A stretch of 40,953 nucleotides of DNA. It comes from an uncultured Ruminococcus sp. Its GTDB lineage: Bacteria > Bacillota > Clostridia > Oscillospirales > Ruminococcaceae. The notes below the pieces were generated by a model. That model had not been told where the DNA came from. It made no database searches and saw nothing but the letters and a program-made list of their open reading frames with translations. Made by a program: the position numbers and the translations under genes. Location of the stretch: NCBI GenBank assembly GCA_949283135.1, contig CASDRM010000031.1, positions 1-40,953 of the forward strand. The letters run 5' to 3'. Shown here one piece after another: positions 1 through 40,953 of this stretch; within the stretch, counting starts at the first letter, position 1; each line of letters starts with the position of its first letter.

Positions 1-18
1 CACTCAGACCAGCACACA

Positions 19-54
19 AAAGTCCGAAAAGCTTAGGCTTTTCGGGCTTTTTTC
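19..54 (+). terminator. Rho-independent terminator of a gene upstream of the window
   Basis: The arms AGTCCGAAAAGC (21-32) and GCTTTTCGGGCTT (37-49) form a strong hairpin with a TTAG loop and run into a T tract at 48-53. It must end a plus-strand transcript whose gene lies left of the window. Nothing coding is visible in 55-324; that stretch contains only the promoter of the next gene. Confidence 0.85.
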
Positions 55-251
55 GTTGTATCGGATAACTGCTTGTTGACCTTTTTGAACTCAGAAATGC
101 TGCCTCTGCCTTTTTGGGGGTCAGAGACTGAACGTGCCGTTAAGCCCGTGCATTATTAGCCTGCGGCGGGATTGGTTGTAGTGAAGATAGATATTTGAGG
201 TGGTCTCAATATCGAAATGTCTGAGCTGTGACCTTATATTTCAAAAATAAA

Positions 252-280
252 TTGAAAAACAAACCTAAATGTGATATACT
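252..280 (+). promoter_or_regulatory. Sigma-A-type promoter of the esterase/acyltransferase gene
   Basis: TTGAAA at 252-257 and TATACT at 275-280 are separated by exactly 17 bases. They lie about 45 bases upstream of the GTG start at 325, with an AAGGAGGAA ribosome site at 311-319. Confidence 0.7.
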
Positions 281-324
281 ACCTATGATATAGTTTTAAA
301 TCCATTCAAAAAGGAGGAATAGGC

Positions 325-2481
325 GTGACTGAAAAATTTGTCAGGATGCAGCTTAATATTCTGAAGCCGCTGATTGAAAACAGCTCGCTTGAGACTGCAA
401 GAATGTCTCAGGATCTGTTGGGAGAGCTTATGGCTTTGTCGAATATAACCTCGGTCAGCTACAACCGCCGTTCCTTTGAAAATTTTGAAGCCGAGTGGGC
501 GATACCGGAGGAGGACAGCAACAGCGGAGTAATTCTTTATCTCCACGGAGGAGGCTACACCTGCGGAGAGCTCGAGTATGCCAAGGGATTTGGCTCGAAG
601 CTTGCGTCGTATTTTGGTTTCAAGGTGCTGTGCTGCGCCTACCGTTTAGCTCCTGAGAACAAGTTCCCATGCGCTGTTGACGACGCTCTCGAGGCTTACA
701 AGTACCTCCTTTCGAGCGGCTTTAACCACAAGAGAATAATACTTTGTGGAGAGTCTGCCGGCGGGGGACTGTGCTACAGTCTTTGCATCAAGCTTAAAGA
801 GTTAGGACTTGAAATGCCGGCTGGAATCATTGCGATATCCCCGTGGACAGATCTTACCATGTCCGGCGAGACCTATGAGACAAACGCCAAAATAGACCCC
901 TCTATGACAAAGGAGAGGCTTGAGATGTTTGCTGAGTGCTACACTGACGACAGAAAAAAACCTCTTGCATCTCCGCTCTTTTTCGAAGGCGTCAAGTTCC
1001 CGCCGTCGATAATATTTGTCGGAGAGCAGGAAGTAATGCTTGACGACTCGAGGCGTATGCACGAAAAACTGATTAAGACAGGCTGCAAGTCAAAGCTGAT
1101 TATAGCTCCAAGGATGTGGCATGCGTATATTTTATATAATCTTAAGGAATACCGCAGTCACTATGACGAGATAGGAAAGTTTATAAACAGCGTAATACCC
1201 TCCGCCTCGCCGAGGTGGCTTAGGCTTGATAATGCGGCGAAAATTTTCCCTGCGTCTCGCCGCCGCGGCTGGTACAACATGTTCCGTCTGTCGGCGACGC
1301 TGAACGAGCCTGTATATCCAGATGTACTCCAATCGGCAGTGAACGTTACTATACGGCGGTTCCCGATGATAGCAGCGAAACTGAAAGCCGGCTTCTTCTG
1401 GTATTACCTTGAGGAAATAGACTCGCCGCCAAAGGTCAGGCGGGACGGCTATCAGCCGCTGATGCCAGACTCTTTCGCAAATGTGAAAAAATGCGCGATA
1501 AGGGTGCTGTACTACAACAACCGCATCGCGGTGGAATTCTTCCACGCCGTCACCGACGGCACTGGGGGCATGGTGTTCCTCAAAACGCTTGTCGCGGAAT
1601 ACATCTTTCAAAGGTACGGCATAAATATACCGACAGAGAAGGGAGTCTTGGACAGGCTCGCGTACCCTGAGCCGCAGGAGCTTGAGGACAGCTTCCTGAA
1701 GAATACCGGAAATGTCAGTGCAAAGAGATCTGAGGGAAAGTCGTATCACCTTTACGGCACGCCGGAGCCTGACGGCTTTTTGAATCTTACGTTAGGCGTT
1801 CTCGAGCTGGACAAGGTTTACCACATGTCAAAGGAATACGGTTTGACGATAACCGAATTTTTGTCCGCGGTAATGATTAAATCCATCTGTGAGATACAGA
1901 AGCGCAAGGTGAGAAATCAGAAAAAGCGGCTTCCCGTAAAGATTCAGATACCGGTAAATTTAAGAAAGCTGTTTGGCAGCCAGACAATGCGAAACTTTGT
2001 TATGGTGGTAAATGTAGGTGTAGACCCGAGGATGGGAGATTACAGCTTTAATGAGATTGCAAATATTGTTCATCACCAGATGGGACTATTTGTGACCAAG
2101 AAGAATATGCAATCTGTGTTTACCACAAATGTCAGGTCAGAGAGCATGCTCGCCATACGCATCGTACCGCTTTTCTTAAAAAATATCATTATGAAGGCGG
2201 TGTTTGACTCTGTGGGAGAGGCGCAGGCTTGCCTGTCGCTGTCAAATCTCGGTCTTATAGATATTCCTGCCGTAATGAAGGAGTATGTAAAGGCGTTTGA
2301 CTTCATAATAGGACCGCAGTCCGCTGCGCCGTATAATTGCGGAGTATGCTCTTACGGCAATGAGCTTAGAATCAACTTTATACGCAACTCCATCGAGCCT
2401 GAGCTCGAAAGGGAATTCTTTACAAACTTAGTCAAGCTGGGGCTGAAGGTCTCGATAGAGAGCAACCGCAGGGAGGACTGA
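325..2481 (+). CDS. Alpha/beta-hydrolase (HSL-type esterase) fused to an alcohol-acetyltransferase/condensation-like domain
   Basis: A 718-residue, two-domain protein. Residues about 1-290 are an alpha/beta hydrolase-3 (hormone-sensitive-lipase type) domain: oxyanion motif HGGG at 74-77, nucleophile Ser144 in GESAGG, probable acid at Asp240/241 and His266 in MWHAY. Residues about 300-715 resemble the AATase/condensation acyltransferase fold, with HAVTDG (407-412) matching the catalytic HxxxDG signature. The first half probably cleaves a carboxyl ester and the second moves an acyl group, so transfer between lipid or alcohol substrates is plausible; the real substrate is unknown. No signal peptide is visible, so it is probably cytoplasmic. 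The GTG start is fixed by AAGGAGGAA seven bases upstream. The DUF6320-like membrane gene starts 23 bases downstream, so the two are probably co-transcribed. Domain calls are confident; function is inference. Confidence 0.85.
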   Translation: MTEKFVRMQLNILKPLIENSSLETARMSQDLLGELMALSNITSVSYNRRSFENFEAEWAIPEEDSNSGVILYLHGGGYTCGELEYAKGFGSKLASYFGFKVLCCAYRLAPENKFPCAVDDALEAYKYLLSSGFNHKRIILCGESAGGGLCYSLCIKLKELGLEMPAGIIAISPWTDLTMSGETYETNAKIDPSMTKERLEMFAECYTDDRKKPLASPLFFEGVKFPPSIIFVGEQEVMLDDSRRMHEKLIKTGCKSKLIIAPRMWHAYILYNLKEYRSHYDEIGKFINSVIPSASPRWLRLDNAAKIFPASRRRGWYNMFRLSATLNEPVYPDVLQSAVNVTIRRFPMIAAKLKAGFFWYYLEEIDSPPKVRRDGYQPLMPDSFANVKKCAIRVLYYNNRIAVEFFHAVTDGTGGMVFLKTLVAEYIFQRYGINIPTEKGVLDRLAYPEPQELEDSFLKNTGNVSAKRSEGKSYHLYGTPEPDGFLNLTLGVLELDKVYHMSKEYGLTITEFLSAVMIKSICEIQKRKVRNQKKRLPVKIQIPVNLRKLFGSQTMRNFVMVVNVGVDPRMGDYSFNEIANIVHHQMGLFVTKKNMQSVFTTNVRSESMLAIRIVPLFLKNIIMKAVFDSVGEAQACLSLSNLGLIDIPAVMKEYVKAFDFIIGPQSAAPYNCGVCSYGNELRINFIRNSIEPELEREFFTNLVKLGLKVSIESNRRED

Positions 2482-2504
2482 CCTGATACAGAAAGGATGG
2501 GTAT

Positions 2505-3200
2505 ATGTATTGTGTAAAGTGCGGAGTAGAGCTAAGGGACAGCGAAAAGTGCTGCCCTCTTTGCGGCACTCCTGTTTTTCACCCGGATGTAAAGCAGACA
2601 AAGTCTGTGAAGCCGTATTCTGAGTTTTATCCAAACGACCATAAGTACAATGTCCGGGCGTTTATGATTGCCCTGACCCTGATCTGCGCTTTGCCTGTGC
2701 TGATCACCATGATGATAGATATCCAGATAAACGCCATGATCACATGGTCGGGGTTTGTTATCGGCGGAGTCGCAATTTTGTACGTCGCGCTGATACTGCC
2801 GTGGTGGTTCTCGCGCCCTAATCCCGTGATATTCGTTCCGTCGACCTTTGCTGCCGTAGTTCTTTATTTATGGTATATAGAGTATATGACGGGAGGTCAC
2901 TGGTTTTTGACGTTTGCATTTCCGATAACCGCCATAGCCGGTCTGATAGTCACCGCCGTGGTGACGCTGAGCAAATACCTTAGGCGGGGCTACCTGTTCA
3001 TATACGGCGGGGCAATCATCGCCGTGGGAATATATATCATGCTGATAGAGTTCTTTGTGTACATCACATATGACAGCGTGAAGTTTGTAATGTGGTCGAT
3101 TTATCCGTTTGTGGTTTGTCTGGTAATAGGAGCTTTGCTGATTATAGTCGGTGCGAACAAGCCGATGAAGGAGTCGCTCAAGAGAAAGTTCTTTATCTGA
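2505..3200 (+). CDS. Zinc-ribbon polytopic membrane protein (DUF6320-like)
   Basis: A 231-residue protein that opens with a zinc-ribbon: Cys3-x2-Cys6 and Cys17-x2-Cys20 (CVKCG...CPLCG). A short polar stretch follows to about residue 45, then about six hydrophobic segments to near residue 222, ending in a basic tail (KRKFF). This matches the DUF6320 type of membrane protein, which as I recall is often found beside the esterase/acyltransferase fusion; its function is not known. The start is supported by GAAAGGATGG just upstream. It is the second gene of a two-gene unit and is followed by a terminator. A role in supplying or moving the product of the fusion enzyme at the membrane is only a guess from position. 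Confidence 0.75.
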   Translation: MYCVKCGVELRDSEKCCPLCGTPVFHPDVKQTKSVKPYSEFYPNDHKYNVRAFMIALTLICALPVLITMMIDIQINAMITWSGFVIGGVAILYVALILPWWFSRPNPVIFVPSTFAAVVLYLWYIEYMTGGHWFLTFAFPITAIAGLIVTAVVTLSKYLRRGYLFIYGGAIIAVGIYIMLIEFFVYITYDSVKFVMWSIYPFVVCLVIGALLIIVGANKPMKESLKRKFFI

Positions 3201-3243
3201 CCAGTTTGACGCTGTATGCCTTTCGGCAGCTGAACATATAAAT

Positions 3244-3287
3244 AAACCCTTCCGGCTTGCATGTGCAGCGGGAAGGGTTTTGTGTTT
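3244..3287 (+). terminator. Terminator after the DUF6320-like gene
   Basis: AAACCCTTCC (3244-3253) pairs fully with GGAAGGGTTT (3271-3280) and is followed by a T-rich run to 3287. It sits 43 bases after the stop codon. A-rich sequence on the left side could let it also work on the minus strand. Confidence 0.85.
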
Positions 3288-3333
3288 GTTATCGGTGCAG
3301 TATTGCCGCGGTGTACTGTAGGCTCGCGTAGCT

Positions 3334-3361
3334 GCGGAAAGCTTTTTGCTCAGCTTTCCGC
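3334..3361 (-). terminator. Hairpin directly 3' of the acyltransferase-like gene
   Basis: GCGGAAAGCT (3334-3343) and AGCTTTCCGC (3352-3361) make a perfect 10-bp stem starting two bases beyond the minus-strand stop codon. No T tract follows, so it may be a transcript-end stabiliser rather than a classical terminator; the hairpin at 3244-3280 may finish the job. Confidence 0.45.
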
Positions 3362-3363
3362 CG

Positions 3364-4161
3364 TCAGCCTACATATACTCCGTATGCGCTTCCAATCTTT
3401 CCTCCGCTGAGAAGGTGAGCCTTCAAATTTTTGCGAAGGAGGGTGTCCTCGGGAAGCTCCGCTATTGGCAGAGACTCCTTTCCTGGGTATACCCAGCCCA
3501 TGTAATAGGGACTTTCCTCATCGAAGCGCTCAATGCGGAATTTGTTCTGGAAGCGGATGATGTTTGAATCCTCCGGCAGAAGCTTTTTAAGCTCGGGTGA
3601 TAAAAGCCACGAGTCGCACACTATATCGCAGTCGGCGTACTCGGGGTAAAATTCTTTGACGAAGGGATATATTGCGGGAATTTCGCCGGTCTTGAGATTG
3701 GCGTCAGAGGGAATGTGAAGGTTAAGCTTTTTAACTCCGTTGTCAATCCAGAATTCATATTCGTACTCGCCGATCCTGAATTCGTTCATTGATATTTCTC
3801 TTGGCAACCACCACGACCACACAAAAGCGTTCACACCGTGAGCAGCCTTGTGGCTGGAAATGAAGCGGGGGATAAAGCCCATGGTATCAAGGAATACCTC
3901 TTCGGAAATGCCCTTTTGGATGTACCTGCCGTAGGTATCCACAAGGCAGTCGAGCATTATCGTGAGTATCTTCATTCCGAGCGGATCATCGCCGCAGTAA
4001 TCCCAAAGCTCCTGCAAGCCCTCCTGCCATTGAGGAGGGTTTAGCAGCTTATCGGCGGACGGCTTTATGGCGCTAAAGTCAATCTCACCTGAATATTTTT
4101 CTACCGCTGAGATGACGTCGTCATCCAGCTTGAGCATACGCGCGATGTCAACGCAGGTCAT
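3364..4161 (-). CDS. Acyltransferase-domain protein (NAT_N plus GNAT-like C-terminal type)
   Basis: A 265-residue protein if started at the ATG of 4161, which follows the GH31 stop at once (TAATATG). The longer in-frame start at 4209 would overlap GH31 by 47 bases and is less likely; a GTG at 4188 is another option. The sequence fits the family with an N-terminal N-acyltransferase helical domain (about 1-125) and a GNAT-like C-terminal half (about 130-260, with WSWWLPREI and the MGWVYPG region). It has no signal peptide or membrane segment. These proteins are annotated as acyltransferases from fold; the substrate is not established. Tight coupling to the GH31 gene suggests a sugar or glycoside acyl group, but this is inference. 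Confidence 0.7.
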   Translation of the reverse strand: MTCVDIARMLKLDDDVISAVEKYSGEIDFSAIKPSADKLLNPPQWQEGLQELWDYCGDDPLGMKILTIMLDCLVDTYGRYIQKGISEEVFLDTMGFIPRFISSHKAAHGVNAFVWSWWLPREISMNEFRIGEYEYEFWIDNGVKKLNLHIPSDANLKTGEIPAIYPFVKEFYPEYADCDIVCDSWLLSPELKKLLPEDSNIIRFQNKFRIERFDEESPYYMGWVYPGKESLPIAELPEDTLLRKNLKAHLLSGGKIGSAYGVYVG

Positions 4162-4162
4162 A

Positions 4163-6139
4163 TTATTCAAATGAATTGAGCACCTCACTGCCTTTCTTAA
4201 CAAATGCAATGTACTCGCTTACCTCGGCATGCATGTTTACTGTCTGCCCGCCTGCGTACTCTTTCTTGTCCAGCACGCTTATCCACTCGCCCTCGGGGAG
4301 GTATACCTCACGGTCCGTCTGTCCCTCGTTGTAGATAGGAGCGAAGAGAATGTCGCCGCCGAACATGTACTGATCCCAAAGCTCGTAGCACTTTTTATCG
4401 TCGGGGTACTCAAAGAACATGGGTCTCATCATCGGGTAGCCCTTGTCGGCTGCCTCCTTAGCTATCTTCAGAGTGTATGGTCTCATCTTCTCACGGGTCT
4501 CGATGAGCTTCTTGAGCACAGGGTAGTTGTCGTCGCCGAAATGCCATATTTCGTTGTAGCCGCCGCCCTTTACCATAACGTCAGGCGCCTCGTCAACATA
4601 GTAGGACTGGTTGAGTCTGGTGCCGTGGAGCCTCATTATGGGGCAGAACAGACCAAACTGGAACCATCTTACGATAAGCTCGCGGAAGGTCTTTGATTCG
4701 GTATCTCCGAAGAGGAAGCCGCCGATGTCGCTGTTCCACCACGGGATTCCGCACATAGCCATCGAAAGTCCGCTTGAAATGCTCTGCCTGAGAGCAAAGA
4801 AGCTTGACATGATGTCGCCGTTCCAAACGCATGCGCCTACTCGCTGGCTTCCGGTGTAGGCGGCTCTTGTGAGGGAGATGATGTCGGTCTCGCCCTCGCT
4901 CTTGAGTCCGTCGTAGAAGATCTTATTATAATAGTATGGATAGATGAGCGCAGTCTGGGCGCCGTTTCCGGCGTACATTTTAAGATTGGCGAACTGCTGT
5001 GGGTGAACCTCAGGCTCTGCTTCGTCGAGCCAGAAATTCTTTATGCCGTAGCTGTAGTAGTTTTTCTTCACCTTGTCCCAGTAGAACTTGGCGGTTTCCG
5101 GGTTGGTCGGGTCGATGAAGGTTATCATGCCGAAGAAATCGAAGGTGGGGTATTGTCCGTTTTCAGTTCTTACAAGCATGTTGCGGTCGTTCATTTCACG
5201 CCAGTTTTCGCTCTTGGGGCTGATTGTCGGCCAGACGGATACAACAGGCTCGATGTTCATTTCCTTGAGCTCGTCGCACATGGCCTTCGGGTCGGGCCAG
5301 TACTTGGGGTCAAACTTGAGGTCGCCCTGCTCTGTCCAGTGGAAGAAGTCGATGACGATAGCGTCTATCGGTATGCCGCGGCGCTTGTATTCTCTTGCGA
5401 CTTTCAGGAGTATGTCCTGTGACTCATAGCGGCACTTGCACTGCCAGAAGCCGGCAGCCCACTTGGGCATCATTGGGCTGTAGCCTGTAAGATCGGCGTA
5501 GGTTGTCATGACGTCCTTTGGGGTGTCTCCGACAAATACTATGAAGTCCGCCTGATAAGCGCTGTCCGCCACCCACATGGTGTGGTTGAGGGTGGTTTCG
5601 CATCTGCCGGGAGCGGGGTTGTTCCAAAGGAAGCCGTAGCCGAGTGAGGAATAGTAAACGGGGATTACAGACTTCGTGTTGTAGTGAACGAGCTCAGTCG
5701 ATGTTCCCTTACGGTCAAAGGCGTCCTCCTGCTCCTGACCGAGTCCGTAGATGTGCTCACCGTCGTTGGCGTTGAAGGCAAATCTGATGCGGTAGTTGTC
5801 TCCCTCTGTGTGGAGGTATCTCATGCAGTAATCGCCGTAATTTTTGGTGCAGAGTATCTGCTTGCCCTTGCGCATAAAGCAAAGCTCTCCACCCCAGTCG
5901 TTGGTGGACACTCTTACCGAGATATCGCCGTTGGTGAGGGTAGCGTGCTTGTCGTCTCCCGAAAGCTCCGGCTTAGAGTTGTCCTTGGGGTCTAAAAGAG
6001 TCCACTTTTCGTCAGAAAGCTTAGCGTTCTTTGAAGCTCTGACACGGATGCAGTTGAGTCCGTAAGGCTCAATGAGCATGGTTTCATCCCTGCGCTCAAA
6101 GAGGATGCTTGAGTTATTCATAAATGTGATCTTGCCCAT
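4163..6139 (-). CDS. Glycoside hydrolase family 31 (alpha-xylosidase/alpha-glucosidase type)
   Basis: A 658-residue retaining alpha-glycosidase. The N-terminal beta-sandwich is followed by a TIM barrel from about residue 225. The catalytic nucleophile is Asp372 in WLDEAEPE and the likely acid/base is Asp442 in WNGDI; WWNSDIGGF (467-475) is another GH31 signature. The WLDxxEPE form is common in alpha-xylosidase-like members, so release of xylose or glucose from plant or dietary oligosaccharides is likely. There is no signal peptide, which implies cytoplasmic action on imported sugars. The start at 6139 is chosen because AAAAGGAGA lies just upstream; the frame stays open to 6223 without a ribosome site. 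It is the first gene of a two-gene minus-strand unit. Exact substrate cannot be read from sequence. Confidence 0.92.
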   Translation of the reverse strand: MGKITFMNNSSILFERRDETMLIEPYGLNCIRVRASKNAKLSDEKWTLLDPKDNSKPELSGDDKHATLTNGDISVRVSTNDWGGELCFMRKGKQILCTKNYGDYCMRYLHTEGDNYRIRFAFNANDGEHIYGLGQEQEDAFDRKGTSTELVHYNTKSVIPVYYSSLGYGFLWNNPAPGRCETTLNHTMWVADSAYQADFIVFVGDTPKDVMTTYADLTGYSPMMPKWAAGFWQCKCRYESQDILLKVAREYKRRGIPIDAIVIDFFHWTEQGDLKFDPKYWPDPKAMCDELKEMNIEPVVSVWPTISPKSENWREMNDRNMLVRTENGQYPTFDFFGMITFIDPTNPETAKFYWDKVKKNYYSYGIKNFWLDEAEPEVHPQQFANLKMYAGNGAQTALIYPYYYNKIFYDGLKSEGETDIISLTRAAYTGSQRVGACVWNGDIMSSFFALRQSISSGLSMAMCGIPWWNSDIGGFLFGDTESKTFRELIVRWFQFGLFCPIMRLHGTRLNQSYYVDEAPDVMVKGGGYNEIWHFGDDNYPVLKKLIETREKMRPYTLKIAKEAADKGYPMMRPMFFEYPDDKKCYELWDQYMFGGDILFAPIYNEGQTDREVYLPEGEWISVLDKKEYAGGQTVNMHAEVSEYIAFVKKGSEVLNSFE

Positions 6140-6326
6140 AGCGAAGTCTCCTTTTTGTTTGTAATTATACTCCCATAATAACCGATACAAGCACTCATAA
6201 CAATGATTTTTAACAACCTGCAAATTGATTTATTATAACCGGACTCAAAACGCCCGATTTGGCATTTTATTCATGTCAAGCCCTTTTTTATTTCTGAAAA
6301 TTGTGTGAAAATTTAGGGCGGTTCAC

Positions 6327-6355
6327 TTGACATCTTGACGGATTGTGTGTATCAT
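6327..6355 (+). promoter_or_regulatory. Strong promoter of pckG
   Basis: TTGACA (6327-6332) and TATCAT (6350-6355) are spaced by 17 bases. Transcription would start near 6362, leaving a leader of about 118 bases before the pckG ATG. The rest of the 340-base gap between GH31 and pckG (6140-6479) is AT-rich on its left side. I found no convincing -35/-10 pair for the minus-strand GH31 gene there, although an ATTATA (TATAAT on minus) occurs at 6164-6169. Confidence 0.75.
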
Positions 6356-6479
6356 TGTAATCGAGGAAAAATTGGATTTTGCGCTATGCCGATTTTCCTT
6401 GGGAGACTGTTCCGCTGGTTCTGCCGCCGCGAAGGACTCCCATAGAAGACGAAAAACTTTTGAAAAGGAGATAAATATA

Positions 6480-8267
6480 ATGGCTTCACTTACCAAGAAC
6501 CCAAACGTAAATAAGTGGGTCGACGAGATGATCGCGCTCACCAAGCCGGACAAGGTTGTCTGGATTGACGGAAGCGAGGAGCAGCTCAACGTTCTTCGTG
6601 AGGAGGCTTGCTCCACCGGCGAGATGATCAAGCTCAACCCGGAGAAGCTTCCCGGATGCCTTTATCACAGAACTCTTCCCAACGACGTTGCCCGTGTTGA
6701 GGACAGGACCTTCATCTGCACCTCTAAGAAGGAAGACGCGGGACCGACCAACAACTGGTGCGATCCTAAGGAGATGTACGCAAAGCTTACCCCGATGTAC
6801 GACGGCGTCATGAAGGGAAGAACCATGTATGTTATTCCTTACTCCATGGGACCTATCGGTTCTCCTCTGGCAAAGGTCGGCGTTGAGGTTACTGACTCGA
6901 TATATGTAGTACTTAACATGGCTATCATGACCAGAATGGGCGAGCAGGCGTTTGAAAACCTCGGAGACACCTCAAACGACTTTGTAAGAGGACTTCACTC
7001 CAAGGCAAATGTTGATCCCGAGAACAGATACATCGTTCAGTTCCCCGAGGACAACACTATCTGGTCGATAAACTCCGCATACGGCGGAAATGTTCTTCTC
7101 GGCAAGAAGTGCTTCGCTCTCAGAATCGCTTCCTATCAGGGCAAGAATGAGGGCTGGATGGCTGAGCACATGCTCATCCTCGGAATAGAGAAGCCCAACG
7201 GCGAGGTCAAGTATGTATGCGCGGCGTTCCCCTCTGCATGTGGAAAGACCAACCTGGCTATGCTCATTCCTCCGGAGGTTTACACCAAGAAGGGCTACAA
7301 GGTTTGGACTGTCGGCGATGATATCGCTTGGCTCAAGCCGGGCGAGGACGGCAGACTTTACGCTATTAACCCGGAGAACGGCTTCTTCGGCGTTGCTCCC
7401 GGAACAAACGAAAAGTCGAACTATAATGCTCTTGCCTCCACCAGAAAGAACACTATCTTCACTAATGTTGCCATCAACAATGATGATATGACTGTTTGGT
7501 GGGAGAAGCTTGACAAGAATCCTCCTGTAAACGCTACCGAGTGGAAGGGCACAAAGGTAAACGGTCCCGAGTACATTGCGGCAGGCAACAAGCTCGCTCA
7601 CCCCAACTCCAGATTCACCGCTCCCGCCGTCAACTGCCCCTGCATCTCTCCTGAGTTCAACAACCCCAAGGGCGTTCCGGTATCCGCGATCATCTTCGGC
7701 GGAAGACGCGCTAAGACCGCTCCGCTGGTATACCAGTCCTTCAACTGGCAGCACGGTACATTCGTAGGTTCTATCATGGCTTCCGAGACAACCGCAGCCG
7801 CTGCCGGCGCTGTAGGCGTAGTAAGAAGAGATCCTATGGCTATGCTTCCGTTCTGCGGCTACAACATGGGCGACTACTGGGCACACTGGCTCGAGATGGG
7901 CAAGGTTCTTGGCGACAAGGCTCCTAAGATCTTCAATGTAAACTGGTTCAGAACCGATGATGAGGGCAACTTCATCTGGCCCGGCTTCGGCGACAACATG
8001 AGAGTCCTCGATTGGATCATCAAGCGTTGCGAGGATGCGGTTGACGCTGTTGAGACTCCTATCGGATATGAGCCCAAGCCCGAGGATATCAACGTCGAGG
8101 GTCTTGAGGATGTTACAACTGAAACTGTCAAGGGACTTCTCTCTGTTGACAAGGATCTCTGGAAGGAAGATGCTAAGGGAATCCATGAGTTCTACGCTAA
8201 GTTCGGCGACAAGCTTCCCAAGGAGCTTGAGTTTGAGCTTGAGGGTCTTGAGGCTCGTCTCGGCTAA
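6480..8267 (+). CDS. pckG: Phosphoenolpyruvate carboxykinase (GTP)
   Basis: A 595-residue GTP-type PEP carboxykinase, normal length for the family. It interconverts oxaloacetate plus GTP with PEP, CO2 and GDP in the cytoplasm. Diagnostic motifs are the P-loop PSACGKTN (251-258), the kinase-2/metal motif TVGDDIAW (277-284) and the arginine-rich FGGRRAKT (406-413). In fibre-degrading anaerobes the enzyme commonly runs toward CO2 fixation on the way to succinate; direction here is inference. The ATG at 6480 is chosen because AAAAGGAGA is 7-8 bases upstream; the open frame to 6345 lacks such a site. Codon use is strongly biased to AAG, CTC and GGC compared with neighbours, as expected for a very highly expressed gene. 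Confidence 0.97.
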   Translation: MASLTKNPNVNKWVDEMIALTKPDKVVWIDGSEEQLNVLREEACSTGEMIKLNPEKLPGCLYHRTLPNDVARVEDRTFICTSKKEDAGPTNNWCDPKEMYAKLTPMYDGVMKGRTMYVIPYSMGPIGSPLAKVGVEVTDSIYVVLNMAIMTRMGEQAFENLGDTSNDFVRGLHSKANVDPENRYIVQFPEDNTIWSINSAYGGNVLLGKKCFALRIASYQGKNEGWMAEHMLILGIEKPNGEVKYVCAAFPSACGKTNLAMLIPPEVYTKKGYKVWTVGDDIAWLKPGEDGRLYAINPENGFFGVAPGTNEKSNYNALASTRKNTIFTNVAINNDDMTVWWEKLDKNPPVNATEWKGTKVNGPEYIAAGNKLAHPNSRFTAPAVNCPCISPEFNNPKGVPVSAIIFGGRRAKTAPLVYQSFNWQHGTFVGSIMASETTAAAAGAVGVVRRDPMAMLPFCGYNMGDYWAHWLEMGKVLGDKAPKIFNVNWFRTDDEGNFIWPGFGDNMRVLDWIIKRCEDAVDAVETPIGYEPKPEDINVEGLEDVTTETVKGLLSVDKDLWKEDAKGIHEFYAKFGDKLPKELEFELEGLEARLG

Positions 8268-8284
8268 TCATAAACGAAAGATGA

Positions 8285-8315
8285 TGAGGTGGGTCTATTC
8301 GGACTCACCTCGTTT
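8285..8315 (+). terminator. Probable terminator of pckG
   Basis: GAGGTGGGTC (8285-8294) pairs with GACTCACCTC (8302-8311) with one G-T wobble, followed by only a short GTTT. The stem is good but the T tract is weak. Confidence 0.55.
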
Positions 8316-8454
8316 GGCAAAGTGTGCGGATATTTGCAAATTTGCATGAAATATCCCGATTTTTGAAGTAGGGCTCGTGAAACTTGCATTTATCTGCATA
8401 TTTTGTAGAATAAGGGGCATCGCTTGAGGAATTGTTAAATTAAATTCATACAAA

Positions 8455-8625
8455 TTGACGGTTTACTTTTTTGCCGAATGGTGTATAATGTATGTGTACC
8501 GCGGAGTTGTGCTGAACTGCTTGTGGTGTCTTATAATTAAGCTATCTTCATAATATAATGTTCCAAGTAAATGGTGAAATAAGAGAGACCGTAAAGGACT
8601 CTCTTATTTCACTTTATAGGGTTTT
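8455..8625 (+). ncRNA. Candidate small RNA or leader transcript (promoter plus perfect 14-bp hairpin)
   Basis: A TATAAT (8484-8489) lies in a gap with no gene; the upstream elements are TTTACT (8462-8467, 16-base spacer) or TTGACG (8455-8460, spacer too long at 23). About 85 bases further on, GTGAAATAAGAGAG (8574-8587) and CTCTCTTATTTCAC (8599-8612) form a perfect 14-bp stem with an 11-base loop, then TTTATAGGGTTTTT. A transcript of roughly 120-130 bases would result. I recognise no known RNA family. It could also be the long leader of the TtcA-like gene. The remaining gap (8316-8454 and 8626-8732) holds no gene. Confidence 0.35.
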
Positions 8626-8732
8626 TATGCGTTAAGGGTATACGGGTATGTATACAAGTAATATTATATAGCCGGAACAACAGACGTTTGTCTTCCCACC
8701 GGCGTAAAAGTTGTTATTTGAGGTGATAGCGT

Positions 8733-9488
8733 TTGCAGAAGATACTCGGGTACATGCGAAAAGCGATACAGGAGTTTGATCTTATTCAGGACGGCGATAG
8801 AATAGCGGTAGGAGTGTCCGGCGGAAAGGATAGCCTGGCGCTTTTGCTCGGACTGATAGGTCTGAGAAAATTTATTGGAATAGACTATGGGCTTACAGCT
8901 GTAACCTTGGATCCCATGTTTGGAGGAGTCGAGGGTGACTATTCTGCGGTGGCAAGGCTTTGCGAGGAGAACGGCATAGAGTACATACTTGAGAGAACGA
9001 GAATCGGAGAGATAGTATTTGACATCCGCAAAGAGGAGCATCCGTGCTCGCTCTGTGCAAGGATGAGAAGAGGAGCGCTGCATGACGCCGCCAAGAAAGC
9101 AGGCTGCAATAAGGTTGCTCTCGGTCATCATTACAACGACGCAGTTGAGACATTCATGATGAATCTTTTTATAGAGGGAAGAATCGGCTGCTTCTCACCT
9201 AAGAGCTATCTTTCGCGAAAGGATCTCTGGCTGATAAGACCGCTTGTATTTGCCCCTGAAAGTGCTATAAAAAGTGCAATAAGGAGAAATAATATAGAGG
9301 TAGTGAAGTCTGTTTGTCCCGCCGACGGTGTCACGAAGAGAGAGGAAATGAAGGAATTTCTCAGGCAGCGCGAGTATGAGGACAAGGGCTTTACCGATCG
9401 GCTGTTCGGCGCCATGAGGCGTGCAGGTATAAACGGTTGGGGCTACAGGAATGCGAATGCTTCCGATATTGAAAGCGATGAAGGGTGA
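8733..9488 (+). CDS. TtcA-family tRNA thiolation ATPase (adenine nucleotide alpha hydrolase)
   Basis: A 251-residue PP-loop protein: SGGKDS (29-34) binds ATP, and Cys105, Cys108 (CSLC) and Cys195 (VCPADG) match the three cysteines that hold the [4Fe-4S] cluster in TtcA-type enzymes. TtcA makes 2-thiocytidine at position 32 of some tRNAs; related proteins in Firmicutes are often annotated only as TtcA-like, so the exact tRNA target is not certain. The start is a TTG at 8733, supported by GAGGTGA at 8720-8726; the first in-frame ATG at 8754 lacks a ribosome site and would lose conserved N-terminal sequence. The YmdB-type gene follows after 12 bases, suggesting one transcript concerned with RNA handling. 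Confidence 0.82.
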   Translation: MQKILGYMRKAIQEFDLIQDGDRIAVGVSGGKDSLALLLGLIGLRKFIGIDYGLTAVTLDPMFGGVEGDYSAVARLCEENGIEYILERTRIGEIVFDIRKEEHPCSLCARMRRGALHDAAKKAGCNKVALGHHYNDAVETFMMNLFIEGRIGCFSPKSYLSRKDLWLIRPLVFAPESAIKSAIRRNNIEVVKSVCPADGVTKREEMKEFLRQREYEDKGFTDRLFGAMRRAGINGWGYRNANASDIESDEG

Positions 9489-9500
9489 GGCGGTAAAAGT

Positions 9501-10268
9501 ATGAGGCTGCTGTTTGTCGGGGATGTGGTTTCAGCGGCAGGATGCGATTTTCTTGCCGAGAGAATATTCTCGATAAAGAAGAAATGCTCGGCAGACATCG
9601 TTGTGGTAAATGGAGAGAACTCGGCAGTGGGAAACGGAATTACACGCCAGTCCTGCAACAGCCTGACGATGCTTGGCGCGGATGTTATAACCACGGGCAA
9701 TCACGCTTTTAAGAGGCGGGAATGCGTGGAGATGTTTGATTCTGTCCCTCACCTTATTCGCCCTGCGAACTATCCTGAGGGAGTTCCCGGAAAAGGAATG
9801 TATGTGATAGACAAGGGCAGGTATCGTGTTGCGGTGGTAAACCTTATGGGCGTGGTCTACATGAATCCTTTGAAGAACCCGTTTTTTGAGATGGATGATA
9901 TCCTTTCCAGACTTGATACCCCTAATATTTTCGTTGACTTTCACGCTGAGGCGACTGCGGAGAAAAAGGCGATGGGCTATTACCTTGCGGGAAAGGTAAC
10001 CGCGGTTTTGGGCACTCACACTCATGTTCAAACCGCCGACGAGCAGATAATAGGCGGACACACTGCGTATATAACCGATGTGGGTATGAGCGGTCCTGAG
10101 GAATCGGTGCTCGGGGTAAAGAAAGAGCTGGCTATTGAAAAGCAGAGGCTTTGCTATCCTGTGCGGTTTGTCGAGGCAGATACCCCATGCTTTATAAACG
10201 CGGTGGTTGTTGAGTTTGATGAGAAGAACGGCAGGGCGGTTTCCATTGAAAGGATAACCGAGAGATAA
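9501..10268 (+). CDS. ymdB: YmdB-family metallophosphoesterase (TIGR00282)
   Basis: A 255-residue metallophosphoesterase of normal family length. Metal ligands are visible in GDVV (Asp8), NGEN (37-40), GNH (66-68), the DFHAEAT block and GTHTHVQTADE. Bacillus YmdB hydrolyses 2',3'-cyclic nucleotides and affects biofilm and sporulation decisions and RNA turnover; the same activity is likely here but not shown. No signal peptide or membrane segment, so cytoplasmic. The ATG at 9501 follows GAGGCGG. It is the last gene of the pair with the TtcA-like gene and its stop codon lies only four bases from the stop of convergent spmB, with no terminator between them. Confidence 0.9.
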   Translation: MRLLFVGDVVSAAGCDFLAERIFSIKKKCSADIVVVNGENSAVGNGITRQSCNSLTMLGADVITTGNHAFKRRECVEMFDSVPHLIRPANYPEGVPGKGMYVIDKGRYRVAVVNLMGVVYMNPLKNPFFEMDDILSRLDTPNIFVDFHAEATAEKKAMGYYLAGKVTAVLGTHTHVQTADEQIIGGHTAYITDVGMSGPEESVLGVKKELAIEKQRLCYPVRFVEADTPCFINAVVVEFDEKNGRAVSIERITER

Positions 10269-10272
10269 TTTA

Positions 10273-10794
10273 TCACCCTCCGAGCAGGAGCCGCACGCTC
10301 AGCGCAGAGAGGATAAACGCGGTAAAGTCTCCGGCGAGGGCAGACGGCAGGGCATGGCGGGTCTTTCCTACCTTAGTTGCCCCGAAATAGACCGCTATTG
10401 TGTAAAAGGTTGTCTCGGTCGAGCCCAGCAGAACGCTTGCAACTCTTCCTATATAGCTGTCAGGACTGTGGCTTTCAAGTATTCCATCCAAAATGGAGAG
10501 TGCTCCGCTCCCGGACACCGGACGCATCAGCGCCAACGGGACGCACTCGCCGGGAAGTCCTATTTTTTCTGTCAGTGGTGAGATAAGCTCTGTAATGGCG
10601 GTCATGGCGCCGCTTGCCTTGAACATTTCCACCGCAAGCATAAGTGCTACCAGCGAAGGCAGAATGTCAAATCCGATAAGAATGTTGTCCTTGGCTCCCT
10701 TAACGAATTCTCCGAAAATATCAACCTTCTTGCATATACAGTATACGAATACTATGAGAACAAACAGCGGTATGACCAAACTTGATAGATTCAT
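10273..10794 (-). CDS. spmB: Spore maturation protein B
   Basis: A 173-residue integral membrane protein with the nucleoside-recognition (Gate) domain typical of SpmB, including the conserved RPVSGSGALS region and the GSTETTFYTIAVYFGA block. SpmA and SpmB are needed for normal core dehydration and heat resistance of spores in Bacillus and Clostridium. The start is set by AAGGAGTGA, which overlaps the spmA stop codon, so translation is coupled to spmA. It ends tail-to-tail against ymdB with a four-base gap. Confidence 0.95.
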   Translation of the reverse strand: MNLSSLVIPLFVLIVFVYCICKKVDIFGEFVKGAKDNILIGFDILPSLVALMLAVEMFKASGAMTAITELISPLTEKIGLPGECVPLALMRPVSGSGALSILDGILESHSPDSYIGRVASVLLGSTETTFYTIAVYFGATKVGKTRHALPSALAGDFTAFILSALSVRLLLGG

Positions 10795-10800
10795 CTTGGG

Positions 10801-11400
10801 TCACTCCTTGTTTTTTCGTCGGGCGCTGTTCTTTGTATCGAATATGTACACGCATAGGATGCTCACAGTCAGGGAAGCGACTGATACAAGAAGTACACAA
10901 GGGAGTATATCAAGTGGGGAATTGCTTCCGTGAGCCAGTCTTAGAGTAGCTACCGTAGTGGGGATTATCTCTATTGATGAGGTATTGAATACCGTCAGAA
11001 GAAGCATGTTTCGGCTCGCAACATTTCCGCAGTTTTCCTCTTTTTCGAGCGCACGCATTGCTTCTATTCCTAATGGAGTCGCTGCATTGCCAAGTCCGAA
11101 GATGTTTGCAGCTATGTTCATGGCAATTGCCTTGAAGGCGTTGGAGCTGCTGTCCAGCCCCCTGAACACGATTTTCAGAAAAGGCTTAATCAGCATGGTG
11201 ATTTTATCTGTGAGCCCGGATGCCTGCGCCAACCGCATTACCCCTCCCCAGGTAGCCATACTGCCTAAAATGGTCAGCATGAGGCTGACGGCAGAGCTGC
11301 CGCTGGTTATGACTGCGTTGGATAGCGAGTCAACTCCTCCGGAGAAAAAAGCGTATCCGCAGGAAAGTATTATCAATGCTGATAAAATGTAGTTAATCAT
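10801..11400 (-). CDS. spmA: Spore maturation protein A
   Basis: A 199-residue membrane protein of the SpmA family (nucleoside recognition/Gate domain); the NIFGLGNAATPLGIEAM and FNTSSIEIIPTT blocks are characteristic. It acts with SpmB in spore core maturation. The ATG at 11400 is preferred because GGTGG lies five bases upstream; an in-frame GTG at 11409 would overlap that site. spmA is first in the two-gene minus-strand unit, which fits mother-cell expression during sporulation, although I could not identify a sporulation sigma-factor promoter in the AT-rich gap 11401-11565. Confidence 0.94.
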   Translation of the reverse strand: MINYILSALIILSCGYAFFSGGVDSLSNAVITSGSSAVSLMLTILGSMATWGGVMRLAQASGLTDKITMLIKPFLKIVFRGLDSSSNAFKAIAMNIAANIFGLGNAATPLGIEAMRALEKEENCGNVASRNMLLLTVFNTSSIEIIPTTVATLRLAHGSNSPLDILPCVLLVSVASLTVSILCVYIFDTKNSARRKNKE

Positions 11401-11528
11401 GTCAACCACCGGAAAATGTAAAAATTTGAATTTATAATATTTTAATTATTAAAATATTTACCTAAGTTTTAACACTTGAGCACATTAAACTACAAAAGAA
11501 AGGTAATTTTTCAATTATCTATCACTTA

Positions 11529-11594
11529 ATCTACAAAAATGTAGATAAATTTCGCAATAATATTATTGACAGACGGCGAAAAATGTAGTATTAT
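11529..11594 (+). promoter_or_regulatory. AbrB-like gene promoter with repeated AAAAATGTAG sites
   Basis: TTGACA (11566-11571) and TATTAT (11589-11594) are spaced by 17 bases. The 10-mer AAAAATGTAG occurs at 11535-11544 and again at 11579-11588, inside the spacer and abutting the -10. The first copy is part of an inverted repeat ATCTAC-N6-GTAGAT (11529-11546). This arrangement suggests a repressor site, perhaps for the AbrB-like protein itself. Confidence 0.65.
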
Positions 11595-11624
11595 CGTATT
11601 ATATTAGCATGGAGGTAACTAAAC

Positions 11625-11867
11625 ATGAAGTCGACAGGAATCGTAAGGAAAGTAGACGAGTTGGGCAGAATCGTAATTCCCATGGAGCTTCGTAAGTCGT
11701 TAGATATAAAAGAAAGAGATCCGCTTGAAATATTTACCGATAACGGATCGATCGTCTTAAAAAAATATTCTAATACTTGCGTCTTCTGTGGAGAAGGCGA
11801 AGACATCATTGAGTTTGGCAGAAAGCATATTTGTCCCGCATGTCTTGCGAAGATCAAGAATATGTGA
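11625..11867 (+). CDS. AbrB/SpoVT-family transition-state regulator
   Basis: An 80-residue DNA-binding protein. Residues 1-50 are the AbrB swapped-hairpin domain (STGIVRKVDELGRIVIPMELRKSL is the family signature). Residues 52-76 carry two CxxC pairs (CVFC and CPAC) that form a probable small zinc-binding tail, as in many clostridial AbrB-like proteins. AbrB proteins repress post-exponential genes in growing cells and act as tetramers. The gene stands alone with its own promoter, a GGAGG ribosome site and ATG at 11625. The repeats in its promoter suggest autoregulation. No clear terminator follows; the cobalamin riboswitch leader begins about 125 bases downstream. Confidence 0.93.
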   Translation: MKSTGIVRKVDELGRIVIPMELRKSLDIKERDPLEIFTDNGSIVLKKYSNTCVFCGEGEDIIEFGRKHICPACLAKIKNM

Positions 11868-11993
11868 TTTCGGCTTCGCTGACGCGGCGCTGATGTGCGT
11901 TCGGTTCTACTGAACACGTCGTACAAACCTTGCTCCGGCGATGGTACAGCTTATGCCAAGCCTGCCGGATTTATTACAATTTAGTGTTTGCAG

Positions 11994-12154
11994 CTTATTC
12001 AGGTATCACTGTTAATCTGTGATTTAATAGGGAAGCGGATGAGATTTCCGCACGAACCTGTCACCGTGAAGATGCTTGCTTTGCATTATGTCACTGCGAA
12101 AAGCGGGAAGGCGCAAGGCATATGAGTCCAAGTCGGGAGACCTGCCTGAAGTTC
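11994..12154 (+). promoter_or_regulatory. Cobalamin (B12) riboswitch aptamer
   Basis: The diagnostic B12 box AGTCGGGAGACCTGCC is at 12130-12145. TAATAGGGAAGCGG (12025-12038) and the following pyrimidine/purine blocks match the conserved core. TTCAGG (11998-12003) and CCTGAA (12145-12150) pair as the closing P1 stem. It precedes a BtuFCD-type import operon, the usual target. Ends are approximate. I found no strong promoter in 11868-11990; TACAAT at 11975-11980 is a weak -10 candidate. Confidence 0.9.
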
Positions 12155-12210
12155 GCAAAACACTGCCTGAAATTGGAGTGCTTTGCGTGGTCAAGACCCT
12201 CAGGTCAAAA

Positions 12211-12303
12211 GGGGACGAAAACTGTTGCATGGATGTGGCGGATCGCAATTTGCGGTACTGTCTTGTTTGTGTGCGCTCTGTCCCCCTCTGGGGGCAGTTT
12301 TTT
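12211..12303 (+). terminator. Riboswitch expression platform: terminator with competing antiterminator arm
   Basis: CTGTCCCCC (12278-12286) and GGGGGCAG (12290-12297) form a GC-rich hairpin followed by six T. GGGGAC at 12211-12216, between aptamer and terminator, is complementary to GTCCCC at 12280-12285 and could hold the terminator open when cobalamin is absent. The btuF ATG is 32 bases after the T tract. Confidence 0.8.
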
Positions 12304-12334
12304 ATTGACTTTTTAATGGAAAGGAAATACATAT

Positions 12335-13264
12335 ATGATAAAAATAAGAACCACGGCTTTATTTATTCTCTTGGCGTTTACTCTTTCAATGGCTGCATGT
12401 ACGCCGGCAGACGATACATCAGAACCGGTCACGACTACAGTACAAACAGAGACTGACGAACAGGACACTGTCGTTGAGGAACTGAGGTTGGTTTCCACCG
12501 CCGCAGATATTACTGAAATCCTCGATGGTCTGCTTCTTTCCGAAAGCATAGTAGCAGCGGATAGTTATTCATTGGGAATCGGCAATGTTGATCCGGAGGT
12601 CTGCACTCTTGATTATGCTAATCCTGACGTGGAGACGATAATTTCCCTTGAGCCTGACGTGGTATTTGTAAGCGGATCAAGCACCGATGGAACGGTAGAC
12701 CCATACAGCGCGCTTTCGGATGCGGGGGTTAACGTGGTGTACATTCCGACTGCTGAAAGCATCTCGGGAATAATTGATAATATTGAGCATATAGCGGAAA
12801 ACACCGGAGCTGAGGACAAGGCTGAAGAGTTGACCGCATCGATTGACGAGGCAGTTGCCGACGCCAAAGCGAGAGCGGAGAGTCTTGGCGGAGAAAAGGT
12901 GTCGGTGTACTTTGAGATTTCCGCCGCGCCGTGGTTTTACTCATTTGGAAGCAATACCTACCTTGACGAAATAATCTCCATATGCGGCGGCGAGAACATC
13001 TATTCCGAGGAGACGGGCTGGATATCCAATACCGAGGAGTCGATACTTGCCGCGAATCCGCAGGTCATACTTACAAACGTTATGTATGACGGTTACGACT
13101 ACAATGAGATATATTCTCGAGAAGGCTGGGATACCATTGATGCTGTTGTCAATCACAGGGTGTACAGCATTGATGCGAACGCCTCCTCAAGAGGCTCTCA
13201 GAACATAGTCAAGGCGATAGAAGAGATATCATTGGCGATTATTCCCGATGAAAGCGCCCAGTAG
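12335..13264 (+). CDS. btuF: Cobalamin-type ABC transporter substrate-binding lipoprotein
   Basis: A 309-residue lipoprotein: hydrophobic signal and lipobox SMAAC with lipidated Cys22, then a Thr/Glu-rich linker to about residue 48 and a class-III (FecB/BtuF) periplasmic-binding fold. LEPDVVFVSGS and AANPQVILTN are typical of this fold. It would capture cobalamin outside the membrane and deliver it to BtuC. The cobalamin riboswitch directly upstream is the main reason to prefer B12 over haem or siderophore. The ATG follows GGAAAGGAA. Its 3' end overlaps the start of the permease gene by 17 bases. Confidence 0.85.
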   Translation: MIKIRTTALFILLAFTLSMAACTPADDTSEPVTTTVQTETDEQDTVVEELRLVSTAADITEILDGLLLSESIVAADSYSLGIGNVDPEVCTLDYANPDVETIISLEPDVVFVSGSSTDGTVDPYSALSDAGVNVVYIPTAESISGIIDNIEHIAENTGAEDKAEELTASIDEAVADAKARAESLGGEKVSVYFEISAAPWFYSFGSNTYLDEIISICGGENIYSEETGWISNTEESILAANPQVILTNVMYDGYDYNEIYSREGWDTIDAVVNHRVYSIDANASSRGSQNIVKAIEEISLAIIPDESAQ

Positions 13265-14306
13265 CGCTTCGGACAAAAGGGCTGTCTTCGGTATAGCCTT
13301 GCTGCTTCCGATATGCATTGCCGTAATAGTTTTGGGCGTGTCTGTCGGAAGCGTCGCTGTCAGCTTCAGCGATACCGCCGCGGTAATAGCATACAAGCTG
13401 TTCGGGCTGACGCTGCCTGACGGGATAACCGACGCTACCGTCTCAATAGTCTGGGATATAAGGCTGCCGAGGGTACTTCTGGCGTTTTTGGCGGGTGCCG
13501 GTATGTCGGCTGGCGGAGCGGTAACTCAATCGGTTCTGCACAACCCTCTTGCGTCGCCATATACGCTCGGAGTTTCCTCCGGAGCTTCTGTCGGCGCGGC
13601 GATAGTGACGGTTTACGGGATTTCGCTAAGCTTTGCCAACCAGCTGTCGCTGGCGTTGGTGGGAACTGTGTTTGGGATACTTACGGTTGTCATATGTATA
13701 ACTGTGGCGTCGAGAGCGGACAGGAATCTCGGCTCGACAACGCTTGTGCTGTTCGGAATGGTACTGTCCCTGTTTTTGTCCGCGATGTTTACCTTTATTG
13801 CGGGAACGTCGAGGGATAAAATGACCTTGCTTTTGCGCTGGCAGATGGGCTCCTTCGGCTCTAAGGGCTGGGAGTCGACAGGCGTGCTGTTCATAGTGTT
13901 TGCGGTCTGCTTTACTGTCATTTTATTTTTCGGCAAAGAGCTGGACATACTCTCGTTTTCTGACGAGTCAGCCATGAGCATAGGCGTAAATGTCAGAAGA
14001 ACAAAGTGGCTTTTATTGATCCTCACCGCCATACTGACAAGCACGGCGGTATCCTTTGCGGGAGTAATAGGTTTTGTTGATCTTATCGCCCCTCACGCCG
14101 CGCGAAAGCTCTTTTCCCCAAAGCACAAATATCTTCTCACGACTTCTGCACTCATGGGAGGCGGATTTATGGTCATAGCGGATCTCGCTGCAAGAACCCT
14201 GACTTCACCTGCCGAGCTGCCTGTCGGCGCCGTCACCGCCCTTATCGGTGCGCCGTTCTTCGCTTACATTTATTTTTCCGGCAGAGGGGGCAGGCGTCAT
14301 GCTTGA
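13248..14306 (+). CDS. btuC: Cobalamin-type ABC transporter permease (FecCD/BtuC family)
   Basis: A 352-residue polytopic membrane protein of the FecCD family, usual length, with about ten membrane segments. IRLPRVLLAFLAGAGMSAGGAVTQ and the GxIGFVDLIAPHAARKL segment that contacts the ATPase are clear family marks. It forms the channel through which cobalamin passes. The ATG at 13248 overlaps btuF by 17 bases and btuD overlaps its end by eight bases, so the three genes are translated as a coupled unit. Regulation is by the riboswitch at 11994-12303. Confidence 0.9.
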   Translation: MKAPSSASDKRAVFGIALLLPICIAVIVLGVSVGSVAVSFSDTAAVIAYKLFGLTLPDGITDATVSIVWDIRLPRVLLAFLAGAGMSAGGAVTQSVLHNPLASPYTLGVSSGASVGAAIVTVYGISLSFANQLSLALVGTVFGILTVVICITVASRADRNLGSTTLVLFGMVLSLFLSAMFTFIAGTSRDKMTLLLRWQMGSFGSKGWESTGVLFIVFAVCFTVILFFGKELDILSFSDESAMSIGVNVRRTKWLLLILTAILTSTAVSFAGVIGFVDLIAPHAARKLFSPKHKYLLTTSALMGGGFMVIADLAARTLTSPAELPVGAVTALIGAPFFAYIYFSGRGGRRHA

Positions 14307-15054
14307 AATCAATGATCTGAGCTGCGGATATGGCAGTAAGGATGTAGTCAAGGAAATAAGTATGTCTGTGCATGATGGGGAACGGCTTTGTGTCCTTGGT
14401 CCAAACGGTTGCGGCAAAACGACCCTTGTGCGCGCGCTGTCCGGGATAATTCCCTACAAAGGAAGCGCAAGACTGTATGGAAAAGAGATTAGAGAATACT
14501 CCAGACGGGAGCTTTCCGGGCTGGTCGCAATGTTTTCCCAACTTTCCTATGTGCAGTTTGGCTACACAGTATATGACACCGTTGCGATGGGAAGGTATCT
14601 TAAATCAAAAGGTAGGCTGGGTATCACTACGGAGGATAAAAAAGCGGCAGGTGAGTATATAGGCAGGCTTGGCTTAAGCGAAATAAGCGATAAGCCGGTG
14701 ACCGAGCTGTCCGGTGGTCAGCTTCAGAGGGTGCTGTTGGCGAGGGCATTTGCCCAAGAGCCAAAGCTGCTCATTCTCGACGAGCCGCTGAATCACCTCG
14801 ATATCTCCTACCAGATAGCACTTGTCGAGTTAATCAAGGACTGGCTGAGTCAGGACAAAACGAGAACGGTTGTAGGAGTGGTACACGAGTTGAATATCTG
14901 CCCCATGCTGTTTGACAGAGCGGTGCTTATAAGCGAAGGAAGAAAAACAGCGGACGGGAGTGTTGAGGGCGTGCTTAAGGGTGATGAGCTCGCTAAGGTG
15001 TACGGCACAGACGTCAGGACGCATATGAGAAGAAGTTTAATGTTTTGGGAATAA
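14299..15054 (+). CDS. btuD: Cobalamin-type ABC transporter ATPase
   Basis: A 251-residue ABC ATPase: Walker A GPNGCGKTT (34-42), Q-loop Gln81, signature LSGGQ (137-141), Walker B LLILDEP (157-163), H-loop His196. It powers the BtuC channel from the cytoplasmic face. The ATG at 14299 is chosen because GGGGGCAGG lies just upstream and it matches the usual N-terminus (MLEINDLSCGYG); the frame extends upstream only within btuC. It overlaps the btuC stop by eight bases and is followed by a terminator that closes the operon. Confidence 0.92.
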   Translation: MLEINDLSCGYGSKDVVKEISMSVHDGERLCVLGPNGCGKTTLVRALSGIIPYKGSARLYGKEIREYSRRELSGLVAMFSQLSYVQFGYTVYDTVAMGRYLKSKGRLGITTEDKKAAGEYIGRLGLSEISDKPVTELSGGQLQRVLLARAFAQEPKLLILDEPLNHLDISYQIALVELIKDWLSQDKTRTVVGVVHELNICPMLFDRAVLISEGRKTADGSVEGVLKGDELAKVYGTDVRTHMRRSLMFWE

Positions 15055-15062
15055 TGTGTGTT

Positions 15063-15098
15063 AGGGGCTTCTTCGAGGCGAAGCGCCCCTTTTTATTT
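15063..15098 (+). terminator. Terminator of the btuFCD operon
   Basis: AGGGGC (15063-15068) pairs with GCCCCT (15085-15090), with CTTC/GAAG pairing inside, followed by five T and more T-rich sequence. It starts eight bases after the btuD stop. Confidence 0.9.
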
Positions 15099-15430
15099 TG
15101 TCTGCGAGTTTAAGAACCGGGCGCCGCCGGTGAGCGCGCCCCGATTGGCGTGATATGGAAAAATTTACGGGCTTTTGCAAAGCTCATAGAACTGCGCTGT
15201 TTTTAGGCGCTTCCATTACGGCGGGACGCGCTCATGTAACGCAGCACCGTCCTGAGCCGTTTCACAGCTTTCTCATCTGCCGATGTGTGTGATATGTAAA
15301 GCTGGCAAGCTGCAGTTTTTAGTACGGTGCTGCGGTTTTGCCGACCGCGCTGCGGTCGGCGGGCGGCGCCCATAGTCGTTATCCCGCTGTACAGCCTTGT
15401 TGCCTGTCGGCGCTTCTGCCGATCAAGAAG
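15099..15430. other. GC-rich non-coding spacer with hairpins
   Basis: About 330 bases between the btu operon and the convergent AraC gene. It is more GC-rich than the coding DNA around it and contains a perfect 9-bp hairpin GCCGACCGC/GCGGTCGGC (15341-15361). A minus-strand frame of 81 codons crosses it but begins inside the AraC terminator, is basic and low in complexity, and has no ribosome site, so I do not call it. A degraded or intergenic repeat element is possible. Confidence 0.4.
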
Positions 15431-15474
15431 CAAAAAACGGGCTCGCATCCTCCATTAAATGGGATGTGAGCCCG
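15431..15474 (-). terminator. Terminator of the AraC-family gene at 15497
   Basis: On the minus strand, CGGGCTCACATCC and GGATGCGAGCCCG (plus positions 15462-15474 and 15438-15450) pair with one mismatch and are followed by six T (plus A tract 15432-15437). Confidence 0.9.
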
Positions 15475-15496
15475 ACGCAATGTCTTACCGATATTT

Positions 15497-16285
15497 TTAC
15501 TTTTCTTGGCTTGTTTTTTTCTTTTCAGCCTGAGCTTGCTTTCTGTATGCCAACGGCGACATACCGGTCACAGTTTTGAACTGCCTGCAAAAATGTTCTA
15601 CGTTCTGATAGCCGCAAAGATTCGCTATCTTCTGCGAGGTAAAGTTAGTGTTTGTCAGCTGCATTTTTGCGAGGTCAATTCTCTTCTCGACCACATCCTG
15701 CATACAGGAAACTCCAAACTGCTTTTTGTAGATGTTCTGAAGGTATCCAGCACTGACATGGAGCTTACTTGCCATATAGCCCACGGTCCACTGGTAATAG
15801 GGATGAAGCTGAATCTCATACCGCAGGTCAATCAGCGCGCGCTGCGGCTCGGTCATGTTGTTATCGTTTATCGACTCCTTCATCTTTAAAAACATCATTC
15901 TCATTATCATGGATATGGACTGCTGGGAGTAGTGGAATTTATAGTAGTTTTCTATGGACAGAAGCTCAAAAAGCCGTTCCATTTCGTATGGAGAGCGCAG
16001 TAACACCGGCGTTTCCATGGGAATGTTTTCATCAAGGATGAAACTCTCATCGGTGTGAAATCTGACATAGTCGTTTATATATGGTCCGTTGTTCGCCTGA
16101 TAATATGCAAACGAATGCGGCGGATACAAAATAGCGCTGTTAGGCGGTGCTATGACATCTCCTGACGGCAGATGAAACAACGCTGAGGTCTTTACAAACA
16201 AAAGAAGCCAAAAATCACTTTTCCAGCCATAAACAAAATCACTTTCGTGTGTGGCGTTAAGTTGAACCAGTTCTATATCAATCAT
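15497..16285 (-). CDS. AraC-family transcriptional regulator
   Basis: A 262-residue regulator. Residues about 1-140 form a cupin-like sensing domain (PPNSAILYPPHSFAYYQ), and residues about 160-255 carry the two helix-turn-helix motifs of the AraC family: MASKLHVSAGYLQNIYKKQFG and the signature IANLCGYQNVEHFCRQFKTVTGMSPLAYR. Such regulators usually sense a sugar and activate nearby carbohydrate genes. Here the gene is alone on its strand, divergent from the cohesin-like gene at 16609; control of that cluster is possible but unproven. The ATG follows GGAGGTG. Confidence 0.92.
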   Translation of the reverse strand: MIDIELVQLNATHESDFVYGWKSDFWLLLFVKTSALFHLPSGDVIAPPNSAILYPPHSFAYYQANNGPYINDYVRFHTDESFILDENIPMETPVLLRSPYEMERLFELLSIENYYKFHYSQQSISMIMRMMFLKMKESINDNNMTEPQRALIDLRYEIQLHPYYQWTVGYMASKLHVSAGYLQNIYKKQFGVSCMQDVVEKRIDLAKMQLTNTNFTSQKIANLCGYQNVEHFCRQFKTVTGMSPLAYRKQAQAEKKKTSQEK

Positions 16286-16440
16286 TACGAACCCACCTCC
16301 GTAGGCAAAACATTATGATATATCAATACATCTAGTATGGACTATTTTCTCTGAAATGTCAATCCTGAATTTTTATTTTTATTTGTTTTAATCAATATTA
16401 TGGTATGCTCTTTGGATATTTCGACGTGTAAAACCGCCAC

Positions 16441-16480
16441 TTGAAATATGCGTACAAATATGGTACAATATCAGTATAAT
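16441..16480 (+). promoter_or_regulatory. Promoter of the cohesin-like/SPFH cluster
   Basis: TTGAAA (16441-16446) and TACAAT (16464-16469) have a 17-base spacer; a second TATAAT lies at 16475-16480. The leader to 16609 is about 130 bases and holds a two-part hairpin (TCCGGA 16532-16537 with TTCGGA 16568-16573; CTTTCG 16539-16544 with CGAAAG 16557-16562). A GGGAGG at 16485-16490 precedes no convincing gene. The rest of 16286-16440 is AT-rich and empty. Confidence 0.65.
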
Positions 16481-16608
16481 AGTCGGGAGGTAATTTTTAT
16501 ACGCATATCTTATGTTATTCTTCGTGATGTTTCCGGAACTTTCGCACTGCTTATGCCGAAAGGTGGATTCGGATAATGTCAGGATTGAATTTAAAGGAAG
16601 AAGGGATT

Positions 16609-17613
16609 ATGATGAGAAGGTTGACGATGTCGATTCTGACCGTAATTATCGTCGCAGTGATGAGTGTGCCCTTGTTCGCGTTTGGCTCGACCAAGGTCGG
16701 AACATTATCAATGGAGCAGGCGGACGGCAGCGCCTCCGGAGGTCTTGTCACTATTCAGCTTTCTGTCGAGTCTAATCCTGGACTTAACAGGCTTGCGGTT
16801 CAGCTCATATATGACTCAAATGCAATGACGTTTGCTGGAGTAAGCAACTCCGGCGTGTTTTCAAGTTGCGACAGCACACCTTCGACAGGAGTTGTAAATC
16901 TGAGCTTTTCGACCGGGTTTGATACCACCCAGAGCGGTAAAATTGCGGATATAGTTTTCTTTGTCACAAATCCATTAGCTCAGAACTCGCAAATTACCGC
17001 CATACCGCAAGAAGCATATAACAGCTCAGGGGTTGCTGTAACCGTATACGGTTCGTCATTGACAGGAATAAATCTCTCAGATGAAGAAAATATAAATGTC
17101 AACGAGGGAAATAGCGATGGTGATAGCGACAGCGAAGACATTGTTTTGGATGACGGAGATGCTGGCGATATAGTTCTTGATGAGGACGAAGACGAGGAGA
17201 TAGTTGTTGAGGACGAGGAGGATGCCACTACAGTCACGACTACCGAGGCAACTACTACACGCGCGACAACTACCACTAAGACTACTACAACAAAGGCTAC
17301 AACCACTACGGCTGAGCCTACGACGGCGACAACTACTCCGGCAACTACCACCGTTACAACACAGGTCACAACACCCGCTGTCACCACTACGCCTGAGACT
17401 ACCGCAATGCCTCAGACCACAGAGACGTCAGCCTCTGTGACCGCCGGCTCAGATGATTCGTCAGCGGCAAGTACGGACAGCTCACCGAAGGCGACAGGGG
17501 GAACTGTGGCGGCGGCGATTATTATTTTGGTTCTCACGGTGGCAGTGGCAGTGGGAATAGAGCTTATCAGGAGAAAAGGCGGCATAGAATATATTAAAAA
17601 GTTTTTAAAATAG
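16609..17613 (+). CDS. Cell-surface cohesin-like domain protein with acidic and Thr-rich linkers
   Basis: A 334-residue exported protein. Order: signal peptide (1-26); a single cohesin-like beta-sandwich (about 30-155; GGLVTIQLSVES...NRLAVQLIYDSNAMTFAGV is the cohesin opening); acidic stretch (158-206) with DIVLD repeats; Thr-rich linker (207-290) as in ruminococcal surface proteins; transmembrane helix (about 299-317); a short basic tail. Cohesins bind dockerin-bearing enzymes, so this may be an anchoring protein, but the fold is also used for other surface functions and no dockerin occurs in the window. SPKATGG before the helix is not a standard sortase motif. The ATG at 16609 follows AAGGAAGAAGGG; the frame is open to 16576 without a better site. 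The SPFH gene follows after 16 bases. Confidence 0.7.
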   Translation: MMRRLTMSILTVIIVAVMSVPLFAFGSTKVGTLSMEQADGSASGGLVTIQLSVESNPGLNRLAVQLIYDSNAMTFAGVSNSGVFSSCDSTPSTGVVNLSFSTGFDTTQSGKIADIVFFVTNPLAQNSQITAIPQEAYNSSGVAVTVYGSSLTGINLSDEENINVNEGNSDGDSDSEDIVLDDGDAGDIVLDEDEDEEIVVEDEEDATTVTTTEATTTRATTTTKTTTTKATTTTAEPTTATTTPATTTVTTQVTTPAVTTTPETTAMPQTTETSASVTAGSDDSSAASTDSSPKATGGTVAAAIIILVLTVAVAVGIELIRRKGGIEYIKKFLK

Positions 17614-17629
17614 TTTAAGGAGATAAATC

Positions 17630-18526
17630 ATGAAAAAGTTATTATCAAAAAGGGTTGTACTCCCTGTTCTCGGAGTAATTATCGTAATAATTATACTTGC
17701 GAACAGCCTTACAATCGTTCAGGCTGGACATACCGGAGTTGTTCTTACATTGGGAAGAGTTGAGGAAAACGTTTTGCAGGAGGGACTTCACGCGAAGATA
17801 CCTTTTATTCAGAGCGTAGCTATGATCGACAACAGAATCACCAAGCTTGAGGTCTCTACCGAGGCGTTCTCTAAGGATTTGCAGACTGTACAAACTACTA
17901 TTGCGATAAATTACAGGGTAGACACCAGCAAGTCGTTCAGCATCTATAAGAACATCGGAAGGGATTATGAGTCTATATTGGTAGTGCCTGCGGTAAACGA
18001 GGTGCTTAAGGCGATAGCGGCGGAATATACAGCAGAGGAGAGCGTAACAAACAGAACTCTCATTTCCGAGGGACTCATAGTCGGACTTAACGAAAAGCTC
18101 AACGATATAGGGCTTTATGTAACCGATGTAAATATCATCAATTTTGACTTCTCGGACGCCTATATAACCGCCATAGAGGAAAAGCAGGTAGCTCAGCAGC
18201 AGCTTCTTAAGGCTGAGACAGAGAAGCAGACTCAGATAACCAACGCAGAGGCAGAGGCTGAGGCGCTCAAAATAAGGGCTGAAGCCGAGGCGGAGGCAAA
18301 TAGAATACTTGCCGAGTCAATCACCGATACACTTGTTGAGTATAACAAGATTGAAAAGTGGAATGGACAGCTTCCTCAGGTCACCGGCGGAGCCTCTTCG
18401 ATACTCGATGTAAGCTCTTTCCTTGAGTCTGGTAACGCAGGCTCTGATACAACTTACAGTAGTTATGTCCCTGAGGACAATACTCCTGACGAACAGGAGC
18501 AAGCTAATGACGGCATGGCAGAGTAA
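17630..18526 (+). CDS. SPFH/band-7 (prohibitin-like) membrane protein
   Basis: A 298-residue protein with one N-terminal transmembrane helix (about 10-28), a band-7 domain (about 30-195; VQAGHTGVVLTLGRV and EGLHAKIPFIQSV are typical) and an Ala/Glu-rich coiled coil (about 185-235), ending in an acidic tail. SPFH proteins form large ring oligomers in the membrane and organise proteases or membrane domains. The length and layout are close to prohibitin-type members rather than to HflK/HflC pairs. Start by AAGGAG seven bases upstream. It lies 16 bases after the cohesin-like gene and 33 bases before a lipoprotein gene, so co-transcription is likely. Confidence 0.9.
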   Translation: MKKLLSKRVVLPVLGVIIVIIILANSLTIVQAGHTGVVLTLGRVEENVLQEGLHAKIPFIQSVAMIDNRITKLEVSTEAFSKDLQTVQTTIAINYRVDTSKSFSIYKNIGRDYESILVVPAVNEVLKAIAAEYTAEESVTNRTLISEGLIVGLNEKLNDIGLYVTDVNIINFDFSDAYITAIEEKQVAQQQLLKAETEKQTQITNAEAEAEALKIRAEAEAEANRILAESITDTLVEYNKIEKWNGQLPQVTGGASSILDVSSFLESGNAGSDTTYSSYVPEDNTPDEQEQANDGMAE

Positions 18527-18559
18527 ACATTAAACATAATTGAAGTAGGGAAATTTGAT

Positions 18560-19324
18560 ATGACAAAGTTTTATAAAGCAGGAATCAGGATCGCTGTTGC
18601 GGCAGTAGCGGCAGTGTGTGTTATCTCGTTTGCGGGCTGCGAGCTCGGAAAGACAGAGACTGCCTACACCTTGTACCGGAGCGCCGCCGACGCAATAGAG
18701 AAGGCGGACGGCTATGAGGTCAACTGCGACATGAACATGAGCTTTGAGCTTTTAGGCGAGGAGATGTCTACTGATGTAGACATGAACATCAAGCAGAGCG
18801 GAAATGTCTCGAAAATAGTCACTGCTTTTGACGGCGACGAAATTGTTACGACGACGACCGAGGACGCCGTGTATGTTGAGTATCTTGACGCTAAAACAAA
18901 GTACACGCTATCGGATGAGCTTAAGGAAAGCATGAACGCTGTTGACTCAAGCTTTTCTGATATACCGATGCTCACCGAGGAAATGCTTCAGGAACTGGAA
19001 ATAGCTGATAACGGAGACGGCACGAGGTCGATCACTGTCCAGCTTGACAACGAAAACGCCGCTAAAATGCTCGGGAGCTTCATGGGCGAGGATCAGTCCG
19101 TAAGCCTTGAGGGAGTGACGCTGCGCATGGACTTCGATGAGGACGATATGCTTTGCAGTATGCATCTTGAGTGCGGAATAGTCATGAACGTCTCTGGAAT
19201 AGAGATAACCGGCAACGAGACCGTTGATTATGAATTTGTAAATATGGGCGAGACGCCGGACGTGTCGCTGAATTACCCCGAGGAGGAATATACCGACGGA
19301 GGGGAATATGCCGGGACTTATTGA
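18560..19324 (+). CDS. Lipoprotein of unknown function (DUF6612-like), copy 1
   Basis: A 254-residue lipoprotein: signal with lipobox FAGC, lipidated Cys27. The mature part opens with YTLYRSAADAIEKADGYEVNCDMNMSFEL and consists of predicted beta strands with many acidic residues, resembling the LolA/LppX-like lipoprotein folds seen in DUF6612 proteins. I do not recognise a catalytic motif. Start by AGGGAAA. It is related along its whole length to the lipoprotein at 19533 (shared YxxYxxAxxxxxxAxGxExxC, LTEEMLxE and CSMHLE/KSMKLE-type blocks), so the two are diverged tandem duplicates. It ends the likely transcript begun at 16441. Confidence 0.75.
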   Translation: MTKFYKAGIRIAVAAVAAVCVISFAGCELGKTETAYTLYRSAADAIEKADGYEVNCDMNMSFELLGEEMSTDVDMNIKQSGNVSKIVTAFDGDEIVTTTTEDAVYVEYLDAKTKYTLSDELKESMNAVDSSFSDIPMLTEEMLQELEIADNGDGTRSITVQLDNENAAKMLGSFMGEDQSVSLEGVTLRMDFDEDDMLCSMHLECGIVMNVSGIEITGNETVDYEFVNMGETPDVSLNYPEEEYTDGGEYAGTY

Positions 19325-19532
19325 CCTCACGGCAGTAAGGACTAACAGGACTTAAGATGTAAATCCGGGCGCGCTCGGTAAATTGGAATTTATAGTTTAG
19401 CAAAGGTCAGACAGCTTCCCCACGATCTTACAAAATTGCGCTGCGGATTTTTCATATAGATTCTTTTCTCGGCGATTAAAATTATGCTCCGTGCGGTTTA
19501 GACGGAGCAGAAAATTATGGGGTGTAGATTTG

Positions 19533-20294
19533 ATGATTAGGAAAAATATTGTAAAAAGGGTAGCTGCATTTTTAGCAGCAGCGGTAATGGCTCTGTCGCT
19601 TTGCGGCTGTGAGCTTTTCGCTCGCAAGACCGCGTACGAAATTTACAGCGAGGCTGTAAATACAATGAATGAGGCTGGCGGCTTTGAGGCGGACTGCAAG
19701 ATATCGGTCGCGATGAGCGTGACCAGCGTGGACATGTCCATTGATTTCAATATGAACATGCAGATGAACGGTGAGAACGCCAAGATTTACATCGATTATG
19801 TGGACGATACCGAAATGGTAACTTCGTTGTTTGACGGGTATACCTATCTTGAAATCGGCGACGAAATAAAGTTCAAGGTCAAAAATGAGGACGACGAGTT
19901 CATGGCGGATGAAGGCATTCTTCCGACGCTGACAGAGGAGATGCTCGAGGAGGTCGAGCTGGTTGAAAACGAGGACGGCTCAACGTCGTTTACGGTGGAA
20001 ATCAGCTATGAAGACGCGGAAAGCCTGCTTAACCTTACCGAAGAAGGAATGGAAGTAGTTCCAGACAGCATTATGCTTTCAATGACGTTTGATGAAAACG
20101 ATGTCATCAAGTCCATGAAGCTTGAATTTGATGTCACCATGGAGGAAGAGGGCGTTGCCTACACGGGCACCGAGAGCGTAGAATGCGAGTTTATCAACGT
20201 CGGTACAGCTCCCGAAATAAAGCTCAACTATTCCGAGGACGAGTACATAGATTTAAGCGGTCTTTCGGATGATATTTTGAACGACCTCGCTTGA
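19533..20294 (+). CDS. Lipoprotein of unknown function (DUF6612-like), copy 2
   Basis: A 253-residue lipoprotein with signal and lipobox LCGC (Cys26), then the same architecture as the protein at 18560: YEIYSEAVNTMNEAGGFEADCKISVAMSV at the start, a central TLTEEMLEEVELVENEDG block matching MLTEEMLQELEIADNGDG of copy 1, and a similar C-terminal strand pattern. Strongly acidic. The ATG at 19533 follows GGGGTG; an in-frame GTG at 19491 would add 14 residues before the signal peptide and is unlikely. A 208-base spacer separates the two copies, so it may have its own promoter. Function unknown. Confidence 0.75.
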   Translation: MIRKNIVKRVAAFLAAAVMALSLCGCELFARKTAYEIYSEAVNTMNEAGGFEADCKISVAMSVTSVDMSIDFNMNMQMNGENAKIYIDYVDDTEMVTSLFDGYTYLEIGDEIKFKVKNEDDEFMADEGILPTLTEEMLEEVELVENEDGSTSFTVEISYEDAESLLNLTEEGMEVVPDSIMLSMTFDENDVIKSMKLEFDVTMEEEGVAYTGTESVECEFINVGTAPEIKLNYSEDEYIDLSGLSDDILNDLA

Positions 20295-20376
20295 TTCTAA
20301 GCTTAGCACACTGCGATCCGAGGTGGAAAGCCGGATCTGCGACCGGCGCGAATAGCATGGCAGGATAGTTATATGC

Positions 20377-20417
20377 AAGCCGCGGAGAGACTGCGTTTTG
20401 GCAGGGCTTCGCGGCTT
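20377..20417 (+). terminator. Possible terminator hairpin after the lipoprotein pair
   Basis: AAGCCGCG (20377-20384) pairs with CGCGGCTT (20410-20417), with a second inner CTGC/GCAG stem. Only a short TTTT follows ten bases later, so termination is uncertain. Confidence 0.35.
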
Positions 20418-20457
20418 CTGCGTTTTAGCTGAGGCGCCTGCATGCGGGAATTTTTTC

Positions 20458-20486
20458 TTGACAACCGTCATACGGAGTGATATAAT
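20458..20486 (+). promoter_or_regulatory. Consensus promoter of the tRNA-Ser gene
   Basis: TTGACA (20458-20463) and TATAAT (20481-20486), both perfect, with a 17-base spacer; the mature tRNA begins 26 bases after the -10. Confidence 0.92.
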
Positions 20487-20511
20487 ATAGAAGCTGTCAC
20501 AAGCGGGATAC

Positions 20512-20599
20512 GGAGAGGTATCGAAGCGGTCATAACGAGGCGGTCTTGAAAACCGTTTGGTCAAAAGCCACAAGGGTTCGAATCCCTTCCTCTCCGCCA
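20512..20599 (+). tRNA. tRNA-Ser (anticodon UGA)
   Basis: An 88-base class II tRNA with CCA encoded. The acceptor arms GGAGAGG (20512-20518) and CCTCTCC (20589-20595) pair fully; the anticodon stem GCGGT/ACCGT encloses CTTGAAA, giving anticodon TGA. A long variable arm as expected for serine and a GGTTCGAATCC T-arm are present. Confidence 0.96.
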
Positions 20600-20605
20600 A
20601 CCTCA

Positions 20606-20636
20606 GGAGCAAGCTGTAGCTTGCTCCGTTTTTTTT
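20606..20636 (+). terminator. Terminator of tRNA-Ser
   Basis: GGAGCAAGCT (20606-20615) and AGCTTGCTCC (20618-20627) form the stem, followed by GTTTTTTTT. The stem sequence is nearly the same as that after tRNA-Lys at 30621. Confidence 0.92.
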
Positions 20637-20749
20637 GCGATCAGCCGGGTCTGAACGCCGGGCGAAACTCGGTATTTAGCCGGATTTTTCGCTGGGCTGA
20701 TGTTTCTGCCTATGTGCGGCAAGATAATTTATGCGGAAGAAGCTTGAAA

Positions 20750-21544
20750 ATGAAAAATAGTCATGTAGAGAAAGAAAAAGTCTTGGCAGGCATCACAGCC
20801 AAGTCGGAGCAGTCGGCAGAAAGTAGAGTAGACACAGCCACAAACGCATCTTCTAAGGCGGAATATGGAATGAGCGCTGTAGAGATAGCAAAGAGGTACG
20901 CTCTGTTTGTTGTGAGCCTGTTTATTTCTGCTCTCGGCGTTGCCGTGACACAGAAGGCGGAGCTTGGAGTTTCACCCATATCGTCAGTTGCGAATGTGAT
21001 GAGCATAAGGCTAAGCTTCCTTATTCTGGGCAACTGGCTGATTATATGGAACCTGGTTTTAATAGCAGGTCAGATAGTAATCTTAAGAAAGAAATTTCAG
21101 CTGATACAGCTACTACAGATACCGCTTTCCTTCCTGTTCGGATATTTTACCGATTTCTGGCTCTGGGTAATAGGCTCGCCCGAGCTTAACGGATACCTGA
21201 CTCGGCTCGCAATGGTGTTTGTCGGGACTGCGGTTTTAGCTCTTGGCGTTTCTCTATCTGTGTTGGCTAATGTCATAATGAATTCCGGAGAGGCGTTTGT
21301 AAAGGCGTTGTCGGATACGACCGGGTTAAGGTTCGGAAACCTGAAGATAGTGTTTGATGTTGTCTGCGTTTTGTCGGCGGTAGGGCTGTCGTTGGTATTC
21401 TTTGACCTGAGTATCGTTGGAACAAGAGAGGGAACTGTTATTGCTGCACTTACTACCGGATTTTTTGTAAATATCTTGCTAAGGCTGATAAGCAAGCCGG
21501 TAAATATGATCATTAAGACAAGACCAGCCGGGCATATTTCATAG
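20750..21544 (+). CDS. YczE/YyaS-type integral membrane protein (DUF6198-like)
   Basis: A 264-residue membrane protein. A polar N-terminal 45 residues is followed by about five or six hydrophobic segments; RYALFVVSLFISALGVAVTQKAELGVSPISSVANV is typical of the YczE/YitT-related family. No transported substrate is established. The ATG at 20750 follows GCGGAAGAAG; the longer frame back to 20546 runs through the tRNA-Ser gene and its terminator and is not real. It stands alone and ends at a strong terminator shared with the convergent mscS gene. Confidence 0.8.
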   Translation: MKNSHVEKEKVLAGITAKSEQSAESRVDTATNASSKAEYGMSAVEIAKRYALFVVSLFISALGVAVTQKAELGVSPISSVANVMSIRLSFLILGNWLIIWNLVLIAGQIVILRKKFQLIQLLQIPLSFLFGYFTDFWLWVIGSPELNGYLTRLAMVFVGTAVLALGVSLSVLANVIMNSGEAFVKALSDTTGLRFGNLKIVFDVVCVLSAVGLSLVFFDLSIVGTREGTVIAALTTGFFVNILLRLISKPVNMIIKTRPAGHIS

Positions 21545-21578
21545 CGCACTCGTTATACTGAATATATGTAAAATAAAT

Positions 21579-21616
21579 CCGCGTCTTAGGCAGCTCGCCT
21601 AAAACGCGGTTTTTTA
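21579..21616 (+). terminator. Terminator between the YczE-type gene and mscS
   Basis: CCGCGTCTTAGGC (21579-21591) and GCCTAAAACGCGG (21597-21609) pair with one mismatch and are followed by six T. The A-rich left flank may allow minus-strand use as well. Confidence 0.88.
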
Positions 21617-21627
21617 GTCATCGATCG

Positions 21628-22449
21628 TTACTTTTCTGTATTCGGGGCTGACATTTCGTACTGTGTTTTGACTGTCGGGGTACTTACTCCGTTTGAAATG
21701 AACGCTTCTGAGATGCTGCGGGTCAAGTCATAGTAAACGTCCCAGTAGTCATCGTTTTTGCACCACACCTTTACCGAAAATATCATAGCGTCTCTTGAGT
21801 TTTCATTCAGTCTGGCAAATGGCTCTGGATCTTTAAGAACCTTTTCACAGGACAAGAGCCGATCCATGATAAGGCTTTCTATCCTTGACGGCTGTTCGGC
21901 GTTTGAGCAGATAAAGTTAAGGTCTACTCTTCTTGTTTCCTCAGAGGAGTAGTTGACTACATTGGCGTTCATGAGCTGACCGTTAGGGACTAATATGCGC
22001 TTGTTGTCCGGCGTAAGGAATGTAGTATAGAAAAGAGTGACTTCGTCCACGGTTCCGGACGCGCCGGCAGTATCCACATAATCTCCCTTCTTGAACGGCT
22101 TAAAGAAAATTATCATGATTCCGCCGGCGAGGTTGGAAAGAGCGCCCTGCAGCGCAAGTCCTATCGCTACTCCGGCAGAGGCAAGAACGGTTATAATAGA
22201 AGCCATCGGGACGCCGAGCGTATTTACCACTATGACAGTGAGCAGAACAAACATGCCTATTTTGACTATGCTCATAACAAATGTCTGGACAGAGCCTTCG
22301 GCATGATGGAAAAGCTTGCTTTTTGCCAAGGCTTTCATTACCGCCTTTGTCAGCAGCCAGCCCACGACAAATATCACCGCTGCAAACAGAATCCGCAGAC
22401 CTGAAGATGTCAGGGTATTCAGTACATTTGACCATACTATTTCGGGCAT
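21628..22449 (-). CDS. mscS: Small-conductance mechanosensitive channel
   Basis: A 273-residue MscS-family channel of about standard length: three N-terminal membrane helices, the third being the pore-lining helix with its Gly/Ala pattern (VLASAGVAIGLALQGALSNLAGGIMII), followed by the beta-rich cytoplasmic domain (KKGDYVDTAGASGTVDEVTLFYTTF...ILVPNGQLM). It opens under membrane tension to release solutes in hypo-osmotic shock. Start by GAAAGGAAAAA on the minus strand. The gene is single. The 249 bases to the next gene (22450-22698) are AT-rich with no certain promoter. Confidence 0.94.
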   Translation of the reverse strand: MPEIVWSNVLNTLTSSGLRILFAAVIFVVGWLLTKAVMKALAKSKLFHHAEGSVQTFVMSIVKIGMFVLLTVIVVNTLGVPMASIITVLASAGVAIGLALQGALSNLAGGIMIIFFKPFKKGDYVDTAGASGTVDEVTLFYTTFLTPDNKRILVPNGQLMNANVVNYSSEETRRVDLNFICSNAEQPSRIESLIMDRLLSCEKVLKDPEPFARLNENSRDAMIFSVKVWCKNDDYWDVYYDLTRSISEAFISNGVSTPTVKTQYEMSAPNTEK

Positions 22450-22698
22450 ATCATTTTTTCCTTTCTGTCTGAGAAGATATCATGTTTATTTTATAATATG
22501 ACTGTAAAATCGGTTTGTCAAGACGTGTGTAAATCGCTGATTATCGCATATAAACTTTTAACATAAAAGCAAAGTATTGCAGCAGAATCTTTAGATTTCG
22601 GGACCATATGGCTAAGCCGGTTGAATTTTTGACTTGTTTAATAGGAAAGCGTTTGTTAAACTGAAAATATAACAATAACACCAAAAAGGGGAATGAAA

Positions 22699-24153
22699 AT
22701 GAAAAGATTATTGTCATTAGCACTGGCAGTTCTGATGATTTTCGTGCTTGTCGGATGCGGTGAAAAGGGCAGGCAGATAGTCCATGTCACCCTTGCTGCC
22801 GAGGACGCTGAGGCGATATTGGCGGCAGCCGGAATTCAGCTCCCTGACGTCGAGACCGCTGCCGGCGCTGGAACAACAGTAAGGTACTTCAGCTGGTATG
22901 ACGGTTTCCACAACTATGATGAGGACGAAATAGTCAACACCGGATACTTTACCTTTACGGAAAAGTATGGAGGAGAAGTGGAGTGGATAGAGTGCGATTA
23001 TGGCACAAGGTTTGACGACCTTGCCGCCTTGGTTCTGAGCGAAAATCCTCCGGACTTGTATCCCGCCGGAACAAGTGCGACTGCTACATATCCGATGAAG
23101 TGTATAAACAACGTGTTCCAGCCTGTGGACGATTACATTGACTACGATAGTCCTCTCTGGGCTGACACCAGGGAGGTAGCAGACACATTCTCATTCGCGG
23201 ATATGCACTTCACTATTGTTACTGATACAACATTCAAGGATGTAGTGGCATATAACCGCAGAGTAGTTGAAGAGTGGGGCTTTGACGATCCCGCGGAGCT
23301 TTACCTTAACGATGAGTGGACATGGCAGGTATTCTATGAGTACTGCGTTGAATTCTCGGATGAGGACGAAAACAGATTTGCACTTGACGGTCAGACCTAT
23401 ACCAATTCCTTGGTGCAGGCAACCGGACAGAACTTCGTGCATCGTGATGAAGAAGGCAGATATTATTCCAATCTTGACTCGCCTGAAATTGAAAGAGCCG
23501 AGCAGATGCTTTACGACCTGAACAAGAACGGCTGTACATATCATGAGGGAAACGATTACTGGGCTATGAGAAACGACATCTATGGCGGTGGAATGAAGGA
23601 AGGTCTTTGCCTCTTCTACATTGCCGAGACCAGCTTCTTCACCGGAACAGTAGAGGAAATCTCCGCTGTTTGGGGAGATGTAGCCAACAATGAGCTGATG
23701 TTCGCTCCTCTCCCCAGAGATGAGTCGGGCGACGGAAATTACTATCTTATTACTCAGGTCGTGGGATACATGCTGGTAAATGGAGCCACAAACCCTGAGG
23801 GCGCAGCGCTTCTGGCGTCCTGCGAGAGATTCAAGATCCTTGACCCCACAGTCGCGGACATCGACCGCAAGCAGCTTGAAGAAAAGTATATGTGGACTGC
23901 CGAGATGCTTGAAATGTACGACACCTGCAAGGAGATCGCTGACGCGCATCCGAGAGCGATAGTTACCGGTGATATGAGCGAAAATATTAACTCTATGGTT
24001 TCAACATTCCAGTATGGTCCTTGCAGAAGCGCCGATCCTTCCACCTGGGCACAGGTGAAAGAGGAATACAGAGAAGCTCTGGAGTATTACCTCCTTGAGA
24101 TGAACGCAATGCTTGATGATTATGTGCTTGAGCATCAGAGCGCACAGGAATAG
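22699..24153 (+). CDS. Extracellular solute-binding lipoprotein (family 1, sugar type)
   Basis: A 484-residue lipoprotein: signal with lipobox LVGC and lipidated Cys, then a family-1 extracellular solute-binding fold (FTEKYGGEVEWIECDYGTRFDDLAALVLSENPPDLYP is the usual opening lobe; EEWGFDDPAELYLNDEWTWQVFYEYC is typical of sugar binders). It would bind an oligosaccharide for ABC import, yet no permease or ATPase lies nearby, so it must pair with a distant transporter or act as a sensor. The second ATG (22699) is preferred over 22693 because AAAAAGGGG is then 7-8 bases away. It is convergent with an AraC regulator. Confidence 0.85.
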   Translation: MKRLLSLALAVLMIFVLVGCGEKGRQIVHVTLAAEDAEAILAAAGIQLPDVETAAGAGTTVRYFSWYDGFHNYDEDEIVNTGYFTFTEKYGGEVEWIECDYGTRFDDLAALVLSENPPDLYPAGTSATATYPMKCINNVFQPVDDYIDYDSPLWADTREVADTFSFADMHFTIVTDTTFKDVVAYNRRVVEEWGFDDPAELYLNDEWTWQVFYEYCVEFSDEDENRFALDGQTYTNSLVQATGQNFVHRDEEGRYYSNLDSPEIERAEQMLYDLNKNGCTYHEGNDYWAMRNDIYGGGMKEGLCLFYIAETSFFTGTVEEISAVWGDVANNELMFAPLPRDESGDGNYYLITQVVGYMLVNGATNPEGAALLASCERFKILDPTVADIDRKQLEEKYMWTAEMLEMYDTCKEIADAHPRAIVTGDMSENINSMVSTFQYGPCRSADPSTWAQVKEEYREALEYYLLEMNAMLDDYVLEHQSAQE

Positions 24154-24184
24154 CTAAAGATAGGAAGTTGGCAAAGGAAAAAGA

Positions 24185-24212
24185 GCCGCCGGATTTTGTC
24201 CGGCGGCTTATT
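24185..24212. terminator. Bidirectional terminator between solute-binding gene and AraC gene
   Basis: GCCGCCGGA (24185-24193) pairs perfectly with TCCGGCGGC (24199-24207). T-rich sequence lies on the right and A-rich sequence on the left, so it can end both converging transcripts. Confidence 0.88.
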
Positions 24213-24224
24213 TTGTTGGTTATC

Positions 24225-25076
24225 TCAGTCAGAATCGGTTTTCAAAATTTCCTGCGCAACCATAAATGAGTTGCGGTATTCGCTCGGGCTCATGCCCTCG
24301 CTGTCATGAAACCTGCGGTTGAAGCTTCGTATGCTGGAAAAACCGGATTCAAAGGCAATTTCGGTAATGGATTTTTTTGAGTTGACCAGCAGTTTTTTTG
24401 CCACGGAAATTCTCTTTTTTGAAATGTATGAGTTGAGCGAGGTTTTAAAGTTGCGAGAGAACACAGTTGAGACATAGCTTGGAACGATGTTCAGAGCCTT
24501 GGCTATTTTCTCAAGCGAGAGATCCTGAGAAATATTGTTGTCGATGTACAAAAGCAGCTGCCTGCATATCTCAAAGTTATTGGAGCGCTCCTTGAATCTC
24601 TCGAACTCTCCACCGGAGTAAGCCGGCATGATACCGGATATAAGAACGGTGAGCATACCCTTTATGACGGTTTTGCCTATCGAGTAGTTGTGTGAGAAGT
24701 CGGTAAGGTACTTTATCTGATCCTTTGCGAAACTCGGGCAGGTTTTGCTGTGCATTCTGACAAACGGTACGCTGTTGCTCTCAAAGAACGCCTTAAAGTC
24801 AGATATAAACCCGGTGTTAAATATAAAAACGCATATTGAGGCGTTTTTATCTGGGGAATAAAAACGATGTATTACATGCGGACAGATAAGAGCGCCGTCT
24901 CCGGGCTCAAGCTCAAGCTGTGTGTCGTCGATGCGCGCAGACACATGTCCGCGCTCCACTATGACAAGCTCAACCTGGCTGTGCAGGTGAAAATCCTGCC
25001 ATATATTTTCGGCGGCGTAGGCTATTACGCCGTAGGTAACAGTTCCCTCGCTCCAGTCCTCATATCTGAAATTCAA
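24225..25076 (-). CDS. AraC-family transcriptional regulator with cupin sensor
   Basis: A 283-residue regulator. Residues about 20-100 form a cupin (FHLHSQVELVIVERGHVSARIDD...GDGALICPHVIHRF), typical of sugar-sensing AraC proteins; residues about 180-275 hold two helix-turn-helix motifs (IAKALNIVPSYVSTVFSRNFK and the signature IAFESGFSSIRSFNRRFHDSEGMSPSEYR). A TTG start at 25076 is proposed because GGGGGTGATC stands just before it; the ATG at 25103 has no ribosome site. It converges on a sugar-type binding lipoprotein, which is a possible target. Confidence 0.9.
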   Translation of the reverse strand: MNFRYEDWSEGTVTYGVIAYAAENIWQDFHLHSQVELVIVERGHVSARIDDTQLELEPGDGALICPHVIHRFYSPDKNASICVFIFNTGFISDFKAFFESNSVPFVRMHSKTCPSFAKDQIKYLTDFSHNYSIGKTVIKGMLTVLISGIMPAYSGGEFERFKERSNNFEICRQLLLYIDNNISQDLSLEKIAKALNIVPSYVSTVFSRNFKTSLNSYISKKRISVAKKLLVNSKKSITEIAFESGFSSIRSFNRRFHDSEGMSPSEYRNSFMVAQEILKTDSD

Positions 25077-25254
25077 TAGATCACCCCCATGCGATTTTTC
25101 CATATCACGGTTATTATATCATATGTAACTGTGCTTTTTCAATAGGATGAAATCCAATGCCTATGCTTATATAAGACATTAAAAGCAAAAGTCTGTAATT
25201 GCCTAATGAGGCACAGAAGCGTAAAAATTGACAGGCAAATTAGAATATGCAGTC

Positions 25255-25309
25255 TTGACATACAACTTAATTAAGGGTAATATTATTAAGGTAACTGATA
25301 TTAAGGTAC
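25255..25309 (+). promoter_or_regulatory. Promoter and three-repeat operator of the marR-ABC unit
   Basis: TTGACA (25255-25260) with TAATAT (25278-25283) at 17 bases. Three direct repeats TTAAGGGTAA, TTAAGGTAA and TTAAGGTAC begin at 25271, 25286 and 25301, exactly 15 bases apart, across the -10 and transcription start. A repressor, most simply the MarR protein encoded next, could bind here. Confidence 0.6.
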
Positions 25310-25335
25310 TTGAATAATTTTGAGGAGAGATGCTT

Positions 25336-25779
25336 ATGTCTGTAAATGAGGAATTGTTTTATACGCTTCGCCGTTCAAACGCCTGTCTGCGGAGAAAGCA
25401 TGACGGCGGCTCCGGATGCCACGGGGGAAGCGGAAGGATACTTGATTTTCTCGATGAAAGCGTGGGAGTGAGCCAGCAGCAGCTTGCGGACACGCTATGC
25501 CTAAGACCGCAGTCGGTCTCTGAGGGGATATGCAGGCTGGAGCAGCTTGGATGGATTTTAAAGAAGCAGAGCGATTCCGACCGAAGACAGTTTCTGATAT
25601 TCATTACAGAAGAAGGCAAGCAAGCGAGGGAGAATATTCGGGAGGAGAGAAAAAAGCGCGCCGAACGGTTCTTCGGAGTGCTCACAGATGAGGAAAAAGA
25701 GGAGCTTTTGAGACTCCTTAAGAAGATAAATTCAGAATGGGAGGGATACTATGCCGCAGCCGCCTCAGATGCCGAATAA
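25336..25779 (+). CDS. MarR-family transcriptional regulator
   Basis: A 147-residue winged-helix regulator. The core is at about residues 40-100: VGVSQQQLADTLCLRPQSVSEGICRLEQLGWI is the recognition helix-turn-helix and KKQSDSDRRQFLIFITEEGKQ the wing. The N-terminal CLRRKHDGGSGCHGGSG stretch with two cysteines is unusual and could serve redox or metal sensing, but this is a guess. The second ATG (25336) is chosen because GAGGAGAG is then correctly spaced. It overlaps the ABC exporter gene by 29 bases, the classic layout of a drug-responsive repressor with its exporter. Confidence 0.92.
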   Translation: MSVNEELFYTLRRSNACLRRKHDGGSGCHGGSGRILDFLDESVGVSQQQLADTLCLRPQSVSEGICRLEQLGWILKKQSDSDRRQFLIFITEEGKQARENIREERKKRAERFFGVLTDEEKEELLRLLKKINSEWEGYYAAAASDAE

Positions 25780-27715
25780 TCCGGGATTTGGTCCTAAGTA
25801 CGATAGGGTAAAGCCGCCGGAGAACGCTTCTGACGTTCCGAGATATCTTAAGGAGCTTCTCGGAGGCTTTTTCTCGAGGTTTGGATATATCCTTGCGCTG
25901 GTGTGGAGAACCGGCAAGTGGATACTTTTCGCAATGTCTCTTATTGCGCTTTTGCAGGGTATTATCCCGGTAATCAGCTCGGTTATTTTACAGAATATAC
26001 TTAACTCGCTGCAGCTTGTGGTCTCACAGGGGGATACCGCTGCAAACGCGTCGTTTTGGCAATCTGACATATTCTATTTCCTGATACTCTTCTTTGTCAT
26101 TCAGGCACTCACAAGGGTGATAAGCAGTATCAGCGGAGCGGTCAACAGGATAGCCGGGGAGAAGGTAGTAAAAAAGGTAAAGACCCAGATAATGGAGAAG
26201 TCAAAGGAGATAGACATTGCCTCTTTTGACAGGGTAGCCTTCTATGAGAAGCTGGAAAACGCAAACCGTGAGGCGGGCAACCGTCCGATACAGATACTGT
26301 CCCAGATGTTTGTGATCATAAGTACGGTAATTCAGCTTGTGAGCTACATTGTGATACTGTCCTCTGCGCCGGACATGTGGTGGGCGGTGCTGGTGATAGC
26401 CGCGGTGTCAATACCATCAGCGCTGATAAACTTTATCTACAGGCGGAAAAACTTTGATTACGTTCGCCGCCGCTCTAAAGACAGACGGCAGATGAACTAT
26501 TACTCAGACCTGATAGTCAACAAGGATCTTGTCAAGGAGGTCAGAATGTTTGACCTCGGCGACACGCTTATAGGACTGTACAACAAGGTGTTCAACGGAT
26601 ATTATAAGGGTCTTGTTAACCTCATCAGGGACGAGAGCATATGGCATACTGTGATAGCCGTTGTGACGTCGGTGTCCAACCTGATACTCTATGTGCTTAT
26701 CGCACTCAAGGTATTTAACGGAAGCATAATGATAGGAGACTACACGCTCTATACCGGTGCGATAACCAGCATAGCCGGCTGTCTGGGTTCTCTTATCGGA
26801 AACTCCGCTACTATTTATGAAGGAACGCTGTTCATAGATAATCTGATCGCGTACATGAAGGAAAAGACAACGGTAGTGCCGAGGCTTGAAACTCCGAGAA
26901 AGGTAAATCACGGCAGCCCGCATACGATAGAATTTGAGCATGTGAGCTTCAGGTATCCTGGAACCGATATAGATGTCCTAAAGGATATAAATCTAAGGTT
27001 TAATCCCGGCGAAACAGTAGTTTTAGTCGGACTCAACGGAGCGGGAAAGACCACTTTGATTAAGCTGCTTACAAGGCTTTATGACCCGACAGAGGGCAGG
27101 ATACTCCTTGACGACGAGGACATCAGGGACTATGACGTAAAGGATCTGTACCGGATGTACGGAATTATATTCCAGGATTTTGGCAAGTACGCCGTGACCG
27201 CGGGAGAGAACATACACTTTGGCGAGATTCATAGGGAATATAAGCTGTCAGAGATAGAGGATTCCGCAAGGCAGAGCGGTGCAGCCGACTACATCGAAAA
27301 ATACCCGCTCGGGTATGACACGCCACTCATGAGGATATTTGAGCCAACTGGAATGGAGCTTTCTATAGGTCAGTGGCAGAAGCTTGCCGTTGCAAGGGCG
27401 TTCTATGCGCAGTCTGACATTCTGATACTTGACGAGCCTACAGCCTCACTCGATCCGATGGCTGAGCAGGAGATATTCAATCAGTTTGACCGTCTGAGGG
27501 AGGATAAGACCACTATCTTTGTATCGCACAGGCTTTCAAGCGCGACTGTAGCCAGCCTTATAGTAGTGCTTGAAAACGGCAGGGTGGTAGAAAAGGGAAG
27601 CCACACTGAGCTTATGGACAAGCGGGGAAAGTACTATACTCTTTTCTCCACTCAGGCGAAGCGGTATGTCGCCGAGGCAAAGCGTCAGAGCGGTGAGCGG
27701 CAGATAAATATTTAG
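25751..27715 (+). CDS. ABC exporter, fused permease and ATPase (half-transporter)
   Basis: A 654-residue protein with a Pro-rich start (1-30), a six-helix ABC-exporter domain (about 40-345) and a nucleotide-binding domain (about 370-640). Walker A is GLNGAGKTT and Walker B ILILDEP; the signature reads LSIGQ instead of the common LSGGQ, as is seen in some exporters. VSHRLSSA holds the H-loop. As a half-size exporter it needs a partner; no second copy is adjacent, so a homodimer is likely. Substrate unknown: lipid, peptide or drug. GGGAGGG gives the start at 25751 inside the marR end, so translation is coupled and MarR probably controls it. Confidence 0.92.
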   Translation: MPQPPQMPNNPGFGPKYDRVKPPENASDVPRYLKELLGGFFSRFGYILALVWRTGKWILFAMSLIALLQGIIPVISSVILQNILNSLQLVVSQGDTAANASFWQSDIFYFLILFFVIQALTRVISSISGAVNRIAGEKVVKKVKTQIMEKSKEIDIASFDRVAFYEKLENANREAGNRPIQILSQMFVIISTVIQLVSYIVILSSAPDMWWAVLVIAAVSIPSALINFIYRRKNFDYVRRRSKDRRQMNYYSDLIVNKDLVKEVRMFDLGDTLIGLYNKVFNGYYKGLVNLIRDESIWHTVIAVVTSVSNLILYVLIALKVFNGSIMIGDYTLYTGAITSIAGCLGSLIGNSATIYEGTLFIDNLIAYMKEKTTVVPRLETPRKVNHGSPHTIEFEHVSFRYPGTDIDVLKDINLRFNPGETVVLVGLNGAGKTTLIKLLTRLYDPTEGRILLDDEDIRDYDVKDLYRMYGIIFQDFGKYAVTAGENIHFGEIHREYKLSEIEDSARQSGAADYIEKYPLGYDTPLMRIFEPTGMELSIGQWQKLAVARAFYAQSDILILDEPTASLDPMAEQEIFNQFDRLREDKTTIFVSHRLSSATVASLIVVLENGRVVEKGSHTELMDKRGKYYTLFSTQAKRYVAEAKRQSGERQINI

Positions 27716-27744
27716 CGAAAAATACTATAAACTTCATATTACCC

Positions 27745-27773
27745 TTTTAATTGATAAAATTATATGCTATAAT
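27745..27773 (+). promoter_or_regulatory. Extended -10 promoter of the YitT-family gene
   Basis: TATAAT (27768-27773) preceded by TGC (extended -10) with TTTTAA (27745-27750) at 17 bases. The 12-mer ATATGCTATAAT recurs in the uxaC and xylanase promoters. Confidence 0.7.
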
Positions 27774-27827
27774 CATTATATAACGCAAGCAAACGATTGA
27801 ATCCAATAGCATAAAGGGGGAGTGTGT

Positions 27828-28859
27828 ATGCAAAACGGCATGAATACTGAGCAGGCTCAAATAAATTCCGTCTCTCGTGAGGCAGCTAAGAGCGCTGCTA
27901 ATACCGCCGGATCTACGAATGTTTCCCGAACGGCAAAAACCGCAATCAAAAGCAGCCAGAGAAGTGCAAGAAGAAAGGGCAGCATTTGGGAAGAATGGTC
28001 GCAGCTTAAGCCTACTAATTTTCTCTTTCTGACGATAGCCGGCTTAATAAATTCGATTGGCGTCACCATTTTTTTAGCTCCGGTAAATCTTTACGACAGC
28101 GGTATTTCCGGAACATCTATGCTTTTGGCGCAGATATCGCCTGAGTGGCTGTCCCTGTCGCTATTCCTGATTATATTGAATATTCCGCTTTTCATATTTG
28201 GATTAAGGCGCCAGGGCATTAACTTTACTGTGTATTCGGTCTACGCCGTGGCGATATATTCAATATGCGCATGGCTGATAACCGACATTCTGCCGATAGA
28301 TGTCAGCGAATCATCGCCTATAGCGCAGTCTGACCTTCTTTTGTGCGCCATTTTCGGCGGACTGATATCAGGAGTTGGCAGCGGCATGACAATACGCTTC
28401 GGAGGCGCGATAGACGGAATAGAGGTAATGGCAGTAATCTTTGCAAAAAAGCTCGGTATAACCGTCGGAACCTTTGTGATGTGCTATAATGTCGTGCTTT
28501 ACGTCGTGTGCGGAGCGGTTTTACATAGCTGGATTTTGCCTCTGTACTCGATAATTACATACGGCGCGGCGCTTAAGACGGTCGACTTTATTGTCGAGGG
28601 TCTCGACCGCTCAAAGGCGGCGACTATAATAACGGTAATGCCGAACGAGCTTTGCAGGGCGCTTTCTGAGGAATTTGAATGCGGAATAACGATAATCCCC
28701 GCAAAGGGCTACTATTCCAACAGTAGTAAGACTGTCGTTTATATCGTCATAAACCGTTTTCAGGTTGGAAAGATGAAGGAGCTTATTCGCTCCATCGATC
28801 CGAAAGCATATGTCTCGATCTCTGAAATCGCCGATGTATTCAAGCTCAACAGCAAGTAA
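27828..28859 (+). CDS. YitT-family membrane protein (DUF161 plus DUF2179)
   Basis: A 343-residue protein. A polar, Ala/Ser-rich N-terminal stretch of about 55 residues is longer than usual. About six membrane segments follow (about 65-255; FLFLTIAGLINSIGVTIFLAPVNLYDSGISGTSMLLA is a YitT signature), then a cytoplasmic DUF2179 domain (about 265-340) ending in ISEIADVFKL. Its biological role is not known. ATG at 27828 follows AAAGGGGGAG; an in-frame GTG at 27822 is too close to that site. It is monocistronic with its own promoter and terminator. Confidence 0.9.
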   Translation: MQNGMNTEQAQINSVSREAAKSAANTAGSTNVSRTAKTAIKSSQRSARRKGSIWEEWSQLKPTNFLFLTIAGLINSIGVTIFLAPVNLYDSGISGTSMLLAQISPEWLSLSLFLIILNIPLFIFGLRRQGINFTVYSVYAVAIYSICAWLITDILPIDVSESSPIAQSDLLLCAIFGGLISGVGSGMTIRFGGAIDGIEVMAVIFAKKLGITVGTFVMCYNVVLYVVCGAVLHSWILPLYSIITYGAALKTVDFIVEGLDRSKAATIITVMPNELCRALSEEFECGITIIPAKGYYSNSSKTVVYIVINRFQVGKMKELIRSIDPKAYVSISEIADVFKLNSK

Positions 28860-28881
28860 ATACTAAATAATATTGCATAAA

Positions 28882-28924
28882 ATATGCCTGCCACAATAAT
28901 GCAAAGGGGCAGGCATATTTTTTA
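28882..28924 (+). terminator. Terminator of the YitT-family gene
   Basis: ATATGCCTGCC (28882-28892) and GGCAGGCATAT (28908-28918) pair perfectly and lead into a T-rich run. The A-rich left flank suggests it also ends uxaC on the minus strand. Confidence 0.9.
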
Positions 28925-28936
28925 TTTACCAATTAC

Positions 28937-30334
28937 TCACAGATCAAAGTATCTCTTGGCGTTATAGTAGCATATTCCGCTTATTATTTCACCGAGAGCC
29001 TTTTCGTCATCAGGGTATTCGCCGTCTTCCACCCACTCGCCGATTATGCTGCACAAAATTCTGCGGAAGTAGTCGTGGCGGGTGTAGGAGAGGAAGCTGC
29101 GCGAGTCGGTAAGCATTCCGACAAAGTTTCCGAGAATAGAGAGGTTTGCCAGCGAGCGCAGGTGAGCTTCCATTCCGGATTTTGTATCAGAGAACCACCA
29201 TGCCGCGCCGTGCTGGATTTTACCAGGGATCTGGGAGTCCTGGAAGCTGCCTATTACCGTGTCGATCATCTCGTTGTCGGCAGGATTGAGCGAGTATATT
29301 ATCGTCTTGGGAAGTGAGCACGTTAGGTCAAGTGCGTTGAGAAGACCTGTAAGCGCTACAGAGCAGTCTTTAGTCATCATGCAGTCAAAGCCGGTGTCAG
29401 GTCCTATACTGTCAAGCAATCTCTTGTTCGGGTTTCTCTGGACGTTGAAGTGGATCTGCATGACGATATTTCTCTTTGCATACTCACGTCCGAGGTGGAG
29501 CATAACAGCTGTTTTGTACTTATCGGCTTCATCGGCGGTCACAGCTTCTTTTTGGATAGCTTTTGAAAATATTCTCTCGATTTCGGAGTCAGAAGCAGGC
29601 GAGAACGCGAGATAGTCCACGCCGTGGTCGGTTGCCTTGCATCCATGCTCGCAGAAGAAGTCCAGCCTTTTTGTAAGCGCGTCTTTCACATCTGAAACGG
29701 ACTTAATGTCGATGCCGGAGGCGTTGCCAAGAGCCTGGATATACTCCGCAAATCCTGACTTTTCAATATTTACAGCCTTGTCCGGGCGGAAAGACGGCAG
29801 CACCTTAGTCTTGAATGATGCGTCCTTAGCGAGTTTTATATGCCACTCAAGCGAGTCTGTCGGGTCGTCGGTAGTGCCTATCATCTCAACATTCGACGCT
29901 TTTATTATGCCTCTTGCGCTCATTCCAGGCTCTTTAAGCTTGGTGTTGCAAAGCTTATACACTTCTTCGGCATTATCTATGTTCAGTATCCCGTCATAGT
30001 TAAAATATTTTTTAAGCTCAAGGTGAGTCCAGTGATACATCGGGTTGCCGATTGACTTTTGAAGCGCCTGCGCAAACCTTAGGAATTTGGTCTTTGAGTC
30101 AGCATTGCCGGTGATTTCGTTTTCGGGAACTCCGTTGGAGCGTATAAGTCTCCATTTGTAGTGGTCGCCGCCGAGCCAGACCTCGGTGATATCCTCAAAG
30201 CGCTTGTCCTCGTAGATTTCTCTTGGGTTGATGTGACAGTGGTAGTCGATAATCGGCAAGTCCTTGGCGAAGCTCCGATAAAGCCTTTTGGCGGTCTCGT
30301 TTTTCAGCATAAAATCATCTGTGATAAATGGCAT
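28937..30334 (-). CDS. uxaC: Glucuronate/galacturonate isomerase (uronate isomerase)
   Basis: A 465-residue member of the amidohydrolase superfamily, normal length for UxaC. IDYHCHINPREI (29-40) carries the HxH metal site; further matches are the WLGGDHYKWRLIR and VEMIGTTDDPTDSLEWH blocks. It converts glucuronate to fructuronate or galacturonate to tagaturonate, the first step of hexuronate use from pectin and glucuronoxylan. Start by GAGAGGAG. It stands alone here; the other uronate genes (uxaB/uxuB, uxuA, kdgK, kdgA) are not in the window. Upstream are an extended -10 promoter and a 25-bp inverted repeat that could bind a repressor. Confidence 0.96.
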   Translation of the reverse strand: MPFITDDFMLKNETAKRLYRSFAKDLPIIDYHCHINPREIYEDKRFEDITEVWLGGDHYKWRLIRSNGVPENEITGNADSKTKFLRFAQALQKSIGNPMYHWTHLELKKYFNYDGILNIDNAEEVYKLCNTKLKEPGMSARGIIKASNVEMIGTTDDPTDSLEWHIKLAKDASFKTKVLPSFRPDKAVNIEKSGFAEYIQALGNASGIDIKSVSDVKDALTKRLDFFCEHGCKATDHGVDYLAFSPASDSEIERIFSKAIQKEAVTADEADKYKTAVMLHLGREYAKRNIVMQIHFNVQRNPNKRLLDSIGPDTGFDCMMTKDCSVALTGLLNALDLTCSLPKTIIYSLNPADNEMIDTVIGSFQDSQIPGKIQHGAAWWFSDTKSGMEAHLRSLANLSILGNFVGMLTDSRSFLSYTRHDYFRRILCSIIGEWVEDGEYPDDEKALGEIISGICYYNAKRYFDL

Positions 30335-30357
30335 TTAAAATGCTCCTCTCATTTTTT

Positions 30358-30401
30358 AAGGCATGTATACCAATTATGCCTTTAGCTATACTTTTATTAT
30401 A
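30358..30401 (-). promoter_or_regulatory. uxaC promoter with operator-like inverted repeat
   Basis: On the minus strand, TGCTATAAT (the TATAAT is at plus 30396-30401) is an extended -10 with TTTTAA 17 bases before it (30419-30424). Just downstream of the start point, AAGGCAT (30358-30364) and ATGCCTT (30376-30382) form a perfect 7-bp inverted repeat with an 11-base spacer. The spacer includes GTATACCAAT, similar to the known GntR-type uronate operators that contain GGTATACC. Confidence 0.65.
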
Positions 30402-30471
30402 GCATATAAATTTGGTAATTAAAAGACGTGTGGATCAAAATAAAAACTCTCAAGATTATCCCGAAATAATA

Positions 30472-30500
30472 TTGACAACACAGACATATTTTGATATAAT
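30472..30500 (+). promoter_or_regulatory. Consensus promoter of the tRNA-Lys gene
   Basis: TTGACA (30472-30477) and TATAAT (30495-30500) with 17 bases between them; the tRNA starts 44 bases after the -10. Confidence 0.92.
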
Positions 30501-30543
30501 GTATAGGCTGTGAATGAGGGGTATTTACCTTTTTGACAGCTAT

Positions 30544-30619
30544 GAGCCACTAGCTCAGTTGGCAGAGCATTTCACTTTTAATGAAAGGGTCTGGAGTTCG
30601 AATCTCCAGTGGCTCACCA
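30544..30619 (+). tRNA. tRNA-Lys (anticodon UUU)
   Basis: A 76-base tRNA with CCA encoded. Acceptor arms GAGCCAC (30544-30550) and GTGGCTC (30609-30615) pair fully. The anticodon stem TTTCA/TGAAA encloses CTTTTAA, giving TTT. D-arm AGCTCAGTTGGCAGAGCA and T-arm GGTCTGGAGTTCGAATCTCCA-type sequences are standard. Confidence 0.97.
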
Positions 30620-30620
30620 C

Positions 30621-30658
30621 GTCGGAGCAAGCGTTATATCGCTTGCTCCGACTTTTTG
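30621..30658 (+). terminator. Terminator of tRNA-Lys
   Basis: GTCGGAGCAAGCG (30621-30633) and CGCTTGCTCCGAC (30640-30652) pair over 13 bp with TTTTT after. The GGAGCAAGC/GCTTGCTCC core repeats the tRNA-Ser terminator. Confidence 0.94.
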
Positions 30659-30782
30659 CAAAAATCAGAGCGCGCTCATTCTGCTGTTCCTCCTTTCCAA
30701 ATCAAATCCGCTGCGCTGGGCTTCGATTTGGTTTTGGGTGCAGACCTGAAAGCCGTGCATCTATACTGTTTCGATATTCCAG

Positions 30783-30822
30783 ATCGCCGCGAACTTAGTA
30801 TTGTTCGCGGCGATTTTTTTAT
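30783..30822 (+). terminator. Strong terminator with no recognisable gene before it
   Basis: ATCGCCGCGAAC (30783-30794) and GTTCGCGGCGAT (30803-30814) form a perfect 12-bp stem followed by seven T. Between it and the tRNA-Lys terminator there are about 125 bases without a gene. It may be a backup terminator for tRNA-Lys or end an unrecognised RNA. Confidence 0.85.
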
Positions 30823-31392
30823 AATCAGACCCATTCGGCCGCTTTCATCGGAGCCTTGCTGAACATGCCGAAGGGGCTTCCTACGTTTATTTGCACAAAA
30901 GCATTAGTTGTCAATACAACTCCGCATTATCATGTGATCTTTTGGATTTCCGGGCACCTCTCTGGATGGGCAATAATGGTTTTGGACCCATGTTCTGTTT
31001 AAGACCTAAAAGAGGCAAGAACCTTTCTGATATCTGATGCTTTCATTCTTAAAATAAACTCAACATAGCGGTTATCTACGCCGTACTGCTTACAGCCGTG
31101 ACTATCATGTATACGGCGGCAGACACTATGAAGATAAGCAGCGATTTCCAGTTTTTTAATCTGAATTCTATCAATCCTTGGTGTTTTATTATAATACCTT
31201 TTGAATGGTACTTCTAAACATCTGTTGTACGGACTATGCGTAAAACGTTAATGTAATTTACAACTTTAATAAGCTGCGTATTTTAATAAGCTGCGTATTT
31301 TGAAGAATATAAAATGTGGCAGAGTGATTTAATCTGTGTATCAGGTAATAATATGTATATACCATGATAAATAAAATGATTTGGCGGTTATA
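30823..31392. other. Non-coding stretch, possibly with gene remnants
   Basis: About 570 bases with no supported gene. It has an AT-rich right half and a 17-bp tandem duplication at 31268-31301. A start-less open frame at 31053-31217 encodes a hydrophobic run (IAVIYAVLLTAVTIMY) and could be debris of a membrane-protein gene. No insertion-sequence ends or further promoters stand out. Confidence 0.4.
31268..31301 (+). repeat. 17-bp tandem duplication
   Basis: AATAAGCTGCGTATTTT occurs twice head to tail, identical, at 31268-31284 and 31285-31301, in non-coding DNA. Confidence 0.95.
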
Positions 31393-31479
31393 ATGGGGGC
31401 ACTGGCAATGGGATTGGCGATAGGAGTAGCGACTGGCTTCTTTATTGCGGTACTTATGGCTATAAATAAAGACGGATGA
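31393..31479 (+). CDS. Putative 28-residue single-span membrane peptide
   Basis: A short frame ATG...TGA encoding MGALAMGLAIGVATGFFIAVLM followed by AINKDG. Nearly all of it is one hydrophobic helix rich in small residues (GLAIGVATG), ending with a charged NKDG tail, a layout seen in small membrane proteins such as DUF3789-type peptides; I cannot confirm the family. TTTGGCGGTTATA before the ATG gives a partial ribosome site. It lies in otherwise empty DNA, 69 bases from the convergent SASP gene. No promoter is certain. It may be a real small protein, possibly toxin-like or regulatory, or chance. Confidence 0.45.
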   Translation: MGALAMGLAIGVATGFFIAVLMAINKDG

Positions 31480-31496
31480 TAAGGATATATGTGGTC

Positions 31497-31528
31497 AAAA
31501 AGATGTACCCGGAGTTTCCCCCGGGTAC
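31497..31528 (-). terminator. Terminator of the SASP gene
   Basis: GTACCCGG (31505-31512) pairs with CCGGGTAC (31521-31528); on the minus strand it is followed by TCTTTTTG (plus 31497-31504). It lies 20 bases beyond the SASP stop codon. Confidence 0.8.
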
Positions 31529-31547
31529 GATAAAAATCAGTTTATAA

Positions 31548-31736
31548 TTACTTTGCGGAGCCCATCTTATAGGCGTCGATCATTTTCTTGACCATCTGTC
31601 CGCCTACAGAGCCTGCCTCTCTCGAGGTGAGGTCTCCGTTGTATCCGTTCTTGAGGTTAACTCCTACTTCGTTGGCAGCCTCAACCTTGAACTTTTCAAG
31701 AGTCTGTCTGCCCTGTTCGGTGGTAATGCCTTTCAT
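31548..31736 (-). CDS. Small acid-soluble spore protein, alpha/beta type
   Basis: A 62-residue alpha/beta-type SASP. The family core is clear: LEKFKVEAANEVGVNLKNGYNGDLTSREAGSVGGQMVKKMI, with the EVGV segment near the germination-protease site and SREAGSVGGQMVKKMI the second DNA-binding helix region. These proteins coat DNA in the spore core, protect it from UV and heat, and are degraded on germination. The ATG at 31736 follows ATAAGGAGA; 12 more in-frame codons upstream lack such a site. It is monocistronic, as usual for ssp genes. I could not identify a sigma-G promoter with confidence. Confidence 0.94.
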   Translation of the reverse strand: MKGITTEQGRQTLEKFKVEAANEVGVNLKNGYNGDLTSREAGSVGGQMVKKMIDAYKMGSAK

Positions 31737-31871
31737 TATAAAAATCTCCTTATCATAACTTAAATTAATCAAACTTAATAAGCGTGCGAGGTTTTAACCA
31801 CGCGCCTTAAAAGGGTTTGCAGGAATATTATTTGCGGCTGACAGAACTATATTAGTGGAAATTTTTGAATT

Positions 31872-31909
31872 GAAAAAACGGCTCGTGCGTTTTTTTCGTC
31901 ACGAGCCGT
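31872..31909 (-). terminator. Terminator of the GH43-like gene
   Basis: ACGGCTCGTG (31878-31887) pairs with CACGAGCCGT (31900-31909); on the minus strand it leads into TTTTTT (plus A tract 31872-31877). It begins 15 bases beyond the stop codon. Confidence 0.88.
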
Positions 31910-31924
31910 CGGTGTGATGTTTGT

Positions 31925-33652
31925 CTATTTAACCGTGAGGGTAATGCTGACATTCTCGCGGTCAGCAGGAAGATCCTCATTTTCTGACATATATAGATAG
32001 GGCATTCCGTCGCAGCCGAAGTGAACTCTTCTGATGCCGTCTATTCTGTCGCTTACTCCTATAGTCTTGTGACCGTGGTAGGTGATGTAGGTATCTCCGA
32101 ATTCGTCCGTGAAGAAGCCGTTGTGACCGCAGCCGTACTCGCCTTCAACAAAATTAGACGCGAGCGTCGGAACCATTGACTTTTTCCATACTGAGACATC
32201 GGTGAGCTCTGCACATGTATCCGCGACCACCGCACCGATAACATATGTGTCGCCGGCTGAGTCTCCGCCGGAATACGCGACATAAACCTTATCCTCGGTG
32301 ACAATGGGGTGAGGACCTTCGTTGTTATCTGTGCCGTTTATGTTCTCCCAGCCGTAGCAGGGACGTGAGAAGAGCTGCGGGAAGGTGATTAGCTTCCATG
32401 GCTGGTTGACGTCAGCCTCGGCAATCATCAGCATCGAGCCGCTGTCGGTTCCCGACCATGTACGGTATGACCATACGACAAAGCCTCTGTTCTTGACTTC
32501 AAAGTAGGTCATGTCAAGGGTTATACCATGCTTGCCGTCGCCAAGCGGGCTGTTGTTAAGGTATCTGCCGTCCGGCATTACGCATCTGTGAGGCTCGCTC
32601 CAGTCGGCTGGATTCATTATGTCTCCGCCCTCGCGAAGCATCATTACATGAGACTGAGGGTCAAAGCCGCCTTTGCCAAGCGTGCAGAACAGGCACATCC
32701 TGCCGTTTACTATGTGGAACTCAGGTGCCCAGAAGGTCGACTCCCACTTGCCCTCGGTATAGCTGAGAATGGTGGAGCGCTTTACTCCATCGCTGAACAG
32801 GGCCTCTGGAGTATCAGCTTCTCTTGCCTCGAACTTCTTCTGACCCTCGGCGTCGTCTGTGCCTATGAAATAGTACTTGCCGTTATAGTAGGTGATAATC
32901 GGATCGCCCCAGGGACGGCTCTCGACAGGGAAGGGGAATCTGCGGCGGCAGATTTTTCCGGAAACAGTGTATTTTCCGGGTGTGCTGAAGTCCACTCCGG
33001 AGGTGTCCCACTTTATTCTCTTGGTATGTACCGAGCCGTCAGAGTAGAGAACCTTGGCTGAGATTTTGTCAAGCTCCTTAGGGTCGCTAGCGCAAATATC
33101 GCTCGGAATAAGGACATCCTTAAATGTAATTTTGTTTGATCTTACGGCGAGTTCATCAGCCATAGTCTTTGGGATCTCGATCATGACGGCGTCGCCGTTG
33201 CGGATATCAAGCTGGGGGCAAGCGCAGCTTTCGCCTTCGGCGTCAGCAGCCTCTACCTTGTCTGAATCGCATATTTCGGGCTCAGAGAAATTGACAAAGT
33301 CGGAAGTAGTCCACTTGATAAACTTGCCGGTGTATAAGGTCTCGCAGCTGACCGCCCATATTCCGTCCTTCTTGTTGTTTCTTATAAGCTCTCTGCCGAT
33401 TATCGAGTATTCGCTGCCTGAGCGGCAAATCCTGAGGTCGGTGACTCCAGCCGAAACTATGCCGTTGTTTTCATTGAAGTGGCACTTGGGGAAGAGCATT
33501 CCGTAGCCCATGAAAAGAGGCTTAAAGTTTTTAGCGTTGTCCGAGGAAACTGCAAAGTGTACGCTTTCTGCAAGATACACCGAGTAATCCGGGGCGGCGT
33601 TTCTGATATACGCCGCTATGAGGCAGCGCTCGCTTGTGTTGTAAAGTTCCAT
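31925..33652 (-). CDS. Glycoside hydrolase family 43-like enzyme with an inserted Ig-like domain
   Basis: A 575-residue protein. The last two thirds (about 245-560) look like a five-bladed GH43 propeller: catalytic base Asp250 in RPWGDPII, WAPE (308-311), pKa-tuning Asp380 in ITLDMTYF and acid Glu445 in NNEGPHPI. Residues about 170-235 resemble a bacterial Ig-like domain (KVLYSDGSVHTKRIKWDTSGVDFSTPGKYTVSG). The first 165 residues (exposure phrases such as WTTSDFVNFSEPE) look like part of another propeller-type fold that I cannot place. GH43 enzymes remove arabinose or xylose from hemicellulose. No signal peptide, so it should act inside the cell. Start at 33652 has GGAGG a few bases upstream. 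Monocistronic. Confidence 0.83.
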   Translation of the reverse strand: MELYNTSERCLIAAYIRNAAPDYSVYLAESVHFAVSSDNAKNFKPLFMGYGMLFPKCHFNENNGIVSAGVTDLRICRSGSEYSIIGRELIRNNKKDGIWAVSCETLYTGKFIKWTTSDFVNFSEPEICDSDKVEAADAEGESCACPQLDIRNGDAVMIEIPKTMADELAVRSNKITFKDVLIPSDICASDPKELDKISAKVLYSDGSVHTKRIKWDTSGVDFSTPGKYTVSGKICRRRFPFPVESRPWGDPIITYYNGKYYFIGTDDAEGQKKFEAREADTPEALFSDGVKRSTILSYTEGKWESTFWAPEFHIVNGRMCLFCTLGKGGFDPQSHVMMLREGGDIMNPADWSEPHRCVMPDGRYLNNSPLGDGKHGITLDMTYFEVKNRGFVVWSYRTWSGTDSGSMLMIAEADVNQPWKLITFPQLFSRPCYGWENINGTDNNEGPHPIVTEDKVYVAYSGGDSAGDTYVIGAVVADTCAELTDVSVWKKSMVPTLASNFVEGEYGCGHNGFFTDEFGDTYITYHGHKTIGVSDRIDGIRRVHFGCDGMPYLYMSENEDLPADRENVSITLTVK

Positions 33653-33812
33653 AATATTCCTCCGTAAATGAAATATACTTATAGCTTTCGCGAAATTGCC
33701 GCAAAAACTTTTATGTACATAATATCATAATACAGAAAAAAATCAATACAAATTTTCATTATAAAAAAATATATTTTTTAAGCTGTAAAAGGGGATAACG
33801 CGGCAATTAAAA

Positions 33813-33840
33813 AACCTGCGGATCTGCTCCGCAGGTTTTG
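33813..33840 (-). terminator. Terminator of the dap-lys operon
   Basis: ACCTGCGGA (33814-33822) and TCCGCAGGT (33828-33836) pair perfectly; the A tract on the left gives a T tract on the minus strand. It lies about 35 bases after the dapL stop. Confidence 0.85.
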
Positions 33841-33871
33841 ATGATTACTATGCAGGTTTGTTAACCGAGAC

Positions 33872-35053
33872 TTACTTTCCGAGCATCTTTTTGAGCCTTG
33901 CCATAGCCTCGGCGGTGTTTTCGTGAGTGGAGAAAGAGGTGAGCCTGAGGTAGCCCTTTCCGTTTTCTCCGAATCCCTCGCCGGGAGTTCCCACTACGTT
34001 CGCTTCGCTTAAAAGCTTGTCAAAGAACTCCCATGAGCCCATGCCTCCCGGGCACTTGAGCCAGATATAGGGCGAGTTCTTTCCGCCGAAGTATTTTATT
34101 CCGCATTCGTCGAGAGCCTTCATCAGTATCTTGGCATTCTCCTGATAGTACGCGATGTTCTCTTTGATGCCCTTGAGTCCCTCTTCGGTAAAGACGGCGT
34201 TCGCACCGCACTGAACTATGTATGAAACACCGTTGAACTTGGTGGACTGACGCCTGAGCCAGAGCTTGTTGAGGTCCTGGTCGAATTTAAGCGACTTTGG
34301 CACTATGGTGTAGCCGCAGCGTGTTCCGGTGAAGCCCGCTGTCTTGGAGAGCGAGCATATCTCTATCACGCACTCCTTCGCTCCTGCTACCTCGTATGCC
34401 GAGTGGGGAACGTCGGGGTCGGTGATAAACGCCTCGTAAGCTGCGTCAAGAAGTATTACTGCGCCCTCTTTTTTCGCGTAATCCACCCAGAGCTTGAGCT
34501 GATCGCGGGTGTAGGCGGCGCCTGTGGGGTTGTTAGGTGAGCAGAGGTAGATTATATCCGCGTGAACGCTGTTGTCGGGCAGGGGAAGGAAGTTGTTTTC
34601 CTCGGTGGCGTCTGCGTATATTATCTTTCTGCCGGCAAGTATGTTGGTATCAACATATACCGGATAGACAGGGTCGGTCACAAGAACGGTGTTGTCCTCG
34701 TCAAACAGGTCAAGTATGTTTCCAAGATCGCTCTTTGCCCCGTCTGATACGAATACCTCCTCGGTATCAAGCTCAACGCCGAACTTTTTGTAGTATCCGA
34801 CTATGCTCTCGCACAGAAAATCGTAGCCGCGGTATTCTCCGTAGCCCTTGAAGGTTTCCTTTACGCCCATCTCGGAAACCGCGGCGTGCATGGCGTCTAC
34901 GACAGCCTTACAGAGTGGAAGCGTGACGTCTCCTATGCCCATTTTGATAATCTTTGCATCAGGGTGTTCCGCAGCATACTTGGCTGTGCGCTGAGCCACT
35001 TCGGCAAAGAGATAGCTTTCCTTGATTTTTGAATAGTTGTGATTTGTTTTCAT
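33872..35053 (-). CDS. dapL: LL-diaminopimelate aminotransferase
   Basis: A 393-residue class I/II PLP aminotransferase. The PLP-binding lysine is Lys237 in SLSKTAGFTGTRCGY; CSPNNPTGA (171-179) and the N-terminal MGIGDVTLPL match DapL. It converts tetrahydrodipicolinate with glutamate directly to LL-diaminopimelate, bypassing the succinylase or acetylase route. DapL occurs in Clostridia, plants, Chlamydia and some others. Its ATG overlaps the dapF stop by four bases (ATGA). Last gene of dapA-lysA-dapF-dapL, controlled by the lysine riboswitch upstream of dapA. Confidence 0.95.
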   Translation of the reverse strand: MKTNHNYSKIKESYLFAEVAQRTAKYAAEHPDAKIIKMGIGDVTLPLCKAVVDAMHAAVSEMGVKETFKGYGEYRGYDFLCESIVGYYKKFGVELDTEEVFVSDGAKSDLGNILDLFDEDNTVLVTDPVYPVYVDTNILAGRKIIYADATEENNFLPLPDNSVHADIIYLCSPNNPTGAAYTRDQLKLWVDYAKKEGAVILLDAAYEAFITDPDVPHSAYEVAGAKECVIEICSLSKTAGFTGTRCGYTIVPKSLKFDQDLNKLWLRRQSTKFNGVSYIVQCGANAVFTEEGLKGIKENIAYYQENAKILMKALDECGIKYFGGKNSPYIWLKCPGGMGSWEFFDKLLSEANVVGTPGEGFGENGKGYLRLTSFSTHENTAEAMARLKKMLGK

Positions 35054-35901
35054 ATCTCTACTTCTCCCTCATACGAGAACTCGGCAGGTCCTCTCATTGT
35101 TATGTCATAGCTGTCGCTGCAAGTGATGTGAAGGTCTCCGCCTAAAAGCTTCACTGTGACCTCCTCGTTAGGCTTGCATATGCCGTTTCTGACGGCAACC
35201 GCCACAGACGCGCATGCTCCTGTTCCGCAGGCAAGCGTTTCTCCGCTGCCTCGCTCCCATACTCTCATCTCAAGCGTATTTTTGTCTATTACCCTTATGA
35301 ATTCGGTGTTTACTCTTTCCGGGAAAATCGGATTGTGCTCAAACTGAACGCCTATCTTTTCAAGCTCAAGACTCTTTGTGTCATCCACAAAGGTAACGCA
35401 GTGAGGGTTTCCCATTGATACGCAGGTAATGTTCCAGCGTCCGCACGGAAGCATGAGAGGCTGATCGACAACCTCGCTCTTGTCCGAGATAACGGGTATG
35501 CTTTTTGAGTCAAATACAGCCTTGCCCATGTCCACCGACACGCTCTTTACTTTTCCGTCCTGCACGTCGAGAGTAAGAGTCTTGACTCCGGCAAGCGTTT
35601 CGAGAGTGACTACCTTTTTGTCGGTCAGTCCCTTTTCGTATACATATTTTCCTATACATCTTGTGCCGTTTCCGCACATCTTGCCCTCGCTGCCGTCGGC
35701 GTTGAACATCCTCATCTTAAAATCAGCTATTTTTGATGGAGCTATGATGATGACCCCGTCGCTGCCCACAGAGAAGTGCCTGTCTGAAAGCCTTATTGAG
35801 AGCGCAGACGGATCATCTATCTCCTCTTTGAAGCCGTTTATGTATATGTAGTCGTTGCCGATGCCGTTCATTTTTGTAAATTTAAGTTTTCTAATACTCA
35901 T
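35050..35901 (-). CDS. dapF: Diaminopimelate epimerase
   Basis: A 283-residue cofactor-free epimerase of usual length. The two catalytic cysteines are Cys76 (KMCGNGTRC) and Cys225 (TLACGTGAC). It turns LL-diaminopimelate into the meso form used for peptidoglycan and lysine. Start by AAGGCGG eight bases upstream; the gap from lysA is 18 bases and the end overlaps dapL by four, showing tight coupling. It supplies the substrate of LysA encoded just before. Confidence 0.96.
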   Translation of the reverse strand: MSIRKLKFTKMNGIGNDYIYINGFKEEIDDPSALSIRLSDRHFSVGSDGVIIIAPSKIADFKMRMFNADGSEGKMCGNGTRCIGKYVYEKGLTDKKVVTLETLAGVKTLTLDVQDGKVKSVSVDMGKAVFDSKSIPVISDKSEVVDQPLMLPCGRWNITCVSMGNPHCVTFVDDTKSLELEKIGVQFEHNPIFPERVNTEFIRVIDKNTLEMRVWERGSGETLACGTGACASVAVAVRNGICKPNEEVTVKLLGGDLHITCSDSYDITMRGPAEFSYEGEVEI

Positions 35902-35919
35902 AGATACAGCCGCCTTAAA

Positions 35920-37230
35920 TCAGATATCGTTAAGGGTGATGTCTTCCAACGACTCCTTCTTTACCGCTATATAGTCCTCATCGCCGTTTACCATTACAAT
36001 CGGAGGGCGGGGAATGCGGTTGTAGTTGGACGCCATTGAATAGTTATACGCTCCGGTAGTGAGAACAGCTACAAGATCTCCGCGGCAAACGCTGTCGGGG
36101 AACATTACCTTTGGCTGGATAATGTCTCCCGATTCGCAGCATCTTCCGACAAGGTCGCACTCCATAGTTGCGGGCTCGTCTGTCTTGTCGGCGGGAACTA
36201 CGGTGTATTTTGACTCGTAGAGTGCGTATCTGGGGTTGTCTGTCATTCCGCCGTCTATCGAGACATAGTTCTTGTAGCCGGTTATTTTCTTCACCGTTCC
36301 TACGGTGTAAAGGGTGATTCCGGCGTCTGCGACGATGCTTCTTCCCGGCTCAAGCCTTATCGACGGACGGCTTATTCCAAGCTCGGCGCATTTGGCTTTT
36401 ATAAACTGAGCTACTTCCTTTATGTTCTCACGAATGCTTATCACCGGCTGGCTTGAGACATATCTCACGCCGTAGCCTCCGCCGAGGTCAAGTATACCCG
36501 TCTCAAAGCCGAGCTTATTTTTAACGTCAGATATAAACTGAAGCATTATTTCCGCGCTTCTGAGGAACACGTCAGAGTCGAATACCATAGAGCCGACATG
36601 GCAATGGAAGCCGCATAGGATGATGTTTGGCTTTGAGAGGGTGTGCGCAGTTATTTCCATAGCCTGACCTGTTTCAATGGCTGTGCCGAATTTCGAGTCG
36701 ACCTTGCCGGTAGAGACCTCGTCATAGGTATGAGGGTCTATTCCCGGGGTAAGGCGAAGAAGTATCTTCTGCTTGAGTCCCTTTTCAGCGGCAATTTTGT
36801 CTATCGCGTCCACCTCTTCGACATTGTCGCACACAAAGTAGCCGACGCCGTTGTCCATGGCGTACGCGATATCCCAATCCGTTTTGTTATTTCCCTGGAA
36901 ATAGGCTTTTTCCATCGGGAAGCCCGCCTTGAGCGCGGTATGGATTTCTCCGGGGGAGACCACGTCCGCGCCAAGACCCTCCTGCGATATTATTCTGTAT
37001 ATACCGACAAAGCTCGCGGCCTTGCTGGCGTAAAGTGCGCAGGAATCGTCGCCGAAGAACTCCTTAAGGGCGTCGCGGTACTCACGGCAGTTTTGCCTTA
37101 TCCTTTTTTCGTCCATCAGGTAGAGCGGCGTGCCGTACTTCTCGGCTAACTCCTTTGTGCTTCGTCCGCCGAAGAAGAGCACTCCATCCTTGACGGAGAG
37201 ATTGTCTGTGAGTATATAACTATTGCTCAT
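35920..37230 (-). CDS. lysA: Diaminopimelate decarboxylase
   Basis: A 436-residue fold-type III PLP decarboxylase. LYASKAASF carries the PLP lysine; LDLGGGYGVRY (phosphate loop), RLEPGRSIVADAG and the C-terminal GRCCESGD catalytic cysteine block and GAYNYSMASNYN are all present. It makes L-lysine from meso-diaminopimelate, the last step of the pathway. Start by AAAAGGAAG. It lies 39 bases after dapA and 18 before dapF in the same operon. Its place next to the other dap genes means lysine feedback through the riboswitch would also lower cell-wall diaminopimelate supply, so other control may exist. Confidence 0.96.
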   Translation of the reverse strand: MSNSYILTDNLSVKDGVLFFGGRSTKELAEKYGTPLYLMDEKRIRQNCREYRDALKEFFGDDSCALYASKAASFVGIYRIISQEGLGADVVSPGEIHTALKAGFPMEKAYFQGNNKTDWDIAYAMDNGVGYFVCDNVEEVDAIDKIAAEKGLKQKILLRLTPGIDPHTYDEVSTGKVDSKFGTAIETGQAMEITAHTLSKPNIILCGFHCHVGSMVFDSDVFLRSAEIMLQFISDVKNKLGFETGILDLGGGYGVRYVSSQPVISIRENIKEVAQFIKAKCAELGISRPSIRLEPGRSIVADAGITLYTVGTVKKITGYKNYVSIDGGMTDNPRYALYESKYTVVPADKTDEPATMECDLVGRCCESGDIIQPKVMFPDSVCRGDLVAVLTTGAYNYSMASNYNRIPRPPIVMVNGDEDYIAVKKESLEDITLNDI

Positions 37231-37269
37231 TGTATTTTTTCTTCCTTTTCTTTGGTAGGGGGACAGCCG

Positions 37270-38157
37270 TTACTTTGTCAGTCCAAGCTCCTCCATGATC
37301 TTATACATATGCTCCGCCTTTGTTTCGCTCATTGGAGTAAGAGGAAGTCTGAGCGTGTTTTCACACCAACCGAGCTTTGCCATTGCCGCTTTTGCGGGAA
37401 TAGGATTTACCTCTGAGAAGAGCGCGTTTATAAACGGCAGATACTTGAGCTGAAGCTTGAGAGCTCCGTCTATGTCGCCGCTGAGGAATCTGGAGCAGAT
37501 CTCGCTTGTCTCGGCGGGAAGTACATTGGATAAAACAGATATCACGCCCTTGCCTCCGAGCGACATTATGGGTAAAATCTGATTGTCGTTGCCCGAGTAT
37601 ATGTCCAAAGTGTCGCCGCATTTTGCAGCAAGCTCAGCTATCTGGGAGATATCACCGCTTGCTTCCTTTATTGCGACTATGTTGTCCATGTCAGCGAGTC
37701 TTGCAGCCGTATCGGGAAGGATATTGCAGCCCGTTCTTGAGGGAACATTATACAAAATGCAGGGCTTATCACAGGACTCGGCGATCGCCTTGAAGTGCTC
37801 GTACAGACCGTTCTGGGTAGCTTTATTGTAGTAGGGTGTGACCAGAAGCAGAGCGTCCGCGCCGACTGAGCATGCAAACTTTGACAGTTCAATGGCGTAC
37901 GATGTATCGTTGGAGCCTGTTCCTGCTATTATGGGAACTCTTCCTGCGACCTTCTCCACCGCGTAGCGGATTATCTCTCTGTGTTCCTCATCGGTCAATG
38001 TGGAACTCTCGCCGGTAGTCCCGGCAACTACGAGCGCGCTTATGCCGCCTTCAATCTGCGCCTCGAGGATCTTTCCATAGGCGTCATAGTCTATTACACC
38101 GTTCTTAAACGGGGTGATGAGTGCGGTTGCGGCTCCCGTGAAAATAGTGTGTTTCAT
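37270..38157 (-). CDS. dapA: 4-hydroxy-tetrahydrodipicolinate synthase
   Basis: A 295-residue class I aldolase of usual length. The Schiff-base lysine is Lys164 in VAIKEASGD; Tyr136 (LYNVPSRTG) and Thr47-48 (AGTTGESSTL) complete the catalytic triad region. It condenses pyruvate with aspartate semialdehyde, the first committed step to diaminopimelate and lysine. Start by AAAGGAG about eight bases upstream. It is first in the operon and sits directly behind a lysine riboswitch and its terminator. Confidence 0.97.
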   Translation of the reverse strand: MKHTIFTGAATALITPFKNGVIDYDAYGKILEAQIEGGISALVVAGTTGESSTLTDEEHREIIRYAVEKVAGRVPIIAGTGSNDTSYAIELSKFACSVGADALLLVTPYYNKATQNGLYEHFKAIAESCDKPCILYNVPSRTGCNILPDTAARLADMDNIVAIKEASGDISQIAELAAKCGDTLDIYSGNDNQILPIMSLGGKGVISVLSNVLPAETSEICSRFLSGDIDGALKLQLKYLPFINALFSEVNPIPAKAAMAKLGWCENTLRLPLTPMSETKAEHMYKIMEELGLTK

Positions 38158-38183
38158 GCTTAGGGCATCTCCTTTACAAAAAT

Positions 38184-38215
38184 AAAAAAAGCAGTCACCT
38201 CAAAAGGCAACTACC
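38184..38215 (-). terminator. Lysine riboswitch terminator
   Basis: On the minus strand, GGTAGTTGCC (plus 38206-38215) pairs with GGTGACTGCT (plus 38190-38199), with several G-T wobbles, followed by a T tract (plus A run 38184-38189). It lies between the aptamer and the dapA ribosome site. Confidence 0.75.
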
Positions 38216-38267
38216 GCACGAGCTCACAGAACGCAGCAGGGGCTGCGCATAATACTGAATGAATCGT

Positions 38268-38432
38268 CCGATAGCTCTCCGCAGCTTTGTGCGACAGCAA
38301 GGCGGATATTGACCGCAATGCCGGATCACTCCTTTGCCTTTGAGCGTCCTCGGCAGTTATCCCTTTCGGCAGCGCCCGCCTTGGCTGGCGTTATAAACGC
38401 TGCTTACTTTTGATAGACTGCGCCTCTATCAG
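38268..38432 (-). promoter_or_regulatory. Lysine riboswitch (L-box)
   Basis: A 165-base minus-strand leader, the right size for the family. P1 is closed by CTGATAG (plus 38426-38432) and CTATCGG (plus 38268-38274). The block GATAGAGGCGC, AAAAGTAA and CTGCCGAAAGG then GCCGAGG matches the conserved L-box core. It precedes dapA, a standard target. The 3' half is less clearly matched by eye, so the exact fold needs a covariance model. Confidence 0.82.
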
Positions 38433-38440
38433 TTACTGCC

Positions 38441-38469
38441 ATTATAATACCGGTCATACCGGTTGTCAA
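38441..38469 (-). promoter_or_regulatory. Consensus promoter of the dap-lys operon
   Basis: On the minus strand TTGACA (plus 38464-38469) and TATAAT (plus 38441-38446) are perfect with a 17-base spacer. The spacer holds the palindrome ACCGGT twice (38449-38454 and 38458-38463), nine bases apart. Confidence 0.9.
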
Positions 38470-38567
38470 TATATAATGATATATAGATATGATATTATAT
38501 TCGGCGTAATGAGATATTGTACGCCCGCATCCAAAACATGAACGTATTCCGGCGGCTTTTGCTTACG

Positions 38568-38600
38568 GAAAAACCCGACCGGAGTGTGTCCCGGTCGGGT
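38568..38600 (-). terminator. Terminator of the xylanase gene
   Basis: ACCCGACCGG (38573-38582) and CCGGTCGGGT (38591-38600) pair perfectly; the plus-strand A run at 38569-38573 is a T tract on the minus strand. It lies 25 bases after the stop codon. Confidence 0.9.
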
Positions 38601-38624
38601 CTTGCTTGATTTAAGTTTCAATAA

Positions 38625-39956
38625 TCAGTCGAATGAGGTCATCGCTATCGAGTAGAAGCTCGGCTTGAGAGAGAGGTCTCTGTCGATAATGAGCGCCGCG
38701 TTTCTTCTGAGCTTGGGAGTGGAGTTGAGCCATGAGTTCTCATCGTCTGTTCCCCAGAATACCACAGAGTCAAGCACGCCGCGGTCTGCAAACTCGAGGA
38801 AGAGGTCAAATAGCTCGGCATACTTCACTGCCTGAGCCTCGAACTCCTCATCTGACCATGTCTTAAAGCTGCCGTCGGCATCTGCGCCTACGAACATGTT
38901 CATGTCGAGCTCGGTGATCTGGATTCTGAAGTTACCGGCGTAATCAGGGAAGCACTCGTCGTAGATCTCGGCAAGACCTGCGATCTTTTCGAGGTTCCTT
39001 CTGTAGGTGTCGATGTTGCAGTCAACGCTGATGTGGGACTGGAAGCCGACGCCGTCGATTCTTACGCCCTTGCGGAGCATTCTCTCGACCATGTCATACA
39101 TAGCCTGGGTCTTGGAATCCTGCCACTCCATGTTGAAGTCGTTGATGACGAGTACCAAGTCATCTCCGCCGGCGGCTCTTGCGGCGTTGAAGGCTATCTC
39201 AACATAGTCATCATAGTAACCGTTGCCGTCCAGATCCCCGATGATATCAGCCCAGTAGGAGTCATCGGCGATGCGTCTTATGGAATCTGCGTTAAGAACC
39301 TCGTTGCAGACGTCCCATACCTTGATGTCGTCCTTATACCTTGTTACTACATCGGTAATATAGGTAGTGATTCTTTCCTGAAGCTGTTCGCTGGTAGCCA
39401 AAGCGCCTGCCTCGTTGCACTCAGCCAAGGATCTTGTGTCGTTGGGGTCTGCCTTGAACCACCACTGAGGAACCTGTGAGTGCCACAGCAGAGTATGTCC
39501 TCTGAGGGTAGCGCCGTTGAGCTTGCCGAAAGCGACGAAATCGTCGGCGTATTCGAAGTTGTAAACGCCTTCGGACGGGTTGACGCAGTCAGGCTTGAGC
39601 TCGTTGCCGAGGGTATACATGTTGTAGTGCTTGAGAAGTCCCTTTGCAATCGGGTCCTCAAGGTTGGTTATCTGGTTGGAGGTGAATGAAGCGCCGACAG
39701 ATATCCTTCCCTCAAAGTATTTGCAGAGCGAGGGAACGTCGTAGTCGGCCACATAGTGCTCTCCGGACTCCTCCAAAGCGGTGAGCTCATCCTTGGAGTA
39801 TGTAAGATTAGGGTCGGTAAGACCTTCTACAAATTCAGGGTCTACCTGCTGCAGGGCATCGTCTCCGTTTGAATCTGGGTCGGTCTGACCGTTTTCGCAG
39901 GAGCAGAAGCTTATAAGCATCGCTCCGGCAAGCAGGAACGCCAAAAATCTTTTCAT
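38625..39956 (-). CDS. Endo-1,4-beta-xylanase, glycoside hydrolase family 10, lipoprotein
   Basis: A 443-residue exported enzyme. The signal ends in ISFCSCEN, with Cys20 the likely lipidated residue (FCSC is a loose lipobox). An acidic linker (about 21-70) precedes a GH10 barrel (about 75-440): HTLLWHSQVPQWW (154-166), acid/base Glu219 in VWDVCNEVL, nucleophile Glu349 in QITELDM, and VVFWGTDDENSW near the end. It cuts the xylan backbone. No carbohydrate-binding or dockerin domain is seen, so it is probably held on the cell by its lipid. The ATG at 39956 is preferred although AAAGGA is about 12 bases away; a TTG at 39965 is too close to it. Own promoter and terminator. Confidence 0.95.
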   Translation of the reverse strand: MKRFLAFLLAGAMLISFCSCENGQTDPDSNGDDALQQVDPEFVEGLTDPNLTYSKDELTALEESGEHYVADYDVPSLCKYFEGRISVGASFTSNQITNLEDPIAKGLLKHYNMYTLGNELKPDCVNPSEGVYNFEYADDFVAFGKLNGATLRGHTLLWHSQVPQWWFKADPNDTRSLAECNEAGALATSEQLQERITTYITDVVTRYKDDIKVWDVCNEVLNADSIRRIADDSYWADIIGDLDGNGYYDDYVEIAFNAARAAGGDDLVLVINDFNMEWQDSKTQAMYDMVERMLRKGVRIDGVGFQSHISVDCNIDTYRRNLEKIAGLAEIYDECFPDYAGNFRIQITELDMNMFVGADADGSFKTWSDEEFEAQAVKYAELFDLFLEFADRGVLDSVVFWGTDDENSWLNSTPKLRRNAALIIDRDLSLKPSFYSIAMTSFD

Positions 39957-39994
39957 AAGTTTCAATATCCTTTCGGTGAAAAATTTTCACACAC

Positions 39995-40023
39995 ATTATA
40001 GCATATCTTTCGCTAGCTTTGAA
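39995..40023 (-). promoter_or_regulatory. Extended -10 promoter of the xylanase gene
   Basis: On the minus strand TGCTATAAT (TATAAT at plus 39995-40000) has a TGN extension; the -35 (TTCAAA, plus 40018-40023) is weak. ATATGCTATAAT is shared with two other promoters in the window. Confidence 0.65.
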
Positions 40024-40131
40024 TCGGTAAAACAAACAATAAATGAGCAGCGCTTTATGCAGTTTTACACAATTTTCAGGCAATGGTAAAACCGAGATTT
40101 TATTTTGAGGCAATTTAATGCAAAATATCTC

Positions 40132-40160
40132 TTTACAAATCAGGATTGTTGTCCTATACT
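40132..40160 (+). promoter_or_regulatory. Promoter of the ATP synthase operon
   Basis: TTTACA (40132-40137) and TATACT (40155-40160) with a 17-base spacer, about 60 bases upstream of the first gene. Confidence 0.75.
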
Positions 40161-40221
40161 ATACGTATATTATTACTGCAAAGCATGAAAACGACTTTGC
40201 TTCTTACACCGGAGGTTACTG

Positions 40222-40653
40222 ATGGAAAATTCGAGCGCTAAAGCGGTCAGGAGCTTTATGGCGACAGTTGTTGTCGGAACGCTCATCTGCGAGCTTGTAA
40301 CCGTGCTGGTATTTGCGGTCATAGGAAGATTTGAGCTTGGCGTAATATGGGGAGCCCTGTGGGGAACCGCTGTAATGGTGATATACTATCTCATGTTTGC
40401 ACTTGCGATAACCAAGGCTGCGTCCGGCGACCCCGAGTCCGCGAAAAAGCGCAGCATGGGTGCGTACTCGAAAAGGATGCTTGTTTTGCTGGTGCTTATG
40501 GGACTCGGACTGTTTTTGTCTACAAAGTATGGAATACTCAACTGGATTCCGATGCTTCTCGCCGTGTTCTTCCCGAGGATCGCGATAGGCTTGAGGCAGG
40601 GAATCTCAGATGTAAAGAAGATGTTTACGGAGGAGGGCGGAAAAGGTGAGTGA
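40222..40653 (+). CDS. atpI: ATP synthase subunit I-like membrane protein
   Basis: A 143-residue protein with four hydrophobic segments: two near the start (about 12-34 and 40-66), two near 84-125, separated by a basic loop (SGDPESAKKRS). Its position directly before the F0 a-subunit gene and its topology fit AtpI-like assembly helpers, which are very variable in sequence. These aid assembly of the c-ring in some bacteria. ATG at 40222 follows CCGGAGG. Its end overlaps the atpB start by eight bases. Confidence 0.75.
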   Translation: MENSSAKAVRSFMATVVVGTLICELVTVLVFAVIGRFELGVIWGALWGTAVMVIYYLMFALAITKAASGDPESAKKRSMGAYSKRMLVLLVLMGLGLFLSTKYGILNWIPMLLAVFFPRIAIGLRQGISDVKKMFTEEGGKGE

Positions 40654-40953
40654 CATCAGCGTCAGCGGCGCGAAAATATTATTCGAGCTGCCGTTTGGTC
40701 TTACCATAACCGAGACGCAGGTAAATATGTGGATTGTCATGGCGGCGATTGCTGCAATTTGCATATGGCTTACCCATGGCATGAAGGTCAAGCCTGATTC
40801 AAAGCGTCAGATAGTGGCGGAATTTTTGGTTAAAACGGTTACTAATTTTGTGGAATCGAATATGGGAAAGCGATTTTCCGGTTTTACGCTGTATGTGGCG
40901 GCGCTGTTTTCTCTTGCGCTCTGCTCAAGCCTTTTATCTTTGCTTGGAATGTA
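40646..40953 (+). CDS. atpB: F0F1 ATP synthase subunit a, N-terminal part (cut by window end)
   Basis: 102 codons are visible, all open to the window edge. The GTG start at 40646 is supported by GGAGGGCGG and overlaps the atpI end. The reading MSDISVSGAKILFELPFGLTITETQVNMWIV is a typical Firmicute AtpB start, followed by KRQIVAEFLVKTVTNFVESNMGKRFSGFTLYVAALF, which matches the conserved second block before the proton-channel helices. The channel arginine lies beyond the window. The protein forms the proton path of the ATP synthase in the membrane. Confidence 0.9.
   Translation, partial: MSDISVSGAKILFELPFGLTITETQVNMWIVMAAIAAICIWLTHGMKVKPDSKRQIVAEFLVKTVTNFVESNMGKRFSGFTLYVAALFSLALCSSLLSLLGM

What the first reader, a model, noticed from the sequence alone, without database searches (positions are those of the whole stretch)
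16609..17613. Single cohesin-like domain on a membrane-anchored stalk
One cohesin-like domain, acidic DIVLD repeats, an 80-residue Thr-rich stalk and a transmembrane helix make a possible cell-surface anchoring point for dockerin-bearing enzymes. Unlike known sortase-attached anchors it seems held by a helix, and no dockerin is present in the local glycosidases.
Basis: partly seen in the sequence, partly recalled or inferred. Interest (0 to 1): 0.55.

Follow-up and report, generated by a model that had tools for sequence, protein, structure and literature searches.

The report
Stalked cohesin protein paired with prohibitin
This gut bacterium carries a membrane-held, stalk-mounted cohesin domain, a module usually used to dock enzymes, yet no matching docking partner was found in its genome; the gene instead sits beside a gene for a prohibitin-like membrane protein in most of its relatives, which hints at a different job for a familiar module.

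Summary
In detail: 16609-17613 encodes a signal-peptide-like start, one cohesin-family domain, an acidic DIVLD stretch, a 73-residue stalk (56% Thr), a hydrophobic helix and a basic tail. Cohesin homology is weak for this sequence alone but clear for its family: 21 of 21 aligned orthologue domains match Pfam Cohesin, and their profile finds solved cohesins (best E 3.6e-7). The proposed role, anchoring dockerin enzymes, is not supported: two dockerin profiles find none in this 99.85%-complete genome, and 16 of 29 genus genomes carrying the gene have none. The gene belongs to a conserved neighbourhood: divergent AraC regulator, cohesin gene, prohibitin-type SPFH gene, lipoprotein gene. SPFH follows directly in 26 of 28 genomes with both genes; two genomes lack regulator, cohesin gene and SPFH gene alike. 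The juxtamembrane-helix-tail stretch is the best-conserved part, and its profile matches strongly only this protein, so it is probably not a shared sorting signal. Most likely: an outward-facing stalked receptor or adhesin associated at the membrane with a bacterial prohibitin assembly. That association is inferred, not shown; a shared operon without contact is the main rival.

The parts
16609..17613 (+). stalked cohesin protein (334 aa)
16609..16683 (+). signal-peptide-like N terminus (residues 1-25)
   Evidence: read from sequence; no predictor run
16696..17082 (+). cohesin-family domain (residues 30-158)
   Evidence: weak fold support
17083..17226 (+). acidic DIVLD linker (50% D/E)
17227..17490 (+). 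Thr-rich stalk (residues 207-279, 56% Thr) and Ser/Asp linker (280-294)
17491..17610 (+). juxtamembrane residues, hydrophobic helix and basic tail (residues 295-334); near-invariant A295, T299, T310, E318
17630..18526 (+). prohibitin-type SPFH (Band 7) protein; 16 bases lie between the cohesin gene's stop and its ATG
18560..19324 (+). lipoprotein-like gene, third of the conserved order; only sub-cut-off Pfam matches (DUF1307 here, DUF6612 in a relative)
   Evidence: lipobox read from sequence
19491..20294 (+). second gene related to 18560-19324
15497..16285 (-). divergent AraC-family regulator
16441..16469 (+). promoter-like site (TTGAAA-17-TACAAT); consensus match only
   Evidence: 11 found in the region, 7.6 expected by chance

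Best explanation
A single-pass surface protein: exported by a signal peptide, held in the cytoplasmic membrane by its C-terminal helix, with an acidic and Thr-rich stalk that carries one cohesin-family head outward. It lies in a likely operon with a prohibitin-type SPFH protein and a lipoprotein, beside a divergent AraC regulator. It does not dock dockerin enzymes of its own cell, since none was found in the genome. Its conserved juxtamembrane and helix region most likely associates with an outward-facing prohibitin assembly, which would cluster or protect it, while the fast-evolving head binds some other surface, secreted, host or community ligand. Shown: domain family, architecture, gene order, joint absence from two genomes, conservation of the C-terminal region, absence of detectable dockerins. 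Inferred: topology, operon and regulation, physical association with the prohibitin-type protein, and the ligand.
For: Cohesin family. No dockerin in G000. SPFH directly downstream in 26 of the 28 genus genomes that have both genes: 25, plus G017, where the stalk and helix end of the cohesin gene lies beside the SPFH gene at a contig edge. Cohesin gene, SPFH gene and AraC orthologue are all without a match in the same two of 31 genomes, G026 and G028, both listed as 99% complete; Fisher p 0.0065 for cohesin against SPFH, not corrected for kinship. A one-gene tree of 20 genomes sets these two apart. Best PDB match of the SPFH protein is prohibitin, E 2.4e-30. The stretch 295-323 has the largest identity excess over shuffles (0.318 against 0.246 for the cohesin domain), and its profile matches strongly only this protein, in 29 of 31 genomes.
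Against: No interaction was tested. The helix core alone (299-316) exceeds shuffles by 0.263, barely more than the cohesin domain's 0.246, so much of the excess comes from residues around the helix. G016 keeps the cohesin gene next to the lipoprotein gene without an SPFH match, and G027 and G030 have both genes apart. AraC linkage (26 of 27 loci with upstream sequence) is at least as tight, so co-regulation alone could explain the order. The pairing was not seen outside the genus. The head is 18-31% identical to the window copy in all rows but one, while the SPFH protein is 72-84% identical in its aligned part outside the closest relative, which speaks against a conserved head-SPFH contact.
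Confidence: 0.4

Rival explanations
1. The gene order reflects only a shared operon: the cohesin protein and the prohibitin-type protein are made together, perhaps under the AraC regulator, but never touch.
For: AraC linkage is as tight as SPFH linkage (26 of 27 loci with upstream sequence); G016 has no SPFH match; G027 and G030 keep both genes apart; the helix core is conserved barely above the head.
Against: The conserved, protein-specific C-terminal stretch with mid-helix Thr and terminal Glu suggests some membrane partner.
Confidence: 0.3
2. One reading: an anchoring protein for dockerin-bearing enzymes, working with own dockerins in some species and with foreign dockerins, or as a relic, in this one.
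For: Cohesin family membership; 13 of 29 carrier genomes have dockerins; in 11 of 29 loci a GH10 gene lies beyond the AraC gene; helix-held single cohesins have been proposed as anchors.
Against: No dockerin found in this genome by two profiles; 16 of 29 carriers lack them, 15 of these 16 listed as at least 95% complete; no association over 31 genomes (Fisher p 1.0).
Confidence: 0.15
3. An adhesin in which the cohesin fold itself binds a host, diet or cell-surface ligand, as proposed for the cohesin-bearing TMEM132 proteins of animals.
For: Fast-evolving head on a long Thr-rich stalk; precedent for a cohesin homologue in animal membrane proteins with a predicted adhesion role (PMC6030884, abstract).
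Against: No ligand known; nothing seen in the neighbourhood points to a host ligand.
Confidence: 0.1
4. The C terminus is a sortase-type sorting signal with an unusual motif, so that the protein ends up bound to the wall.
For: Sortases in 31 of 31 genus genomes, two in tandem in this one. A-x-x-x-T is conserved before the helix, followed by a short basic tail. The window copy and its closest relative read SPKATGG there, near but not equal to a recalled SPxTG-type sortase motif. A weak resemblance occurs in one other ORF of this genome (E 0.005).
Against: No LPxTG in the 21 aligned tails, and the Pro occurs only in the two closest sequences; strong profile matches are confined to this protein, one per genome; T310 and E318 lie within and behind the helix, where a sorting signal need not be conserved (recalled).
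Confidence: 0.05

Closest known systems
Single-cohesin proteins with a C-terminal transmembrane helix in H. luporum and C. cibarium (PMC11557425, section 14 read)
   Same: One cohesin and a C-terminal helix; proposed as non-SLH anchoring scaffoldins with unclear partners
   Different: Those genomes encode cellulosome scaffoldins; here no dockerin was found, and a prohibitin-type neighbour is conserved
Cohesin-like module of C. perfringens NagJ (2jh2, 2o4e, 2ozn)
   Same: Best sequence-profile match among solved structures (E 3.6e-7)
   Different: There the module belongs to a family 84 glycoside hydrolase (entry title); here it heads a helix-held stalk without an enzyme
Limousia mucinolysome anchor cSca5 (PMC12997984, passages)
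   Same: A cohesin protein at the surface of a gut bacterium
   Different: cSca5 has an LPxTG sortase signal and its genome has dockerin partners
Prohibitins and HflK/HflC (for the neighbour gene)
   Same: SPFH protein with an N-terminal helix; best PDB match prohibitin. HflK and HflC have large periplasmic SPFH domains (PMC12005517, passages)
   Different: I found no cohesin partner described for them in searches
B. subtilis SPFH protein YdjI with the membrane proteins YdjG/H (PMC8581546, abstract)
   Same: Precedent for an SPFH protein acting with integral membrane partner proteins
   Different: No cohesin; the role there is to bring PspA to the membrane

Membership tests
Cohesin (PF00963) | Sequence-profile membership | tested here: met
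   21 of 21 orthologue domains match at E<=0.1 (best 4.5e-11); the window copy alone stays under the cut-off (16.9 against 24.1 bits); profile of 21 hits solved cohesins, best 3.6e-7
Cohesin (PF00963) | Cohesin beta-sandwich fold | tested here: inconclusive
   Model pLDDT 56 from two sequences; Foldseek led by cohesin entries but E>=0.036; VIA Z 6.6 to 6kgc, 113 aligned, rmsd 3.5, with non-cohesin chains at Z up to 5.6
Cohesin (PF00963) | Binds a dockerin | not testable with these tools
   Needs a binding test
Anchoring scaffoldin of a cellulosome | Dockerin partner encoded in the same genome | tested here: not met
   0 matches in G000 with PF00404 at E<=1 and with a genus-specific profile at E<=0.1; genome 99.85% complete
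Anchoring scaffoldin of a cellulosome | Surface attachment element | tested here: met
   C-terminal hydrophobic helix with basic tail, present in the aligned orthologues; attachment itself not tested
Sortase-anchored surface protein | C-terminal sorting signal shared with other proteins of the genome | tested here: not met
   Profile of the C terminus: one strong match per genome, this gene, in 29 of 31 genomes (E<=3.7e-12); all other matches E>=7.7e-4
Prohibitin / SPFH (neighbour gene) | Band_7 domain with an N-terminal helix | tested here: met
   PF01145 E 3.1e-31; prohibitin E 2.4e-30 in the PDB; helix read from sequence

The most novel reading that the evidence does not exclude
A dedicated cohesin-prohibitin surface system: a bacterial prohibitin assembly on the outer face of the membrane organises stalked cohesin receptors through a conserved helix contact, with the cohesin fold serving without any dockerin encoded by the cell.
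Probability: 0.3. Interest if true: 0.72.

Novelty: new variant of a known kind. Interest (0 to 1): 0.5.

Why it matters
Cohesins are understood mostly through dockerins. A cohesin protein kept across a genus, in many genomes without detectable dockerins and next to a prohibitin-type gene, makes two questions testable together: what a cohesin fold binds when there is no dockerin, and what outward-facing bacterial prohibitins organise.

Tried and rejected
Single-sequence searches gave no cohesin for the whole protein: Pfam, NCBIfam, phmmer of the domain against the PDB; the PF00963 search of the G000 genome also gave none. The family profile resolved this.

Foldseek and VIA lists are led by cohesins but are not decisive: no Foldseek E under 0.036, and VIA Z values of 5 to 7 that also occur for unrelated chains.

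A shared sorting signal was considered because every genus genome has sortases. I rejected it after the C-terminal profile search. The best non-self match in G000 (E 0.005) is an ORF with a membrane tail beside a glycosidase-like ORF, the latter name recalled.

The pairing was sought outside the genus. Of 247 family genomes (a few from the genus itself), 46 match the cohesin profile at E<=1e-4 and 79 the SPFH protein at E<=1e-20; comparing the listed contig positions by eye shows no adjacent pair outside the genus. Among ORFs called in eight fetched loci with SPFH genes from other genera (L072, L079-L085), the cohesin profile found none at E<=1e-3. The 72%-identical SPFH gene of G101 has a different 193-residue ORF upstream. 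More divergent cohesins could be missed.

Literature: searches. The lists shown were partial for 51 (15 of 47), 52 (10 of 145), 58 (8 of 16), 70 (10 of 110) and 84 (8 of 73), and complete for 71 (1) and 82 (2); one returned nothing. None listed describes a cohesin-prohibitin pair. PMC7241084 holds the words cohesin, prohibitin and SPFH, and PMC7456326 cohesin and prohibitin; I saw only their listings.

Dropped rows: of the 25 loci, alignments A1 and A2 hold 21 (the window stands for L001). Left out were L020 (run of N), L023 (frame interrupted in the stalk), L024 and L025 (other architectures). L002 and L026 appear to be the same contig of one relative (equal contig length), so they are not independent. 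The gene caller missed genes in L099 and L102; one search recovered them. The tree uses one gene and 20 of 31 genomes; 22% of bootstrap trees would allow a single change for the two genomes without the module.

Full report
What is there. The window is contig C31 of a 1.63 Mb genome in 127 contigs, 99.85% complete. The closest named relative found is a metagenome-assembled genome of Candidatus Faeciplasma pullistercoris (L026, 86% identical in the best segment, residues 1-334 matched; NCBI places the genus in Oscillospiraceae). From the ATG at 16609 it encodes 334 residues: signal-peptide-like start, cohesin-like domain, acidic linker with two DIVLD, a 73-residue stalk that is 56% Thr, a hydrophobic helix and a basic tail. 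Signal peptide and helix are read from the sequence; no topology predictor was run.

Is it a cohesin? For the single sequence the evidence is thin: no cohesin hit for the whole protein, none by phmmer of the domain against the PDB, and the domain alone scores PF00963 at E 0.0073, under the cut-off. Orthologues settle it. A single-sequence search found matches in 23 of 31 genomes of the genus at E<=0.001, and the domain profile in 28 of 31 at E<=0.01. All 21 aligned domains match PF00963 (best 4.5e-11), and their profile matches solved cohesins, NagJ of C. perfringens first (3.6e-7), then cellulosomal cohesins. The predicted model is poor (pLDDT 56); cohesins lead its structural matches, without decisive scores.

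Does it serve dockerins? With the Pfam model, 13 of 31 genus genomes have dockerins at E<=0.01, and G000 has none at E<=1. A profile built from 15 dockerins of the genus finds them in 14 of 31 genomes, again none in G000, at E<=0.1; it matches its own source sequences by construction. Counting G017 (see below), 29 genomes carry the cohesin gene: 13 have a dockerin and 16 do not; 15 of those 16 are listed as at least 95% complete. Of the 2 genomes without the gene, one has a dockerin. So the gene is kept regardless of dockerins. It is also the only cohesin the profile finds in G000. Foreign dockerins remain possible.

The neighbourhood. Directly downstream, with 16 bases between stop and ATG, lies an SPFH gene (PF01145 E 3.1e-31) whose best solved relatives are prohibitins (2.4e-30). 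In 29 genus loci examined, the SPFH gene follows the cohesin gene in 25. In a 26th, G017, the contig begins inside the cohesin gene, whose stalk and helix end lies just before the SPFH gene. G016 has no SPFH match; G027 and G030 have both genes but apart. An AraC-family gene diverges upstream in 26 of 27 loci with upstream sequence; the exception, G004, has its orthologue on another contig. A lipoprotein-like gene follows in 22 of 29; in G016 it follows the cohesin gene directly. In 11 of 29 a GH10 gene lies beyond the AraC gene (family). Flanks further out differ between groups.

Joint absence. The SPFH protein has no match at E<=1e-20 in G016, G026 and G028, the cohesin protein's C terminus no strong match in G026 and G028, and the AraC orthologue none in G017, G026 and G028, where only paralogues of about 30% or nothing match (in G017 it may lie in an assembly gap). 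Cohesin against SPFH gives Fisher p 0.0065, without correction for kinship. In a tree of one sortase protein for 20 of the 31 genomes, G026 and G028 group with different carriers, which favours two losses, but 22% of bootstrap trees allow a single change.

The C-terminal stretch. Compared with shuffles within each row, the stretch from just before the helix to the tail (295-323) has the largest excess identity (0.318), above the cohesin domain (0.246), signal peptide (0.178), stalk (0.176) and acidic linker (0.148). The helix core alone (299-316) gives 0.263, barely above the cohesin domain, so residues at its edges matter most. A295 is invariant in 21 rows; T299 and T310 are kept in 20, and E318 in 19. 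A profile of this stretch finds one strong match per genome, this gene, in 29 of 31 genomes (E<=3.7e-12); all others have E>=7.7e-4. A sorting signal shared by many proteins is therefore unlikely, although sortases are present in all 31 genomes. A specific membrane partner is a natural reading.

How it may work. The SPFH protein has a basic N terminus followed by a helix, so by analogy to HflK and HflC, whose SPFH domains are periplasmic (PMC12005517, passages), its SPFH domain should face outward. The cohesin protein would also face outward on its stalk. I infer that the helices associate, so that a prohibitin assembly clusters or protects the stalked protein; an SPFH protein that works with integral membrane partners is known in B. 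subtilis (PMC8581546, abstract). The head evolves fast (18-31% identical to the window copy in all rows but one) while the SPFH protein is conserved (72-84% in its aligned part outside the closest relative), so the head probably meets a variable ligand rather than the SPFH domain. Co-regulation without contact is the main rival.

Compared with what is known. Single cohesins with a C-terminal helix have been reported in H. luporum and C. cibarium as possible anchors with unclear partners (PMC11557425, section 14 read), so helix attachment is not new. Limousia cSca5 is a sortase-attached counterpart (PMC12997984, passages). A cohesin homologue in animal TMEM132 proteins has a predicted adhesion role (PMC6030884, abstract). 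I found no paper on a cohesin-prohibitin pair in searches, of which 52 and 84 showed only part of their lists; the library holds open-licence papers only. Verdict: a cohesin-family protein in a gene context not seen outside its genus here, a new variant of a known kind.

Noticed in passing
L111 (G000:C14), about 4080-7773: Two tandem sortase genes next to a SpoIID-like protein (name recalled) whose linker has the same acidic (VVLDE, IVIDDDEE) and Thr-rich style as the cohesin protein; a similar set lies in L113 of G009.
   Followed up: partly
L109 (G004:C71); L086 (G119:C18): Proteins with a cohesin domain and a dockerin in one reading frame (L086 by Pfam; L109 by profile matches), a different architecture from the window gene.
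   Followed up: no
L107 (G014) and L117 (G015): The cohesin gene's reading frame is interrupted in or near the repetitive stalk in these two genomes; this may be real or an assembly error in low-complexity sequence.
   Followed up: no
window 38625-39965 (-): GH10 gene; in 11 of 29 related loci a GH10 gene lies beside the AraC-cohesin pair instead.
   Followed up: partly
L142 (G000:C32) 1664-2506 (-): ORF with a C-terminal membrane tail weakly resembling the cohesin protein's C terminus (E 0.005), beside a glycosidase-like ORF (name recalled).
   Followed up: partly
window 24225-25103 (-): Second gene that clusters with the AraC-family regulator at 15497-16285.
   Followed up: no
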